A stretch of 64,000 nucleotides of DNA. Origin: Pirellulales bacterium. GTDB taxonomy: Bacteria > Planctomycetota > Planctomycetia > Pirellulales > PALSA-1355. A model generated the notes under the pieces. That model worked only from the letters and a program-made list of their open reading frames with translations, searched no databases and had not been told where the DNA came from. Location: the NCBI GenBank assembly GCA_022844125.1, contig JALHMI010000012.1:186001-250000 (forward strand), in the 5' to 3' direction. Position 1 is the stretch's first letter. Each line of letters begins with the position of its first letter. Positions 1-64,000 of the stretch are shown here, one piece after another. The translations under genes were made by a program, and so were the position numbers.

Positions 1-113
1 GGCATCTGCACCGCCGGCAGAGCACCCCCTTCCCAATAGTCGGTTGTTTCGCCAAGTTCTTGCCGCCACGCCGCTTGCCCAGAATTGGCACAATCGGACG
101 CAATCACCGCCAT
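1..113 (-). CDS. possible next gene of the hpf-ptsN operon, cut by the window edge
   Basis: An ATG at 113 opens a frame that runs without a stop to the left edge (37 codons visible, beginning MAVIASDCANSG). It starts 9 nt after the ptsN stop codon on the same strand, as expected for the next gene of an operon. The visible residues do not match the start of HPr kinase or another family I can name. The upstream GAGTCGGG is only a weak ribosome binding site. Real gene or chance frame cannot be settled from 113 nt. Confidence 0.35.
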   Translation of the reverse strand, partial: MAVIASDCANSGQAAWRQELGETTDYWEGGALPAVQM

Positions 114-122
114 CCCGACTCG

Positions 123-599
123 CTATGAGGCGAAGCCGTTGTTGTCGGCCTCGTCGAGCAAAAGCCGGATGTCGTCGGCGCTCTTGGCCTGCTTCAGGAA
201 CTTGCAGAAGGTGTCGTCCCGCAACTGGCTCGATATGTTCTCCAGCGCCCGCAGGTGATCGCCGGGACGATCGGGCGGAGAGATGAGCAAGAAGAAGAGC
301 TGAACCTTTTCGCCGTCGAGGCTGTTAAAGTCGATCCCGTCACTGCTGACAGCCACGGTTCCGACCAGCCTTTGCACGCTGGGGTGCTTGGCATGGGGCA
401 CGGCCACGCCGCGTCCAATGCCGGTTGAACCAAGTTCTTCGCGTTTAAGGATTGCCTTGACGATGCTCTCGACTTCATCCGAGGCGATATCCCCGGCTTC
501 GAGCAGCGCGCCGATCATTTCGCGAATCGCGCTCTCCTTGTCGTCTGCGGCAAGTTGCGCGCGAATCGCGCTGCTGCTCACAAAATCACCAAACTTCAT
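123..599 (-). CDS. ptsN: PTS IIA-type nitrogen regulatory protein (PtsN-like)
   Basis: EIIA-Ntr/fructose type phosphotransferase domain of about 158 residues, the full length of the family. The phospho-acceptor histidine lies in the motif GRGVAVPHAKHP (His69 from this start). PtsN proteins take phosphate from HPr/NPr and act mainly as regulators rather than in sugar transport. The ATG at 599 was chosen over the ATG at 608 because AAAGGA lies about 10 nt before it but directly abuts the upstream one. It follows hpf by about 110 nt on the same strand; hpf-ptsN linkage is well known from rpoN operons, but no rpoN is visible here. Confidence 0.9.
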   Translation of the reverse strand: MKFGDFVSSSAIRAQLAADDKESAIREMIGALLEAGDIASDEVESIVKAILKREELGSTGIGRGVAVPHAKHPSVQRLVGTVAVSSDGIDFNSLDGEKVQLFFLLISPPDRPGDHLRALENISSQLRDDTFCKFLKQAKSADDIRLLLDEADNNGFAS

Positions 600-719
600 A
601 AAACGCATTTCCTTTCACACCGAGGGACCGCCGCGCTCTTCGAGTCGACCGCACGCGATCGCACCTTGACTGGCCGCAGGGCACGTTCGTGGGGAGTCCG
701 CTCACAGGGCCGCTTCGAA

Positions 720-1064
720 CTAGTCGCCCGCTTCCCCTTCAAACGGAGCCGCTTCGGGACGCGGGGCACGATGGTGGTCCTGAACTTTTTCCTTGTATTT
801 TCTAAGTTGCTGCTCCAGCTTGTGGGTCACGCCATCGAGCGCCGCCATCAGGCCGTCAGCCTGTTCGGTCGCCACAAAGTCGTGCTTATGTTCGGCCGAG
901 ATCCGCACATCCACTGCCGGTTTGTCCGCATGTTCCAAGTCGACCGTCACTTCGATCGAGAGCAGCCGGTCAAACAACCGCAGCAGCTTCTCCATTTTCG
1001 CAGTGATCTTTTCCTTCGTGGCTTCACTCAAATGGCCATGGCGGGCCGAGATTTCGACTTGCAC
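720..1064 (-). CDS. hpf: ribosome hibernation promoting factor / RaiA-like protein
   Basis: A 114-residue protein with the short HPF/YfiA fold: an N-terminal beta strand (MQVEISARHGHLSEATKEKI), a long amphipathic helix, then VTVDLEHADKPAVDVRIS and a second helix with a charged C-terminal tail. It lacks the extra C-terminal dimerisation domain of long HPF, so it is a short-form type. Members bind the 30S subunit in stationary phase and reduce translation. Translation appears to begin at GTG, with AAGGAG about 10 nt upstream. It is the first gene of the hpf-ptsN pair. Confidence 0.87.
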   Translation of the reverse strand: MQVEISARHGHLSEATKEKITAKMEKLLRLFDRLLSIEVTVDLEHADKPAVDVRISAEHKHDFVATEQADGLMAALDGVTHKLEQQLRKYKEKVQDHHRAPRPEAAPFEGEAGD

Positions 1065-1421
1065 GAAAACACGCTCCTTCAGCTAAACCAAAATCGAGCT
1101 TCGGTTTACGGCAAAACTGCCGGCTCGAAAACGGGGCATTCTAACCGCTCTGTGCCAGACGGACAAACGGAGCGAGTGAAATGCCGATCTGCGGGGCGCT
1201 TTTCCGGCCGAACCCGTCGCAGCGGTGTTCAGCACTGCCGACTGCCCCGCCACGAGCCTGCCGCTTCAGAACGCCACCTCTCCCAGTTTAGCCTTTTGTC
1301 CACGTTGAGAAAGGGGGCTTTCGGCCAAGTCGTTCAAGGCTTGCATACGTCAACCGCCAGAATGCCGGGCGAATACCACCGGCGGGGGCGATGTGGATGA
1401 AAAGACGCCTCAGGCGGCCGT
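1065..1421. other. intergenic region upstream of hpf
   Basis: About 360 nt between hpf and the end of the next minus-strand gene. It must carry the hpf promoter, but I see no convincing -35/-10 pair, strong hairpin or protein-like frame. Open frames here have no plausible start site or composition. Confidence 0.5.
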
Positions 1422-3788
1422 TCATTTCGTAGCGGCAGGTCGGCCTGTCGTGCCGCGGCGCGGCGTCAGCTTGCCAATCTGCTTATTCCAGGTGCTGAGC
1501 GCCTGCCGACGTTTGCCCTCATTGTCGTCCGCCCGGTAGCCGTGGCTGGCGCCACCTTTGATCTCGATCAGGGCAGCGATTCCCAAAACCCTAAAGTCCA
1601 AGGCGTCGTTGCGCCCAAGGGCGTCAATCAGGTCCCGATCGGAGCCGGTGTTTAGATCGTTGGCCGTATAGCCCCAAAGCATCCGATCGAGCGCCGGACC
1701 ATCGGCCTGACCTCGCTTCTTAATGAATGCAGCTTGCACGCGAGCCGCGGTCTCCGGACTGCGGGCAATGGCCCGCTGCAGTTCGCGGCGGACCTCTGAC
1801 CAGTACAAATTGAGATCCGGTTCGTTGAGGGCGTCGATGCTCGGTTCGAAGCTGTCGAGATACGTCAGGCCTCGAATCGCGGCCGAACGCACGTTGCGCT
1901 TTCGGCCCAACTTGTGCTGGGGATCGTTGACCTCGCGCAGTTGCAAGCCCACGGGCATGTCGGTCGTCAGATACGCTTCGATTTCGCCGGCAGTGTTACG
2001 GTCTGCATCGCCGAGCACTTCGCCATTGACCCAGGCCGGAAACTCGCCGGCGACAGGCTGCGCGCCCGTGCCCAACAGCGACATCACGGCCGGCGCTTGC
2101 AGCTCCACCGGTGCCGCGTCCTGATTGGCGACCCGAATGATGCCGCTCGTGGAGTAGACGTTGGCCACCAGTGGTGCCGGCGCCACTTGCGGGTTCTTGC
2201 CCGGCGGCAGCTCGCGATAAACTTCCAGGGCCAGAGTCGACTGTGGATCGACAAACGTAATCAGCGGCTCGTGACCGTCGAGTTGTAACCGCAACGAATT
2301 GCCGGCGCGGCTGATGGTGTCAATTAACAGCCGGCCATACTCGACTTTAATGATCGGAACGCCGGCTTCGTCCCAGCCAACGAGCTCCATGGAAGTGGCG
2401 CCGTCGGCCTGAACTGTGAAGTTCGAGCTCAAAGTAAGGGTCGGTTGAAACAGCGGGAGCGACAGTAACCGATCACCTTTTTGCAACAGCGTACCGGCCG
2501 GCGAACGCATCCATTCGCCCGATGCCGGATCAAAGCGGAGAAGGATTTGGCCACGAGTCGAAGTGTAGCGGCCAAAGCCCTCCGCCGGCGCGGCCGCCGG
2601 GCTGACGTCCGGAGCGGGCCCAATCGGTGCAGGCGCGCTCTCGCCGGCGGGTGAAGGAAATGACGTATCCGTCCCCGGCTCGGCAGGCATGTCCTCAGCA
2701 GTTGGCAGACTGCCTGGAATCGGCGCTCCGGTCGCGGTCGGCGGCGGAATGGTCCGAGCAGTACCACCCGGTGGCATCGGCTCTGGCGGAAGCGGCGCAC
2801 CAGCCGACTCGCCTTCAAGAGGCATCTCGGCAGGACGCGCGAGCGACGGATCGGTCGGACCCTCGGCCGGCACTTCCGCCGGCGCGGCATCCTCGGCGTC
2901 GGGATCGGCCGCGGGGACGTCCCCAGCGGGCGCGTTGGGATCGGGCGAGGCAGAATCGTCAGGTGCTTCATCTCCGGCGGGCACAGCAGCATCAGCCGCA
3001 GCTTCAACAGGCTGCTCCGCTGGCTGCGTGGCTGAAGTTTCTGCGACCGGTGGTTCCACGGCCCTTTCGCCTGCCGCTTGGGAATCTTCCGCGGGAGGCA
3101 GGCCTTCGGTCTCGCCGACCAGCGCGGTCACTTGCTCTCGGAAGGGAGAAGGTCCGAAGAAGTACAAACCGGCAAACGTGATGGTCGCCGCCACGAGCAC
3201 GGCCGCCACGATCGGCCAGATTCGCGTGCGGCTTTCGCGCAGATACTCCGGTACCTCGGGCTTCGGCCGGCGGGGAACCGGAGGAGCCGAGGGCTGGGCA
3301 CCGCCCACCTGAGCAGCGCTCGCGGTAGCCATGACCGGTGCGACAATCGCCTCGCCAGCAGCCCTTCCGCGCGAGGAGTCGGCCTGCGCGGGCGGAGCGT
3401 GCACCTCGGCGGCGATGCCGTACATCCGCTGGCGGGCACGGGGGTCGATTTCGGCGGGTTCTCCCAGCACGAGCGTGAGAATCTGGTGGCAGGATGCGAC
3501 TTCCGCCAGGTGGACTTCGGATTCCAGGCAGATGCGTTCGAACTCCGGCACGCGCTCGTCGGCCAGACGATATTCGAGATACTCGGCCACGGTGTTCGGA
3601 TCGGCCCCCAGGCCGCGGCCAACAAGCGCCGGGCTTCCCAGCCGTGGCCGCTGCACGCACTCGCGAATCGCTTGCACCAGCTTGCTGGCGAATTCGCTTT
3701 CTTCGATTTTCTTGCCAATATCGTCGGCATCCTCGGGCTCGAGGTTGCCATCCAGGTACGCCAGCAAGGTTCGGAGCGTTAGTCGCAT
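1422..3788 (-). CDS. single-pass membrane protein with anti-sigma-like N-terminus and FecR-like C-terminus
   Basis: 788 residues. The first 130 residues (MRLTLRTLLAYLDGNLEPED...) are helical and acidic and resemble the small N-terminal domain planctomycetes place on anti-sigma-factor-like proteins, without a Cys/His zinc site. A Pro-rich stretch leads to one membrane helix (RIWPIVAAVLVAATITFAGL, about residues 190-212). Roughly 170 residues of Pro/Ala/Glu-rich linker follow. The C-terminal part (from about GRYTSTRGQILLRFD) is beta-rich with the layout of a FecR-type domain, then a helical tail. The likely topology is cytoplasmic N-terminus and exported C-terminus. No sigma factor gene is adjacent. 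Domain identities are inferred by eye. Confidence 0.75.
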   Translation of the reverse strand: MRLTLRTLLAYLDGNLEPEDADDIGKKIEESEFASKLVQAIRECVQRPRLGSPALVGRGLGADPNTVAEYLEYRLADERVPEFERICLESEVHLAEVASCHQILTLVLGEPAEIDPRARQRMYGIAAEVHAPPAQADSSRGRAAGEAIVAPVMATASAAQVGGAQPSAPPVPRRPKPEVPEYLRESRTRIWPIVAAVLVAATITFAGLYFFGPSPFREQVTALVGETEGLPPAEDSQAAGERAVEPPVAETSATQPAEQPVEAAADAAVPAGDEAPDDSASPDPNAPAGDVPAADPDAEDAAPAEVPAEGPTDPSLARPAEMPLEGESAGAPLPPEPMPPGGTARTIPPPTATGAPIPGSLPTAEDMPAEPGTDTSFPSPAGESAPAPIGPAPDVSPAAAPAEGFGRYTSTRGQILLRFDPASGEWMRSPAGTLLQKGDRLLSLPLFQPTLTLSSNFTVQADGATSMELVGWDEAGVPIIKVEYGRLLIDTISRAGNSLRLQLDGHEPLITFVDPQSTLALEVYRELPPGKNPQVAPAPLVANVYSTSGIIRVANQDAAPVELQAPAVMSLLGTGAQPVAGEFPAWVNGEVLGDADRNTAGEIEAYLTTDMPVGLQLREVNDPQHKLGRKRNVRSAAIRGLTYLDSFEPSIDALNEPDLNLYWSEVRRELQRAIARSPETAARVQAAFIKKRGQADGPALDRMLWGYTANDLNTGSDRDLIDALGRNDALDFRVLGIAALIEIKGGASHGYRADDNEGKRRQALSTWNKQIGKLTPRRGTTGRPAATK

Positions 3789-4185
3789 GATCTAGTATCC
3801 AACAGTCGGCGTTCCAACAGGTTGCGTGCTGCGTCGCAGTAAGTGTTTGGCAGGCGCAGCGATCTCGTCCATGCAGTTAATAGTGCGAGCCGGGCGGCAG
3901 TTCCGTGCAAATTTCTGCGAAGATTCTTCACGCCGTGCGCGAGTTGGCAATCCATGGATGCCTCTGAAATGGACGCAAAGTTTCGCCAACCGCGCCGCGC
4001 CATCCGAGCGGTTCAGTTGCCGGACGGAATCTGGTCAGTTTGACTGCAATTTTCGGCCACCCCTGTGCGCCTGGAGAATTCGCCGTGTAAAATTGAGTGA
4101 GGCGGCCGCGCCGAACCACGTGAGCCGCCCCAATCCATCCCGCTGATCATTTCTCACTTCGCTTGGGCCATTCAGTAGGTCATTG
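3789..4185. other. intergenic region between divergent genes
   Basis: About 400 nt between the divergent 1422-3788 and 4186-4722 genes. It must hold the promoters of both. I found no strong consensus promoter, hairpin or repeat, and the open frames in it do not look like protein. Confidence 0.5.
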
Positions 4186-4722
4186 ATGTCCGGGAGCACT
4201 CGCGTGTCCAGTGCGCACGATCGCATCCGCCGCCAGCAATTGCTCGTTCAAGCCGAGGGTTACCTCGAGCTGGGAATGGCAGAGCATGCGCTAGCGGTTT
4301 TGGATCGCTGCGACCAATTGGCCCGACTGCCGGAGCATGGCCTGTTTCTGAAGGGGCAATGTCTGCGCGAGCTCGGCCGATTTCGCGAAGCGCTCGATCC
4401 CTTGTGGCAAGCAGCTCAGAGCAATCCCGAGAACATCAGTACGTGGCTCGCGCTGGGATGGTGTTATAAGCGCACCGGAAAGCTTGACCGGGCGATCGAG
4501 TCGCTTGAAGAGGCGCTCTCCGTCGAACCGAATGACGCGCTGGTGCACTACAACCTGGCCTGCTACTGGGCGCTCGCCAAGAACAAGCGCCAGGCTCTGA
4601 ACTATCTGGCCCGGGCCTTCAATCTTGAAGAAGAATACCGCTCGCTAGTAGCGGATGAGTCGGACTTCGACCCGATCCGCAACGATCCGGCCTTTCAGGC
4701 CCTGGTGCGCGTGACGGTTTGA
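4186..4722 (+). CDS. TPR-repeat protein
   Basis: 178 residues made almost entirely of tetratricopeptide helices, e.g. EGYLELGMAEHALAVLDRCD, LKGQCLRELGRFREALDPLW, LALGWCYKRTGKLDRAIESL and VHYNLACYWALAKNKRQALN, about four repeats. The canonical small/large pattern (W/Y-A-G-A-P-type positions) is clear in the third repeat. There is no signal peptide, so it is probably cytoplasmic and acts as a protein-interaction module. The C-terminal DFDPIRNDPAFQALV is a frequent end of TPR proteins. A TTG directly precedes the ATG used here. Partner unknown. Confidence 0.85.
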   Translation: MSGSTRVSSAHDRIRRQQLLVQAEGYLELGMAEHALAVLDRCDQLARLPEHGLFLKGQCLRELGRFREALDPLWQAAQSNPENISTWLALGWCYKRTGKLDRAIESLEEALSVEPNDALVHYNLACYWALAKNKRQALNYLARAFNLEEEYRSLVADESDFDPIRNDPAFQALVRVTV

Positions 4723-4762
4723 CGCCCTCTCAATCCCAGAGCAAGGGTCGTTCTTCATTCGT

Positions 4763-4829
4763 AACCCGAAGCGTCAGCGAGACGAACTGCTAAGTTGTTG
4801 GCCGTTTGTCCTCGCTCACGCATCCGGTT
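4763..4829. repeat. degenerate copy of the AACCCGAAGCG inverted repeat
   Basis: AACCCGAAGCGTCAGCGAG, then about 28 nt, then CTCGCTCACGCATCCGGTTA, an imperfect inverted repeat. The same arms occur at 17325-17390 and 61587-61649. It lies in the convergent gap after the TPR gene. Confidence 0.75.
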
Positions 4830-4853
4830 ATGAATTCAACGCGGAACAACAAA

Positions 4854-4886
4854 AGGCCCTCGGCCGGACGCACCGACCGAGGGCCT
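4854..4886 (-). terminator. rho-independent terminator of the BBP7 gene
   Basis: Perfect 10-bp stem AGGCCCTCGG / CCGAGGGCCT with a 13-nt loop. On the minus strand it is followed by TTTTGTTGTT. It sits 40 nt past the stop codon of the 4926-6299 gene. Confidence 0.85.
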
Positions 4887-4925
4887 AGTAAAGGATCGCC
4901 AGCCCGCCACCACACCGTTATCTGA

Positions 4926-6299
4926 TTAGAAGAAGAAACCGCCGCCCATCATCACGCCGTGCAGGATCAGGCTCCCGTTCTGGTTGATTTCGCGGAAGCC
5001 TTGGTAGTCGGCTTCGTAGGCCAGAAACTGTTCATCCGAGAGGGCGACGTTCGCGATGCCGATCACGCGGTAGCCCACGTAGCTGAACACGTTCGGCCGC
5101 CAGAAGTAAGTCACGCCGGTGTCGATTTCGCCGAGCACCGAGAAGTCGTTCTTGTGGGCCTCGATGTCGTACGTGTTGCCGAAGTCGTCGACCAGGTAAT
5201 TGCCGTTGCCGTCGCGAACCTGCGTGCGGCCGTTCATCTGGTTGCCAAACAGGCCGACCTTCGGTGAGAAGAACAGACCCCAGCGGTTGCCGATCATGTA
5301 GTTGTTGAAGCTGCCGAATTGGACGCCGTACATGTTGTTGACCATGCGGTTCTGGTGCTGTGCCCAGTCGTCGGGATTGCTCCAGTCTCCGCCGCCCGTC
5401 AGACCGCGGAACGCCAGGGATTCGTCGAAGCGGAAGTAGCGAAAGCCGACGAACGGAACCGAGGTCAAGCGGCCGTAGTTCCATGCGCCGAGCAGGCCGT
5501 TGATTTCGAAGTTGTTGATGTTGTCCGTGCGATAGATCCGGTGACTCGCCGAGTTGTCGAAGTAGGTCGACATCGGCACGCCGTTGATCTCCAGCGGACC
5601 GAACTGTTGCTCAAGGTTGATCGGGGTGCTGAGCTCGTTCGTAGCGCTGTTGATCTCCGCGAAACCCTGCATGGGGGCCAGACCCCAGTAGGTGATCGCA
5701 ATGCCGGGGCCCATCCCGCAACCGCTATTGCACGGCATACCGCAGCCGGGTGCGCCGCAGCAACCCGTCGCGCAACCGGCGCCGGCACCGCCGCCGCCGA
5801 ACATGTATCCGCCGGTGAACTCCCAGCCACCTTGCCAGTCGACGCCCGCATTTTGGGTGTTCATCAACTGGTTTTCGTTGACATTCGTTTCGTACGTGGT
5901 CCAGAAGGGATTCGCCCGGTTGCGACCCATCACGATGGCGCCCGCCGTGCCAAACCAGCCGCCACAGCGCGATTCGCAACACCCCGTGGCACAACTGTCA
6001 CAGGCGCCCCACTCGTTAGCGATCGCCTCTTGAAACTGGGTGTTGCCTTCAGCGCCGGGAATAATCGCACCTTCCGCCGGTGGAGGGCTGGGCACGGTCT
6101 CTTGGCGTTCCGAGGTGAACACCGAACCATAAGGCGAGACGCCCGTGCTGGGCAGATCGTAGCTGGCCGTGACCGCGTCGACAGCCGTGACCGGCGGGAG
6201 CGGCAGCAAGCTGGGAGAACCATACTGGGCAGCGGCCTGCTGCGCAGCGAGGACGAGGCCCGCACACGCCATAAGCGCGCGGGCAGACAAGGATTTCAT
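4926..6299 (-). CDS. BBP7 family outer-membrane beta-barrel protein
   Basis: 457 residues. An N-terminal signal peptide (MKSLSARALMACAGLVLAAQ, cleavage near AQAAAQ) is followed by a low-complexity spacer, a Cys/Gly-rich segment (CDSCATGCCESRCGGWFG and GCATGCCGAPGCGMPC), and a long C-terminal region of alternating aromatic/polar strands typical of a beta barrel (GVTYFWRPNVFSYVGYRVIG). It ends in the aromatic residues FFF, a common barrel terminus. BBP7 proteins are a planctomycete outer-membrane family of unknown precise function. The start at 6299 has AAAGGAG 8 nt upstream and gives the signal peptide its natural N-terminus; an ATG at 6440 is open but unsupported. Confidence 0.82.
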   Translation of the reverse strand: MKSLSARALMACAGLVLAAQQAAAQYGSPSLLPLPPVTAVDAVTASYDLPSTGVSPYGSVFTSERQETVPSPPPAEGAIIPGAEGNTQFQEAIANEWGACDSCATGCCESRCGGWFGTAGAIVMGRNRANPFWTTYETNVNENQLMNTQNAGVDWQGGWEFTGGYMFGGGGAGAGCATGCCGAPGCGMPCNSGCGMGPGIAITYWGLAPMQGFAEINSATNELSTPINLEQQFGPLEINGVPMSTYFDNSASHRIYRTDNINNFEINGLLGAWNYGRLTSVPFVGFRYFRFDESLAFRGLTGGGDWSNPDDWAQHQNRMVNNMYGVQFGSFNNYMIGNRWGLFFSPKVGLFGNQMNGRTQVRDGNGNYLVDDFGNTYDIEAHKNDFSVLGEIDTGVTYFWRPNVFSYVGYRVIGIANVALSDEQFLAYEADYQGFREINQNGSLILHGVMMGGGFFF

Positions 6300-6684
6300 C
6301 GCAGACTCCTTTCCGAACAAGGTCAATCCGTTTTGCGCCAGCCTCCGTGTTGGCGACGCAAAGACAGCCGGCAGGGTCTCGAACCGTGCACTCCAGCGCG
6401 CGGCCCGATGCGTGGAAATCCATTCCCACCCAACAAGCAAAACTCCGTTTCAGTGGGTAGCATCGACTCGCCAGCTAGTGTCCGATGCGGCGAAATCGCA
6501 CGCTCTTGGCGGGTTTTGTTCAAGTCGCTCGCGCAGTTCGGCTCGACCGACGCGACCGGCGCCGAATGCCGTGGGCGGAAATTGCGCTCGCCAGTGCATA
6601 GAGCGCAGGGTTTGAAGATACGGCCGCTAGGACCGTTAAAGATGTGACGGGGATGGCAATTCTAGAGCGGTGTTGCCATCCAAG

Positions 6685-6769
6685 TTTAGCCCCAGGAGCA
6701 ACGCTCCGCGCGCGAAGCTGTGCCACGCGACCACGATGAACCGCCCGGAGCGTTGCTCCTGGGGCTAAA
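6685..6769. repeat. perfect 24-bp inverted repeat, MITE-like
   Basis: TTTAGCCCCAGGAGCAACGC (continuing TCCG) at 6685-6708 is matched by its exact reverse complement at 6746-6769, with 37 nt between. There is no coding frame of note and no T-tract right after the stem. It lies between the BBP7 gene and the parA-like gene in the 490-nt gap 6300-6789, which otherwise shows nothing clear. Confidence 0.85.
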
Positions 6770-6789
6770 CGGCTGCCGGCGAATCACGT

Positions 6790-7575
6790 CTAACCCGCCG
6801 CCACTTCGCGGGCCAACTGCTCATAGTCTTCCGCCCCGCGCGAGTCGGGGGCGTAGTGGAAGATCGACTGCCCAAAGCTGGGGGCCTCGGCCAGGCGGAT
6901 GTTCCGCCGGATCCGGGTCTGAAACGTCCGGGCGTGCTCCCAGGGAGTGCGCGGCTGGCGCGTCGCTGCCAGAAACTGCTCCACGTCGCTGGTCACTTCG
7001 GCGGCCAGCTTGGTGCCCGAGTCGTACATACAGTACACGACGCCCGAGAGCTTGAGTCGGTCATTAAGCCGTTTGGAGACCAGGTCGATGGTCTGCAGCA
7101 GCTTGCTCAGGCCGTGCAGGGCCAGGAAGTGCGGCTGGAGCGGCAGGAATACTTCGTCGACCGCCGCCAGGGCATTGAGCGTCAGGATGCCGAGCGACGG
7201 CGGGCAGTCGATCAGCACGTAGTCGAATTGGTCCTTCACCCGGGCCAGCTTGTCGCGCAGGATCACCTCGCGACCGACCACGCCGACGAGTTCCACTTCG
7301 GCCGCGGCCAGGTCGATGTGCGAGCCGGCGACCCACAGGTTCTCGTTCGCCTCGCGCCACACGTCGGCCAGTTCCGCATCGCCGGTCAGCACGTCGTAGA
7401 CGCTGAGTTCGTCGCGCGCCGGCTGGAGTCCCAGATGGAGCGTGGCGTGCGCCTGCGGATCGAGATCGATCAGGCAGACTCGCAAACCGGTGGCGGCCAG
7501 CGCCGCGCTCAAGTTCACCGCGGTGGTGGTCTTACCCACGCCACCCTTTTGATTCAGAACGGCAATCGAACGCAT
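6790..7575 (-). CDS. ParA family ATPase
   Basis: 261 residues. A deviant Walker A KGGVGKTT is at residues 10-17 ([17 protein letters not shown]), with the switch [15 protein letters not shown] and Walker [18 protein letters not shown]. These are all hallmarks of the ParA/MinD family with chromosome- or cargo-partitioning roles. No parB or parS motif lies beside it, so an orphan cargo-positioning role is as likely as chromosome segregation. The start at 7575 directly precedes the P-loop strand; an ATG 48 nt upstream is open but poorly supported. GCTATAATCC upstream (7648-7655, minus strand) may be a -10 element. Confidence 0.88.
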
Positions 7576-7712
7576 CGGTGCGGAACTCCTTTTCCGGTGA
7601 CGCCCGCTGCACAGATGCAACATGTGCGCAGCGGGCGTAGCGCGGCGGATTATAGCGGCACGTGGCTGCTAGCACCTAGAGCGAAACCGTGTGGGATGTC
7701 GCCGGAAGCAGG

Positions 7713-8270
7713 CTATTGGTGCGTGACCGGCATCGCAATCACCAGGCCGGCCGTGCGCGAGCGGGTGTCCATCCGCGTCGGCTGGTGACACTTCAGGCAC
7801 TCGGACTCGAGGACGATCTTGCCCACGCGGCGGTAGGTTCCGCCGTCGACTTGTTCGTGACTGGCGGCGCCGGCGGCTAGCTTCGCGGCCGCTTCTTTCT
7901 CGAAGTCATTGGCCGGCTCGTGGTCTTTGTTCATCGCTTGCGCGTTCACGGCCAGCCAGCGCAGCTCGACGCCTTGGCGGCGCGAGAGTTCGCGAAACAC
8001 GCCGCGGAGCGTGGCGGCGGGAATCGCCACACCTTCGTCCTCGCGGAAGTATTGCAGATGCACGACCTGCAGCGTGGCGTGCATTGCTTCGTGCAGGATC
8101 TCGGCTCGGCGGCGCGCCTCTTCGACCGACGGCAGCGGCGGCTCTTTCGTAGCGGCAGGGACGGCCGGTGGCGACTTGGGCGCATCGGCCCGACTCGTGA
8201 GTTGCCACAAGCCGGCCACCAGGAGCGCGAGTCCACAACAAACGCCCAGAGAGCGCATCGAGGTTCCCAT
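7713..8270 (-). CDS. exported DUF3365 (Tll0287-like) haem-binding domain protein
   Basis: 185 residues with an N-terminal hydrophobic export segment (SLGVCCGLALLVAGLWQL). It then has the DUF3365/Tll0287-like pattern HEAMHATLQVVHLQYFREDE, FRELSRRQGVELRWLAVN, MNKDHEPANDFEKEA and a single c-type haem motif CLKCH at residues 158-162. Related proteins are mono-haem sensor-like periplasmic domains. Translation starts 6 nt after the stop of the ABC permease, so it is co-transcribed with an ABC transporter; a periplasmic redox or ligand-binding partner is an inference. The haem ligation requires an unseen cytochrome c maturation system. Confidence 0.8.
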   Translation of the reverse strand: MGTSMRSLGVCCGLALLVAGLWQLTSRADAPKSPPAVPAATKEPPLPSVEEARRRAEILHEAMHATLQVVHLQYFREDEGVAIPAATLRGVFRELSRRQGVELRWLAVNAQAMNKDHEPANDFEKEAAAKLAAGAASHEQVDGGTYRRVGKIVLESECLKCHQPTRMDTRSRTAGLVIAMPVTHQ

Positions 8271-8276
8271 AGGTTT

Positions 8277-9092
8277 CTACACCGTGCAGATGTCGCGGCG
8301 GCTGAAGATCACTCCGGCGGCGGTCCACAGGACGACGGCGACCGTAAGCAGCACCGCCATGTTGCTCCAGGGAACAGCGCCGTCACGAAGGATCACCATC
8401 GGCAGATAGTAGTGGAGAGGTCCCAGGAACGACAGTCGATCGGCGACATCCCAAAAGGGACCGAGAAAGTTCAACAGGAATGACGCCAGGAGAATCATGA
8501 ACATCACGGCGAGCGCCGGGCCGCGACGATCAAAGTAGGAGGAGACGCACCAGGTCAGGCCGCCGACGGCCAGGTACAGGCACATGCAGTTGGCCAGCAC
8601 GATCAGCGTCCGCCCTGTGTCGGGGCGAGAGGCAGGATCGACAAACGAGCGGCCGAACATGTAGCCAATGAAACCGAGCAGCAGCACGAGGGTGCCTGCG
8701 GCGATCCAGACGATTGTCTCGCTGCGGAGCACAGTCCAGCGCGTGACCGGTAGCGTGAGCGTAAGATCGATCGTGCCGCGGTCGATCTCGCCCGCCGGGA
8801 TGCGCGTGCAGCAGATCATCGCGTGGGCCCAGATCAGTGAGAGCACGACGGGATGCACCCAGGGGAACGCCATGAAGGCTTGTGGCCCCATCGATTCGGA
8901 AGCATCGACGCCGAGCATCGCGCCGACCAGCGACTGCACGAAGCCGATCTGCAGCATGCCATTCTGGAACTGCGATTGAAACGTTGGCAGTACGTAAGCG
9001 AGCACGGCCTCGACGCCCAGCAGCAGCGCGCCGCACATCACCGTGGCCGGCCACATCTCGAGCGCGGCTTTCAGCATCAGCCCCCAATTCAT
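8277..9092 (-). CDS. ABC-2 type transporter permease
   Basis: 271 residues with about six hydrophobic segments (e.g. MWPATVMCGALLLGVEAVLA, WIAAGTLVLLLGFIGYMFG, LAVMFMILLASFLLNFLG). A cytoplasmic-side motif GEIDRGTIDLTLTLPVTRW between the first two segments is typical of ABC-2 permeases. It overlaps the ATPase gene by 4 nt (ATGA), indicating translational coupling. Substrate unknown. Confidence 0.85.
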   Translation of the reverse strand: MNWGLMLKAALEMWPATVMCGALLLGVEAVLAYVLPTFQSQFQNGMLQIGFVQSLVGAMLGVDASESMGPQAFMAFPWVHPVVLSLIWAHAMICCTRIPAGEIDRGTIDLTLTLPVTRWTVLRSETIVWIAAGTLVLLLGFIGYMFGRSFVDPASRPDTGRTLIVLANCMCLYLAVGGLTWCVSSYFDRRGPALAVMFMILLASFLLNFLGPFWDVADRLSFLGPLHYYLPMVILRDGAVPWSNMAVLLTVAVVLWTAAGVIFSRRDICTV

Positions 9093-9979
9093 GCGGCATC
9101 CTGCGGGGCGTAGAAGTGACGGAACAGCGTTTCGAGATCAGGACGGCCGAGGTGCAAGTCTTCGACCGGCTTGCCGGCCAACCAGGCAATGAACGGTTCT
9201 AGTGGGCCGTCGAGACGCCCATTCCAGAGGAGTGGTTCGCGCGTCGTGAGCGCCAGGGCAGGGGGCGGCGCAAGGTCCGAGCTGAGCGGCTCGCGCCAGC
9301 GAATCGTCACCTCGTGCCCCGCGTGGGCGCGAAGTTCGGCCAGCGATTCGTTCGCCACGATCTTTCCATCGCGAATCATGGCCACCCGATCGCAGAGCAA
9401 TTCGACTTCAGTCAGCGTGTGACTGGAGAAGAACACGGTGTGGCCAGCGGCGGCGAGCTCGCGCAGATGATTGAGGAATGTCGCTTGCATGAGCGGGTCG
9501 AGCGTAACGGTCGGCTCGTCGAGCACCAACAAACGCGGCCGATGGGCGAGCGCCAGGATCAGCCCCAGCTTCTGCCGCATGCCGCGCGACATCTTGCGGA
9601 CCTTGACCGAGAGATCGAGCGAGAAGCGATCGGCCAGGCGGCGGCCCTCGGGCATCAGATCGCGGCGGCGGATGCGGCCCCAAAGCTTGAGGGCCGTGTT
9701 GCCGTCCAGCCAGGAGTGCAGCCGCACGTCGCCCGGGATGTAGCCGACTTCGTACTTGATCTGGCTACTGTCGCGCCAGGCGTCGAGGCCAAAGATGCGT
9801 GCGTGACCCGCTGTAGGGCGGAGCAGCCCGAGCAACAGGCGAATCGTCGTCGTCTTGCCGGCTCCGTTGGGCCCCAGGAAACCGAACAACGAACCTTCGC
9901 GCACCGAGAGGTTCACGGCTTCAATGCCGCGGCGGACTCCGTAGTGACGCGTGAGAGATTCGGTTTCAAGGATCGACAT
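9089..9979 (-). CDS. ABC transporter ATP-binding protein
   Basis: 296 residues. Walker A GPNGAGKTT is at residues 36-44, with signature SRGMRQKLGL, Walker B LLVLDEPTVTLDPL and switch SSHTLTEVELLCDR. The C-terminal roughly 80 residues extend past the nucleotide-binding fold, as in CcmA-type ABC-2 ATPases. It is first in a three-gene operon with the permease and the DUF3365 protein. A GCTATAATCC sequence just upstream of the ATG (near 9990) resembles a -10 element but leaves almost no leader. Transport direction is probably export; substrate unknown. Confidence 0.9.
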   Translation of the reverse strand: MSILETESLTRHYGVRRGIEAVNLSVREGSLFGFLGPNGAGKTTTIRLLLGLLRPTAGHARIFGLDAWRDSSQIKYEVGYIPGDVRLHSWLDGNTALKLWGRIRRRDLMPEGRRLADRFSLDLSVKVRKMSRGMRQKLGLILALAHRPRLLVLDEPTVTLDPLMQATFLNHLRELAAAGHTVFFSSHTLTEVELLCDRVAMIRDGKIVANESLAELRAHAGHEVTIRWREPLSSDLAPPPALALTTREPLLWNGRLDGPLEPFIAWLAGKPVEDLHLGRPDLETLFRHFYAPQDAA

Positions 9980-10663
9980 CGCTCAGGGATTATAGCGGAG
10001 GGGAGGGGGAGAATCACAGATTGACAAGATACGGCGGATCCTCGGTGCGCACTCGCCACTTCGCATCGCGGGTTGTCCCTGAGCCCAGCGCTCACCACTT
10101 CCGTTCGTGTCGACAACTGCCGGCCACGCGCTGACCGCCACCTGTTCAATGCGTCAACAGAGCGATGGACGTTTTTCGGCCGGCGTTGTGCCTCGCTCCG
10201 GGGCAGAGGGGCTGACCCAGTCGCGGCACATTTATCGGGCGGTCCATGGAACCATTCAGACGCGCGGTCGAGCGCGCGAAAGATGTTCGGAAATCGTGAG
10301 GATTGCGGGCAGGAACGTCGTGGGTAAGTGTGCGAGACGGCACGCCCCAAAAGGCTGTTTCAGAGTGGTGAGATCCTCACAGGGCGTACTGAGAATAGCG
10401 GTCCAATCAACTTCCGACGTGATTCGATTTGGTGAAATTCGCCCCGTCGCGAGTCCTCAGGCTGCGCTACCCTCTGAACTACAATTTCCTCCGGCGGAAG
10501 GTTCGTTTGTGTGCGAAACCATGCGGGAATTCGCTGCACGCAATTTCTTATGCCGCGCGCTTGATGCGCCCCTGCCGTTGTGCGAATATAGTTGGACCTT
10601 ACTTTGACGTTCGTGCCCCTCTTGCGGCCGTTCGACCGCGACTCGCTTAGGACTTTGAATCTA
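9980..10663. other. 684-nt gap between divergent genes
   Basis: No gene could be supported. The open frames on either strand are rich in Arg/Pro and lack RBS or domain structure. No strong hairpin or repeat was seen. It contains the divergent promoters for the ABC operon and the 10664 gene, but no clean consensus. Confidence 0.5.
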
Positions 10664-11371
10664 ATGAAACGCCCTGCCTTGATGGTTGCGGTCTTGCTTC
10701 TCATGTCGGTGGCCTTTGGCCAACAGCAGTCGGAGGCGCCTTATCAACCGGCCGTCGCGCCGCCGTCGATGGGTGGCTACGGTGGCGGAGGGTATGGCGG
10801 GTTCTACGGGGGCGGCGGCGGAGTCGGCAGCACCGCCGCAGGTTCTGCCGCGACGGGGATGGCCAACGTGATCAGTTCACGTGGCAGCGCGAATCTGAAC
10901 AACTCGGCCGCGGCCGTCAACATGACGCAGGCCCAGAAGAACGAGATCGAAAATCACCAGCAATACACCGACACCTACTTCAACATGCGGGCCACCAACA
11001 AGGCAGCCCGAGCAGCCGAAGAAGGGCCGCCGCCAACGCCGGATCAGCTTGCCCGGATTGCCCACGAGGGAGTTCCCAAGCCGCTCAGCCCGAGCCAGTT
11101 CAACAATGTCTCGGGGCAGATCGCCTGGCCGCAGGTATTGCAGACAGACACCTTTGCCTCCGAGCGCCAGCAATTGGAGAGCGTACTTGGTTCGTACTCG
11201 CAGATGGGAAGTCTCAACTACGCAGACCAGGTGAAGGCGCGGAAACTGATTAACGATATGTCTGAGAAGCTCAAGGCACAGGTTCGCGACCTGCCTCCGC
11301 CCGACTACATGGCGTGCAAGTCATTTCTGAATAGCCTGATTTATGCCACGACGAAGGTCCAACTGAGCTGA
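10664..11371 (+). CDS. secreted Gly-rich protein of unknown function
   Basis: 235 residues. A clear signal peptide (MKRPALMVAVLLLMSVAFGQ) is followed by a Gly/Tyr run (MGGYGGGGYGGFYGGGGG), an Ala/Ser/Asn-rich stretch and then a helical charged domain (MTQAQKNEIENHQQYTD, QADQVKARKLINDMSEKLK). The C-terminal part (LPPPDYMACKSFLNSLIYAT) resembles short secreted proteins common in planctomycetes, but no named family is recognised. ATG at 10664 was chosen because the signal peptide starts there. It is followed 56 nt later by the HEAT-repeat gene and may share a transcript. Confidence 0.72.
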   Translation: MKRPALMVAVLLLMSVAFGQQQSEAPYQPAVAPPSMGGYGGGGYGGFYGGGGGVGSTAAGSAATGMANVISSRGSANLNNSAAAVNMTQAQKNEIENHQQYTDTYFNMRATNKAARAAEEGPPPTPDQLARIAHEGVPKPLSPSQFNNVSGQIAWPQVLQTDTFASERQQLESVLGSYSQMGSLNYADQVKARKLINDMSEKLKAQVRDLPPPDYMACKSFLNSLIYATTKVQLS

Positions 11372-11427
11372 TACCAGGCGAACAGCTAGCCGACTCATTG
11401 CTGCTTACATTTGTTAAACGAGACATT

Positions 11428-13068
11428 ATGATTGCCGAAACAAAACGTCGCGTCGTGTCCGGGGTGCTCCTGTGTCTGCTGTCTGTCTGTTCCACGGCCG
11501 AGGCTCAAGCACCCGACCTGCAGAAGCTCGTTGCCGCGGCAAATTCCACGGACGAAACGACGCGACTCGACGCAATCCATAGCCTGGGAGACCACGGGGC
11601 CGAGGCCGTTCCCGCGCTGGTCGCACTCTTGAAGGCGGAGTCTCCCACCGTGCGGGCCTATGCGGCGCAGGCGCTCGCGAAGATTGGTCCGGCCGCCAAA
11701 AGTGCGGCGGAACCCCTGATCGATCTGCTGGCTGATCCAGAGCCGGCCGTACGTCGGTATGCGATTCAAGCGATTGGGGCAATTCGTCCTGGTCCGAAAG
11801 TAACCGTTCCACTGTTTGCCAAATTGATGCAGGATTCCGACCCCGGCGTCCAATTGCGAGTCATGCAAACCGTGGCCGACGCCAAAGGCGCTGCAGTGCC
11901 GGGCCTGATTGAAGCGTTGCATAACAAGGCGGCCGCCTATTGGGCCTGCGTGATCATTCGAGATATCGGCCCCGACGCCATCGGGACGGCTCCGGCCCTG
12001 ATCGAAAGCCTCAAAGATCCGAATCCTGAAATCCGTCGCGAGGCGACGCTGGCCCTGGCAGCCATCAATGCAACCGACGCGGTGGATGCGCTCGTGCCGC
12101 TGCTCAACGACGAGCATGCCAGCCAAGCCGCCACGTACGCCTTGGCCATGCTCGGTAAGATGCCGCCTGAGGCTGAGAAAATCGTACGCGCGAACGTCAA
12201 AAGCAAGGACGAAATGCTCAGCGCCGTCAGCATGTGGGCGCTCGCACGGATCCATCCCGACGACCAGAAACTTAAGCAAGCAGTGCTGAGCCATTTGGTC
12301 CCACTGCTGAAGAGCAAAGATGAGTTTGCACGTCTGGCTGCGGCGCGAGCGCTGGCGTCTCTGCCGGCCAGTCCGGAAATTGCCATCCCGATTTTCGAGA
12401 AGGCGCTGGCCGGTGCGGACGAGCAAACGACCCACTACATGCTCGATGCCTTGGCCATGATGGGACCACCGGCGGTGCCACGGCTGATCGGTGCGCTCGA
12501 GCATCCCCAGTTGCGGGCACCCGTGGCTGCGATTCTCGGCCGGATGGGCCCGGCCGCCGCGCCGGCCACCGAGGCTTTGGCAAAATTGCTGACGGACCCG
12601 GACGCCAACGTCCGGATCGAGGCGGCACATGCCTTGGCCGGCATCGGGCCAGAGGCGAAGTCCGCAGTTCCTGCGCTGATCGAATCGCTTAAGGAGATGG
12701 AGGACGCTCCGCGGGCTGCAGCAGTGCTCGCATTGGGAAGAATCGGCCCGCCCGCCCGTGCCGCTGACACGGCGCTCGTGGCGATCCTCAGGAAGTCGGA
12801 CGGTTCGCTTTCGCTCTTGAGCGCGTGGGCCCTGATTCAGATTAACGGCGCCACGCCCACGGCCGCCAAGGTCGTCATGCCCGAGCTTCTGAAGGGGCTG
12901 TCGTCGCCAATGCCGCAAGGCCGTCAGATGGCAGCCGAGTCGCTCGGCCAGTTTGGGCCGCTCGCCAAGAGCGCGGCGCCGCAGCTCGACAAGTCCACCA
13001 AGGACGCCGATGCGCGAGTCCGCGAAGCTGCCACGAAAGCACTGGCGACGATTCAGGGCGCGAAGTAG
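11428..13068 (+). CDS. exported HEAT-repeat protein
   Basis: 546 residues with a signal peptide (MIAETKRRVVSGVLLCLLSV...). It is a solenoid of at least ten HEAT/PBS-lyase type repeats such as VPALVALLKAESPTVRAYAA and AAEPLIDLLADPEPAVRRYA and, near the end, AAPQLDKSTKDADARVREAA. Each repeat has the alternating helix pattern and Asp/Arg positions of the family. These solenoids bind proteins; no catalytic domain is present. The start at 11428 gives a proper signal peptide. A short GC-rich stem (13069-13075 with 13103-13109) lies directly after the stop codon between this gene and convergent msrA and may help termination. Confidence 0.85.
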   Translation: MIAETKRRVVSGVLLCLLSVCSTAEAQAPDLQKLVAAANSTDETTRLDAIHSLGDHGAEAVPALVALLKAESPTVRAYAAQALAKIGPAAKSAAEPLIDLLADPEPAVRRYAIQAIGAIRPGPKVTVPLFAKLMQDSDPGVQLRVMQTVADAKGAAVPGLIEALHNKAAAYWACVIIRDIGPDAIGTAPALIESLKDPNPEIRREATLALAAINATDAVDALVPLLNDEHASQAATYALAMLGKMPPEAEKIVRANVKSKDEMLSAVSMWALARIHPDDQKLKQAVLSHLVPLLKSKDEFARLAAARALASLPASPEIAIPIFEKALAGADEQTTHYMLDALAMMGPPAVPRLIGALEHPQLRAPVAAILGRMGPAAAPATEALAKLLTDPDANVRIEAAHALAGIGPEAKSAVPALIESLKEMEDAPRAAAVLALGRIGPPARAADTALVAILRKSDGSLSLLSAWALIQINGATPTAAKVVMPELLKGLSSPMPQGRQMAAESLGQFGPLAKSAAPQLDKSTKDADARVREAATKALATIQGAK

Positions 13069-13123
13069 CGCCGCGATCCAGCTTGAGGCCGAAGCCAGGC
13101 CTGCGGCGCGGCGATCCAACTGC

Positions 13124-13594
13124 CTAAATATGGCAGCTCGACTGCCCGCGCTTTTCGAGATACTGCTGGTGGTACTCTTCGGCCCGGTAGAACTCGCGGG
13201 CCGGTTCGATCAGCGTCACGATCGGACGGCGAAGCTTGCCGCTTTCGTTCAAAGCCTTTTTGGATGCTTCTGCCGCCGCTTGTTGCTCGGGCGTGTGATA
13301 GAAGATCGCCGAGCGATATTGCGAGCCGTGATCCGGTCCCTGGCGATTGAGCTGCGTGGGATCGTGGTTCGCCCAGAAGACTTCGAGCAGCCGATCGTAG
13401 CTCACTTGCTCGGGGTCGTATTCCACTTCGACGACTTCGGCGTGTCCGGTCCGGTCCGTGCAGACCTGCTCGTAAGTCGGATTCTTGGTTTGGCCACCGG
13501 AGTAGCCCACCGCGGTTTGCTTTACTCCGGCGATCTGACGAAAGGCGGCCTCGACGCCCCAGAAACATCCCGCCCCAAAGGTTGCCTTCGCCAT
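13124..13594 (-). CDS. msrA: peptide methionine sulfoxide reductase MsrA
   Basis: 156 residues, close to the minimal MsrA length. The catalytic motif GAGCFWG places the nucleophilic Cys at position 10. [30 protein letters not shown] and [23 protein letters not shown] are further family signatures. It reduces the S-epimer of methionine sulfoxide in damaged proteins. Its RBS AAGGAG overlaps the TAA of the upstream H1-like gene, implying coupled translation. Confidence 0.95.
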
Positions 13595-13608
13595 CGCCGG
13601 TGAACTCC

Positions 13609-14118
13609 TTATTTGTGTTTTGCTTTCCGCTTGCCGCTCGCAGGAGCGGGTTTCGAGCGAAGCTCCTTAAGCTTCGAGGCGACGCGCACGAGCTCGTGCA
13701 GTTCTTTCTGCCCGACCTCTTTCACCTTCGTGGCTCGCGACTTGATCCAGCCGAGCGACTCGGTGGCGGCGTCTTTGGCCGGGGCCGCCTTTTGAATCAT
13801 TCTACCGAGTCCGGCAAATACGTCCTGCGGCCAGTGGCTGACTTTGGCCAGGTAGGTTTCCGAATGGCCTTGGGGCGCAGACCTGCGGCTGCGGGTCGGC
13901 TTGGCCTTGGCTGTTTTGGATTGGGCTGATTTCGCGGTGAGCACGGCTGGCTCCTTCGACTGGCGTTTGGCGGGAGTTTTACGGGCAGGCTTTGCTGCAG
14001 ACTTCGCCGCAGCGTTTTTGGCAGTGGCGGGTTTTTTCGCGGGAGCCTTGGCTGGCTTCTTCGCGGCGACAGGCTTCGCAGCTACCGACTTCGACCGGGG
14101 CGGGGTTTTCTTGGCCAT
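13609..14118 (-). CDS. histone H1-like Lys/Ala/Pro-rich protein
   Basis: 169 residues. The N-terminal two thirds is a low-complexity basic tail of KPA/KKPA/AKK repeats (e.g. [19 protein letters not shown]), followed by a small more ordered region ([39 protein letters not shown]). The tail matches eukaryotic H1 C-termini and bacterial Hc1/AlgR3-type proteins, which bind and compact DNA. The start at 14118 has AGAGGAA upstream; an ATG further upstream would add 77 unlikely residues. It precedes msrA by 14 nt. DNA binding is inferred from composition only. Confidence 0.75.
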
Positions 14119-14278
14119 GACCGTTCCTCTTGCATCGGCACTTAGCGGCATCGAGCGCGCAGACGGTTCGCCGCAAAGCCGCCCGAAAATTGTAGCTTCT
14201 AACCGGCCGCACACACGCGGGAACGATCTTGCCGATTCTGAGGATTGGGGCGCGGCAAGCGTGCGCGCAACAGGAAAC

Positions 14279-14298
14279 CCAGGGACAGCATTCCCTGG
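14279..14298 (-). terminator. probable terminator after the PEP-CTERM gene
   Basis: 7-bp stem CCAGGGA/TCCCTGG with a 6-nt loop about 65 nt past the stop of the 14362-15138 gene, followed on the minus strand by GTTTCC. The T-tract is weak. Confidence 0.45.
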
Positions 14299-14361
14299 CG
14301 GGCTTTCTTGACCAACCTCTGCGTGTGCCACACGGCGCCAGCCGTTCACTCGCAGGCCTGG

Positions 14362-15138
14362 CTACTTCGCAGTTTGTCGGCGGCGGCGAATCAGCGGGCC
14401 AATCAGGAGCGCTCCTCCGATCGCCAAAGCGACTCCGGCGGCAGGCTCCGGCACGGCCGCAACAGTAATCCCTTGCAGACGCGCTCCATTGGGAATCTCG
14501 GTAGGCTCGAACGCCGAGCCGAGTCCACCGCCAATCTCCATGTAAGTGAGACGAAACATCTGACCGGCGGCGAACGGTATCTCCAGGTCGATCGTTTCGT
14601 CGTCTTGTATGCCATTTTCCAGTAGATACACGATCTGTCCAACAATGGCCCCCTGGGCTACGGCGTTGTCGACGGCGCCCGGAATGGTCGTGTTGGCGAA
14701 TGAATCAAAAAGATTGACGCGGACGCCTGGCGTCTCCAAGAGAAAATACTCGAGTGACTCGTCTTTCACTCCATCGAAGTTAAGGCCTGTCAGGATGCCC
14801 GGCCGGTCGAACGAAAACTCGATGTACTCGCTGGTGCCGTTGATACGATCGAAGCGAGCCGCTTGGCCGCCCGGACCCAACAGGTTCGTGGCATCGACGC
14901 CCATCCCGAAAACGCTATTGGTTTCCCACAGGCCGGCTCCTGGCGGTCCGGCGAATAAATTCAGGCCGAAATCCCCTGCGACGAGCGATTTGGACGAGGC
15001 TCCAAGCAAGTTGTTCGCGGAAAATCCGAAGGAGAACGTTTCGGCGTGAACGCGGTCCACCACACCGACGAGCACCAGAAACGTGGTCGCCAGAATGCGG
15101 GTCGCGTTGCGATGCAGGCGGTGTACAGGATGGGACAT
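14362..15138 (-). CDS. PEP-CTERM sorting domain protein
   Basis: 258 residues. An N-terminal signal peptide (ILATTFLVLVGVVDRVHA) is followed by a beta-rich exported body. The C-terminus has the PEP-CTERM tripartite signal: VPEP, a hydrophobic helix (AAGVALAIGGALLIGPLI) and RRRRQ. Such proteins are sorted by an exosortase; no exosortase gene lies in this window. ATG at 15138 has GAGGATAG upstream. Body function unknown. It is adjacent to, and on the same strand as, another PEP-CTERM gene but separated from it by a terminator. Confidence 0.85.
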   Translation of the reverse strand: MSHPVHRLHRNATRILATTFLVLVGVVDRVHAETFSFGFSANNLLGASSKSLVAGDFGLNLFAGPPGAGLWETNSVFGMGVDATNLLGPGGQAARFDRINGTSEYIEFSFDRPGILTGLNFDGVKDESLEYFLLETPGVRVNLFDSFANTTIPGAVDNAVAQGAIVGQIVYLLENGIQDDETIDLEIPFAAGQMFRLTYMEIGGGLGSAFEPTEIPNGARLQGITVAAVPEPAAGVALAIGGALLIGPLIRRRRQTAK

Positions 15139-15184
15139 GAAGCTATCCTCGAATGGCGGTGGCCGGTCGATGGCCAAAATTTGG

Positions 15185-15213
15185 CCCCTGGAGGTTTGCA
15201 TGTCCTCCAGGGG
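15185..15213 (-). terminator. terminator of the second PEP-CTERM gene
   Basis: Perfect 10-bp stem CCCCTGGAGG/CCTCCAGGGG with a 9-nt loop. On the minus strand it is followed by CCAAATTTTGG. It lies 25 nt past the stop codon of 15238-16080. Confidence 0.75.
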
Positions 15214-15237
15214 CGAAGCGTGCAAGACGCGAGACGA

Positions 15238-16080
15238 CTACGCTTTTGCTGCCCGTCGACGACGAAGACTGCGAACGCCCAGGCCGGCCAGTGCGACGGC
15301 TCCGAGAACCAGAGTTGACGGTTCCGGCACGGCCACGGCGCTGAAGGTCAGGTCGTCAATGGCTAGTCCATTGTCCTGTCCCTGAACCTGGTCCATCGTC
15401 CAGCGGAGCACCAGAGTTTGCCCAGGCGCCCAATTCAGGCCGGTGACCGAGCCGCTCAAGGCAACCTGATTCGCAGGCAAGTTACCGTCGAGGGCGACTT
15501 CGGTGGGCGAGGATTGCGTGTTCGGATTGCTGAAACTAAGCGCGGCCACGTTTGTCAATGTGTTGTCGTCAATGTCCGGCGCCAGTCCATAGGCAAAGCT
15601 CATCGAGTTGTTGACGCCCGCTTCTCCACGACGCCACTGTTCACCGGTGAACGACAAGTTGAAACTTTCGAATGTCGTGGCGGAATTGTTCACCAAGACC
15701 AATCCGAAGGAGCCGATCTGGTTGCTCGTTGTAATGGACCCTAGCGCACGCTCGCTGGAACCATCGGTCCCAAGGCTCAAGACGCCACGACCACCGCTGC
15801 TCCCCGTGCCGCCGTTTTGAGATTTGAATTCGGTGCTTGTGCTGCTGCCGAGAAAGTTGCCGAGTTGCCAACCATCCATCCCGGTAGCGCCCGTGACGGC
15901 CGAGAATTCGTGTGGGCCTTTTCCGATGAGCACCTGGCTGGGATTGGTGACGTTAGTCGGCAGACCATTGAAGTTGTTCGAGATGACGCCGCCGGTGTAA
16001 CTGAGCGGCGCCGCATGTACGGTAGAGGCTAGCGCCGTGGCCGCCAGAAGTGCCGCGCTCGCGGCATGATTAATTCGCAT
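15238..16080 (-). CDS. PEP-CTERM sorting domain protein
   Basis: 280 residues with a signal peptide (MRINHAASAALLAATALAST) and C-terminal VPEPSTLVLGAVALAGLGV followed by RSLRRRRAAKA, a textbook PEP-CTERM. The body has the pattern of a discoidin/DUF-type beta-sandwich exported protein (LSYTGGVISNNFNGLP, WQLGNFLGSS, LALNWAPGQTLVLRWTMDQV, AIDDLTFSAVAV), which recurs in planctomycete PEP-CTERM proteins annotated as hypothetical. Function unknown; probably a cell-surface or matrix protein. Confidence 0.87.
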   Translation of the reverse strand: MRINHAASAALLAATALASTVHAAPLSYTGGVISNNFNGLPTNVTNPSQVLIGKGPHEFSAVTGATGMDGWQLGNFLGSSTSTEFKSQNGGTGSSGGRGVLSLGTDGSSERALGSITTSNQIGSFGLVLVNNSATTFESFNLSFTGEQWRRGEAGVNNSMSFAYGLAPDIDDNTLTNVAALSFSNPNTQSSPTEVALDGNLPANQVALSGSVTGLNWAPGQTLVLRWTMDQVQGQDNGLAIDDLTFSAVAVPEPSTLVLGAVALAGLGVRSLRRRRAAKA

Positions 16081-16219
16081 TTGCTGACTCCTACGAGATG
16101 GGATCGATTGCGAGACCCTTGTTAAAGACGTGAAAGCTAGCAGAGTAAGATGAGCGCAGGTTGAGCACCGTGTTAGATTCGGATTCGGCGGACATTCGGC
16201 TGCCGTCGTCGAAAACGAG

Positions 16220-16248
16220 AAGGCCCAGGAGGGGCACTCCTGGGCCTT
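16220..16248 (-). terminator. terminator of the MscS-type gene
   Basis: Perfect 12-bp stem AAGGCCCAGGAG/CTCCTGGGCCTT with a 5-nt loop. On the minus strand it is followed by CTCGTTTTC. It lies 60 nt after the 16311-17201 stop codon. Confidence 0.8.
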
Positions 16249-16310
16249 CGATTGCCATCGGTTGTATCCAGCCGCACTGCATTTGGTTGCAGCGCGGCTT
16301 AAGTCGTGAG

Positions 16311-17201
16311 TTACCGCACGGCTTCGTTCAGCATCTTCGTGTTGGGGATGCTGCGACGATTCATCAGGCCGTCTTCGTCGGTCTCGATAATCGTGGCCAC
16401 GGGGCCGACTTCGCGAACGGTGCCTTCCATGTGGCCAACCGTCACGTGGTCGCCCGAGTGCAGCCGCTGGCGAACGTAGTAGCCGGCCAGGATGCCCGCC
16501 ATCACGTCGCGACCGCCGAGCCCGAAGGCCAGGCCGAAGCCCACGGCGACCGCACCCGCGGCGATCAGGATGAGCTGGTTCAAGAGCTCAAACTGCACGC
16601 CGATCTGGTTGAAGGCCGCGATGAACGTCAGCAGGGCGAAGGCATAGTAGCAGCCGTTGGCCAGGTGTTCCGCGTAGCTGATGCCCACGCGGTCGGCACT
16701 CGTCGCCACCACGCCGCGGAGGAACGTGGCCACCAACAGCCCGACCACGACCACCACGGTCGCGAGCAGCAGCTTGGGAATGTAGGCCACGATGCTTTCC
16801 ATCGGCTTGGTCAGCGACTCGGCGCCCAGGATGTTAAAGCCGGCCATCAGGAAGACCAGCATCAACAACCAGAAGACGATCGTGCCAACGATGGCCGACA
16901 CATTTCGCTGAATCCCCACGCGGTGCATGGAGTCGGCCAGACCACTCTGGTCCGCGGCGGTTTGCAGTCCCAGCTTCTCGGCCAGCGTGGTGGCGAACCT
17001 GCCCACCACGCGGGCGATCACGTAGCCCAGGACCACGACGACAACCATGGCGACGACTTGCGGCGCGACGGCGATCGTGTTGTGCCAGGCATTCGTGAAG
17101 CTGTCCACGACGGCATCCCACGAGTTGTTGAAGGTTTTGGTGACCGTGTCGGTCGTTTGTTCCGCGACGCTCGCGGCGTCAGCATAAGCAAGCAAGTTCA
17201 T
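16311..17201 (-). CDS. small-conductance mechanosensitive channel-like protein (CmpX/MscS type)
   Basis: 296 residues with four hydrophobic segments (VAMVVVVVLGYVIARVVG, VGTIVFWLLMLVFLMAGF, LLLATVVVVVGLLVATFLRG, LILIAAGAVAVGFGLAFGLG). The last is the pore-like GGRDVMAGILAGYY region of MscS relatives. A short beta domain follows (GDHVTVGHMEGTVREVGPVAT), ending in IPNTKMLNEAVR. This matches MscS-like proteins with conserved TM-helix repeats (CmpX family). Likely a pressure-release channel; gating unproven. Confidence 0.85.
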   Translation of the reverse strand: MNLLAYADAASVAEQTTDTVTKTFNNSWDAVVDSFTNAWHNTIAVAPQVVAMVVVVVLGYVIARVVGRFATTLAEKLGLQTAADQSGLADSMHRVGIQRNVSAIVGTIVFWLLMLVFLMAGFNILGAESLTKPMESIVAYIPKLLLATVVVVVGLLVATFLRGVVATSADRVGISYAEHLANGCYYAFALLTFIAAFNQIGVQFELLNQLILIAAGAVAVGFGLAFGLGGRDVMAGILAGYYVRQRLHSGDHVTVGHMEGTVREVGPVATIIETDEDGLMNRRSIPNTKMLNEAVR

Positions 17202-17324
17202 GTTCCGGGTTCCTTCGAAAAGGAGGTGTGTGCTCGGGGACGTTCCCCGTAAGTTGTGTTTCCAGTCAGGTTCAGTGCGTCACATTGCGGTGTTTAAATT
17301 GTTTGCGGGTCGGTCTTGCATCTC

Positions 17325-17390
17325 AACCCGAAGCGTAAGAGCGCGAGCGAGGCTCTTCTGCGGGACCCGCCTCGCTCACGCTTCGGGTTA
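17325..17390. repeat. AACCCGAAGCG inverted repeat copy
   Basis: Left arm AACCCGAAGCGTAAGAGCGC and right arm CCTCGCTCACGCTTCGGGTT form an imperfect inverted repeat related to 4763-4829 and 61587-61649. It lies between the MscS-type gene and the sigma-factor operon. Confidence 0.8.
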
Positions 17391-17411
17391 TGAGCGGAGG
17401 CGGAAGACCAA

Positions 17412-17648
17412 CTACCTTCGACGGCGATTCGGCTTCGTTTCGTAACGGCCTGTCAGCGTGAACAGCACGCTGCCGATGACCGCTCGCGAGAACTCGACCA
17501 CGGCCCAGGGGACCGCGCCGAACATCAGGTCCATCAGTTGTCCCACCACGAGCGAGCGATTCACGCGCTCGTGAAGCTGATCGTCGAACCGTGCCGGGGG
17601 CGGCGGCACGTCCAGTTCTGCCAATCGTTCAAACAGGTCGGTAGCCAT
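17412..17648 (-). CDS. small membrane protein downstream of an ECF sigma factor
   Basis: 78 residues. A charged N-terminal half (MATDLFERLAELDVPPPPAR) is followed by a predicted membrane helix (AVPWAVVEFSRAVIGSVLFT) and an Arg-rich tail. It starts 77 nt after the sigma factor gene on the same strand and is probably in its operon, so it could be an anti-sigma factor. It has no HxxxCxxC zinc motif, so this is an inference from position only. Confidence 0.7.
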   Translation of the reverse strand: MATDLFERLAELDVPPPPARFDDQLHERVNRSLVVGQLMDLMFGAVPWAVVEFSRAVIGSVLFTLTGRYETKPNRRRR

Positions 17649-17725
17649 AGTTGCGTTCCGTCGGGTTGCTAACAGGTGCTTCGGGTCGGGTGCGTCGTGT
17701 TGCTGATTCTAAGGTGCCACTTGAA

Positions 17726-18283
17726 CTAAGGTGTCTGATCGGGAAAGCGCTTCTGCAGTTTTTCTCGAGCACGCGAGAGCCGCATCTTGCAGGCGCTGAC
17801 CGAGAGCGAGAAGATCTCGGCCAGTTCCTCGTAGTCGTAGTTTTCCGCGTACTTGAGGATCAGCATCGCGCGATCCTCTTCGTCCAAGATCTCGAGCATC
17901 CGCATCAGGTCCAGTGCCAGGGCCGGCTGCCCGGGCTCCTGTTGCGGATGCTGGTTGTCCCACTGTTCTTCGCTGGTCGTGTCTTCGTGCTTGCGACGAC
18001 GACCTCGTCCGCGCCTGATGGTCAGGCAGGTGCGCACCGCGATCGCATGGACCCAGGTGGCATACTTCGAGCGGCCTTCGAACTTCGCGCGGTGGGTGAA
18101 CAACCGCACGAAGACTTCTTGCGCCGCGTCGTTGGCGTCTTGTTCGTTGCCGAGCAGGCGGTAGCAGATTCGCCAGACGCGCTGACGAAAACGCTCCACC
18201 AGCGCGACAAACGCCACGCCGTCTGAGCCCTCGCGGGCGGCATCGGCCGCCAATTGCTCGTCGGTTCGTTCGATCACTTCCAA
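17726..18283 (-). CDS. ECF-type RNA polymerase sigma factor
   Basis: 185 residues. Region 2 (VALVERFRQRVWRICYRLLG, DANDAAQEVFVRLFTH) and region 4 (LDEEDRAMLILKYAENYDY, EELAEIFSLSVSACKMRLSR) are both present. They are separated by a charged linker rich in Arg/Gln. It is an alternative sigma factor of the extracytoplasmic-function class, directing transcription of a limited regulon. It is followed by a small membrane protein that may regulate it. The target promoter motif is not recognisable here. Confidence 0.93.
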   Translation of the reverse strand: MEVIERTDEQLAADAAREGSDGVAFVALVERFRQRVWRICYRLLGNEQDANDAAQEVFVRLFTHRAKFEGRSKYATWVHAIAVRTCLTIRRGRGRRRKHEDTTSEEQWDNQHPQQEPGQPALALDLMRMLEILDEEDRAMLILKYAENYDYEELAEIFSLSVSACKMRLSRAREKLQKRFPDQTP

Positions 18284-18605
18284 AACGGCGAAACCTCCGC
18301 CTCAAGCATGGCACGCTCAGGCTGGCCACCCATTCCTTAAGTGACCTTCGCAAGTTTCGTTGCCGCGCAGCCGCCAGGCGTCACAGAAGCTGGAAAGGCA
18401 CGGGAAATACGGCCGTGGGCGCAATTTGCCGAAGATTCGGGCTTTGCGGGTTAATTCTACGCGTTGAATCGGACCCGAAACCGGGCTGGTGGGTCAAGAG
18501 CGGAATTGGCTTGGCGCGGGGCGTAGGAGTACCGGGAAACCGCGCGGCATGCGGAGCAGCCTGGACGAACGCCCTGAACGCTAGGCCGATACGTATACTC
18601 AAGTA
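18284..18605. other. divergent intergenic region upstream of the sigma factor and LRR gene
   Basis: About 320 nt between divergent genes. It has TATACT at 18594 and some GC-rich dyads, but no clear consensus promoter pair. No coding frame supported. Confidence 0.4.
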
Positions 18606-19241
18606 ATGCGTTGGAAATCGAATCCAATTCGAATCCGGTTTGGGCTGCGAGCACTATTGTTCGTGGTGTTCGGATTCAGCCTGGCCCTGGCCTATGTCGC
18701 CAGCGTGCGCGAGCAGCGCGAGGCAATCCGCGGCATGCGGTTGTCGAACCCCAGCGCAACGCTGCTGTATGAGTATCAACTCGATGCGGCGGGGCATCTG
18801 AACCACGACGGGCAAGCGCCAGGTCCCCGTTGGCTGCGTGAGCGCGTGGGCGTCGATTCGCTGGCGAGCGTCACCGGCGCCGACATGTTCTATCCAACCG
18901 ACGGCGACATGGTGGCCATCGCGCGGTTGCCGAAACTGCGGCGCCTGGTCATGGCACGATGCATCGATCTGACCGACGCCGGCATGAAGACGATCGCCAC
19001 GCTGTCGTCGCTGGAATACCTGGTACTCGGTGAAGCGGATCAGGTCACCGACGAGGGGCTGCTCGAGCTCGCACGGCTCAGACGCTTGAAGGAGCTGCGG
19101 ATGGATCTTGGCCGGCAAATGACGATGGCCGGCGTCGAGCGACTGCGCGAGCAGATACCGCGTTGCACGATCAGGGTGCGCACCACGCCGGATGAACCGC
19201 TGGCGAGTTATCGCCTGGACTTGCGCGGCCACAGTTTTTGA
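18606..19241 (+). CDS. membrane-anchored leucine-rich-repeat protein
   Basis: 211 residues. A hydrophobic helix near the N-terminus (LLFVVFGFSLALAYVASV, about residues 18-36) follows a basic start, giving a type II anchor. The outer part contains degenerate LRRs (LPKLRRLVMARCIDLTDAGM, LSSLEYLVLGEADQVTDEGL, LRRLKELRMDLGRQMTMAGV). This architecture, a one-pass membrane protein with the RNI-like LRR LTDAGMKTIATL, is very common in planctomycetes and of unknown function. Its last 34 nt overlap the end of the convergent gene at 19208. Confidence 0.82.
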   Translation: MRWKSNPIRIRFGLRALLFVVFGFSLALAYVASVREQREAIRGMRLSNPSATLLYEYQLDAAGHLNHDGQAPGPRWLRERVGVDSLASVTGADMFYPTDGDMVAIARLPKLRRLVMARCIDLTDAGMKTIATLSSLEYLVLGEADQVTDEGLLELARLRRLKELRMDLGRQMTMAGVERLREQIPRCTIRVRTTPDEPLASYRLDLRGHSF

Positions 19242-19861
19242 TACTCGGCCTCTGCGTAAGACTTTTCAGCAGGCGAGTCCGAAAGTCGAGCCCACTGCAA
19301 AGCATCCACTCGAAGTTCGTGAATCAACTTACGGAGCGCTGCCTCGTCACTCGCTTTCCAACCCATTTGAAGTAAGTCGCGTCCGGTCTGCTGGTCGACT
19401 TCGTATTCTGACCGCATGTAGCGAAAGGCTTCAGACCAGAAGATCTTCGCCAAGGCTGGATTAGCACGTGTCCAATCGATTAGTGCCTCATCGTGGCGCG
19501 ACAGTGTGTCGTACCAGATTCCATAGCCGCCTTTCCAGGCATCGTTCCAGTGAAATACCCAATCCCAACGATCCCGATCTTCTTCGGGTTTGACGTACCC
19601 TCGCTTGAGGAGCTCCTGAAGTAGCGGCCTATCGTAGTAGTTAAACGACGATCTATAGACTGGTAGTTGTCCCAACAAGATTGTGATTTCACTTTGGCTG
19701 CGCGACTGCAGCGTATGCGGATTGAACTGTCCGATTCCGCCGCGACCACCTGTGAAAAGGTAGAGGAGGGCAAACACACCCACCACAGCATACAGCGGCC
19801 AGAGACGCCATAGCCAATGCCGCTTGACCGCTGGCCCGAGAGTGCTGGTTTCGGATTCCAC
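19208..19861 (-). CDS. membrane-anchored protein of unknown function
   Basis: 217 residues from a GTG at 19861 that has AGGAG 8 nt upstream. Upstream in-frame codons would overlap the divergent gene start at 20008 and look non-coding. An N-terminal helix (WLWRLWPLYAVVGVFALLYL) anchors it. The rest is soluble and rich in Trp/Tyr/Arg (RWDWVFHWNDAWKGGYGIWY), resembling a planctomycete-specific family I cannot name. It overlaps the LRR gene 3' end convergently by 34 nt. No function can be assigned. Confidence 0.65.
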   Translation of the reverse strand: MESETSTLGPAVKRHWLWRLWPLYAVVGVFALLYLFTGGRGGIGQFNPHTLQSRSQSEITILLGQLPVYRSSFNYYDRPLLQELLKRGYVKPEEDRDRWDWVFHWNDAWKGGYGIWYDTLSRHDEALIDWTRANPALAKIFWSEAFRYMRSEYEVDQQTGRDLLQMGWKASDEAALRKLIHELRVDALQWARLSDSPAEKSYAEAEYQKLWPRKSRR

Positions 19862-20007
19862 AATCAAAGCTCCTGATCGCGGGGTGTACTTCACTATATC
19901 AGGTATTCGCGCCCGTCTGTTCCCGCTCAATTTGCATCGCGCGCATGAGCCGGGCATACTGTTGGCGTTGAACGATCTCCCGCCATGCTTCGCCGAGGAT
20001 TCCCGCC

Positions 20008-21105
20008 ATGCTGCGCCCCGCCGGACTGATGTCGCTCGCTGTGCTGTGCCTTGTTTCGAATTTCGCAACCGCCGCCGATTGGGCCACCGTCACCGACGAT
20101 GGGCGGGCGATCAAGATCGAGACCGACAAGCTCGAAGCGGTGATTCCCAAAAACAATCCCAAGCACTGGATGACCGGCATCGAGAAGGGCTCGTTCCTCG
20201 ACAAGCAGACCGGCTTTCGCGAAGTGGGCGATGGGCTGATGGTGGTCGACTGGCTGATGGAAGCCGGCAGCGACGCCGAGTGGAGCGAGCAGGTCATCGC
20301 GCCCGACGGCAACGGCGTGGGCCGCTACTCGTGGTTCGAGAATTTCACCGAGCCCGAGCGGCAGGAATATGCCAAGATGTCGCACGGTTCAAGCAACCGC
20401 AAGCGGATGGTCGAGGGGCCGCAGCTTTGCCACCGGATGAAGGCGGTCGAGCCCGAGGTGATTCGCGGCGACGACTTCGTGGCGGTGAAGACGACCTACA
20501 AGTTCGAATATGCCGCGCCGGGGCGCAAGCCGGGCTCGCAGTGGACGCAGCTCATCGTGTTTCCCAAAGGCGCGCGGTACTTCGTCCTGATGGACAAGGT
20601 CGACTGCGTGAACGACTCGGAGGAGATGTTCCTGCGGAACGATACGCCCGGCTGCGTGCGGCACGTGAACGGCGACACGTTCAGCGAGATGTACCTGAGC
20701 TACTTGAGCGGTCCGAAGGGGCTGGTGATTCCCTCGAAAGAATTCTTCGAGCCGTTTCCGCCCGATCTGAAGTTCGGCTATCGCCGCGACACGCACAAGC
20801 TGCCCAGCTCATTCATCCGGGCCTATCACCTCCGCGATCCGAAAACAGGCGCCGCCGGTCCCTGGCTGGCCGGGCTGACGCTCGATCCGGAAGTGGTTTA
20901 TGAAGCCTGGGCCAGCATGCGGCCGGGCGGAATCATCGTGATGATCGAAGAAGTGTACGGCAAGCCCATCCGCGCCGGCCAGTCGTTCAGCGCGGCGCAT
21001 ATCGTGGGCTACGTCGACGACATCCCCTCGATGCACAAACTCTACGACGAGCACAAAGGCAATACGAAGCTGGTCGTGGACGCCAAGGGCTGGAAGCTGC
21101 AGTAG
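20008..21105 (+). CDS. secreted protein of unknown function
   Basis: 365 residues with a signal peptide (LMSLAVLCLVSNFATA). The body is a mixed alpha/beta protein with many Asp/Glu/Trp residues (DWATVTDDGRAIKIETDKLE, GRYSWFENFTEPERQEYAKM, WTQLIVFPKGARYFVLMDKV) and no recognised catalytic motif. Similar secreted proteins occur in many planctomycetes; a role in binding or breaking down polymers is only a guess. No RBS or operon clue about partners. Confidence 0.75.
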   Translation: MLRPAGLMSLAVLCLVSNFATAADWATVTDDGRAIKIETDKLEAVIPKNNPKHWMTGIEKGSFLDKQTGFREVGDGLMVVDWLMEAGSDAEWSEQVIAPDGNGVGRYSWFENFTEPERQEYAKMSHGSSNRKRMVEGPQLCHRMKAVEPEVIRGDDFVAVKTTYKFEYAAPGRKPGSQWTQLIVFPKGARYFVLMDKVDCVNDSEEMFLRNDTPGCVRHVNGDTFSEMYLSYLSGPKGLVIPSKEFFEPFPPDLKFGYRRDTHKLPSSFIRAYHLRDPKTGAAGPWLAGLTLDPEVVYEAWASMRPGGIIVMIEEVYGKPIRAGQSFSAAHIVGYVDDIPSMHKLYDEHKGNTKLVVDAKGWKLQ

Positions 21106-21121
21106 GGTTGGACGCGCCGAC

Positions 21122-21802
21122 CTAACACCCGCGGTGCGTGAATCTATTGCCCCGCGCTCGCCCCACGTAGCCGCCGAGTGCTACGGCACCGAGGAGCATC
21201 CCAATCCACGTGCCCGGTTCCGGAACCAGGACCGAGAGCGTCGAACCTTCGAAAACCATCTGCTCTTCACTCACGATGTCGTCGGTTCCATAGACCTGCG
21301 TCGCGTGATCGGGAGTTTCGAAAAATGCGGGAGTGAACACCTGCATCCCCGGGCCGACGGCTTCAAGCACGATGCTGAAGACCGGCTGCGGCGCGTTGCC
21401 TGGCGCAGTTGGCGAGACCGAAACTCCCCAGCTGAAAATCTCGCCCGGTTGCACGAGAACGTCTGAAATCTGATCGAAGTAGTCATCCACCAAATAGTTC
21501 AGTGGCATCACTGCTGGCGTTATCGCGTCGTCGAAGAGCACCTTCACGGCCGGGGAAAAAACGCCAGTGAATTGCGGCTCGGGATCGCGAATGTCCTGGG
21601 TAATCACTTCCAGCTTGAACTGTTCACCAACGATCACGGAGCTGATTGGGTTGCCCACCAGATCGGTTGTGCGCGTGAAGTAGCGCACCATCGGATCTGG
21701 CGTTTGGGCCATCGCCACAGCGTCGGGGAGCAGACCGAATAACAGTGCCGCAAGCAGGGCCAGTCGTCGGCAACCTGGTGGCGAGTGTGTACGGGCGCGC
21801 AT
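21122..21802 (-). CDS. PEP-CTERM sorting domain protein
   Basis: 226 residues with a signal peptide (LALLAALLFGLLPDAVAMA) and C-terminal VPEPGTWIGMLLGAVALGGY followed by VGRARGNR, a PEP-CTERM signal with a longer tail than usual. The body is beta-rich and short (FTRTTDLVGNPISSVIVGEQ). AAGGATG lies upstream of the ATG. It is the third PEP-CTERM gene in the window. Confidence 0.8.
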   Translation of the reverse strand: MRARTHSPPGCRRLALLAALLFGLLPDAVAMAQTPDPMVRYFTRTTDLVGNPISSVIVGEQFKLEVITQDIRDPEPQFTGVFSPAVKVLFDDAITPAVMPLNYLVDDYFDQISDVLVQPGEIFSWGVSVSPTAPGNAPQPVFSIVLEAVGPGMQVFTPAFFETPDHATQVYGTDDIVSEEQMVFEGSTLSVLVPEPGTWIGMLLGAVALGGYVGRARGNRFTHRGC

Positions 21803-22044
21803 GAATCATCCTTCGAATAGGGCAGGGGGGAAAGCACACAGGGATCAAAGAGGGAACGAAAGCCCCGGTAGGGTTTGTTCCGCGGCAAGGCCGGCAGGCC
21901 GAGTGATCAGTGGCAGCTCACGGGCTGTGTGCGTCAAAGTTGCTGAATTGCTAGATCACTCTAATGAGGGGATTTGCGGTCGTCAACTAAAAAACGAAAT
22001 TGCTTGACCGGAGTAGGGGCCCGCGAATCTGCACAAAAACCCTG

Positions 22045-23484
<1,440 letters not shown>

Positions 23485-23496
23485 GCTTTCCCGGTC

Positions 23497-25890
23497 CTAG
23501 TTTCTCGAGATCGCTTCGTGGAGGTTAAGCACGGCGCGGCAGACGCCGGTCCAGGCGGCTAGTTCCGCCGGGTCGAGTTCGGTCGAGCGCGGCGACTGGC
23601 CGACGGCGAGCAGCTTTTCAGCGGCGCTCTTATCGGCTTCGAACTGCGCGCGGCTGGCCGCGAGCAACTCTGCCAGAAGCTTCTGTTCGGCTTGGCTGGG
23701 CGCTCGAGAAACCGCCTGCCGAAACGCCCAGGCGATGCGGCTGGCGTCGTCCGCTGATTCGGGCTCGGTCAGCGTGCGCTCGGCGAATTTGCGAGCGCAT
23801 TCGATGTACGTTGGATCGTTCAAGAGCGCGAGGGCCGCTTGCGGCGTGTTCGAGACCGCCCGCTGGGCCGTGCATTCCTCGCGACTTGGCGCGTCGAACG
23901 CCAGCAGGCTCGGATGCAGGAACGTCCGCTGCCAATGCGTGTACAGCCCGCGGCGATACTGGTTGTTCCCCTCGTCCGCCCGCCAGGTCCGTTTCGGGAA
24001 GTTGAGAAACTCCCAATAACCCTCGGGCTGATACGGCTTCACGCTTGCGCCGCCCACCTCCGGCACCAGCAGGCCGGCATGCACCAGGGCCGTGTCGCGA
24101 ATGAACTCCGCATCGAGCCGCCAGCGCGATTGCCGCGCGAGGAGCCGATTTTGCGGATCACGCTTGACGAGCTCCGCCGTGGGAATTGACGACTGCCGAT
24201 ACGCGCGGCTGCTGGTGATCAAGCGGATCATGTGCTTGACGTCCCAGCCGGAGTCGATGAACTCGACGGCGAGCCAGTCGAGCAGCTCGGGATGCGTCGG
24301 CGGTTCGCCTTGCGCTCCAAAGTCGTCGAGCTGCCGCGCGAGGCCCGCACCGAAAAACAGCCTCCAGAGCCGATTCACGAATACCCGGGCGACGACAGGG
24401 TTCTCGCGCGCCGTGAGCCAGTCGGCCAGATCGAGCCGCGTGAGGCGGCGATCGCTTGTTGGCGCGGGGGCAAACGCCGCCGGCAGGGCAGGGGAGACCA
24501 CTTCGCCCGTCGCGTCAAGCCAGTTGCCGCGCGGCAGGATCCGCATCTCGCGTGGCGTGGTGGAGACGGTGATCATCGTCCGTGGGTAAGATGCTTCGAG
24601 TTTTCGCAAGTCCGCGCGAAGCTGTTTCTCTTGCTTCTGAAGCTCATCTCGCTGAGGGGCTTCAGTCTCTGCCTCTCCGATTGCGGCGAGCTGCTGGGTG
24701 CAGGCGGCCAGTTGTTCATTGAGCTCGGCAGCCCGGGCTAGCTGATCGGCATTCGGCAGTTTGAGTTCCGGCTCGCGGGTGCCCGCTTTGTAGACGCCTT
24801 GTTCCTGGACATCGGCGAAGAACGCGGCGAAGCTGTAGAAGTCGCGAGCCGTGTAAGGGTCGTACTTGTGGTCGTGGCACTCGGCGCAGCCCAGCGTCGC
24901 CGCCAGCCACACGCCAGCCGTCGTGCGCACGCGGTCGGCAGCGCTCTTGGCGGTGTATTCACCGGCCTGGGCGCCACCTTCCTCGGTGGTCTTGTTCAGG
25001 CGGTTGTAACCCGTGGCGACGCGTTGCTCGATGCTCGGATTCTCAAGCAGATCGCCGGCCAGTTGCTCGCGCGTGAACTGATCGAACGGCAGGTTGCGGT
25101 TGAACGCCTCGATCACATAGTCGCGATACGGCGAGATCGGCTGTTCAACATCGCTATGGTATCCGCAAGAGTCGGCATAGCGCACCAGATCGAGCCAGTG
25201 AACGGCCATCCGCTCGCCGTAGTGCGGGGAGACGAGCAGCTGCTCGACGAGGGCGGCGTAGGCCTGTTCGCTTGGGTCGGCGGCAAACTCCGTGACCTCG
25301 TCGGCCGATGGCGGCAGGCCCAAGAGATCGAACGAGAGCCGGCGTGCAAGCGTGACCGGGTCCGGCGCCTCGGCATAAGTCAGGCCTTCGTTCGCCAGTG
25401 CAGCGGCCAGGAAACGGTCGATGGGGTGATCGAGGTCGGTCGACTGTGGCGGAGCAGGCGGCAACTCGGGTCGCGTCGGCGGTTGGTACGCCCAATGGTT
25501 CTGCCAGTCCGCGCCGGCGGTGATCCAGGACTTCAGCGTTTCGATCTGTGCGGGTGACAGCTCGAGGTTCGCAGCCGGCGGCGGCATCCGCTCGGCGTCG
25601 TCGTGACTCATGACGCGTCGCAAGAGTTCGCTCCCCTCGACATCGCCGGGCTTCACGATCGGCGCGCCGCTGGACGAATTGCCAAACAGACCTTCCCGCT
25701 GATCAAGCCGCAGGTCGGCCGCCCGGGTTTCCGCGTCTGGCCCGTGGCAGCGATAGCAGAAGTTCGAAAGGATCGGCCGAACGTCGCGATGGAACTGCGG
25801 CGCCGGCGGAGCAGCCCGGGTGACGCTCGGCAGTAGCGTGCAGAATGCCATTGCGGCCAGGGTTTTTAAGAGCAGCGGGCGACGCTTCAT
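23497..25890 (-). CDS. PSCyt1-DUF1549-DUF1553 protein
   Basis: 797 residues. A signal peptide (LKTLAAMAFCTLLPSVTRAA) is followed by a planctomycete cytochrome c domain with haem motif CYRCH at residues 45-49 (FHRDVRPILSNFCYRCHGPD). Then comes DUF1549 (PIDRFLAAALANEGLTYAEA, LARRLSFDLLGLPPSADEVT, YPERMAVHWLDLVRYADSCG-type line, plus CAECHDHKYDPY) and DUF1553 (LADWLTARENPVVARVFVNR, DRKLLARQSRWRLDAE-type region, LYTHWQRTFLHPSLLAFDAP). These exported proteins pair with DUF1501 proteins and are thought to act in extracellular degradation or redox chemistry, but no reaction is established. Start at 25890 gives the signal peptide; the frame remains open to 26916 without signs of coding. Confidence 0.92.
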   Translation of the reverse strand: MKRRPLLLKTLAAMAFCTLLPSVTRAAPPAPQFHRDVRPILSNFCYRCHGPDAETRAADLRLDQREGLFGNSSSGAPIVKPGDVEGSELLRRVMSHDDAERMPPPAANLELSPAQIETLKSWITAGADWQNHWAYQPPTRPELPPAPPQSTDLDHPIDRFLAAALANEGLTYAEAPDPVTLARRLSFDLLGLPPSADEVTEFAADPSEQAYAALVEQLLVSPHYGERMAVHWLDLVRYADSCGYHSDVEQPISPYRDYVIEAFNRNLPFDQFTREQLAGDLLENPSIEQRVATGYNRLNKTTEEGGAQAGEYTAKSAADRVRTTAGVWLAATLGCAECHDHKYDPYTARDFYSFAAFFADVQEQGVYKAGTREPELKLPNADQLARAAELNEQLAACTQQLAAIGEAETEAPQRDELQKQEKQLRADLRKLEASYPRTMITVSTTPREMRILPRGNWLDATGEVVSPALPAAFAPAPTSDRRLTRLDLADWLTARENPVVARVFVNRLWRLFFGAGLARQLDDFGAQGEPPTHPELLDWLAVEFIDSGWDVKHMIRLITSSRAYRQSSIPTAELVKRDPQNRLLARQSRWRLDAEFIRDTALVHAGLLVPEVGGASVKPYQPEGYWEFLNFPKRTWRADEGNNQYRRGLYTHWQRTFLHPSLLAFDAPSREECTAQRAVSNTPQAALALLNDPTYIECARKFAERTLTEPESADDASRIAWAFRQAVSRAPSQAEQKLLAELLAASRAQFEADKSAAEKLLAVGQSPRSTELDPAELAAWTGVCRAVLNLHEAISRN

Positions 25891-26182
25891 GGGGCGAACA
25901 GCGTGGCGGGCAGGGGGGAGCAGTGCAGCGAGGCACGCGGGGCCGCCTACATCTCGGGCCCCTATTCCTCGGCCACTTATTCTAACACGAACGGGGGTCA
26001 GAATCGAAATGACCGGGCGCTTTGACACTGCCCTATGGCGGCGGTAGCCTGCTGCATGTGCCCGTGGGTCGCCCAGAAGGCGGAGACGGTGCGGCCGATG
26101 GCCCGCCGTTGGAATGGGCACGAGCAACATGAACTCCCACCGCAAACTCCTTCCTCTATTACGACTGCAATCGGAGGCACGT

Positions 26183-26746
26183 ATGAAACTCGCCGCGCTA
26201 TTGTCGCTGAGCATGCTGATCTTGGGCTTGGCTGCCGCCTCGGCTGCCGAGAAGAGCCCGCTCGATTTCAAAGTGAAAAGCATCGACGGCCAGGACGTCG
26301 ACCTGTCGAAGTACAAGGGCGAAGTCCTGCTGATCGTGAACGTCGCCAGCAAGTGCGGACTAACTCCGCAGTACGAACAGCTCGAGGCGGTGTACACCAA
26401 GTACAAGGGCAAGGGCTTCGAAGTCCTCGGCTTTCCCGCCAATGAATTTCTGGCGCAAGAGCCTGGCACCGACGCCGAAATCAAGCAGTTCTGTTCCAGC
26501 AAGTACAACGTCGACTTCCCGATGTTCTCCAAGATCGTCGTCAAGGGTGACGGCATCCATCCGCTGTATGCGTATCTGACCTCGGTCGCAACCGAGCCGG
26601 AGGACGCAGGCGCCATTAGCTGGAACTTCGAAAAGTTCCTGATCAACCGCGACGGTAAGGTCGTGAAGCGATTCAGCCCCCGCACGAAGCCCGACGCGCC
26701 GGAAATCGTCGAAGCGATCGAAGCCGAACTGGCCAAGAAGTCGTAG
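26183..26746 (+). CDS. exported glutathione peroxidase
   Basis: 187 residues. An N-terminal signal peptide (LAALLSLSMLILGLAAASAA) makes this a secreted or periplasmic form. The GPx core shows the catalytic cysteine in NVASKCGLTPQY (Cys58), the NEF motif GFPANEFLAQEPG and WNFEKFLINRDGKVVKRFSP with the Trp/Asn of the family. It reduces peroxides with thiols; glutathione or thioredoxin cannot be told apart. GGAGG precedes the ATG by 5 nt. Confidence 0.93.
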   Translation: MKLAALLSLSMLILGLAAASAAEKSPLDFKVKSIDGQDVDLSKYKGEVLLIVNVASKCGLTPQYEQLEAVYTKYKGKGFEVLGFPANEFLAQEPGTDAEIKQFCSSKYNVDFPMFSKIVVKGDGIHPLYAYLTSVATEPEDAGAISWNFEKFLINRDGKVVKRFSPRTKPDAPEIVEAIEAELAKKS

Positions 26747-26768
26747 TTACACACTGAACTGCAATTTA

Positions 26769-26808
26769 CGGCGGGCCGCTGGCGAGATTGATTCCCAGCG
26801 GCCCGCCG
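26769..26808 (+). terminator. strong hairpin after the glutathione peroxidase gene
   Basis: Perfect 14-bp stem CGGCGGGCCGCTGG/CCAGCGGCCCGCCG with a 12-nt loop, 23 nt past the stop codon, in a short gap before the next plus-strand gene. No long T-tract follows it. Confidence 0.6.
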
Positions 26809-26864
26809 ATCATCATTGGTAGTTGCACCGATAGTATCACACACCAAGCGCAGGATCGATTCAC

Positions 26865-27719
26865 ATGCAGGCAAACTGGTCGCGTCGTAAGTTCCTGGGG
26901 GCCGCTTCCGCGGCAATCGTCGGCGGCGTTGTCAGCGCAAAGTTCGTGCGGGCGGGCGACGCAAAGAAGTACGACTTCGCCGGCTTCAACGTCGGCCTGC
27001 AAAGCTACACCCTCCGCGAATTCTCAGTCGACCGGGCGCTCGAGCAGATGAACAAGTGGGGTCTGGGAAGCGTCGAACTGTTCGACGCCCACTTCCCGTC
27101 GAAGTCCTCCGACGCCGACATCGAGGCGATGAAAAGCAAAGCCAAGTCGCTTGGCATCCAAATGCTAGGGCACGGCGTGAATCCCTTCTCGGCCGACCAC
27201 GAGGCCAATCGCCGCTGGTTCGAGTTCGCCAAGAAGGCGGGCATCAAGAACCTCTCAGCTAACCCCAGCGAGGACGCTTTCGACAGCCTCGACAAGCTCT
27301 GCGAGGAGTACCAGATTCGGATCGCGATTCACAATCACGGGCCCGGCGCCGACTACGACAAGATCGCCGACACGCTCAACGCCGTCAAAGGCCATCACCC
27401 GCTGATCGGGGCCTGCGCCGACCTGGGACATTACATCCGCTCGGGCGAGGATCCGGTGCGGGCGATCAATCTCTTCGAAGGCCGGTTGTTTGGCATTCAC
27501 CTGAAGGACTTTGCCGAACAAAAGGACAAAACCAAGGGGGTGATCCTGGGCCAGGGGCACCTAGACGTGGTCGGCGTGTTCAAGGCGCTGAAGAAGGTGA
27601 ACTTTCCGGCGGATGGCTGCCTGTCCCTGGAGTACGAAGAGAATCCGAAAGACCCCTGGGCGGACGTCGAAGCCTGCCTGGCGGTGGCCAGCGAAGGGGC
27701 GAAGAAGGCGGCCGGGTAG
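26865..27719 (+). CDS. Tat-exported sugar phosphate isomerase/epimerase-like TIM-barrel protein
   Basis: 284 residues. A Tat signal RRKFLGAASAAIVGGVVSA is followed by an AP-endonuclease-2/xylose isomerase-like barrel with FNVGLQSYTLREFSVDRALE, WGLGSVELFDAHFP, LGIQMLGHGVNPFSADHEAN, RIAIHNHGPGADYD (a metal-ligand His), IGACADLGHYIRSGEDPVRA and LFGIHLKDFAEQKDK, and GCLSLEYEENPKDPW. These proteins isomerise or cleave sugars or polyols with a divalent metal. The export signal is typical of planctomycete members, whose substrates are unknown. Confidence 0.85.
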   Translation: MQANWSRRKFLGAASAAIVGGVVSAKFVRAGDAKKYDFAGFNVGLQSYTLREFSVDRALEQMNKWGLGSVELFDAHFPSKSSDADIEAMKSKAKSLGIQMLGHGVNPFSADHEANRRWFEFAKKAGIKNLSANPSEDAFDSLDKLCEEYQIRIAIHNHGPGADYDKIADTLNAVKGHHPLIGACADLGHYIRSGEDPVRAINLFEGRLFGIHLKDFAEQKDKTKGVILGQGHLDVVGVFKALKKVNFPADGCLSLEYEENPKDPWADVEACLAVASEGAKKAAG

Positions 27720-27860
27720 TCCCAGTCGGGGGGCTGTGGCAGCAGTGTCCTAAAATATGGCTTCTGGCGGCAAAAACCTTACGATCTCGTTAGATTCTGG
27801 CGTAGGCTATACGAAGGGTGTGGACCGAATTCGGCCACCCGCGCTTCTGGAGCATTCGCC

Positions 27861-28238
27861 ATGCATCTTGCCAGGTCTGTCTCCGCGTTGCTGATTGCCA
27901 CCTGTACCCCGACTCTCGCTGTCGCAGGCTACGGACTCGACGTCGTGCCTGGCGCATCGTTCCAACACGGTGCTTGGCACTTCTACGGCACCGACCAGGT
28001 GCCGGGCGCCGGCGGACACGCTGCCGGGCTGCTCACCGCCTATGGCAGTGATCGGATTCCCGGCACGCTGCGTGAAATGCCCGACCAGCATCCGCACCAC
28101 GTGCTGATCTCGGAAACAATTCAGCACTTGACTGGCGCCGTCGAAGTGACCCCGGACCGTACGCGACCGACGAAACCTGGGCAGAAGTCGACGTCGCCGC
28201 CAGCGTCGCGTGCAACGAAATGCCCGCCATCCCGCTAG
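27861..28238 (+). CDS. small secreted repeat protein, possibly frameshifted
   Basis: 125 residues with a signal peptide (ARSVSALLIATCTPTLAVA). Three short repeats follow (YGLDVVPGAS, YGTDQVPGAG, YGSDRIPGTL), a rare motif I do not recognise. After about GAVEV the frame becomes basic and Pro-rich, while another frame from about 28150 reads a much more protein-like sequence (GPYATDETWAEVDVAASVAC) that stays open to near 28349. This suggests an indel or frameshift near 28130-28160. The stem CCCGCTAGC/GCCAGCGGG right after this stop (28231-28259) argues that the annotated end could still be correct. Confidence 0.5.
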   Translation: MHLARSVSALLIATCTPTLAVAGYGLDVVPGASFQHGAWHFYGTDQVPGAGGHAAGLLTAYGSDRIPGTLREMPDQHPHHVLISETIQHLTGAVEVTPDRTRPTKPGQKSTSPPASRATKCPPSR

Positions 28239-28658
28239 CCAAGCCTCTGTGCCAGCGGGCTTCTTTGTCTCTCGTCACCCCATGCCAGCAGCCGCGATTC
28301 TACGTAGGCTGCGCAATCTCCAGTGATCGCAGAGAACGAGCGAACTGAGTTCTCTCTGCCGGATCGTAAGGTTACGGGCAAAGTGACGGTCGTACGGCTC
28401 CGATGAAGTTTTCGTAGGAAGCGGACTTGTCCGATTGGGCGAAACCGCGCGACGACGTCCATCGTCCAGGGTCAGCGGGCTCAAGCGGTAGAAATTGGCT
28501 TACGGGGAATTAAGCCGCGAACCTCGTCGCTTCGCTAATCGCTAAAAACGGGCTCATCCTCAGAGTTTGGAGCAACGCAGCGCCGTGTCCGGTTCGAAAA
28601 GTCACGGCACCGAGTCGCCGGTTTGCTGAGTTGCACTGAAGGCAGGGAAGCCAAAGTC
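28239..28658. other. intergenic region before the porin gene
   Basis: About 420 nt. It may contain the true 3' end of the preceding gene in another frame (to about 28349). The rest shows no repeat or clear promoter pair. Confidence 0.4.
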
Positions 28659-30287
28659 ATGAATCGCTCGCACTTAAAACCACTTACCACCGCATGGGCC
28701 GTTCTGTTCTTGCTAGTAGTGCCAGCGGCCAGAGGTCAGCAGCCTGCGCAGCTTACGGCCGAGCCACTAGCCTTGGGCATGTCGACGATTCAGCGACTTC
28801 CCGAGGTCAGCGTCCTGCCGGCACCGCTAATCTCGCTGGCGTCCCACCAGGAAGCGGCACCCGCGCCGCCGCCTGGAGATGACGAGATTGAAGAGCTGCG
28901 CGAACGGCTCGCCGCAACCGAGGACCAGCTATTGAAGATGTCGGAGCAGAACAAGAGCGCTGCCGACAAGTTGCTCGAGCTCCTCAATAAGAAGCCGGCG
29001 GGGCCCGACTTACCCCTGATTCGCTTGAGCGGATTCTTTCAGGTCGAAGACGGGCTGTTCAGCCAGACGAACGAAAGCCAGGCGGTGCTTGGTGACATTC
29101 AGGATGGGGTGGGCTTCCGCCGGGCTCGTATTCAAGCGCTCGGAGCCGTCACCGAGTTCACCCGCTATAGTGTCGAGTTCGATTTCGCCGTGGTGGGTCG
29201 CCCGAGCTTCATGGATGTGTGGGGCGAACAAGCGAACATTCCGTTCTTCAGCACGATCCGCATCGGCCACTTTCGCCAGCCGACCACGATGGACGCGCTG
29301 ACCAGTATCCGGCACCTCGAATTCCTGGAACGAAACGCCGCCTTTCAGGCAATGGATCCTTTTCGCCGCACGGGCATCATGGCATATCGCGTCTCCGATG
29401 ACGAAATGTCGACCCTGGCTTACAGCGTCTACGGCACCGGTTTCACTTTCTTCGGCGGCACGTCCACCATCTACGGAACGATCGGCGATACGCGCGGCGG
29501 CACCACGATCACGGACGCCGGCGGCGTGTCGTTCGCGACTCGCGGCACACACCTGCTGTATTACGACGAGCCGGCCGAGGGTCGCTACCTGTTTCACGTA
29601 GGCGGCGGCTACAACTACAGCGAGATCGGCGGGCGCGGCACCACCGGGACAGAGGCGTCGACCTACGAAGCCCGTTCGATTCCCGAGTTCTTTGTGGGCG
29701 ACCCGGCCGGCCTAGGTTTGACGGCCAATGGCACGCCGTTCGTGGTCGACAGCGGGCGAATTGTCTCGAAGGATTTTCACTTCGGACACGTCGAACTGGC
29801 CGGCAACTACGGTTCGGCCCACTTTCAGGGAGAGTTTCTCGGCACCGCACTGAATCAATTGAATGGCCCAACCGTGTTCTACTACGGGGCCTACCTGCAG
29901 GGCGGTTACTTCCTGACCGGCGAATCGGCGAACTACAACAAGCAGACGGGCGTGATGGACTACAACGTCAAGCCGTTCAGCGAGTTCTTTGGCACCGGAA
30001 CGCGCGGTCACATCTGCGGTTGGGGCGCCTGGGCGTTGGGTTTCCGCTGGACTTACCTGAATGTCGCGGCCACGAACGTCGACCCGGCGAACATCCTCGT
30101 CGGTCCCCCGGGTCCGCCGCCGTCGCCCAATGCGGGCTCGCTCAACGAAACCACGCTGGCGCTGAACTGGTGGTGGAATCAATACACGCGTGTGCAGTTC
30201 AACTGGATCCACTCGATGCCGGACTACAACGTCGGAGGTTGGGCGCCGTTCGACATCTTCGCCACGCGATTTCAAGTCGAGTTCTAG
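28659..30287 (+). CDS. outer-membrane porin with N-terminal coiled coil (OprO/OprP-like)
   Basis: 542 residues. A signal peptide (TTAWAVLFLLVVPAARGQ) is followed by an acidic coiled coil (DDEIEELRERLAATEDQLLK and on to about residue 120), then a long beta-barrel of the phosphate-selective porin type: IRLSGFFQVEDGLFSQTNES, FRRARIQALGAVTEFTRYSV, IRIGHFRQPTTMDALTSIRH and WWWNQYTRVQFNWIHSMPDY, ending in a C-terminal aromatic (FQVEF). Coiled-coil-fronted porins of this kind are common in planctomycetes and tether the barrel to the periplasm. Selectivity unknown. Confidence 0.85.
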   Translation: MNRSHLKPLTTAWAVLFLLVVPAARGQQPAQLTAEPLALGMSTIQRLPEVSVLPAPLISLASHQEAAPAPPPGDDEIEELRERLAATEDQLLKMSEQNKSAADKLLELLNKKPAGPDLPLIRLSGFFQVEDGLFSQTNESQAVLGDIQDGVGFRRARIQALGAVTEFTRYSVEFDFAVVGRPSFMDVWGEQANIPFFSTIRIGHFRQPTTMDALTSIRHLEFLERNAAFQAMDPFRRTGIMAYRVSDDEMSTLAYSVYGTGFTFFGGTSTIYGTIGDTRGGTTITDAGGVSFATRGTHLLYYDEPAEGRYLFHVGGGYNYSEIGGRGTTGTEASTYEARSIPEFFVGDPAGLGLTANGTPFVVDSGRIVSKDFHFGHVELAGNYGSAHFQGEFLGTALNQLNGPTVFYYGAYLQGGYFLTGESANYNKQTGVMDYNVKPFSEFFGTGTRGHICGWGAWALGFRWTYLNVAATNVDPANILVGPPGPPPSPNAGSLNETTLALNWWWNQYTRVQFNWIHSMPDYNVGGWAPFDIFATRFQVEF

Positions 30288-30295
30288 ATGCCTTT

Positions 30296-30327
30296 ATGCC
30301 AGCGAGCCAGCGTGGTGACGCTGGCAT
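30296..30327 (+). terminator. possible terminator of the porin gene
   Basis: 9-bp stem ATGCCAGCG/CGCTGGCAT with a nested CCAGCG/CGCTGG just after the stop codon. It lacks a T-tract. Confidence 0.45.
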
Positions 30328-30440
30328 GAACTTGCCAGCGGACAGGGCAGGCTCGGACGAACAATTGTCGTTCAATTCTTCGGCGAGCTGCGATTTTTTC
30401 GTGCGCTCAGTATGTCAGCGCGACGATAACTGATGACGTG

Positions 30441-30470
30441 TTGACATGTTGTGCGGCCGCCCGCTATAAG
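30441..30470 (+). promoter_or_regulatory. sigma-70 type promoter of the methyltransferase gene
   Basis: TTGACA at 30441-30446 and TATAAG at 30465-30470, separated by 18 nt, are a near-perfect consensus, 94 nt before the start codon of 30564. Confidence 0.65.
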
Positions 30471-30563
30471 CTCCCCTCACTCGGGTTGAATGGGGGGGCT
30501 TGGAGCGACATGCTGGCCGTGCACCAGCACTTCTCCCATCTCCGAGTCTAAGGATGCTGCCCG

Positions 30564-31196
30564 ATGTCATCGTCTTCTCCCGCCGCTGGCGCAATTTCGA
30601 CCGACCATACGCCGTTCGCCCGGCTGCTGCATGCGGTCGCCGAGTTTCTGATTCGCCGCCGGATCCTGCTCTCGGCCATTCTCTTCGCATTGTTGCTTGC
30701 GCAGGACGTGGCCTATGGGCCGAAGCCGCATGACATCTTCAATTTCCGCGATCCGTTCAGCGTGGTCGGCTTGCTCCTGGTGGTCGGCGGGTTGGCGCTG
30801 CGGAGTTGGGCTGCCGGAATCCTTCGCAAGAATGCCGAACTGACGATGGTCGGACCTTACAGCTTGATTCGCAATCCGCTGTACGTCGGTTCGTTCATGA
30901 TGATGTTCGGGTTCTGCGTGCTGATCGCCGATCCGACAAACTTTCTGATCATTCTAGGTCCGATCCTGGTGATCTACATCGTGAAGGTGAGGCAGGAAGA
31001 GAAGCTGCTGGCCGACCGGTTTGCGGACCAATGGGCCGTCTATAGCAAGAACGTACCGCGATTCTTTCCGAAATTGCGGATGCCGCAAGCGGCTGCTGAA
31101 TGGAGCCTGGGCCAGTGGGCAAGGCATCGTGAGTATCAAGCGTTGTGCGCCTCGCTGGTGGCACTGACCGCCTTCAAGCTCTGGTACGAAATGTAA
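30564..31196 (+). CDS. ICMT/PEMT-like membrane methyltransferase
   Basis: 210 residues. Four or five hydrophobic segments surround the family motif GPYSLIRNPLYVGSF and the C-terminal RQEEKLLADRFADQWAVYSK, as in isoprenylcysteine carboxyl methyltransferase and phospholipid methyltransferase proteins. They methylate a membrane-bound lipid or cysteine with SAM; the substrate here is unknown. It is followed 55 nt later by an LptF/LptG-like gene. Confidence 0.83.
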   Translation: MSSSSPAAGAISTDHTPFARLLHAVAEFLIRRRILLSAILFALLLAQDVAYGPKPHDIFNFRDPFSVVGLLLVVGGLALRSWAAGILRKNAELTMVGPYSLIRNPLYVGSFMMMFGFCVLIADPTNFLIILGPILVIYIVKVRQEEKLLADRFADQWAVYSKNVPRFFPKLRMPQAAAEWSLGQWARHREYQALCASLVALTAFKLWYEM

Positions 31197-31251
31197 TGGC
31201 GTGCTTTGGCCCGAGCCAGGTGCCCGGGCCTGCGGAGGATAATACGGTTCG

Positions 31252-32430
31252 ATGCGTTTGCTCACCCGGTATGTCCTTCGCGAAGTCGGCTTGATATTCC
31301 TGGTCACTCTCGTCGCACTCACTTCGTTCATGCTGCTGGTGGGCGCCGTGCAGGCCGCGCTGATGCAAGGCCTGGGCGCGAAGCAGATCGTGATTGCGCT
31401 GCCATACCTGCTTCCGCAGGCCTTGATGTTTGCCATTCCCGGCACGATTCTGTTTGCCGTGTCGATGGTTTACGGCCGGATGTCGGCCTCCAACGAACTG
31501 GTCGCGCTCAAATCGCTGGGCATCAGTCCCATGGTCGCCGTCTGGCCCTCGCTCGCAATGGCCACGGTGCTCAGCTTCGCCACGGTCTGGCTGAACGACC
31601 TGGCGATGAGTTGGGGTTTCTACGGCGTCAAGCAGGTCGCGATCGACTCGGCCGAAGAGATTGCCTACAGCGTGCTCCGCTCACAACGCTCGTTCAAGAG
31701 CGACGCCTTGGAAGTGACGGTCAAGGACGTCGTCGGACGCGACCTGATCGAGCCGCGGTTTCGACTGGCGATGGGAGACGACGGCCAGATGGTCGACATC
31801 TCGGCACGCATCGCCCAGCTCCGCTCGGCGCCGGGAACAGGCAAGCTGACGCTGGTTCTCTACCACACGATTATTGACGGGCCCGGTATCTACAGCGAGT
31901 ATCCCGACGAGTGGATCGAGCGCGAGGTGCTGATCCAATCGGATCGCGGCAAGGATCCCTCGCCGTCGCACCTGGCATTGCATGAAGTTCCTGGCGCCAT
32001 CGAACGTCAGCTTGAGCTGATCGAGCAGCTTGGCGAGCGGATGGTAGCCCTCGCCGGCAAGCAGATCCTGCTGGGCGACTTCGAGCAGTTGTCTGTTGGC
32101 AACTGGCACGATGAGAACAAGAATCTGCAATTTCAGAAGTTCCAGCTCTATCGCATGCACACCGAGCCGCCGCGCCGCTGGGCGAACGGCTTTAGCTGCT
32201 TGTGCTTCGCCCTGGTCGGAACCGCCATGGCCATCCGGATGCGCAATGCCGACGTGCTGACCAGCTTCGCACTCTGCTTTTTTCCGATTTTGATCGTGTA
32301 CTACCCGCTCCTGGCTTTCGGACTCGATCGGGCCAAGGCGGGCGAGATCCATCCTTACGCCGTCTGGCTGGCCAACTGTATTCTGGTCATTTGGGGCTTG
32401 TGGCTGCTCAGGCGCGTGCTGCGGTACTAG
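31252..32430 (+). CDS. LptF/LptG family permease
   Basis: 392 residues with three N-terminal membrane helices (VGLIFLVTLVALTSFMLLVG, LLPQALMFAIPGTILFAVSM, LAMATVLSFATVWLNDLAMS) and three near the C-terminus (GFSCLCFALVGTAMAIRMRN, LCFFPILIVYYPLLAFG, WLANCILVIWGLWLLRRVL). A periplasmic beta domain lies between, giving the YjgP/YjgQ architecture of the lipopolysaccharide export ABC transporter. A second family member and LptB are not in this window. GGAGGAT lies about 15 nt upstream of the ATG. Confidence 0.88.
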   Translation: MRLLTRYVLREVGLIFLVTLVALTSFMLLVGAVQAALMQGLGAKQIVIALPYLLPQALMFAIPGTILFAVSMVYGRMSASNELVALKSLGISPMVAVWPSLAMATVLSFATVWLNDLAMSWGFYGVKQVAIDSAEEIAYSVLRSQRSFKSDALEVTVKDVVGRDLIEPRFRLAMGDDGQMVDISARIAQLRSAPGTGKLTLVLYHTIIDGPGIYSEYPDEWIEREVLIQSDRGKDPSPSHLALHEVPGAIERQLELIEQLGERMVALAGKQILLGDFEQLSVGNWHDENKNLQFQKFQLYRMHTEPPRRWANGFSCLCFALVGTAMAIRMRNADVLTSFALCFFPILIVYYPLLAFGLDRAKAGEIHPYAVWLANCILVIWGLWLLRRVLRY

Positions 32431-32496
32431 CCTCGGCCGCAGTAACAAATGCCAGTCGGCGGGTATTTCGGTGCCGAGAGGCTTCCTCCGTGTTGC

Positions 32497-33516
32497 TCAT
32501 GAGAGGCGAAATTTCTGGCCGATCCCGCGATCGACCGCAGCGCGATAGATCAGATGGGCCACAGCGATGTCGCAAATGGCCATGCCGATCGGAATCGCGA
32601 TGATCCGCTCGCTGGCCGACATCCGGGCGGGTTTCATGCCGGCTACGATCTGGCCGATCGTCGCATAGATCTCGGGCATTCCGCCGGGAAACTCGGGATC
32701 AGGTTCGCCGTCCGCTGTCTTGCGGTCGCGGCCGATTTCGTCGAAGTACTTCGCCAGCGCCACGTCGTCGACGATGAATTTATCGGCCAAGTGCAAGGCT
32801 TCGGCCTCGTAGGCGCAGCCACCTTCGATTCCCACCGCAAAAGCACCTGGCACAAACCATTCGGGACGCACGATGTGTTCGTCTCCATTGGTGCAGGTCG
32901 CGATAACGTCCGCCCCCGAGACGGTAGACGCGTTGTCCTGGCAGAGTACGATCTCGCCGGTGAAGTAGTCGCTTGCCTGGTCTCTGAGTGCGGCCATGGC
33001 GGTCGGGCGGACGTCTCGGAGGCGGACTTGACGCAAGGCCGGAATCTGCGAGGTGAGGAAACGCAGATGCATCGTGCCCTCAAAGCCGCAGCCAACCACC
33101 GCCAGTGCGCTCGCATCGACCGCGGCGCAGCGCTTGGCGATGATGGAGCTGACGGCGGCAGTGCGCAGCCCAGTGGCATAGCTGCAATCCATGATCGCCA
33201 GCGGAATGCCGGTCGCAGTGTCGTTATAGACCTGGATGCCGGTCACGTTGGGCAGACCTCGCTGATAGTTTTGGGCGAACCCTCCCACCCACTTCAGTCC
33301 GCACGCGCCGAGTTGATGCAGATAGGCGGGCATGGCGTGCAGGAAGTTGGCCGGGTCGGTCCCGGTAGGATGGATGCCGATCTTGGGATGCATCTCATAG
33401 GTGCCGGCAGCGTGCTCGCGTAGCGCCTGCTCGACCACCGGAACAACTTCGGCTGGTCCGAGTGACAGGGATACGACATCGTCACGCGAAAGGAGCAGCA
33501 CATCGATGTGTTTCAT
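32497..33516 (-). CDS. ornithine cyclodeaminase / mu-crystallin family protein
   Basis: 339 residues. Family signatures are FLHAMPAYLHQLGACGLKWV, GIQVYNDTATGIPLAIMDCS, YATGLRTAAVSSIIAKRCAA and the dinucleotide-binding AVVGCGFEGTMHLRFLTS. Members include ornithine cyclodeaminase, alanine dehydrogenase and ketimine reductases, all NAD(P)-dependent on amino acids. The exact reaction cannot be assigned without the pocket residues. It stands alone, with no amino-acid pathway genes beside it. Confidence 0.88.
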   Translation of the reverse strand: MKHIDVLLLSRDDVVSLSLGPAEVVPVVEQALREHAAGTYEMHPKIGIHPTGTDPANFLHAMPAYLHQLGACGLKWVGGFAQNYQRGLPNVTGIQVYNDTATGIPLAIMDCSYATGLRTAAVSSIIAKRCAAVDASALAVVGCGFEGTMHLRFLTSQIPALRQVRLRDVRPTAMAALRDQASDYFTGEIVLCQDNASTVSGADVIATCTNGDEHIVRPEWFVPGAFAVGIEGGCAYEAEALHLADKFIVDDVALAKYFDEIGRDRKTADGEPDPEFPGGMPEIYATIGQIVAGMKPARMSASERIIAIPIGMAICDIAVAHLIYRAAVDRGIGQKFRLS

Positions 33517-33913
33517 CGTCAGATTCCCTTGGGTGGGGGCGAGACAAAAGGGGCCAGCGGCGAGCCAAGTCCAACCTCAAAGTTCAGGGCAGGTGTGCGA
33601 AATCGGTGCTTCGGGCGGCGAATTCGCTCAGTACGAGGTGAGCGTCGTCGACGACATTTGACATAAGTCGGCTGCCAAACTAATTCCCACACAGATGGCA
33701 ATTTCGATGCCCATCCGAGCAGCTTGCCAAATCGCGGCTTTCGGGAAGATAAACTCGTGACTCCAATCGTCGGACTTTCAGGACGGCTCGTCGCACCGAT
33801 GTCGGCACGGCGATTGCAACTACACTGAAACGACGAGTTCTGCCGCTGGCGCCGCCTCAAAGCTTATTGGACGGCGGTTCACTTTCATCGACGCATCCAC
33901 ACCGAGGTGACGC
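33517..33913. other. divergent intergenic region
   Basis: About 400 nt between divergent genes. No supported gene. The open frames are Arg/Ser-rich and lack start signals. No promoter consensus found. Confidence 0.45.
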
Positions 33914-34966
33914 ATGACGCCGGAAGAATTAGCGGGAACGACAGCGGCGGCGTTTCCGGCAGATGCCAGCAATCTGCAAGACGCCGGATCCGACGGTGAG
34001 CGCGCCGCCTTTGAAGCTGCCTGGAACGGCCGTCTGGACAACGGTTCGGCGGAGTTGCTCTACGATGATCGCGAGCGGCGTGACGCCATCGCCGGGGACG
34101 CGGCCGATCTTTCGGACGGCCTGCACCTGAGTTCCGACGAGATGTCGGACCTGCATTCGACTCGAGATTTCATCCGCCTGCTGCGTTCGAAGTCGCTGAA
34201 TGTTGGCAAGATTAAGACCGCGGTAGCCTATGAGTTCGAACTCGAGTCACTGCAGATCGAACTCGTGAAGCTGCAGCGCTGGATTCAGGAGAAAGGCAAG
34301 CGGCTGGCGATTCTCTTTGAAGGCCGCGACGCCGCAGGCAAGGGGGGCACGATCCGGCGGTTCATCGAGCACCTCAACCCACGCGCCATGCGGGTCGTGG
34401 CCTTGCCAGCTCCGACAGAGGAGGAGCGCGGTCAGTGGTATTTCCAGCGCTATATGAAGCAACTCCCGAATGGGGGCGAAATCGTGTTCTTCGACCGCAG
34501 TTGGTACAACCGCGCGGTGGTCGAACCCGTGAATAACTTCTGCACGCGCGAGCAGTACGAGCGGTACATGCTACAGGTTCCCGAGTTTGAACACATGCTC
34601 GTTGAAGATGGCGTTCTCTTAGTGAAGTTTTGGTTCTCGATCGGCAAGGAAGTACAAGCGATGCGGTTTCAATCGCGGCGCCACAATCCGCTCAAACAGT
34701 GGAAGCTCAGTCCGCTGGACGAACGTGCACAGGACCAGTGGCATGCCTACACGAAGTACAAAGAAGTCATGTTCAGCCGGACCCACAATACCTTCAGTCC
34801 GTGGATTATTGTGCAAGCGAACAATAAACGCCGCGCGCGGCTGGAGAGCATGCGCTACCTGCTATCACAAATTGATTACGACGGTAAAGCAGAGGCGCGA
34901 GTCAGTCTATATCCCGATCCTAACGTCGTCACCCGGTTTCACCGCGGCTCGATCGTCACGGACTAG
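33914..34966 (+). CDS. ppk2: polyphosphate kinase 2
   Basis: 350 residues. The PPK2 core begins near residue 95 (SLNVGKIKTAVAYEFELE) and shows Walker A FEGRDAAGKGGT at residues 136-146, Walker B FFDRSWYNRAVVEPV, the lid arginine region FRSRRHNPLKQW-like block and WIIVQANNKRRARLESM. PPK2 uses polyphosphate to phosphorylate ADP or AMP (class not fixed). An unusual acidic N-terminal extension of about 80 residues precedes the core; a GAGGTG RBS supports this start, but ATG at 34142 is an alternative that removes it. Confidence 0.92.
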   Translation: MTPEELAGTTAAAFPADASNLQDAGSDGERAAFEAAWNGRLDNGSAELLYDDRERRDAIAGDAADLSDGLHLSSDEMSDLHSTRDFIRLLRSKSLNVGKIKTAVAYEFELESLQIELVKLQRWIQEKGKRLAILFEGRDAAGKGGTIRRFIEHLNPRAMRVVALPAPTEEERGQWYFQRYMKQLPNGGEIVFFDRSWYNRAVVEPVNNFCTREQYERYMLQVPEFEHMLVEDGVLLVKFWFSIGKEVQAMRFQSRRHNPLKQWKLSPLDERAQDQWHAYTKYKEVMFSRTHNTFSPWIIVQANNKRRARLESMRYLLSQIDYDGKAEARVSLYPDPNVVTRFHRGSIVTD

Positions 34967-35223
34967 CGGCAGCTACCGGCAGAGGAGCCCGTGAGCCACC
35001 CAGGTGCTGCCTGGTGCCTTTGCTTGTAAATACGATGGGCTGTTCAACCACGCCGAGTCCGATCGAAAACAGCCCCAGTGCCCGGGATTCTCATGGGACG
35101 TTCGCCGTGCACGGGTTCCGCCCGTCGAACGCTTGACAGGGCCGAGCAACACGACTAAAGTTGCCAAAGGTCGGACCGCCAGTTTCTGCGCGTCAGCATA
35201 CGCTTTGGCGGTTGAGTTTTTTG

Positions 35224-35661
35224 ATGAGCATTCTGGTTCAACGAACCACGATTTGGGCCTTTGCGGCCTTTTTTGGCTGTGTTTCGCTGCTCGGCCCCGG
35301 CTGGCACTGCGTCTTTGGCCAGCATTTTCATGGCTCGGATCGCTGCGCGCACGCCGAATCGGTCACTGCCGACTGCCGCCGTCATTGCTGTACGACCCCG
35401 CCTGGCACGAAGGACTCCACGCCCCAGGCGGATCCCGCCAACCGTGGCGACGGGTCAGCCGTTCAAGCCTTCGCCAATCCTGCGCATCACTGCCCATTGT
35501 GCCAGTTTTTTGGCACAGCGCAGTGGTCGCAAGCAGATGTCCCAACCGAACTTGTCCTGGTAGCCACGGAGCTACTCACACCGGCCGCCCCCGCGCGCGA
35601 GCGCGAAGCCCCGCGGCTGTATCTCTCGCGAGCTCCGCCTCGCGATCTTTCGCACCGCTGA
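35224..35661 (+). CDS. small secreted Cys/His-rich protein (DUF2946-like)
   Basis: 145 residues. An N-terminal hydrophobic segment (RTTIWAFAAFFGCVSLLGPG) is followed by a Cys/His-rich body (HCVFGQHFHGSDRCAHAESV, CRRHCCTTPPG, HHCPLCQFFGTAQWS). The HHCPLCQFF block is reminiscent of DUF2946-type small proteins that planctomycetes and proteobacteria carry, some linked with metal handling; the resemblance is by eye only. ATG at 35224 was chosen to place the hydrophobic helix at the N-terminus. Confidence 0.6.
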   Translation: MSILVQRTTIWAFAAFFGCVSLLGPGWHCVFGQHFHGSDRCAHAESVTADCRRHCCTTPPGTKDSTPQADPANRGDGSAVQAFANPAHHCPLCQFFGTAQWSQADVPTELVLVATELLTPAAPAREREAPRLYLSRAPPRDLSHR

Positions 35662-35957
35662 GTCGCTGTTTTGGCCGAAGTGTCGGTCGAATCGTGCGCT
35701 TAGCGTCTCCTTGGGTCCATCACGCCCCTTAGCGAGTCCGCTCATTCATTGAGCCATGTTGATCGCGCCTGCACATTTCGCATTGTGCGGTGATTGACCA
35801 GCAGCCAACCGAACACGAATGCGCCTTCCTCCGGAGGGCGCCGAGCGATCGCGGTCCGACCAGTTCGCACGCTCGTGCGCCCCCGGAGCGGAGGTTCACC
35901 ATCCCCTTTGTCATCGCGCTCCAAAGGCGCGCCAAATCAAGAACGCATGAACTCCTC

Positions 35958-36686
35958 ATGAGACTTACCCGTGGATTTACGCTCGTCGAACTGCTGGTGG
36001 TGATTGCCATCATCGGCGTGCTCGTGGGATTGATGATTCCGGCCGTGCAGGCGTCGCGCGAAAGTGCGCGCCGAGCACAGTGCGCCAGCAACCTGCGTCA
36101 GGTCGGCTTCGCCATCATGCGCTACTGCGACAACCATTCGGGCCGCTGGCCGGAAACCAGCCACACGGTTGAACCCGATCCGGTGACAGGCAAGTTCGAC
36201 CGGGCCTGGATCTATACGCTGGCGCCTTACCTGGAGGACGTGGACGCGATCCGGATTTGCCCCAGCGATCAGCTCGCCCGGCTGCGGCTGCTGGGGAAGG
36301 GGACCAGCTACACGCTGAATGGCTACCTGTCGGATGAACTGCGGCCGCCAAACAATTTCGACAATCGCCGGAAGGTGGCGTCGATGTCGCAAACGGTGGT
36401 GGCCTTCGAACTCTCGGAGAAGAAGGACTCTGGCGCCGCGCGAACCGAAAATCCAGCCGACATCGATCCCCATAACGATCACGTGCACTCGTTCAACTGG
36501 TTCAGCACGTCGAATCTGCAGCAGAAGCAGGTGCTCGAAGCGGTTGGCAACGAAGTTGCCATCGAACGGCACCACGACACAACGCATTTTCTCTATGCCG
36601 ATGGTCACGTCGACCTGATTCCCGTAGAGCAGCTCGAGCGTTGGGTCGAGCAACCGTTCAACTTTGCCAAGCCGCCAGCGCTGTGA
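35958..36686 (+). CDS. DUF1559 prepilin-type N-terminal cleavage protein
   Basis: 242 residues. The N-terminus [20 protein letters not shown] is a canonical type IV prepilin/pseudopilin signal (G|F cleavage, E+5). It is followed by [20 protein letters not shown], the hallmark of planctomycete DUF1559 proteins, and a C-terminal H-rich domain ([20 protein letters not shown]). These proteins are often secreted or assembled by a type II secretion-like system; the role is unknown. ATG at 35958 places the cleavage signal correctly. Confidence 0.9.
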
Positions 36687-36933
36687 GCCGGCGGCGTCTG
36701 ATCTTTCATTTAACTAGGAAAGGAGCACGCTCGTGAGGTTCAACACCAGTTAGCCCTGGACGCCACCAATTGCCAGTCGTCGCCACCGCGCTCGCGCGTT
36801 CGGCGACCCCAGCGAAACAAGAAATGCTTCCGGGGGGAAACGTTTGCTTATACGACCGCATGCCCCGCGAATGTGCCGGGCCGCGCTCTATATCGTTCGA
36901 GATTTTCATTACTGAGACTGGAAAGGTTTTCCC

Positions 36934-37713
36934 ATGCGGAATTTTTCATTGGTTATTGCTTTGGCGGCGTCCTTGTTTCTGGCCTCTCGCGTGCAAGCGG
37001 ACGAGGAACACGGTCACTTCGACGTCGTCCCCTATGCCGATGGCGGCAAGATCCTGACTGGCGGCCGAGACGACTCGACGCTGGCAACCGTCACCGAGCT
37101 GCGCGTGTTCGGCTACGAGTTTGGTGAGGAACCAAGCGATCCGTACTTCATCGGCGATCCGGGATTTAACAACGGCGCCTTCGCAATCGGCTTGTTCCCG
37201 AATAATGGCTTGCTGCCGACGAGCCAGACGCTACGGTTCAATCTGATCACGAACCTCGAGTTCTGGGACGGAAGCGGCGCGGTGAACTTCGCCGCAGCGC
37301 CGGCCGACGTTGACCTGGGGCTCATTCGTGGCAGCTCCACTGGCTACGTCAGCGGCACGGGGGTGACCGGTACGCTTCCCACCATTGGTTCGACGGGTGG
37401 CAGTGGCCGGTTGCACAACCACCTGAGTTCGGAGCTGCGTTTTCAGGGCTCGAGCAATCCCCTCGACCCGAGTGCTCCGGAGGGCCTTTACCTGCTCGGC
37501 ATGACGCTGAGCCTCAACGGACTGGAAGATTCGGACCCGATCTACCTCGTCTACAACAACGGGCTCGACGAAGAGCTACACGAGTTGGGGATGGAATGGG
37601 TCGAGACCAACCTGGTGCCCGAGCCGCAGACCTGGCTGATGATGGGCACGGCGCTGGTGGGCCTCATGGCGGTGGGGCGCCGCCGGCTCGCTCGGCTTCG
37701 TTCGGCCAGCTAA
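36934..37713 (+). CDS. PEP-CTERM sorting domain protein
   Basis: 259 residues with a signal peptide (LVIALAASLFLASRVQA) and C-terminal VPEPQTWLMMGTALVGLMAV followed by GRRRLARLRS. The exported body (DVVPYADGGKILTGGRDDST, VFGYEFGEEPSDPYFIGDPG) resembles all-beta surface proteins. The fourth PEP-CTERM gene here and the only one on the plus strand. Confidence 0.86.
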   Translation: MRNFSLVIALAASLFLASRVQADEEHGHFDVVPYADGGKILTGGRDDSTLATVTELRVFGYEFGEEPSDPYFIGDPGFNNGAFAIGLFPNNGLLPTSQTLRFNLITNLEFWDGSGAVNFAAAPADVDLGLIRGSSTGYVSGTGVTGTLPTIGSTGGSGRLHNHLSSELRFQGSSNPLDPSAPEGLYLLGMTLSLNGLEDSDPIYLVYNNGLDEELHELGMEWVETNLVPEPQTWLMMGTALVGLMAVGRRRLARLRSAS

Positions 37714-37786
37714 CCGCACCCCCGGAATGCGGTCCGCGGTCGGGAAGCGGGAATTCCCCTTCTCGACCGTGGGGCCGCACCGGCGA

Positions 37787-38482
37787 CTACACCACGATCG
37801 TGTGCTGCTCTTCCGCCTGATATTCTTCGATCGGCACGCCCACGGCCAGAACCGTGCCGCCGCTCGAGAACGCACCGTCGATCTTCTGCGTCCAAGTAAC
37901 TTCGACGACAAACGACAGACGCTTTTCGCCCGTATGGAAGTTCAGCATCACGGTTCGCGTTGGAACCGGGTCGACGTGTTCGAACGAGATCACGCGCGAG
38001 GAGATTTGCTGCAACGTGCCCGTCATGGGCGGCAGCAAGATGCTTGATTCGCCGCGCTCGTCGACGGGCACGATTTCAAGCGGATAGTCGGCGATCAGCT
38101 CCATCTGGTCGCGCCGCCGATTTCGTTGCGCCTGGCCGAGCTTCCCTCGCATGTCGAATGACGCTTGTTGAGCCAGTTGTCGCACCGCGGCGTTGATTGA
38201 ATCGATCGTGGCCGTGTGCTGGTGCAACCGGTCGAGGCCGAATTCAAACCGGGCCTGCATAGCCAGATCGCGCAGCCGGCGCATGCGGGCTTGGCGCAGT
38301 TTGTCGATGCTGCTCAGCCCGAGCGCGGCCGCCAGCCCCAGGGCGCCCATCTGAGCCCAGATCTGTTGCCAGCGTTCGTCGAGCGAGTGGCCGTAGGCGC
38401 CAGCCAACAGGCAAACGCTTATCCAGCCGATCAGCGTGGGCGCCGAGATCAGGCGCCATGTTCGCGTGGACTTCTGTTCCAT
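37787..38482 (-). CDS. membrane protein with C-terminal PilZ-like domain
   Basis: 231 residues. Two hydrophobic segments (WRLISAPTLIGWISVCLLAG, IWAQMGALGLAAALGLSS) are followed by a charged linker and a beta-rich C-terminal domain (RRRDQMELIADYPLEIVPVD, PVPTRTVMLNFHTGEKRLSF). This arrangement is similar to PilZ-like modules; the RxxxR and D/N-x-S-x-x-G c-di-GMP residues are not unambiguous. Nothing else in the window signals c-di-GMP. Confidence 0.65.
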   Translation of the reverse strand: MEQKSTRTWRLISAPTLIGWISVCLLAGAYGHSLDERWQQIWAQMGALGLAAALGLSSIDKLRQARMRRLRDLAMQARFEFGLDRLHQHTATIDSINAAVRQLAQQASFDMRGKLGQAQRNRRRDQMELIADYPLEIVPVDERGESSILLPPMTGTLQQISSRVISFEHVDPVPTRTVMLNFHTGEKRLSFVVEVTWTQKIDGAFSSGGTVLAVGVPIEEYQAEEQHTIVV

Positions 38483-38627
38483 TCCAGCCCCCTCAAGTAG
38501 TTATCCTGCAAGAAGCGTAGGACACCCCGCCCGGGCGTCAAATGCCCGCGATTCACAGCTAAAGTCTGGACGCTGACGCAGCGCCAGGATCGGCAGAACC
38601 GATAAAACCGCGCTGCGCTGCGGCTGG

Positions 38628-39308
38628 CTACCCCGCCGCGGCCTCGGCGCCCAGATCGGCTGCGAAGTCTCCTGCAAGCGGTCCACTCGCCTGCGAGACC
38701 TTCGGATAGCGCGCGGCAAACGTGCGAACGATGTCGTCGTAAGGCACGTCGACAAAGCAGCCGTGGTCGACGAGGTACTCCATGTACTGCGCTCCGGCCA
38801 GATCGAAGGGATGGTAGATTGAGTCGGTCACGCCGTCGAAATCCAGCGGCGCCAATCGCGCCCGCTCGCACAGGGTGCGGTTGAACGAAACGGTCGCTTT
38901 CACCCACCGGCCGCGGAGATAAAGCTCGTTGTAGCCGTGATAGTAAAAGACGTTCGTGCCCAGGAAATCCAGCAGTTTGTGGGTGGCCATGTGGTTGCAG
39001 ACGTTGGCATAGCACAGCCCGCAGGGAATGCCCACGGCCCGACACATCGCCGCCAGCAGCACGCTTTTGGGGACGCACCACGACTGCCCGCGCTCAATAA
39101 CGTAGGTGGCCCGCATCGCCTGGGGAGCGAGTTCGAGGTTATAGGCGTCGTAGCGAATGCCGTCGCGCACGGCATAGAACAGCCGGCAAGCCCGCTCGAT
39201 TTCGTCCGAAATGCCCCCCACGACTTCGTGGGCTAGCTCGCGAATGAGCGGGTTTTGACTCTCGACAAAGGGCGTCGCCAGCAGAAAGTCGCTCGGTTTG
39301 CGGGTCAT
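38628..39308 (-). CDS. transglutaminase-like superfamily protein
   Basis: 226 residues. The core has the Cys-His pattern of transglutaminase-like enzymes: RGQSWCVPKSVLLAAMCRAV, then FYYHGYNELYLRGRWVKATV. The usual Asp after the His strand is not evident here, as in a known subfamily with VKAT-type sequences. Members are cysteine proteases or cross-linkers. No signal peptide; neighbours give no clue. Confidence 0.82.
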   Translation of the reverse strand: MTRKPSDFLLATPFVESQNPLIRELAHEVVGGISDEIERACRLFYAVRDGIRYDAYNLELAPQAMRATYVIERGQSWCVPKSVLLAAMCRAVGIPCGLCYANVCNHMATHKLLDFLGTNVFYYHGYNELYLRGRWVKATVSFNRTLCERARLAPLDFDGVTDSIYHPFDLAGAQYMEYLVDHGCFVDVPYDDIVRTFAARYPKVSQASGPLAGDFAADLGAEAAAG

Positions 39309-39529
39309 ACGTTGATCTCTGTTGAACGGTCGAAAACGTGGCCGTTGCCATGCGAACTGGCGCTACAACGCGACGCCGTCATTCTGCCAGACGGTGATAA
39401 TCGCGGCTTTCTGCCCCTGAAAAGATTTCTTTCAGTTGCCGGCCAGCTTCCATTCGTTTAGTGTAGTAAAGTTCTTCGTAACGACTGATACGATGGTCGT
39501 TTTGGTTCTTTTGTGTTTGGCGCGCGCAA

Positions 39530-39997
39530 ATGTCCTGCGATCTTCCGGAGATCGACCAGTCGAAGCTGGCCGAAATGGCACGTACTTGTGCGTGTTTTAA
39601 TTTTCGCAAAGCTTCGCGGAGTGTCACCCAACTGTTTGACCAGATTTTGGCCCCCACGGGGCTGAGGTCGACGCAGTTGGTGATCCTTATAACGACCCAG
39701 TTGTTGGGCCAAAGCAGCATCGCTCGCTTGGCTCGCGAACTGGTGATGGATCGCTCCACGCTCACGCGGAATCTCAAGCCGCTGATGAACATGGGTCTGC
39801 TGCGATTCGCCCCCGAGAGCGGCAAGCAGAAGGCGGTCGAGGTGACCGTCGAAGGGCAAGTCGCTCTGCTGAGGGCGTCGCCCTACTGGAGCCAAGCGCA
39901 GACTCAGCTCGTCAATCGCGTTGGCGAGGAAGCCTGGAACCGGATCATGTCGGATCTCAACGCGATTGTCGAGGCGACGCGCTCGAGCGGGATGTAG
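39530..39997 (+). CDS. MarR family transcriptional regulator
   Basis: 155 residues. The winged-helix core has LRSTQLVILITTQLLGQSSI, the recognition helix LARELVMDRSTLTRNLKPLM and the wing GLLRFAPESGKQKAVEVTVE. Members bind a palindromic operator and respond to small ligands. It starts with a Cys-containing N-terminus (MSCDLPEI, ARTCACFNFR); redox sensing through these cysteines is possible but unproven. The genes it controls are unknown. Confidence 0.9.
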   Translation: MSCDLPEIDQSKLAEMARTCACFNFRKASRSVTQLFDQILAPTGLRSTQLVILITTQLLGQSSIARLARELVMDRSTLTRNLKPLMNMGLLRFAPESGKQKAVEVTVEGQVALLRASPYWSQAQTQLVNRVGEEAWNRIMSDLNAIVEATRSSGM

Positions 39998-40040
39998 TTC
40001 CGCGGCTCTTGGGTGGTAGGCCGGTAGCGCCATCACTTCT

Positions 40041-40433
40041 TTAGCCTCGCTTGCCGCGTGTGTCGCCGTCTCCCCAGCGGCCGCGGTACTCGCCGGCGGG
40101 GTACTTCAGCTCGTTCTTTCGCATCTTGTCGTGCATCGCGTGGCTGACGTCGAGCCCCAATTCGTTGGCCATGGCCAACGCATAGCAAATCACATCGGCC
40201 AACTCCTCGCCGGCGGCAACTCGCCTGGCCTCATCATTCGCCACGTCGCGAGACTCGGTCTGATCGAGCCATTGAAAGTGCTCCATCAGCTCGGCGGCTT
40301 CAATCGCCAGGGCCATCGCCAGATTCTTGGGCGTGTGAAACTGTTTCCAGTCTCGCTCCGCGACGAACCGTGCCACCAGCTCGCGAAGCTGCGCGACCGT
40401 CGTCTCGGCGTCCGTTATCGGGGATCCATTCAT
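40041..40433 (-). CDS. MazG-like nucleotide pyrophosphohydrolase
   Basis: 130 residues. The EExxE/D motifs are seen in IEAAELMEHFQWLDQTE and GEELADVICYALAMANEL, as in the all-alpha MazG/HisE superfamily (YpjD-like). It hydrolyses nucleoside triphosphates, probably for house-cleaning, or regulates (p)ppGpp. The ATG at 40433 was chosen because the preceding residues are Cys-rich and have no RBS. It is divergent from larC. Confidence 0.85.
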   Translation of the reverse strand: MNGSPITDAETTVAQLRELVARFVAERDWKQFHTPKNLAMALAIEAAELMEHFQWLDQTESRDVANDEARRVAAGEELADVICYALAMANELGLDVSHAMHDKMRKNELKYPAGEYRGRWGDGDTRGKRG

Positions 40434-40612
40434 CGGGCAATCTCCGCAGGTGGCGACGTCTCGCTGGTGCGATTCATCGTAGAGCGGGCAACCGCCCGTG
40501 GCAAACCGCGAAACCGCGTTCGGGGTGACCGGTGCCGCGACGCCAGGCACGTGTTAGAATCTCCAGTCCGTTGCACCCATATTCAACCAACAGCAGCAAA
40601 GACGCGATTCTT

Positions 40613-41776
40613 ATGAAGACGGCCTATCTCGACTGTGCCAGCGGGATCAGCGGCGACATGACACTCGGAGCGCTCATCGACGCCGGCGCGGACCTCGAAG
40701 CGGTCAACGCCGCGATTCGCTCGCTCGGCTGGACGAATGTTCGTGTCACCACCACGCCGGTCAAAAAGAAGGGCTTTCGCGCCACGCAAGTAAAAATTGA
40801 GCACGAACCTGAGCACAAGCACCGGCATCTCCACCACATCACCGCGATGATCGACGGCAGCACGCTCAACGACAGGCAGCGGGAACTCGCCCACCGAATC
40901 TTTCGCAAGCTCGCTGAAGCCGAGGCCAAGGTGCACGGCAGCACGATCGAGAAGGTCCATTTTCACGAAGTCGGCGCGGTCGACTCGATCTGCGACATCG
41001 TGGGCGTGGCCGTTGCCTGGGATCTGCTCGGCATCGAGCGGGCGGTCGCTTCGGCGATACCCACCGGCACCGGCTTCATCGAGATCGCTCACGGCCGCTG
41101 TTCGATTCCCGCTCCGGCGACGGCCGAACTGCTGAAGGGGATTTCGCTTGCGCCGTCCACCGTGCCGTACGAGCTGACCACGCCGACCGGTGCGGCGATT
41201 CTGGCCGCGCTCGTCGAAGGCTACGGCCCCGTTCCGGCAATGACGGTCAAGGCCATCGGCTATGGCTCCGGTGAACGCGATCTAGAAGAGCAGGCCAACT
41301 TGCTGCGGCTGCTGGTCGGCGAATCGACGGACCATGCCGCGCAAGAAACGTTGACCCTGCTGGAGACGAACCTTGACGACACGAGCGGCGAGCTGATCGG
41401 CCATGCGATCGGCTTGCTGTGGAAGGCCGGCGCGCTCGATGTCTACACCACGGCAATTCAGATGAAGAAAAATCGCCCCGGTGTCATGCTCTCGGCGCTG
41501 TGCGAACCGGCTACCGCACGTGAGCTCGAAGCGATCCTGTTTCGCGAGACGACCACGCTGGGCGTGCGACGACTGACCGTCGCGCGAACGAAGCTCGCCC
41601 GCGAGACGAAAAGCGTCGACACCAGCTTCGGGCGGATCGACGGCGTGCTGGCTCGACTGGCCGACGGCTCGACGCGGTTCTCGCCAGAGTACGAGTCGTG
41701 CCGCGTGGCGGCGGAGCGGCACAGCGTGGCACTCCGCGCGGTATACGAAGCGGCGCAGCGGGCAGCAGCGGAATAA
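40613..41776 (+). CDS. larC: LarC-like nickel insertion protein
   Basis: 387 residues, the single-ORF form of a protein that is split as LarC1/LarC2 in some lactobacilli. Family blocks are AYLDCASGISGDMTLGALID, EHKHRHLHHITAMIDGSTL (His-rich, likely nickel site), KVHFHEVGAVDSICDIVGVA and LLETNLDDTSGELIGHAIGL. LarC inserts nickel into the pincer cofactor of lactate racemase-type enzymes. larA, larB and larE are not visible in this window. Confidence 0.9.
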   Translation: MKTAYLDCASGISGDMTLGALIDAGADLEAVNAAIRSLGWTNVRVTTTPVKKKGFRATQVKIEHEPEHKHRHLHHITAMIDGSTLNDRQRELAHRIFRKLAEAEAKVHGSTIEKVHFHEVGAVDSICDIVGVAVAWDLLGIERAVASAIPTGTGFIEIAHGRCSIPAPATAELLKGISLAPSTVPYELTTPTGAAILAALVEGYGPVPAMTVKAIGYGSGERDLEEQANLLRLLVGESTDHAAQETLTLLETNLDDTSGELIGHAIGLLWKAGALDVYTTAIQMKKNRPGVMLSALCEPATARELEAILFRETTTLGVRRLTVARTKLARETKSVDTSFGRIDGVLARLADGSTRFSPEYESCRVAAERHSVALRAVYEAAQRAAAE

Positions 41777-41798
41777 AACTTGCCCAGCCCGTAACGTC

Positions 41799-43868
41799 TC
41801 AGGGACTGGAAAGCTGCTGCCAGAGCGACTCGGCCGCCTCGCGTCCAAGGACCGGCGCCTGGCAGGTGAAGTGCTCGCACACATAGACCGCGGGCTGCTC
41901 CTGGCCTGCCGACTTTCCGGCGAACATCGCGGCCAGCGGCCCAGCGCTGCTGATTTTGTCCGGTGCTCGGCACGCGACAACCTTTCGCGGCAGGAAGGTA
42001 TCCCGCAGCGTGTGTATTGCCGCGGCGGTCTCGGCCTCTTGTGGATCGCCTACAATCGCGATCTCGGGCGTGGACCCGCGGGCGAGATCAATCGCCACGA
42101 GCATCTGGCCAGCGGCTTGCGGGGCGCGCTCGACGATGCCCGCCGCGGCCCGCATCGTCCGTTCGGCCGCGTCGAGATAGTCGGTGCGGCCGAGCAGCTT
42201 GCCCAGCTTTACGAGCGCGAGCGCGGCCATCGAGTTGCCGCTGGGGACCGCGTTGTCGTAAAAGTCTTTCTGCCGGGCGATGAGCGCTTCGTGATTCGTT
42301 GCCGTGTAGAAGTATCCTCCGCGATCCGGGTCGACGAAGTGCTTCTGTACATGGTCCATGAGTTCCGCCGCCGCCGCGAGCCAGGCTTCGTTGAAGTCGG
42401 CTTCGTAGAGGCTTACCAGCCCGGCGGCCAAACAGGTGTAGTCGTCCAGGTAAGCTGCCAGCCGCGCCTTGCCATGCCGCCAGGTATGCAGCAGCGAACC
42501 GTCCGCCTGACGCATTTCCTTGAGCAGGAACGCCGCGGCGTGCTGTGCCGCGGTGAGGTATCGAGGTTCGTCGAGCACGCCGGCGGCCTGTGCCAGGGCG
42601 TCGATCATCATCCCATTCCAGGCGACGAGCACTTTGTCGTCCAGACCCGGCGGAATGCGCCGGCCGCGCACTTCGAGGAGCTTAACTCGCCAGCCGGCCA
42701 GCTTCACACGAAGCTCGTCCTCGGTGATGAGCAGCGCGGTAGCCACGTCGCTCAGACGATGCGGCAGGTGCAGGATGCTCGTGTCGTGTTCGAAGTTGCC
42801 GTGCGGCGTCACGCCATACGCGTGGCAGAACGTTTCGGCGGCGTCTTTCCCCAGCACGGCTTCGATCTCGGCCGGCGTCCAGACGAAAAACTTGCCTTCG
42901 ACCCCTTCGCTGTCGGCATCCTGCGTGCTGTAGAACCCGCCCGCGGCATCGGTCATCTCGCGCAGTACGTAGTCGCACGTCTCGCGAGCCACGCGGGCAT
43001 AGTCGGCCTCGCCTGTGATCAGAAAAGCATCGAGATAACACGGCACGAGCAGGGCGTTGTCGTATAGCATCTTTTCGAAGTGCGGCACGAGCCATTCGGC
43101 GTCGGTTGAATAGCGATGAAACCCTCCGCCGAGTTGGTCGTAGATGCCGCCCGCCGCCATCTTGTCCAGCGTGAATCGCAGCACGTGCAGGGACTCGGCA
43201 TCGCGCGTGCGGAACCAGTGCTGCGCGAGCAGGCGCAGATCCATGGGATGCGGAAACTTGGGCGCGCTGCCGAAACCGCCGTGCACATGATCGAAAGAGC
43301 GAAGCGTCGCGCCGATCGCGCGCTGCACGAGGCCCGGCGCAAGCTCCTTCGGTTCGGCAGGGCCTGCGGCCATGCCGGCCAGGTGATCGGTGAGCGACTC
43401 GGCCTGTTCGAGAGCTTGCGTGCGGCGCTCGCGCCAGGCTTCGCTCACGGCGAGCAGCACCTGATCGAAGCCCGGCATGCCGCCCCGCGCGGTCGGCGGC
43501 CAGTACGTTCCGCCATAGAACGGTTTAAGCTCCGGCGTCAGAAAAACTGACATCGGCCAGCCCCCGCGGCCCGTCATCAGCTGCACTGCATTCATGTAGA
43601 TCTGATCCAGGTCCGGCCGCTCTTCGCGATCGACCTTCACGCACACGAATTGGTCGTTCATCAATTGCGCAATCGCTTCGTTCTCGAAGCTTTCGTGCTC
43701 CATCACGTGGCACCAGTGACAGGCCGAGTACCCGATCGAGAGAAAGATCGGCTTGTCTTCCGCCCGAGCCCGAGCAATCGCCTCCTCACCCCAGGGGAAC
43801 CAATCGACGGGGTTGTTCGCGTGCTGGAGCAGGTACGGGCTCGATTCGTGGGCAAGGCGGTTGGGCAT
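41799..43868 (-). CDS. DUF255 thioredoxin-domain protein (YyaL/SSP411-like)
   Basis: 689 residues. N-terminal motif [20 protein letters not shown] and thioredoxin-like CxxC in [15 protein letters not shown] (Cys50, Cys53). Then [20 protein letters not shown], then a large (alpha/alpha) toroid domain. This is the spermatogenesis-associated protein 20/YyaL family, of unknown reaction; a cellobiose-epimerase-like fold for the C-terminal domain is suggested for the family. Full length. Confidence 0.94.
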
Positions 43869-44003
43869 GGGCAGGAATTTCGGCTCGATGTTCGCTGTTC
43901 ACCAGGAATGGACGTGCCTGTATTCTTACGGAAAACTGAGAATGGGACACTCCACTTGTCGCTCTTTTAGGTGCCGGGTCAGCCGGCCAGCCAACTGCGC
44001 TCG

Positions 44004-44271
44004 ATGGCCGAAACGATTGCCTCGTCGGCAAATTCGGGCATGATCACGCATTTGGAGTTTGTGCTCAACGCTAGTCCGATCTTTGCGACACCCTCTCAGT
44101 AGACTACCTGACTCAAGTCGAGGTTGCGAATGACGCTTGAACCCAAGTTCACCTTCTATCAAGAAATTGCTGTGATGTGGCCAATGCCTGAGTGGCAGAA
44201 AATTTATTGGGGTGAAAGTAAGTGTCGATGAGCATGGACAAGGCAAGGTCGAGTTTGACACCTAAATCCTA
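44004..44271 (+). pseudogene. degraded small gene pair in low-GC DNA
   Basis: Three small frames look protein-like but are broken: MAETIASSANSGMITHLEFV (44004 on), then in another frame SVDYLTQVEVANDA ending at about 44140, with ATG at 44130 (MTLEPKFTFYQEIAVMWPMP...) overlapping its stop as in coupled genes. That frame stops at TGA after WGESKCR, but dropping one base of GGGG at 44209-44212 continues into VKVSVDEHGQGKVEFDT and a TAA at 44269. GAGG precedes 44130. Overall the 43990-44280 stretch has lower GC than its surroundings. No family is recognised; sequence error is an alternative. Confidence 0.4.
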
Positions 44272-44375
44272 ATTCGATGCGTGGTCAGTGTTTTAGTTGC
44301 CTCAGACTCGCGATTGGGTTACTCTGATTCGCGCCTACCGAAACCACCTCCGCCTGCGGCCGAAAGATCCCCACC

Positions 44376-45926
44376 ATGCCGCGTTCGAATCACCGAATTG
44401 GTTGCACGACCAGCGATCATACGCAGATCGGTCGCCGCCGCTTGCTCGAAGCGGGCGGACTCTCGCTGTTGGGCCTGGGGCTCGGCGATCTGCTCCGGGC
44501 CGAAGCCTCGCCGGCGCGGACGAATCGCGGCAAGGCCAAGAGCGTCGTGTTCATCTTTCAGTCGGGCGGTCCCTCGCAGCATGAGACCTGGGACCCCAAG
44601 CCCGAGGCGCCGAGCGAAGTGCGCGGCGAGTACGGCACAACCGCCACGCGGACTACGGGCTACCACGTGTGCGAGTACCTGCCGCGGCTGGCCCAGCGAA
44701 CCGACAAGTTTTCGATCGTCCGCACGATGCATCATCCGGCTGCGCCGCAGTTTCGCAACGAACACGCGGCGGCCACTTACATGCTCCGTACGGGGCGCAG
44801 CGAACTGCCACCGGGCGAAAACACCAGCACCATCGCGCTGCCGAAGCCGCGCCGCTTCGAGTGGCCGTCGATCGGCTCGGCGATTTCCTGTGCGCTGCCC
44901 AGCGGCGGTTCATTCGGCCTGCCGCCGGCGATCGAAATCCCACGCGGCAACGAACGTCATGCCGGCAGCGGGCCGGGCATGCTCGGCAGCAAACACGCGC
45001 CGTGGTATGTCGACCTGGCCGTGCCATGCCATGCGCCTGACGGCGCGGGAAGCTGCCCCAACTGCTTCAGTCACGCGCAGCCGAACGATCCCAAGCGCGC
45101 GCCGGGCAAGCATCCCGAGGCCTGGTGGGACAACAGCGGTTGCCGCGATGCCTCGTTTCATCTGCCCGATCTGGGCGCGTCGACGAGTTTGAGTGTGGAG
45201 AATCTGCAAAGCCGCGCGGCACTGCTCGATGAGCTTGATGCGGCCCGACGTTCGCTGGACGCGAATCACGCGGTGCAGTCGCTCGATACCTTTCGCCAGC
45301 AGGCCTGGGACTTGATTCTCGGCCAACGCGGCAAGGACAACCCGTTTGACCTTTCGCAGGAGAACGACGCCACGCGCGACCTCTATGGCCGCGAGGTGTG
45401 GGGGCAGTCATTCCTGACCGCGCGGCGACTGGTCGAGGCAGGCGTCCGCATGGTGCAGGTGAATCTGCGCGGCTGGGACACTCATCAAAACGCGTTTCGC
45501 GACTTGAAAGGAAAGCTGCTCCCTTCGCTCGACCATTGCCTGAGCGGTTTTCTCGATGACCTGGAAGCACGCGGACTGTTGGACGAAACACTGGTGGTCA
45601 TGTGTGGTGAGATGGGACGCACCCCGCGCATCTCGGTGATCAGCGCCAGGGGCAAGAACGCCTCGGGCGAGCCGTTCACTCCCGGTCGCGATCATTGGGG
45701 CGACGTCTTCCCGTGCTTCTTCGCCGGCGGCGGCATTCAGCCGGGCCGCATAATTGGCCAGACCGATCGCACCGGCGGCTTGCCCACGACCGACGCCCAC
45801 TCAGCAGGCGACCTGGCCGCAACGATCTTCCACTCGCTGGGCATCGATCCGGCCTTCGAGTTTCACGATGCCGAAGGCCGGCCGTTCCGTCTGTTTCAGG
45901 GACAGCCGATCGGGGCAGTGTTGTAG
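44376..45926 (+). CDS. DUF1501 domain protein, orphan
   Basis: 516 residues. Tat-like RRRLLEAGGLSLLGLGLGDL at the N-terminus; DUF1501 core with FIFQSGGPSQHETWDPKPEA, HDNAAATYMLRTGR-like region, RGWDTHQNAFRDLKG, MCGEMGRTPRISV and GRDHWGDVFPCFFAGGGIQP. It is about 40-90 residues longer than the other two DUF1501 proteins here, with an insertion containing CPNC (GAGSCPNCFSHAQPN) and a Pro-rich segment. No DUF1549/DUF1553 gene is next to it, unlike most members. Confidence 0.9.
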   Translation: MPRSNHRIGCTTSDHTQIGRRRLLEAGGLSLLGLGLGDLLRAEASPARTNRGKAKSVVFIFQSGGPSQHETWDPKPEAPSEVRGEYGTTATRTTGYHVCEYLPRLAQRTDKFSIVRTMHHPAAPQFRNEHAAATYMLRTGRSELPPGENTSTIALPKPRRFEWPSIGSAISCALPSGGSFGLPPAIEIPRGNERHAGSGPGMLGSKHAPWYVDLAVPCHAPDGAGSCPNCFSHAQPNDPKRAPGKHPEAWWDNSGCRDASFHLPDLGASTSLSVENLQSRAALLDELDAARRSLDANHAVQSLDTFRQQAWDLILGQRGKDNPFDLSQENDATRDLYGREVWGQSFLTARRLVEAGVRMVQVNLRGWDTHQNAFRDLKGKLLPSLDHCLSGFLDDLEARGLLDETLVVMCGEMGRTPRISVISARGKNASGEPFTPGRDHWGDVFPCFFAGGGIQPGRIIGQTDRTGGLPTTDAHSAGDLAATIFHSLGIDPAFEFHDAEGRPFRLFQGQPIGAVL

Positions 45927-45957
45927 CAACGCGCAGGCATGGGTTTAAAGCCAAGAA

Positions 45958-45976
45958 CCCCGCCGGCAAAGCCGGG
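45958..45976 (-). repeat. CCGGCTTTGCCGG hairpin repeat copy
   Basis: CCCCGCCGGCAAAGCCGGG, the inverse orientation of the CCCCGGCTTTGCCGGGG repeat seen at 46873 and 59175. It lies in the short gap between the orphan DUF1501 gene and panB. Confidence 0.55.
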
Positions 45977-46006
45977 AGCTCGTGGATTTCGCCGGCCACC
46001 AAACCA

Positions 46007-46804
46007 CTACTTGAACTGCTGCTCTGGTCCCGGGAACTTTCCAGCGCGGACGTCGTCGCGGAATTCGGTCACGGCTTTGGTGACGACTGCACCGATGTCG
46101 GCGTAAGGCTTCACGAACCGCGGCACGTAACCACTGGTCAGTCCGAGCAGGTCGTGAGTGACCAGGATCTGGCCGTCGCAGCCCGCGCCCGCGCCGATGC
46201 CGATCGTGGGTATCGAAAGCTGCTCCGTGAGCTTCGTGGCCATCGAGGCCGGTATGCACTCGAGCACGACGGCAAACGCGCCGGCCGCTTCGACCGCCTT
46301 CGCATCCGCCAGCAGTTGTTCTTCGTCGCGCTGCACGCGGTAGCCGCCCAGTTGATGCACGCTTTGCGGCCGCAGCCCGCAGTGGGCCATCACCGGGATG
46401 CCGGCCGAGACGAGCCCCGCGATCACCTCGGCCTGGTCGACGCCCCCTTCGAGCTTGACGGCCTGGCAGCGCGTCTCTTTCAAGATCCGTCCGGCGTTTT
46501 CGATCGCCTTATAGACGCCCAGGTGGAAGCTGGGAAACGGCATGTCGACCACGACCAGCGCGTGCGTCGCCGCGCGGCCGACCATCTCGGCGTGATAGAT
46601 CATTTCGTCGAGCGTGACCGGCAGGGTGTTGCCGTGCCCCTGGACGACCATCGACATCGTGTCGCCCACGAGAAGACCTTCGACCAGCGGATCGAGCAGT
46701 CGGGCAAAGGGGTAGTCGTAGGCGGTGAGCATGGTGATCCGCTCACCGCTGCCCTTCATGCCGCGAAACTGGGGAATCGTGATCTGGCCCGAGGGCTTTG
46801 CCAT
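46007..46804 (-). CDS. panB: 3-methyl-2-oxobutanoate hydroxymethyltransferase
   Basis: 265 residues, complete. Family residues include LVGDTMSMVVQGHG (Asp48), VVDMPFPSFH (Asp87), VKLEGGVDQAEV (Glu119), VMAHCGLRPQSVHQLGGYRV and catalytic LECIPASMATKL (Glu182). It adds a hydroxymethyl group from methylene-THF to 3-methyl-2-oxobutanoate, the first committed step of pantothenate synthesis. Start at 46804 places the usual MAKPSGQITIPQFRGMKGSG N-terminus; an ATG at 46906 adds an unlikely 34 residues. panC and panD not adjacent. Confidence 0.95.
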   Translation of the reverse strand: MAKPSGQITIPQFRGMKGSGERITMLTAYDYPFARLLDPLVEGLLVGDTMSMVVQGHGNTLPVTLDEMIYHAEMVGRAATHALVVVDMPFPSFHLGVYKAIENAGRILKETRCQAVKLEGGVDQAEVIAGLVSAGIPVMAHCGLRPQSVHQLGGYRVQRDEEQLLADAKAVEAAGAFAVVLECIPASMATKLTEQLSIPTIGIGAGAGCDGQILVTHDLLGLTSGYVPRFVKPYADIGAVVTKAVTEFRDDVRAGKFPGPEQQFK

Positions 46805-46872
46805 GGCAAACTCGTCGTGGAAGCGGGTTGGGTTCTGTGCTGGAAGTGGCCTGATGAGTAATTGTCGTTCAG

Positions 46873-46893
46873 CCCCCGGCTTTGCCGGTGGGG
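46873..46893 (+). repeat. CCCCCGGCTTTGCCGG hairpin repeat copy
   Basis: CCCCCGGCTTTGCCGGTGGGG forms a near-perfect 8-bp stem with a TTT loop. It matches the repeats at 59175 and (inverted) 45958 and sits just upstream of panB. Confidence 0.6.
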
Positions 46894-46981
46894 TGTTCAT
46901 CGACATGCTATTGCGTAAGCGGGATCTGAATTAGTAGCAACACAGCAAGGCTGGCAGCAAGGTGAAATCATTGGGAAGACG

Positions 46982-47008
46982 GCTGGACAAAGCCAGACAG
47001 TGGCACCC
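46982..47008. repeat. solo arm of the AGACAGTGGCACCC repeat
   Basis: GCTGGACAAAGCCAGACAGT continuing GGCACCC. It matches the right arm of the inverted repeat at 59236-59383, with one extra A. No partner arm was seen nearby. Confidence 0.7.
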
Positions 47009-47032
47009 GAATGGCCCCGGTGGCCAGCATCT

Positions 47033-47061
47033 TTGCATCGACACGTAAGGTATTCTACACT
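47033..47061 (+). promoter_or_regulatory. weak candidate promoter of the 47186 gene
   Basis: TTGCAT at 47033-47038 and TACACT at 47056-47061 with a 17-nt spacer, 125 nt before the start codon. Several mismatches to consensus. Confidence 0.3.
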
Positions 47062-47185
47062 CAGGGTTAACGCGGCGTCGGCCGGGCCGTTTTGCCCGCC
47101 TGATTTCCGCCCGGCGGGACGCAGGTCACAGAACGAGCGGCCAGTCGTGATCCATAGGAAAGGAAGGCGGACGAGGAGGTTCACC

Positions 47186-47911
47186 ATGTTGACGAAAACC
47201 CCGATTTTGAAAACCCCGAAGTGGATGTTCTCGCTGGCGCTGGGTGCCGCGGGTGCGCTTGGTGGCGAGGCAGCGCTCGGGCAGCAGGCCCAGTCGCAGT
47301 TTCAAGCGCCCGCGAACTCGCTGATGATGGAAGAGACCGGCAAGCTCGAAGGCATGCGCGGCAACATCCTGTCGTTTCGCGATTCGAAGGATGCCGTCTG
47401 GTTGGTGCAGGTCAATCCGCAAACGACCGTGAACATTGCCGGCGAGGCCAAGCTCGACTACCTGCGGACCGGGATGCTGGTCCAGCTCAAGGGAACGATC
47501 AACGAAGAGGGAGCCTTCGAAGAGCCGGTTGCCGAACTCGAAGTGCTCAACAGCAAAGGGAAGCCCACACTCGGCCTGTTCAACGTCGCCGACGATCCAG
47601 ACGAAGCCAAGCCGGTGCGCGAGCCCGAGGCCGGCGAGTATCTCGTGCGTGCCCGGGTGATCGGCGTCAAGGACGACGAGCTGAACCTGGTGGCCGGGCG
47701 GCTGAAGCTCTCGGCCAAGCCGGCGGAGGATTTGAAAGTCGTGCTCGCCGTCGACGACCCGACGCTCGCACAGCCGGGCGATGCGATGAAGCTCAAGGCC
47801 TGGTTCTACGAGAACAGCCGGCCCAATGCGATGGCGCCGGGGAAGGCGCTGGCCGAAAGCGTGGACATCACGCTGGCGAATCCGCCGCTGGTAAGCAAGC
47901 GCGGGCGGTAA
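47186..47911 (+). CDS. secreted protein of unknown function
   Basis: 241 residues. A signal peptide (WMFSLALGAAGALGGEAALG) is followed by a beta-rich domain that could be a repeated OB-like module (LEGMRGNILSFRDSKDAVWL, LRTGMLVQLKGTINEEGAFE, YLVRARVIGVKDDELNLVAG). A helical C-terminal segment follows (WFYENSRPNAMAPGKALAES). No named family recognised; probably a planctomycete lineage protein. A strong GAGGAGGT RBS precedes the ATG. Confidence 0.75.
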   Translation: MLTKTPILKTPKWMFSLALGAAGALGGEAALGQQAQSQFQAPANSLMMEETGKLEGMRGNILSFRDSKDAVWLVQVNPQTTVNIAGEAKLDYLRTGMLVQLKGTINEEGAFEEPVAELEVLNSKGKPTLGLFNVADDPDEAKPVREPEAGEYLVRARVIGVKDDELNLVAGRLKLSAKPAEDLKVVLAVDDPTLAQPGDAMKLKAWFYENSRPNAMAPGKALAESVDITLANPPLVSKRGR

Positions 47912-47945
47912 TGCGCATTCCGCCTCGAATGGCACGTCTGGGGTG

Positions 47946-47977
47946 GCACAGGTGGCCGCGTAGCGGCTCACCTGTGC
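47946..47977. repeat. GCACAGGTG inverted repeat
   Basis: GCACAGGTG (47946-47954) and CACCTGTGC (47969-47977) form a perfect 9-bp stem with an inner CCGCGTAGCGG dyad, 35 nt after the stop codon of the 47186 gene. It could act as a terminator but has no T-tract. Confidence 0.55.
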
Positions 47978-48074
47978 TAGTGCTCTCACTCACTCAACGG
48001 TTACTGACGCCGGGCAGAACTTGCACGGGTGAACTGAGTACAGTCACCCATGGCACACGTACCGCCCGAATTTT

Positions 48075-48350
48075 TTAGATCCCGATCTGAGCCAGCGCGT
48101 CGATGACGCTGCGGAGGTTGCCGGCCAGCGTCGGGTGCGAAGCTTCGTAATTGCGGAGCGCTTCGCCGAACGTGTCGGCCATGCCTTCGTGTTCCTCGGC
48201 CGCAGGCGCTTCTTTAGCCAACACGGTCCGGGCTTCGGCGATCGTAGTTTCCAGATGCTCCGCCACGGCGGGATCGAGCGTGCGCATCTCAGCAAGCCGG
48301 GCCTGCAGATCCTCGAGCGCCTGCCGCAACTTTTCGTGACCGCCATTCAT
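48075..48350 (-). CDS. DUF4404 family protein
   Basis: 91 residues, near the family length. It is almost all alpha-helical, with LRQALEDLQARLAEMRTLDP, LETTIAEARTVLAKEAP and a C-terminal FGEALRNYEASHPTLAGNLR ending LAQIGI, the typical DUF4404 signature. Function unknown. The ATG at 48350 was chosen over a GTG three codons upstream. Confidence 0.8.
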   Translation of the reverse strand: MNGGHEKLRQALEDLQARLAEMRTLDPAVAEHLETTIAEARTVLAKEAPAAEEHEGMADTFGEALRNYEASHPTLAGNLRSVIDALAQIGI

Positions 48351-48440
48351 GGTTCGCACCCTATAATCAACGAAAGTAATGCATTCTAGCGGGCTGCACG
48401 ATTGCCGCCTGTCAAAATTCTATCATGCCGATACGACAGC

Positions 48441-49043
48441 ATGTCAGAGCCAATCACATCGAATTATCGGCGTGCGGTGTCGCTGATCGAGGCGCTGGTT
48501 GTTCTGGCAATCGTGGCACTGCTGGTAGCGCTGCTCATCCCTGCCGTCCATTACTCGCGGCAGTCGGCCAGACGGACTGCTTGTGCCGGCAATCTGCGTC
48601 AACTCGGAATCGCATTGCAGGAAATGTGGGATTTGCAGCGCGGTGCGCAGGCGAAGCCAGTTCCTGAGGGGGCGATTCACGGCTGGGCGATTGACGTATT
48701 GCCGTTCATCGAAGAGCAGGCACTGGCCGATCAGCTCGACGGAATGCCGATCCTTGACCCCGCCAGCCCACTGCCCGCCGCACGATTGCGACCTTCATTA
48801 ATGCGCTGTCCTTCGGGGTTCGAGGGGGACAGCAGCATCGCAACGGTTCCCTCAGGAGATTACACGCTGAACGGGAGTTACCTGGCGGACGTGAGACTCG
48901 ATTCACGAATTCCCTGGGTTTATAGCCCCGGTGTCATCGCCGGCGGTCCCGCGCAGCAATTGCCCCACGGTGGCGGCTATAACGTGCTCTACATGAAGGG
49001 AGATCGCCGGCAAAGTGTCGGATATAGATCTGCTGATGACTAG
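48441..49043 (+). CDS. prepilin-like protein with atypical cleavage site
   Basis: 200 residues. N-terminus RRAVSLIEALVVLAIVALLV resembles a pseudopilin signal, but the usual Gly at -1 and Phe at +1 are replaced by Ala/Val (A|V), with Glu+5 retained. Then IPAVHYSRQSARRTACAGNL, the DUF1559-type block, and a short Pro/Gly-rich C-terminal region (LPAARLRPSLMRCPSGFEGD) without the H-x-DG terminal module of full DUF1559 proteins. Either a minor pseudopilin or a degenerate one. Confidence 0.75.
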   Translation: MSEPITSNYRRAVSLIEALVVLAIVALLVALLIPAVHYSRQSARRTACAGNLRQLGIALQEMWDLQRGAQAKPVPEGAIHGWAIDVLPFIEEQALADQLDGMPILDPASPLPAARLRPSLMRCPSGFEGDSSIATVPSGDYTLNGSYLADVRLDSRIPWVYSPGVIAGGPAQQLPHGGGYNVLYMKGDRRQSVGYRSADD

Positions 49044-49104
49044 CCGCGTCTGGACGACGTTGCCGACGGGCGAAATCGATACGGCACCGGCATATGCCGG
49101 CCAA

Positions 49105-49133
49105 TTGTCGATCTTTCCGGCGACCGGTATAAT
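49105..49133 (+). promoter_or_regulatory. sigma-70 type promoter of gapdh
   Basis: TTGTCG at 49105-49110 and TATAAT at 49128-49133 with exactly 17 nt between, 90 nt before the GTG start of the glyceraldehyde-3-phosphate dehydrogenase gene. Confidence 0.65.
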
Positions 49134-49223
49134 CGGCCGTTTCCATTAACCCAGCTAGGCGGTGTCCTGCGTCCTGTTCGCGCTTTGGCGCGGGGGCGTC
49201 TTTAAGTCTGAAGGAGAGTTGTC

Positions 49224-50258
49224 GTGGCAATTCGCGTTGCTATTAACGGATTCGGCCGCATCGGCCGACTGGTGTTCCGCAATCTGATGGCCCGCAAGGG
49301 CGAGTTCGACGTCGTGGCGATCAACGACCTGACGGACAACGAAACCCTGGCCACGCTGCTCAAGTACGACAGCACCCACCGCCGCTATCCGGGCAAGGTC
49401 ACTTACAACGACAAGTTCATCACGGTCGACGGCCACGAGATCGAAGCCCTGGCGATGCGTGACCCGGCCGAGCTGCCCTGGGGACGGCTGAACGTCGACG
49501 TCGTCGTCGAGAGCACCGGCTTCTTCACCGCTCGCGAGAGCACGAAGGATGGCAAGACCAAGCCGGGTTACGACACGCACTTGAAGGCTGGCGCGAAGCG
49601 CGTCGTGCTGAGTGCTCCGGCCAAAGACGGCGCCGACCTGACCTGCGTGATCGGCGTCAACGACGACCAGCTGACCAAGGAGCAGAAGTGCATCTCGAAC
49701 GCGAGCTGCACCACGAACTGCCTGGCCCCGATGGCCAAGGTGCTCAACGACAGCTTCGGCATCACCAAGGCCCTGATGACCACGGTGCATGCCTACACCA
49801 ACGACCAGCGGTTGCAGGACCTGCCGCACGACAACCTGTATCGTGCCCGGGCTGCCGCGCAGAACATCATTCCGACCAGCACCGGCGCGGCCGCCGCGAT
49901 CGGCCTGGTGATTCCGGCGCTCAAGGGCAAGATGACCGGCATCTCGCTGCGGGTGCCCGTACCGACCGGCAGCATTGTGGACCTGACTTCGGTCATGGCC
50001 AAGGATGTGACGAAGGAAGAAGTCAACGCGGCGATGAAGAAGGCCGCCGAAGGGCCGATGAAGGGCATCCTCTCCTACAACGAAGATCCAATCGTCTCGA
50101 CCGACATCATCGGCGATTCGCACAGCTCGATCTTCGTGCCCGACTGGACCCAGGTGCTGGAAGGCAACCTGCTGAAGACGCTCAGCTGGTACGACAACGA
50201 ATGGGGCTACAGCTGCCGCACGGTGGACCTGATTGCGAAGATTGCGAAGCTGATCTAA
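49224..50258 (+). CDS. gap: glyceraldehyde-3-phosphate dehydrogenase, type I
   Basis: 344 residues, full length. NAD-binding [14 protein letters not shown] at the N-terminus; catalytic Cys162 in [13 protein letters not shown]; His base in [18 protein letters not shown]; and phosphate-binding [11 protein letters not shown] at the end. It oxidises glyceraldehyde-3-phosphate in glycolysis or runs in reverse in gluconeogenesis. The GTG start has AAGGAGAG 6 nt upstream. The NAD or NADP preference cannot be read confidently. Confidence 0.97.
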
Positions 50259-50359
50259 TTCGAGACCAACAGCGCGCGGGCGTCGATTGCCCGCGAAGCG
50301 ATTGAAATTATGAAGTCTAGTGGCTGGCCGCACTCATCACTCCTGGAAGGATTTTGATC

Positions 50360-50461
50360 ATGGGAAACAAGGATCGCCGTAAGGAAAAGAAGAAGCCGAA
50401 ACAGCCCAAAACCACGGCCAAGCCGGCGAAGCCCGCAGATCGGTTTGCGAACGGCAAGTAG
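50360..50461 (+). CDS. 33-residue Lys-rich micro-protein
   Basis: MGNKDRRKEKKKPKQPKTTA then KPAKPADRFANGK, preceded by GGAAGGA 9 nt upstream. Basic low-complexity proteins of similar size with this N-terminus occur in several bacterial groups as conserved hypotheticals (recalled, not checked). It lies 100 nt after gap and is followed by a strong terminator, so it is likely in that transcript. Possible nucleic-acid binding is inferred from charge only. Confidence 0.65.
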   Translation: MGNKDRRKEKKKPKQPKTTAKPAKPADRFANGK

Positions 50462-50523
50462 TCTGCGGAAGCACGATTTGCTCGCGGCCCAGGTCGCGTC
50501 CGAAACCGCCGTTGAATCATGAA

Positions 50524-50556
50524 CTGCGTGAGCACTCCCAGTGGGCGCTCACGCAG
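50524..50556 (+). terminator. rho-independent terminator of the gap-micro-protein transcript
   Basis: Perfect 10-bp stem CTGCGTGAGC/GCTCACGCAG with a 13-nt loop followed directly by TTTTTTTT. Confidence 0.93.
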
Positions 50557-50643
50557 TTTTTTTTCGCGCCCTCCATCAGCAGTGCATTACGATAAGTCCA
50601 GATCGATTCGCAACCATCAGCTTCCATGCGAGGGCTTAGTCCC

Positions 50644-51498
50644 ATGAAAGACCGCCTGCTTACGATCGTGCTTTCCGTCGCCGCCACGCTCGGCATCATG
50701 AAGGCCGAGCCGGAAAGGTATCAAGAGCTTGAAGTCGATCGGCTGATCGTGCGCGACGAGTTGATCGTCTCCGATACGGGCAAGATCTGGGAAGAGGGCT
50801 ACGAGGAGCACCAGATTCCACGCGGCATCTATGCCAAGTCGCTGGCCGACGGGCCGGGTGGTTTGTGGGTTCGCAGCCGACTGATCAAAGGCGAGATCGA
50901 CGATCCGTTCGACGATCGCTTTCACGCGCTTGAGCGGAAGGGCGTGATCCGCCAGGCGCCAGGCCACATCTCGTGGAACGTGTGGCTCGACGGCGCATGG
51001 CGTCAGATGGCCATCCTGCAGGGCGAAGGCGTCGAGTTTTCCGAGGTGCCGCGCGAACAGTGGAACGGCAGCACGCATCCCGGGCGAATTCGTTTTCAGT
51101 CATTCCGGCCGGGCCATCAGGAACCGCTGACCGATGCGCTCATCGGGCAGGGCCGGATGACGCTAGGCGGCGGTGGTTACGGCGGCGGAGGCCTGCCGCT
51201 GCCGACGCACGTGCTTGAACTGTGGGGCGGCACGCTGCAAAGTCACGAAACCAAATCCCCAAACGCGCCGCGCGTGCTGAGCGACGATGGTTCCGGCGCT
51301 CACACGTACGCGCTGGTCGCGGTCGATGCCGAGGGCCGCCGCACGATATCCTCGCCGAGCGTGGAAGCCAAGGGAATCGCAAAGCTGGCCTGGGACAGCG
51401 TGGCCGGCGCGGACCAGTACATCGTGGTGCGCGACGGCCAGGAACTTTCCGCCGTGCGAGTCGAGGGCGCGGAAAAGATCTGGCAAGACGCACAGTGA
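50644..51498 (+). CDS. protein of unknown function with N-terminal hydrophobic segment
   Basis: 284 residues. A weak N-terminal hydrophobic stretch (RLLTIVLSVAATLGIMKAEP) could be an export signal. Then a mixed domain (YQELEVDRLIVRDELIVSDT, WEEGYEEHQIPRGIYAKSLA) and a C-terminal Fn3-like beta module (YALVAVDAEGRRTISSPSVE, LAWDSVAGADQYIVVRDGQE). A Gly-rich linker GGGGYGGGGLPLPTH joins them. Function unknown. The start at 50644 has GAGGG about 9 nt upstream; ATG at 50626 is an alternative. Confidence 0.72.
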   Translation: MKDRLLTIVLSVAATLGIMKAEPERYQELEVDRLIVRDELIVSDTGKIWEEGYEEHQIPRGIYAKSLADGPGGLWVRSRLIKGEIDDPFDDRFHALERKGVIRQAPGHISWNVWLDGAWRQMAILQGEGVEFSEVPREQWNGSTHPGRIRFQSFRPGHQEPLTDALIGQGRMTLGGGGYGGGGLPLPTHVLELWGGTLQSHETKSPNAPRVLSDDGSGAHTYALVAVDAEGRRTISSPSVEAKGIAKLAWDSVAGADQYIVVRDGQELSAVRVEGAEKIWQDAQ

Positions 51499-51528
51499 TC
51501 GTTGGACTCATTGAGCAACAAAAAAAGA

Positions 51529-51570
51529 GTCCGAGCTGTCGACACCGCTAGCGATGCCGACAGCTCGGAC
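51529..51570 (-). terminator. shared terminator between convergent genes, strongest for ferritin
   Basis: Perfect 13-bp stem GTCCGAGCTGTCG/CGACAGCTCGGAC with a 16-nt loop; on the minus strand it is followed by CTCTTTTTTTG. It lies between the stop of the 50644 gene and ferritin. Confidence 0.9.
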
Positions 51571-51610
51571 TTCTTGAAACTGAAGCGAACAACGAGCCAA
51601 TCAGGCGCGA

Positions 51611-52117
51611 TCAGGCGCCGCCTTTGTCCGGGGCCCGGCTGGCCAGTTCGCGGTCGAGGTCCAGGATCGCGGCCGGGTCATCCTTGGTCAGGTGGAACTT
51701 GGCCACGATTTCGCGGGCGGTCTTCTCTTCTTCCACTTGCTCGGTGATGAACCACTGCATTTCCACCAGCGCGGCAAAGGCCTTCTCGTTGTGGGCCAGT
51801 TCGTAGATCAGGTCGATCTCGGCCGTGGTGCTCTGCTCCTGCTCGAGCGCCGTTTCAAACACGTGGGTCAGCGACTTGAACTTGATGTTCGGTTCGCTGA
51901 TGGCGCGGAGCGCGATCTTGCCATCTCGGGCGAGTAGAAAGTCGAACAGCCGCATCGCGTGGCCGTACTCTTCCTGGCTCTGCAGGCGCAGCCACTTGGC
52001 GCAGCCGGCGAAGTTTTCGTGCTCGCAGTAAGCGCTCATTGCCAGGTAGGTGTACGAAGCGCTGAGCTCGTTGTTGATCTGCTTGTTGATGGCCTCTTGA
52101 ACTTTTTGACTGAGCAT
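51611..52117 (-). CDS. ftnA: bacterial non-haem ferritin
   Basis: 168 residues, standard length for ferritins. Ferroxidase ligands are all in place: Glu17 (INNELSAS), Glu50 and His53 (SQEEYGHAMR), Glu94 (LEQEQSTT) and Gln127 with EE (ITEQVEEEK). It assembles into the 24-subunit iron store. A near-ideal AAGGAGG RBS precedes the ATG. Confidence 0.95.
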   Translation of the reverse strand: MLSQKVQEAINKQINNELSASYTYLAMSAYCEHENFAGCAKWLRLQSQEEYGHAMRLFDFLLARDGKIALRAISEPNIKFKSLTHVFETALEQEQSTTAEIDLIYELAHNEKAFAALVEMQWFITEQVEEEKTAREIVAKFHLTKDDPAAILDLDRELASRAPDKGGA

Positions 52118-52528
52118 TGACCTGCCCTCCTTTTTTCAACGTGCGTGTTTCTGCAATTCACTCATTCGCACAACGAGGAGGCTCAGCGGCGGCGAGGCCT
52201 GGTCTCGTGCGTTGAGATTGTACGATGTTCTCGCGAAAAAAAGAGGGCCAGCCGCGGCATGCGCTTCGTGCATGACCCGCGGCCGGCCTTGTAACTCGCG
52301 ATCGTCTGCTGATGAACGGAGACTCAGTCTCAACTACCTGTGTCGCAGGCGAAATACACCTGACGGGCGCTCATTAAGTTCAGTTGTGGCAAGCGGACGA
52401 CGACTCCCCATCGATCGACCCATTGCGAGACTCGTTCTCAGCAGCGAGCGAAAAATTATCTCGACCCGACAGGAACGTCGACGTTGACATTTACGCACGC
52501 GGTTCCCGTGGCTCGTAAGCGTTCATGC
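52118..52528. other. intergenic region with an isolated terminator
   Basis: About 410 nt between the ferritin and lipoprotein genes, both minus. It holds the minus-strand hairpin at 52246-52288 and a short CGTAAGC/GCTTACG dyad at 52516-52535. No protein-like frame. Must contain the ferritin promoter; a TACAAT-like element was seen but without a good -35. Confidence 0.5.
52246..52288 (-). terminator. strong terminator 240 nt past the lipoprotein gene
   Basis: Stem GGCCAGCCGCGG/CCGCGGCCGGCC with one mismatch, followed on the minus strand by CTCTTTTTTT. It is too far from the 52529 gene to be an ordinary terminator unless that gene has a long 3' UTR. Confidence 0.75.
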
Positions 52529-52999
52529 TTACGGTCCGATGCTGCGCGGGTTCTTCGCCAAAAAGTCGCGCGGTCCGCGGTTCGTGTAGTACGGGTACGT
52601 CACGCCCGCGGTCGGCGGACCAGCGGCGAATTCGTACTGGCCACCGGCATTGCGGCGCTGGTGCACCAGCGGGTGGTGATGGGCCGGATGGTTCTTCCCG
52701 CCCGCCGGGCGCTGGGCATACGAACCGGGGCCGAGTTGTTCTTCGATGTAGCCGTCGCCGCCGTCGGCGTAGCCACTGTCGGCAAATCCGCCGGGACCGG
52801 TCACCGAACCGCCGGCCATACCGCAGTCGCTGCAGCCGCTGCCGCCACAACCGGCGCCGCAACCGCCGTCACAAGGGCCTTCGTGGCCGTAGGCCCCGCA
52901 GCCCCCGCAACCCGAGCAGAACATCCGCTCGAAGCAACAGCATCCGGTGCTGGTGGCGACGAGTGTCAGTGCCGCGATGGCAAAGATCGCGCGTTTCAT
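52529..52999 (-). CDS. Cys/Gly-rich secreted lipoprotein
   Basis: 156 residues. Lipobox-like FAIAALTLVATSTGCCCFER (Cys at the lipobox), then a dense Cys/Gly region (CSGCGGCG, GCGAGCGGSGC) and a His/Pro-rich tail ending GPRDFLAKNPRSIGP. The same C-terminal pattern recurs in planctomycete exported proteins I recall, but it is uncharacterised. Metal binding is suggested by the Cys clusters only. ATG at 52999 places the lipobox properly; AAAGGATG lies upstream. Confidence 0.65.
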   Translation of the reverse strand: MKRAIFAIAALTLVATSTGCCCFERMFCSGCGGCGAYGHEGPCDGGCGAGCGGSGCSDCGMAGGSVTGPGGFADSGYADGGDGYIEEQLGPGSYAQRPAGGKNHPAHHHPLVHQRRNAGGQYEFAAGPPTAGVTYPYYTNRGPRDFLAKNPRSIGP

Positions 53000-53448
53000 G
53001 ATCGCTTGCATCCTTTCTCGCTGAATGAAATCACCGGCCGGCCCACGGTTCCCCAGTGAGCGGCCCCTATCTCAGCTCGAATCCCCCCTGGATCAAAGCT
53101 TGAAAGCGAACTAGCTGGTCGCAGCGCGGTCTCCGTGAGAGTGCCCTGGCGGCCGGGCAAGCCTTGCGGCGTGCTAGAGGGACTATCGGCCGTCAAAACC
53201 GGCAGAGTTGAAAGAATCGATACAACGCGCAGTTCCTGCGAGATCCGGCCCGGTGCTAGCAGTGCCGGCGGCCGGTCGCCTAGGGCGATGCTTCTCTTGG
53301 CCCTCCCGGCTCAATCTGATACAAGAGCGCGACGCAAAAACGCTTGGCGGCACTGGCAGTAGCGGCCACGCGAGGTCGGCAGGAAACGACTCGCGCCCGC
53401 CACCACAACTCTCGCCGCCAATACTCTCGCGCAGGAAAGCATTCAAGG
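53000..53448. other. intergenic region before the ABC exporter
   Basis: About 450 nt. No supported gene; open frames are Arg/Pro-rich. No clear promoter or repeat. Confidence 0.45.
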
Positions 53449-55446
53449 ATGGGCAATTTCGGGCGCGTCGTGCGCGTGGCTTTAGGCTATTACTGGACCG
53501 TCGCTGCATCGGTTGTGTGCGCGCTCATCGTCGCGGTGCTCTGGGGCGCGAACATCAGCTTTCTCTATCCGATCGTCGAGGTCGTCGGCAATCAGCAGAG
53601 CCTGGGCCAGTGGGTCGACAAGTCCATCGCCGAGGCCGAGACAACGCTCGCCGAGCAGCGCGCGATCGCGGCCAATCTGGAAAAACAACTGACCTCCGCG
53701 GCTGCGGGCGAGAAAGCCAGCCTGTCGCGCGAGTTGCGCGCCGTGAAGGGGCGCGCCCAGGCCGCGGACGATGCCCTCACGCGCAGCCGGTGGCTGAAGC
53801 CCTGGATTGATGCTTACCTGCCGAGCGATCCGTTTCAGACGCTGCTGGTGATCATGCTCGCGTTTCTGGGCGCCACGGTCATCAAAGACTTCTTCATGGT
53901 GCTGGGGTCCGCGCTGGCCGATCGGATCGCACAACTGGCGGTCTTCGACATTCGCAAGGAGTTCTTTCGCCGCACGCTGCGGATGGAGCTGGGCACGTTT
54001 AGCGAAAGCGGCACCAGCGATCTGATGTCCCGCTTCACGCACGACGTCGAGAGCCTGGCGGGCGGCCTGCAGACGCTCTTCGGCCGCGCGGTTCGCGAGC
54101 CCCTCAAGATGGTTTCCTGCTTCGTGCTGGCCGCCTTCATCTGCTGGCAGCTCCTGGTGCTTTCGCTGGTCGTGGTGCCAGTTGCGGGCTTCCTGATCGG
54201 CATCCTGGCCAAGACGCTCAAGCGTGCGAACCGCAAAGCGCTCGAAGAGATGTCCTCGCTGTTCACAATCCTCAACGAGACATTCCTGGGAATCAAAGTG
54301 GTGAAGGCGTTCACCATGGAACGCTATGAGCGCCGCCGCTTCCACGAGACCAGTAAGAAGGTCTATAAGAAGTCGATGCGGATCGCCGTCGTCGATGCGA
54401 TGGTCAATCCCGTCACCGAGGTGATGGGCATGATCACCATCACGCTGGCGATCCTGTTCGGGGCCTATCTTGTCATCAGCGGCGAAACGCACATCCTGGG
54501 CATCAAGATGAGCAGCGAGCCGCTTTCGCTCAGCGCCTTGATGGCGTTCTACGGGGCGCTCGCTGGCGTGAGCGACCCGGCCCGCCGGCTGTCCGAGGTC
54601 TTCAGCCGGTTGCAGCGGGCCTCGGCCGCCTCGGATCGGATTTACGAAAAGCTCGATCGCACGCCTCGCGTCTGCGATCCGGTGCAGGCCCGCCTCGTGG
54701 GCCGGCACCATCGCGACCTGGTTTTCGAGAACGTCTCGTTCCGTTACTCCCACGCCCAGCCGGTACTCGAAGAGATCAATCTGCGGATCCCCTTTGGCGA
54801 AACCGTGGCAATCGTCGGGCCCAACGGTTGCGGCAAGAGCACGCTTGCGAACCTGATTCCCAGGTTCTACGACCCGGCCTCGGGTTCGATCCGGATGGAC
54901 GGCGTCGACCTGCGCGACATGCGACTGCGCGACCTGCGGAGCCAGATCGGGCTGGTGAATCAAGAGACGCTGCTGTTCGACGACACGGTGCTGAACAACA
55001 TTCGCTATGGCTCGCCGCACGCCACGCGTCAGCAGGTGATCGAAGCCGCCAAGCAGGCCCATGCACACCGGTTCATCGAACAGAAGCTCGAACAAGGCTA
55101 CGACACGGTGGTGGGGCAGGGGGGCGGACGACTCTCCGGCGGACAGCGACAGCGAATCTCGCTGGCTCGGGCGATCCTGCGCGACCCGGCAATTCTGATC
55201 CTCGATGAAGCCACCAGTCAGATCGACCTCGAAAGCGAACAGCTCATTCATAAGGTGCTTGAGCAGTTCATTCGCCATCGGACCGCCGTGATCATCACGC
55301 ACCGCCTGGCCACGCTGGCCTTGGCCGATCGAGTGATCGTGATGAACGCAGGCCAGATTATCGACCTGGGCACCCACGAGCAGCTTCTCGCGCGCTGCGA
55401 TGTCTACCGCCGACTGCATCAGATGCAGTTCAAAGAAACGGCCTAA
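53449..55446 (+). CDS. MsbA-like ABC exporter (fused permease and ATPase)
   Basis: 665 residues. Six membrane helices with an unusual insertion after the first: residues 55-112 form a coiled coil (DKSIAEAETTLAEQRAIAAN, KASLSRELRAVKGRAQAADD). The NBD has Walker A VGPNGCGKST (about 457-465), signature LSGGQRQRISLARA (about 561), Walker B LILDEATSQIDLESE, then the His switch ITHRLATLALADR. Exporters of this type move lipids, drugs or peptides; substrate unknown. No partner protein is nearby. Confidence 0.9.
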   Translation: MGNFGRVVRVALGYYWTVAASVVCALIVAVLWGANISFLYPIVEVVGNQQSLGQWVDKSIAEAETTLAEQRAIAANLEKQLTSAAAGEKASLSRELRAVKGRAQAADDALTRSRWLKPWIDAYLPSDPFQTLLVIMLAFLGATVIKDFFMVLGSALADRIAQLAVFDIRKEFFRRTLRMELGTFSESGTSDLMSRFTHDVESLAGGLQTLFGRAVREPLKMVSCFVLAAFICWQLLVLSLVVVPVAGFLIGILAKTLKRANRKALEEMSSLFTILNETFLGIKVVKAFTMERYERRRFHETSKKVYKKSMRIAVVDAMVNPVTEVMGMITITLAILFGAYLVISGETHILGIKMSSEPLSLSALMAFYGALAGVSDPARRLSEVFSRLQRASAASDRIYEKLDRTPRVCDPVQARLVGRHHRDLVFENVSFRYSHAQPVLEEINLRIPFGETVAIVGPNGCGKSTLANLIPRFYDPASGSIRMDGVDLRDMRLRDLRSQIGLVNQETLLFDDTVLNNIRYGSPHATRQQVIEAAKQAHAHRFIEQKLEQGYDTVVGQGGGRLSGGQRQRISLARAILRDPAILILDEATSQIDLESEQLIHKVLEQFIRHRTAVIITHRLATLALADRVIVMNAGQIIDLGTHEQLLARCDVYRRLHQMQFKETA

Positions 55447-55472
55447 GCCGGGCCAAGCGTTCTTCACGGCGT

Positions 55473-55512
55473 GCAATCCCCGGCTCTGCCTGCGCTTTGG
55501 CACGGGGATTGC
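55473..55512 (+). terminator. terminator of the ABC exporter gene
   Basis: Perfect 10-bp stem GCAATCCCCG/CGGGGATTGC with a 20-nt loop, followed by TTTGTAG. The loop contains GGCTCTGCCTGCGCTTTGGC, related to the CCCCGGCTTTGCC repeats. Confidence 0.65.
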
Positions 55513-55722
55513 TTTGTAGCCCGTCGGAACAGACGGAGAGACTCCGATCCTTGAGCACGGGGCCGAAACAGAGAAGAAGTAAGAGGTTTCGGGGCCGGTC
55601 AGAGGGAAGAGGTGTAGCAACGCAAGCGGAAATGCAACGGATCTAAAGACTTAAGCTCAGTTGGAACAGCGAGGCCTGAGCCCCAGTCGACAGTGAAGAG
55701 GCAGTATTTCCGCAGGTAAAAA

Positions 55723-55766
55723 GGCGAGTCGGAGCCCTGAAAGCAGTCTAAGGGCTTCGACTCGCC
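55723..55766 (-). terminator. long terminator-like hairpin in the intergenic region
   Basis: 16-bp stem GGCGAGTCGGAGCCCT/AGGGCTTCGACTCGCC with one mismatch and a 12-nt loop. On the minus strand it is followed by TTTTTACC, on the plus strand by TGTTGCGTTTTAAT, so it could stop transcripts from both sides. No minus-strand gene precedes it. Confidence 0.65.
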
Positions 55767-56024
55767 TGTTGCGTTTTAATACAGCAAAATGATGCACGTG
55801 TTTCGAAATGAAACACCTACAGAAGCTTTGGACGGGACTCCACAATAAAAAATTCTCGGGAATAAAACCCACCCTGACTTACGATCTGTAAGTCGAAATT
55901 GGGGATTCCACGCCCGCAATCACGCCAAGACGGCGAGGGCGAAGCGTTGGACGCCCCCCGGCTCTGCAAACCGGCAACCCGTTGCCGAGACGTGGGGTCA
56001 CCCACCGTACAAGCTGGCCTTCCG

Positions 56025-57752
56025 ATGGCACGAACGCAGGGAACATTTGCGTTGTTTCGAGGGCGCTCCACTTGCCAATTGTTTGGGCCGGCGCGGGCCG
56101 CGATCGTCATTTGCCTGACGATCGTGGCGCTGCCGCGCCCGAGCATGGCCGCCGAGGCGAAAGCCTCGGGCGGCAGCCCCTTCCCCCAGACGGCGCTCAT
56201 CAACCAACACGTGAGTGCTCATTGGGAGGCCAGCAATCTTACTCCTTCGCCCGCGGCGAACGATGGCGAATGGTGCCGCCGCGTGTACCTCGACATCCTG
56301 GGCCGCGTCCCCACCGTGGCCGAACTCGAGCAGTTCTTGAAGGAGCCGGCCGCCCAGCGCAAGGTCCAACTCGCAGCCCGCCTGTTGGGTGACGAGTACA
56401 TTGAGGACTACGCCGCCAACTGGACGACGCAGTGGATGAACGTGCTGGTCGGCCGCGCGGCCGGCAACGACAACCGCTCGCCAGTCAATCGCGAGGGGCT
56501 GTCGCAGGCCCTGCGCCGGGCGCTGCAACGCAACATGCCCTACGACCGGCTGGTCGCCGAGCTCGTCTCGGCCGAAGGCGTGAACACGCCGGGTGAGGCC
56601 GGATTCAATGGCTTTGTGAATTACCTCGTCGGCAGTCTCGACGAGAACGCCGTGCAGGCCACCGCCAAAACCGCGCAGATCTTTCTCGGTCTGCAGATCC
56701 AGTGCACGCAGTGCCACAATCACCCGTTCAACGACTGGAAGCAGAACCAGTTCTGGGAGATGAACGCCTTTTTTCGCCAGACTCGGGCGGTGCGCCAGCG
56801 CGATGGCAACCGGCGTTCGCAGCTCGTGGAACTGGTGAACCGCGACTTCGCCGGAGAGAACAACGAGCCCGGCGAGGCCGTGCTGTTCTACGAGCTGCGC
56901 AACGGCCTTTCAAAAGCGGCCTATCCCGTATTCGTCGACGGCCAGAAGCTGCCGACGGACAGCGGACGCGTCGACGAAATCGATCGCCGCGAAGAGCTGT
57001 CGAAGTTGATTGTCGGCAGCGAGTATCTCGCGCCTGCGGCGGTAAACCGCATCTGGGCGCACTTCCTCGGCTATGGTTTCACCAAGCCGGTCGACGACAT
57101 GGGGCCGCACAATCCGCCCAGTCATCCAGAGCTCCTGGCCGCGCTGGCCGAGGAGTTCAAAAAGCACAGTTACGATCTCAAGCAGCTTATGACCTGGATC
57201 GTGCTCAGCGAGCCGTACGCGCTGTCGAGCAAGGTCACGCCACGAAACAAGCAGGATGATCCGGCGCTGGGCGTGAAGCCGGCGTTCAGTCATTTCTACT
57301 TGCGGCAGATGCGGGCCGAAGAACTTTACGAGTCGCTGCTCACCGCGACCGAAGCCGACCGCGCGGCCACCAGCTACGAAGCCCGCGAAGCGCAGAAGCG
57401 CGATTGGCTGTCGCAGTTCACCGTGGCCTTCGGCACCGACGACAACGGCGAGTCGACCACCTTCAACGGCACGATTCCGCAGGCCCTGATGATGATGAAC
57501 GGCGACCTGATCGAACGCGCCACCAGCGTCGAGAAGGGGAGCTTCCTCGAACGGGTCGCGAACGATTCGAAACTTTCCAACCCACTGAAGATTCAAAAGC
57601 TGTACCTGGCGGCCCTCGCGCGTCGGCCCACAGGTCAGGAGATTTCGCTGGCCAACGAGCTGATGCGATTGCGAAAGGGAGATTCCGTCGCGGCACTGCA
57701 GGATGTCTGGTGGGCTCTCTTGAACAGCAACGAGTTTATTTTCAACCACTGA
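56025..57752 (+). CDS. DUF1549-DUF1553 protein without PSCyt1
   Basis: 575 residues. A signal-like hydrophobic stretch (ARAAIVICLTIVALPRPSMA) precedes DUF1549 (INQHVSAHWEASNLTPSPAA, WCRRVYLDILGRVPTVAELE) with CTQCHNHPFNDWKQNQF, a haem-type CxxCH as in DUF1549 members. DUF1553 follows (LSKLIVGSEYLAPAAVNRIW, HFLGYGFTKPVDDMGPHNPP, FNGTIPQALMMMNGDLIERA). It lacks the N-terminal PSCyt1 domain present in the 23497 copy. It is followed by a DUF1501 gene, as is usual for the family. Confidence 0.9.
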   Translation: MARTQGTFALFRGRSTCQLFGPARAAIVICLTIVALPRPSMAAEAKASGGSPFPQTALINQHVSAHWEASNLTPSPAANDGEWCRRVYLDILGRVPTVAELEQFLKEPAAQRKVQLAARLLGDEYIEDYAANWTTQWMNVLVGRAAGNDNRSPVNREGLSQALRRALQRNMPYDRLVAELVSAEGVNTPGEAGFNGFVNYLVGSLDENAVQATAKTAQIFLGLQIQCTQCHNHPFNDWKQNQFWEMNAFFRQTRAVRQRDGNRRSQLVELVNRDFAGENNEPGEAVLFYELRNGLSKAAYPVFVDGQKLPTDSGRVDEIDRREELSKLIVGSEYLAPAAVNRIWAHFLGYGFTKPVDDMGPHNPPSHPELLAALAEEFKKHSYDLKQLMTWIVLSEPYALSSKVTPRNKQDDPALGVKPAFSHFYLRQMRAEELYESLLTATEADRAATSYEAREAQKRDWLSQFTVAFGTDDNGESTTFNGTIPQALMMMNGDLIERATSVEKGSFLERVANDSKLSNPLKIQKLYLAALARRPTGQEISLANELMRLRKGDSVAALQDVWWALLNSNEFIFNH

Positions 57753-57873
57753 GTGTGAATTCGCCGGAATTCTCCGCCGTTGCCAGGGGGGCCGACGGTC
57801 CGTTGAACCGGCCTGAGACTGAATCAAACTAAAAGCTGGCGCCTGTGCCATCCGAATCGCTGAAAGCATCGCC

Positions 57874-59145
57874 ATGAACCCCATCCCGCGCGGCATGACC
57901 CGCCGACACTTCCTCGAGCACCTCACCGCCGCCTCGGCCCTGGCGCTGCCGGCTATCTCGCTTACCAGCACGCTGCGGGCTAACGCGGCCGACCTGAAGC
58001 GCCGGCACAAGTCCGCGATCCTGCTGTGGATGAACGGCGGACCGTCGACGATCGACATCTGGGATCTCAAGCCCGAGGCTCCGACCGGGGGCGAGTTCAA
58101 GCCGATCAGCACCAGCAGTGATGTGCAGATTTGCGAGCATCTGCCGCTCGTGGCCCAGCAGATGAAGCATCTCTCGATTGTGCGTTCGATGAGCACGCGC
58201 GAAGCCGATCACGATCGCGGCCGCTACTACATGCACACCGGTTACGTGCCCAATCCAAACGTCGAGCATCCCGGCTACGGCTCGGTGATCAGCTACATGC
58301 TGGCCGAGCAGACGGCCGCACGCAAGCTCGAGATCCCGCCGTTCGTGGCCGTGGGCGGAGGCAGCGTCGGCCCGGGCTTCCTGGGCATGACGCACGCGCC
58401 GTTCGTGGTGAACTCCAATGGCCGCGTGCGCAACCTCGATATGAAAGTCGAAAGCCAGCGGCTGTACGAGCGTTTACAAATGCTCGCCTCGCTGGAGAAG
58501 AACTTCATCAAGCAGGACCGCGGGCAGTTGGCCGAGGATCATGCCGAGGTGCTCGACAAGACGGTGAACCTGCTCACCAGCAAACAGATGGAGGCCTTCA
58601 AGGTCGACCGCGAACCCGAGCAGATGCGCGAGCGCTACGGCGACTCGCAGTTCGGCCGCGGCTGCTTGATGGCGCGCCGCTTGATTCAAGAGGGCGTGGC
58701 CTTCGTCGAGGTCGACTTTGGCGGCTGGGACACGCATCAGAACAACTTCACACAACTGCGGAACAACAAGCTGCCCGAGATGGACAAGGCGATGAGCGCG
58801 CTGGTCAGCGATCTGGCCGAGCGCGGCCTGCTCGCAGACACGGTTGTCCTCTGGATGGGCGAGTTCGGCCGCACACCGCGCGTCAACGCCACGGCCGGCC
58901 GCGATCACTGGGCTCGCAGTTGGAGCGTCGTGATGGGGGGCGGCGGAATTAAGCCAGGCGTCGCCGTCGGCCAGACCACGGCCGATGGCGCAGACGTCGA
59001 CAGCGAGCCATACAGCTCGCAGGACGTCATGGCCACGGTCTGCAGGGCCCTGGGCATCTCGCTGGAAACGACGTTCACCAGCAAGAACGGTCGCCCGATG
59101 AAGATCGCCAACAGCGGCCGCGTAATCGACGAACTGGTGGGATGA
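57874..59145 (+). CDS. DUF1501 domain protein
   Basis: 423 residues. Tat-like TRRHFLEHLTAASALALPAI; core ILLWMNGGPSTIDIWDLKPE, SREADHDRGRYYMHTGYVPN-type block, FGGWDTHQNNFTQL, LWMGEFGRTPRVNATAGRDH and GGGGIKPGVAVGQTT. It is the partner of the preceding DUF1549-DUF1553 gene; shorter than the other two DUF1501 proteins, without the CPNC insertion. Function unknown. Confidence 0.92.
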   Translation: MNPIPRGMTRRHFLEHLTAASALALPAISLTSTLRANAADLKRRHKSAILLWMNGGPSTIDIWDLKPEAPTGGEFKPISTSSDVQICEHLPLVAQQMKHLSIVRSMSTREADHDRGRYYMHTGYVPNPNVEHPGYGSVISYMLAEQTAARKLEIPPFVAVGGGSVGPGFLGMTHAPFVVNSNGRVRNLDMKVESQRLYERLQMLASLEKNFIKQDRGQLAEDHAEVLDKTVNLLTSKQMEAFKVDREPEQMRERYGDSQFGRGCLMARRLIQEGVAFVEVDFGGWDTHQNNFTQLRNNKLPEMDKAMSALVSDLAERGLLADTVVLWMGEFGRTPRVNATAGRDHWARSWSVVMGGGGIKPGVAVGQTTADGADVDSEPYSSQDVMATVCRALGISLETTFTSKNGRPMKIANSGRVIDELVG

Positions 59146-59174
59146 CGCTTCGCGAATCGTGCCACATGCGGTAG

Positions 59175-59193
59175 CCCCCGGCTTTGCCGGGGG
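59175..59193 (+). repeat. CCCCCGGCTTTGCCGGGGG hairpin repeat
   Basis: Perfect 8-bp stem CCCCCGGC/GCCGGGGG with a TTT loop, 30 nt after the DUF1501 stop codon. It matches copies at 46873 and 45958. It could serve as a terminator for the operon, but no T-tract follows. Confidence 0.7.
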
Positions 59194-59235
59194 GGTGAAT
59201 CACGGGAGCGGTTGGACTCATCGGCAGCGTCCGCC

Positions 59236-59383
59236 GGGTGCCACTTTCTGGCTTGCCCAGCAGTGTCTTCCCTGGTCTTTGCCTTGCTCTCGAGATCCTC
59301 AGAGAAAACACCAGTCTCGAAACGGACACCGCAAGGCAAGAATCGAAGAAAAACACTGCTGGACAAGCCAGACAGTGGCACCC
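59236..59383. repeat. 148-bp MITE-like inverted repeat
   Basis: Left arm GGGTGCCACTTTCTGGCTTG (to 59266) and right arm CTGGACAAGCCAGACAGTGG (within 59353-59383) are 31 bp with two mismatches, separated by about 86 nt with a nested TGCCTTGC/GCAAGGCA. A solo arm is at 46982. The element has no coding capacity. Confidence 0.85.
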
Positions 59384-59527
59384 AAGTGGTTGCTTAGCTT
59401 CTTATTCTCCCCCGCGAATCTCCGCAATTCCGCCCACCACTGCAACCGGCCCTAGCATCCGTTGGTACTAGCTTTCATACTACGCCTGTACCGCTTTCCA
59501 ACCGCACAAGCTCCCACCAGGTTTGCC

Positions 59528-60949
59528 ATGCTCCGTCTTGCTTCGTGTCTCGCGTTGTTCGTTGCTCTTGTCGCCGCCCCCAAGCTTGTATTGGCCGAGT
59601 TGACCGTCGGCTATGGCCAGGCCGATGTCACGCCCGACCCGGCCCAGAAGCCGGTCTGGATTGCCGGCTACGGCCAGAACCGCAAGGCCGAGGGCGTCCA
59701 CGATCCGCTCTATGCCCGGGCAATCGTGATCTCCGACGGCACGAAGAAGGTGGCGATCGCCGCGGTCGACGTGGTCGGTTTGCAGTACCCCACCGTGCAG
59801 GAAATCCGCAGGCGGCTCGAGGCCGATAAGTTCGACTACGTGCTCGTGACCAGCACGCACAACCACGAAGGGCCCGACACCGTGGGCATCTGGGGGCCGA
59901 CACCCTTCAAGAGCGGCATCGACTTTGAGTGGCTCGACTCGCTGGTGGCCAAAACGGCCGAAGCGATTCAAGCGGCCGACAAGAGCCGGGTGCCGGTCAC
60001 CGCGGCCTATGGCACCGCCGCCGACGGAACGCTGCTCCGCGACAGCCGCGAGCCGTACGTCAAGGACGACGTCATCCGCACGATTCGTTTCGACGGCACG
60101 GATTCGAAGAAGCCCCACTGCCTGCTGGTGAACTGGAGCAACCATCCCGAGGCCCTGGCCAGCGAGAACAAGCAGATCACGGCCGACTTCCCGTACTACA
60201 CGATTCGCGACCTGGAGGCGAAGTACGGCTGTCCCGTGATCTACGTCACCGGCGCCGTCGGCGGGCTGATGGCGCCGCCGCGCGACATTTACACCAAGGC
60301 CGATGGTTCGCCGCTTAACGATGGCAACTTTGAGTACTGCGAACGACTTGGCAGCGACACCGCCAAACTCGCCATGAAGGCGATTGACTCGTCAAGCCCC
60401 GTCAAGCTCGAGCCGATCGTCGTCTCGGCCAAGCCGATCACCGTGCCGCTCGAAAATCGTCTCTATCGCATGGCCCAGATGATGGGCATCCTGAAACGCG
60501 AAGGGTTGCTATGGACCGGCAACAGCGAAGAGTTCGGCCGGCCCTATGAGAAAACAGACGTCAAGAAGAACCTGCTCCCCGCGGGCGTCACCGAAGTGGG
60601 TTACGTCGGGCTCGGCGAAGTGCACCTGGTCGGCATCCCGGGCGAAATTTATCCCGAGCTGGTCTATGGCAAGGTGCAGGACCCGGTCGATCCAGGCGCG
60701 GACTATCCCGATGCTCCGGTCGAGCCCTCGGTGCTGGAGATCCTGCCGGGCAAAAACTTCATCCTGGCCGGGCTGGCAAACGACGAGCTGGGCTACATCA
60801 TTCCCAAGCGGCAATGGGACGAGAAGGCTCCCTTCTGCTACGGCCGCGAGAAAAGCCAGTACGGCGAAGAGAATAGCTGCGGCCCGCTGATGGCGCCGCT
60901 GCTGATGGAAGCGCTGCAGAAGCGCGTGGCCGAAGCGACCGGGAAGTAA
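59528..60949 (+). CDS. neutral/alkaline ceramidase-like secreted protein
   Basis: 473 residues. A signal peptide (LASCLALFVALVAAPKLVLA) and a domain of the neutral/alkaline non-lysosomal ceramidase type: VGYGQADVTPDPAQKPVWIA, VDVVGLQYPTVQEIRRRLE, TSTHNHEGPDTVGIWG (zinc-type histidines) and WSNHPEALASENKQITADFP. Members hydrolyse ceramide N-acyl bonds, but planctomycete homologues have diverse neighbours and unknown substrates. It follows the DUF1549-DUF1501 operon with a repeat between. Confidence 0.8.
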   Translation: MLRLASCLALFVALVAAPKLVLAELTVGYGQADVTPDPAQKPVWIAGYGQNRKAEGVHDPLYARAIVISDGTKKVAIAAVDVVGLQYPTVQEIRRRLEADKFDYVLVTSTHNHEGPDTVGIWGPTPFKSGIDFEWLDSLVAKTAEAIQAADKSRVPVTAAYGTAADGTLLRDSREPYVKDDVIRTIRFDGTDSKKPHCLLVNWSNHPEALASENKQITADFPYYTIRDLEAKYGCPVIYVTGAVGGLMAPPRDIYTKADGSPLNDGNFEYCERLGSDTAKLAMKAIDSSSPVKLEPIVVSAKPITVPLENRLYRMAQMMGILKREGLLWTGNSEEFGRPYEKTDVKKNLLPAGVTEVGYVGLGEVHLVGIPGEIYPELVYGKVQDPVDPGADYPDAPVEPSVLEILPGKNFILAGLANDELGYIIPKRQWDEKAPFCYGREKSQYGEENSCGPLMAPLLMEALQKRVAEATGK

Positions 60950-61039
60950 GGCGAAGTGAACCAGAGATGGACGCGGATGAACACAGCTAAGGGATTGGGA
61001 TTTCTGCCTTCAAGTCTGTGCAGTCTGCGAAATCTGTGG

Positions 61040-61158
61040 ACAAAGTCTTCTTCCATCTCCCTTCTTCCGTCGTGTCTTTGTGTCGTTGTGGTAGCTTCTG
61101 CTGTTCCTTTTGCTGACCAAGCAGAGGGAACCACGACGGCACGACGACACAACGAAGA
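61040..61158. repeat. inverted AACCACGACGGCACGACG-type repeat with low-GC spacer
   Basis: CGTCGTGTCTTTGTGTCGTT near 61069 and AACCACGACGGCACGACGAC near 61130 are an imperfect inverted repeat. It is preceded by AACCAGAGATGGACGCGGAT near 60959, similar in style to repeats I recall from planctomycete intergenic regions (not checked). No coding frame supported. Confidence 0.5.
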
Positions 61159-61176
61159 ACAGAGAAGATTGTGAGC

Positions 61177-61566
61177 TCAGCCGATCTCCAGCCGGACTTC
61201 GCCCAGCGATCCGCCGGGAAGTTCGAGGGTTACTTCCAGGCGATTGTGCAGCGCGAGCCCAGCCGTGATGTCGACCCGCGCCGGATCGCAATCCGCGGGG
61301 CAGGGGAGCGCGGCCCCGTTGAGCGCAAGCACTGCTGCGGGCGGCAGACCTTCCAGCACGAGATAAACGCGCTCGTGCGGGTCGAGATTCGTCGGCGTGT
61401 TGAACGGACGGATCAGGCGCACCTGGCCGGCGAAGTCCGCGCCGAGCAACTCGCCGGGATTGCACGGAACAGTGATTCTTTGACTCGCAGGTACGCGACG
61501 CGAAGCATCTGACGCGGCCGCTTCGATCGCCAGTTCCCAGGGGCCGCGAAGTCGAATCACGTGCAT
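61177..61566 (-). CDS. small beta-sandwich protein of unknown function
   Basis: 129 residues without a signal peptide. Beta-rich with GPWELAIEAAASDASRRVPA, FAGQVRLIRPFNTPTNLDPH, VYLVLEGLPPAAVLALNG and LEVTLELPGGSLGEVRLEIG. The layout suggests a galactose-binding-like or other carbohydrate-binding sandwich, as in fragments of glycoside hydrolases, but no catalytic domain is attached. It stands alone between repeats. Confidence 0.7.
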   Translation of the reverse strand: MHVIRLRGPWELAIEAAASDASRRVPASQRITVPCNPGELLGADFAGQVRLIRPFNTPTNLDPHERVYLVLEGLPPAAVLALNGAALPCPADCDPARVDITAGLALHNRLEVTLELPGGSLGEVRLEIG

Positions 61567-61586
61567 GGCCGGATGCTAACTCTCTT

Positions 61587-61649
61587 AACCCGAAGCGTGA
61601 GCGAGGCGGCCGATCGACTCGGTATTGCTCCTCGCTCACGCTTCGGGTT
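61587..61649. repeat. AACCCGAAGCGTGAGCGAGG inverted repeat copy
   Basis: AACCCGAAGCGTGAGCGAGG and CCTCGCTCACGCTTCGGGTT are perfect 20-bp complementary arms separated by 23 nt. Best-conserved copy of the family also at 4763 and 17325. It lies between the 61177 and 61662 genes. Confidence 0.9.
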
Positions 61650-61661
61650 GCAGTTTGAACA

Positions 61662-63149
61662 CTACTTCTTGGTGTCGAAGTTTTGGACGATCACCACCTC
61701 GCGCACCTGCTGGCTGCTGGGCTCATAGACGCGCAGTGTAATCTGGACCCCGCGGATGGGAGTGGCGTAGGGCGGCTGCGTGTCCCATTCGCTGAACCGT
61801 GCATCGTCAAGTCTTGTCTCGTCGATCAATCCATTCAGCGGACTGCTGTTGTCGAGTCCGTTGGTTCCCCCGTCGAAAACGCCGTCCTGATCCTGATCGA
61901 TTCCATCATTCTCGTAGTGAAGCGACCACGTATCGTAGATTCGATCGTTCGTCTGGTTGTTCGGGAACAGGAAAACGCCGCCCTGCGGCTTCTGATGCGG
62001 ATTCACTCGGCCAAGGTCCGATAGTGAAGCAGGGTCGTATCCAAGGTCGACATACGCCCCCGAGCCCACCATCGCACCGCCAGCCCAGCCAGGATCGCTT
62101 GGGGTGGATACGAGGCCATTGCTTTCCCGAAGCTCGGCCTGCGAATCCCATACTCGAACGTCGAAGGCGATCACGTTAGTGAGCAAGACATCGTCACCCA
62201 AACGCTCCGCAACGAACGGGCGAAGATAGGCGTTCTGCTCCGGACGACCGGGTGGCCACGAAGCTGGTTGCGCTGGCGTGTTGACCGAAGTGAACCTGAC
62301 ATTCGGCGAAATCTCCGTATCCACGAGGAACGGGAATAGCCCGTATGTGCCGGTGTTGAAGTGCGCAAAGCGGTTTTCGCGTTTAGTCAAGTCGCCAAGC
62401 GTATTGGGGATCAGCTTAATTGCTGGAGCATTCTCGTAGCGAACCGATATGTCGTTGGCCGTATGAAAGCTGTTCGCCGGAGTTACGAAGGGGGCAGCCG
62501 TGGCATCGAGCGAGGGAGCGATTAACAGCACGCGGCGATAAAGCGTGCAAAGTCGCGTAGGAGGATTGGCCGTCGCGTCGATGATCGGCCCGTCCTGGAC
62601 GAGAAAGTAGATCACTTCGGCCGTTGGCGACTCAATGACCCGTGAGCCGCCAGCGCCAGCGAACTTTCCGAGAAACGGACCGCTTCGCGAGCGGACAGTG
62701 AACATCAGCACATCGTCGCAGTCGCCGAACATGGCTTCCGGCGTATTGAAGCCGACGAGTTGCCCTGTGCTGTGAAGTCCTCCATCGCTCGATTGCCCCT
62801 CAATAATCTCAAAATACCCCTGGCCATTCTCCGGGCTCAGTGGCGGGGTCAGCGACGCTGTCGCTCCTTGCAGATCCTGCTGGATGACTTCGCGGGCCGC
62901 GCGCAGCCGGTCGGAGGTTTCGATCAGCGAGCGGCTCTTGGAGACGCTCTCGCTCACCACGCCGAACAGCGTGACGACGGCGCCCATCATGATCAGCGTG
63001 ATCGCCAGCGAGACGAGCATTTCGATCAGCGTGAAGCCGCGGGCCGCGACGCGCGCGGTGCGACCCAGCGGTCGACGCTTGGCGGACAAAGTGATAAGGC
63101 TCGGCGGCAGAGATTTCCGCCGCGAGTGGCTCTGACAAGTCATGGCCAT
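61662..63149 (-). CDS. PulJ-like prepilin protein
   Basis: 495 residues. After a basic N-terminus the prepilin signal ARGFTLIEMLVSLAITLIMM appears, with G|F cleavage and E+5. Then a long helix (SRSLIETSDRLRAAREVIQQ) and a large globular C-terminal domain, as in type II secretion minor pseudopilin PulJ/GspJ. The C-terminal part is longer than usual. ATG at 63149 was used; a TTG at 63209 adds 20 residues. A second ATG follows two codons later. No other type II secretion genes here. Confidence 0.82.
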   Translation of the reverse strand: MAMTCQSHSRRKSLPPSLITLSAKRRPLGRTARVAARGFTLIEMLVSLAITLIMMGAVVTLFGVVSESVSKSRSLIETSDRLRAAREVIQQDLQGATASLTPPLSPENGQGYFEIIEGQSSDGGLHSTGQLVGFNTPEAMFGDCDDVLMFTVRSRSGPFLGKFAGAGGSRVIESPTAEVIYFLVQDGPIIDATANPPTRLCTLYRRVLLIAPSLDATAAPFVTPANSFHTANDISVRYENAPAIKLIPNTLGDLTKRENRFAHFNTGTYGLFPFLVDTEISPNVRFTSVNTPAQPASWPPGRPEQNAYLRPFVAERLGDDVLLTNVIAFDVRVWDSQAELRESNGLVSTPSDPGWAGGAMVGSGAYVDLGYDPASLSDLGRVNPHQKPQGGVFLFPNNQTNDRIYDTWSLHYENDGIDQDQDGVFDGGTNGLDNSSPLNGLIDETRLDDARFSEWDTQPPYATPIRGVQITLRVYEPSSQQVREVVIVQNFDTKK

Positions 63150-63333
63150 GCTCTGTTTCTGCGAAAGGGCGCCCCGGCCACGTCGTCTGTTCGAGGGGTT
63201 TTGCCGCAACTTTCGCTCGGCAAAAGCCCGCGTTCGGGGCCCGACGACTGACCGAAATCTATTTTACTCCGGGTTGCGGGTAGTCGCCAGCAAAGTTTTG
63301 CCGCCCCAGGGGCTACGGAAAGCGCAAAAAAAA

Positions 63334-63354
63334 CCCAGGGACACAGTCCCTGGG
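63334..63354 (-). terminator. rho-independent terminator of the esterase gene
   Basis: Perfect 9-bp stem CCCAGGGAC/GTCCCTGGG with a 3-nt loop followed on the minus strand by TTTTTTTTGCG. It lies about 70 nt past the stop codon at 63427. Confidence 0.92.
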
Positions 63355-63426
63355 CTTGGAGTTCCTTTCAAAATCGGCAGTTCCCGGCGAAGGTATTCGC
63401 CGGGCTTTAGAAAAACTCAGAGAATC

Positions 63427-64000
63427 CTACTGATCGTCCTTCAGGTGCTCGTCGAAGAACTCGAGCGTGGCTTCGACGGTGCGCTCCATTTCTTCGCCGC
63501 CCCAGCCGTGACCGGCGCCCAGCAGCATTTCGACGCGGCCGGGGACCTCGGCCTTGGTCAAAGCGTCGGCGATGACCATCGCCTGGTCGTGCGAGACCAG
63601 CGGATCCTTGGTGCCAAAGAAGCACAACATCGGCGCGTCTCCCTTGGAGATGTAAGTGAAGGGGGAGCCGGCCTTGACCAGATCCTGCTTCTCCTTCGGA
63701 TCGCCACCAACCCAGGCCGTGAGAATCTGCGTCTGCGCGGGCGTGTAGCTCTCGCGAACGAGATTCACCGGGCCGACGAAGTTCACCACGCACTGCACCT
63801 TGCTCGACTGTTCGGGATTGCCGCCGTCGCCTTCCATGCCGTCGGCCGAGTCCATCAGGCCGAGCATCATCGCCAAATGCCCGCCGGCCGAGCCGCCGGT
63901 CGCGCCAATCTTGTTCGGGTCGATGTTCAGCTCTTTAGCGTTTGCGCGCAAGTAGCGGACAGCCGCCTTGGCGTCTTCAATCTGTGCCGGGAACCGATGC
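63427..64000 (-). CDS. alpha/beta hydrolase (esterase/lipase), N-terminus beyond the window
   Basis: At least 190 residues visible, open to the right edge (HRFPAQIEDAKAAVRYLRAN). Nucleophile elbow GATGGSAGGHLAMMLGLMDS, then acid region KDPLVSHDQAMVIADALTKA and His region GAGHGWGGEEMERTVEATLE form the catalytic triad of a BD-FAE/prolyl-oligopeptidase-like hydrolase. Such planctomycete enzymes often have a signal peptide upstream, which would be beyond the edge. Substrate unknown. Confidence 0.88.
   Translation of the reverse strand, partial: HRFPAQIEDAKAAVRYLRANAKELNIDPNKIGATGGSAGGHLAMMLGLMDSADGMEGDGGNPEQSSKVQCVVNFVGPVNLVRESYTPAQTQILTAWVGGDPKEKQDLVKAGSPFTYISKGDAPMLCFFGTKDPLVSHDQAMVIADALTKAEVPGRVEMLLGAGHGWGGEEMERTVEATLEFFDEHLKDDQ

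Follow-up and report, generated by a model that had tools for sequence, protein, structure and literature searches.

A probable RAYT-mobilised, REPIN-type repeat family in a planctomycete of the order Pirellulales

The inverted repeat and its surroundings

The window examined here is a 64-kb stretch of DNA from a bacterium of the order Pirellulales, in which an inverted repeat of 148 bp occupies positions 59236-59383. According to Pfam, it lies downstream of a DUF1549/DUF1553-DUF1501 gene pair and upstream of a ceramidase-like gene, and a gene call based on codon usage leaves it (locus L098) outside genes, which bears out a preliminary description of a non-coding repeat situated after a DUF1549-DUF1501 operon and before another gene. 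These genes, and the closest protein matches, which are in planctomycete assemblies, point to a planctomycete as the source. The two arms (59236-59269 and 59350-59383) are 34 nt long, 91% complementary and separated by 80 nt; when the arms are counted as 31 nt, the sequence also matches the earlier figures of 31-bp arms with two mismatches and an 86-nt core. Folded as a single strand, positions 59230-59392 reach -47.9 kcal/mol, compared to -21.9 kcal/mol (sd 3.0) for shuffled sequences (z = -8.7), and none of 200 shuffles was as good.

Both arms are REP-like, in that a short foot is followed by a hairpin. The left arm (59236..59267, plus strand) carries the foot GGGTGC on its outer side and an imperfect stem, and scores 48.4 bits with model R2, whereas the right arm (59352..59383, minus strand) is inverted, again with the foot outward, and scores 55 bits. 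The structure proposed by RNAalifold (model R1) abandoned the foot-hairpin arrangement seen in the sequence, and R2, which has a hand-written structure, was used instead. The spacer (59268..59351, no strand assigned), as read from the sequence, is composed of two inner boxes and a variable middle; the left box (59278-59287) is TTTGCCTTGC, one base off CTTGCCTTGC, and the right box (59331-59340) is GCAAGGCAAG. The lone arm previously placed at 46982-47008 is real: R2 locates a decayed solo arm of the same family at 46976..47008 on the minus strand (41.7 bits), with a 1-nt insertion in the loop, and found no match other than this and the two arms in the 64-kb window at E <= 1. Folded singly, the right arm (-8.9 kcal/mol, z = -2.8) is better than its shuffles, whereas the left arm (z = -0.4) and the solo arm (z = -0.2) are no better than theirs.

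The possibility had been raised that the arms are merely part of a terminator pair. Intrinsic terminators were looked for as a G+C-rich stem with a T-run, and positions 59000-59600 contain no such site. In Rfam, the region 58900-59700 has no match above the gathering score, the two matches, to a plant miRNA model and to a CRISPR repeat model, falling far below theirs. A second REP-like repeat, composed of a foot and CCCCCGGCTTTGCCGGGGG, is present in the window at 59171-59193, approximately 40 bp upstream of the inverted repeat. It occurs at 53 places in the genome at two or fewer mismatches (the reversed pattern at none), and its foot is TAG or CAG in 24 of 26 hits and GTAG in 8 of 26 (window and 20 fetched stretches, at most three mismatches). 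None was detected at the 10 fetched Y1 loci, also at three or fewer mismatches.

Copies, arm anatomy and insertion sites

The genome (6.44 Mb in 27 contigs) contains at least 67 arms detected by a covariance model of the arm at E <= 0.001. At most 126 candidates per genome were scored with this model, under stricter filters, and 40 of 50 candidates in the DNA search for copies, so that copy numbers are lower bounds. Of the 40 places from the DNA search, which were fetched, 23 hold a doublet (144-204 bp) and 15 hold solo arms, the last two being a weak match (L072) and a transposase locus (L101). The genome-wide search for the arm that had been suggested thus yields many further copies, against the earlier reservation that there might be none.

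We define a doublet as two inverted arms that enclose a short core and have their feet on the outside. The arm itself begins with GGGTGC, a foot of six bases, after which CACTGCTGG and CCAGCAGTG enclose a loop in a 9-bp hairpin, many copies having one extra stem base. Alignment A1 covers all but one (L105) of 65 arms. Across these 64, the foot has the consensus GGGTGC, every base being present in at least 90% of the arms; the canonical REP tetranucleotide GTAG or GTGG 5' of the hairpin is thus not the consensus. Standard pairs account for 96.5% of pair cells, but compensatory changes were not observed in this alignment, so the pair count alone is no proof of a selected hairpin. Inside the arms lies the inverted inner box, CTTGCCTTGC/GCAAGGCAAG; across the alignment of 23 doublets the boxes are conserved and the middle is variable.

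Doublets agree with one another at a mean of 0.70, whereas their 100-bp flanks agree at a mean of 0.51 and at most 0.60 (253 pairs). At each of foot positions 1-6, the commonest base has a frequency of 93-100%, as against no more than 48% at the 20 positions outside, so that agreement sets in abruptly with the foot's first base (0.93). This boundary, together with the dissimilar flanks, indicates that the repeat is a discrete unit residing at unrelated places. Even the best pair of doublets is just 0.83 identical (flanks 0.54 and 0.52), and, judged by such divergence, the copies show no sign of recent movement.

An alternative is that the moving unit is a solo arm or half-element, a doublet being two of them that landed close together. 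Solo arms are indeed no more decayed than those in doublets: median scores are 55.2 bits for 16 solo and 52.85 bits for 46 paired arms (p = 0.34; 62 arms, L101 and L072 left out). Chance pairing would not yield doublets that are all foot-out (23 of 23, an order that is part of their definition), many of 144-149 bp, with paired inner boxes in common, and apart from these the 40 places contain just one close pair, L084, which has both arms in the same orientation and is counted with the solo places. We therefore consider it quite improbable that single arms are the unit.

A target-site duplication of 2-6 nt, which had been proposed as something to look for, was found at none of the 23 doublets. 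Instead, the sites share a base preference: a pyrimidine stands at -1 before the foot in 58 of 64 arms and at both ends in 18 of 23 doublets, and two pyrimidines precede the foot in 46 of 64 arms compared to 23% nearby (64 of 65 arms were counted, the one at L101:1380, which a tandem array precedes, being left out). The flanks on either side of a doublet show no raised complementarity to each other (32/138, p = 0.99).

With respect to genes, 38 of the 40 places were counted (the weak match L072 and the RAYT locus L101 left out). While the window is predicted to be 80% coding, 35 of the 38 are not covered over more than 70% of their length by a predicted gene; predicted genes overlap the remaining three (L071, L076 and L077), each a single arm, perhaps owing to start-site errors. 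By hand count, at least 22 of 38 follow the stop codon of a predicted gene at a distance of approximately 30 bp or less, and where both neighbours were predicted the contexts are 5 convergent, 1 divergent and 21 tandem. Such placement would suit a repeat that serves the host at the ends of genes, whether as a 3' mRNA stabiliser, a bidirectional terminator or a supercoiling site, which is now under selection and whose movement is over. That the copies are old, that the arms are conserved while the cores vary, and that solo arms are conserved like paired ones would fit as well. On the other side, the window site has no T-run terminator, and no REP is present at the orthologous DUF1501 loci of 3 of 3 genomes of the same family (G001-G003). 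The DUF1549-DUF1501 pair is conserved in these three genomes, but the gene after it differs from that in the window, and none of them therefore provides a strict empty site. Nor was a REP found in G002 or G003 at the locus of the ceramidase gene; the nearest match of the ceramidase-like protein in the genome contigs searched is 63% identical and not syntenic. We regard a host role as rather unlikely on balance, and note that it would be compatible with an origin of the repeats as REPINs.

A RAYT gene between the same repeats

Ten loci in the genome match the Pfam Y1_Tnp family. The candidate RAYT is a 198-aa ORF on contig 14 (G000:C14:119064-119657, fetched as L101), the only one of the ten Y1 loci covered by the scan with NF047646 (REP-associated tyrosine transposase), with which it scores 82.3 bits against a cut-off of 80; its score with PF01797 is 25.5 bits (cut-off 23). 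HUH, WQ and Y..NP motifs and a WSS tail motif are present in this protein and its relatives, a likeness to TnpA-REP as described in PMC6006769. By the motifs given there, the TnpA-REP subclasses offer no clean fit: NHVH/WQ/YIHLNP of the L101 protein resembles subclass 2.1, reported there to be without REPs, but most relatives have EHVH. No sequence match to solved structures was obtained for the L101 protein at E <= 0.001.

One REP arm lies upstream of the RAYT gene (L101:1380-1411, forward) and two lie downstream (L101:2261-2292 and 2386-2417, both reverse), foot-out, and each of the three carries the inner box CTTGCCTTGC on its inner side. Autonomous relatives, which the preliminary description had proposed to seek, have a candidate in this locus bounded by REPs and inner boxes like those of the element, which itself resembles both ends of the locus joined minus the gene. 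The element's REPs were absent at the other nine Y1 loci within up to 1.5 kb on each side (L063 and L065 end early at contig ends); for one of these nine, on contig 6, two solo arms are present at a distance of 2.2 kb. The loop of the L101 REPs is GGCCCAGCCC, whereas most copies have GGCTTGYCC, and it follows that the L101 protein may not be the spreader of these copies, a role that another RAYT, lost or unsampled, may have had. A separate feature of the locus, at L101:1255-1391, is a head-to-tail array in which a 15-base unit, GCGTAGGGTGCCACT, is repeated about nine times; the unit comprises the foot and the start of the stem, and the array reaches the upstream REP.

The locus also bears on whether the repeat is a classical MITE, that is, an internally deleted DDE transposon that ends in long terminal inverted repeats and relies on a DDE transposase for its movement. 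Long inverted ends, a length of approximately 145 bp and many copies at unrelated sites would all suit such an element. They are outweighed by the absence of target-site duplications (0 of 23 doublets), by arms that can fold a hairpin of their own (96.5% of pair cells, no compensatory changes) and by the same ends flanking a Y1/HUH gene, and a classical MITE is very improbable. The search for a DDE transposase covered one family, ISL3 (PF01610), and gave no match. The term "miniature inverted-repeat element" given to the repeat at first holds insofar as it is dispersed and non-autonomous, with full and solo copies, but not in the sense of a classical MITE, considering the lack of duplications and the REP-like arms shared with the flanks of a HUH/Y1 RAYT gene.

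REPs and RAYTs in related genomes and the proposed mechanism

The distribution of REPs and RAYTs was compared in 57 genomes: the organism's own, three of the same family and 53 of the same order. A RAYT match is present in 32 of 57, and the REP was found by the arm model (E <= 0.001) in 33 and not found in 24; the genome designated G023 has at least 127 REP matches. At least 10 REPs occur in 10 of the 13 genomes with a RAYT match at E <= 1e-50 compared to 6 of the 44 others (Fisher p = 3.6e-5, kinship not corrected), or in 9 of 12 and 6 of 44 without the own genome (p = 1.0e-4, likewise uncorrected). Over eight combinations of two RAYT thresholds, two REP thresholds and inclusion or exclusion of the own genome, p ranges from 3.6e-5 to 0.007. 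The association has exceptions in both directions: 7 of the 25 genomes without a RAYT match have the REP (3 of them at least 10 copies), and in G051 and G024 a RAYT is present and no REP was found. In the same-family genome G003, at least 48 REPs were observed and no RAYT match, and at least one doublet is much shorter, with two arms within 80 bp at C217:5364-5443.

One RAYT-like locus per genome was examined, for 30 of the 32 genomes in which a RAYT match is present. Foot-bearing hairpins, foot-out, are present on both sides in 9 of 30 loci (8 of 29 without the own genome) compared to 1 of 30 in a swapped control; the foot rule was set after the hairpins had been viewed and was not blind, and the swapped case, L133, is also among the nine correct ones. 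At 14 of 30 loci, no foot-bearing hairpin was found on either side within 500 bp. At more distant loci (L123, L125 and L129-L131), the stem differs and the foot is still GGGTGC or GGGTGG, while at L132 the hairpins come after GTAG instead. Around a distant RAYT homologue at L126:1272-2497 we also observed several clustered copies of another hairpin repeat (CACGGCTT...AAGCCGTG).

Taken as a whole, the evidence is best explained, and in our view very likely so, by a REPIN-type doublet mobilised by a RAYT. The window element comprises two inverted REPs with foot and hairpin, although its left arm folds poorly alone; it belongs to a dispersed, mainly extragenic population (23 doublets among 40 places, 35 of 38 not covered by a predicted gene); and the same REP, with a loop differing from most copies, stands beside a RAYT gene. 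It would then be a small repeat that is unable to move by itself and is probably copied by a transposase acting on single-stranded DNA. In the model of a REP doublet moved by a RAYT on single-stranded DNA, as presented in PMC3116915, PMC6006769 and PMC8266576, the following steps are the likely ones here. When the DNA is single-stranded, as in replication, both hairpins would be bound by a RAYT of the HUH/Y1 type like that of L101, if such an enzyme is active at present; it would cleave beside the foot; and the unit would be copied or moved to another intergenic site with pyrimidines before the foot, leaving no target-site duplication.

The element belongs to a known kind, the REPIN, found here in a little-studied group of bacteria. 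According to PMC3116915, REPINs of Pseudomonas fluorescens SBW25 are alike in having two inverted REPs, a less conserved spacer, a hairpin-forming sequence, extragenic and repeated occurrence, and REPs beside a RAYT gene; unlike them, the present elements have an extra inner box and fewer copies. The foot GGGTGC also differs from the GTAG/GTGG feet of SBW25 REPs given in PMC2817692. Solo arms here are no more decayed than paired ones, in contrast to P. fluorescens; in PMC3116915, the better conservation of doublet arms serves as evidence for the REPIN as a unit and not as its definition. The present elements depart from a textbook REPIN in that the foot differs from GTAG, solo arms match paired ones in conservation, and the loop at the RAYT locus is unlike that of most copies. 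There is likeness as well to TIRYT/TIRtron elements, in which, according to PMC3733652, a Y1 transposase gene lies between long inverted repeats that recur as dimers, some TIRYT repeats being self-complementary; the common motif reported there is GGGGWSAS, as opposed to GGGTGC with a hairpin here. The same paper describes another planctomycete, R. baltica, as containing many repeat-flanked genes for tyrosine transposases together with several REP families, so the present REP family may have been seen before.

We tentatively suggest that these repeats could represent a distinct REP/RAYT lineage in this planctomycete order, a proposal that is quite possible but short of an even chance. It would be characterized by a constant GGGTGC foot, a stem changing with the RAYT (CACTGCTGG, CACTGGCGG, CATGCCCACG, CATGCTCACG), a two-part end (REP and inner box) in the RAYT locus and doublets, and insertion where pyrimidines precede the feet, and would form a tag class beside the published GTAG, CGTC and CnGA feet. 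In any case, an inverted repeat that had no explanation can now be assigned to a population for which there is a probable enzyme. The findings also suggest that a GTAG foot is not a requirement for RAYTs to work. A constant foot combined with changing stems and matching RAYTs constitutes a natural series in which one may ask which part of the REP is read by the enzyme, and it is this constancy of the foot beside differing stems at distant loci that we judge most worth following.
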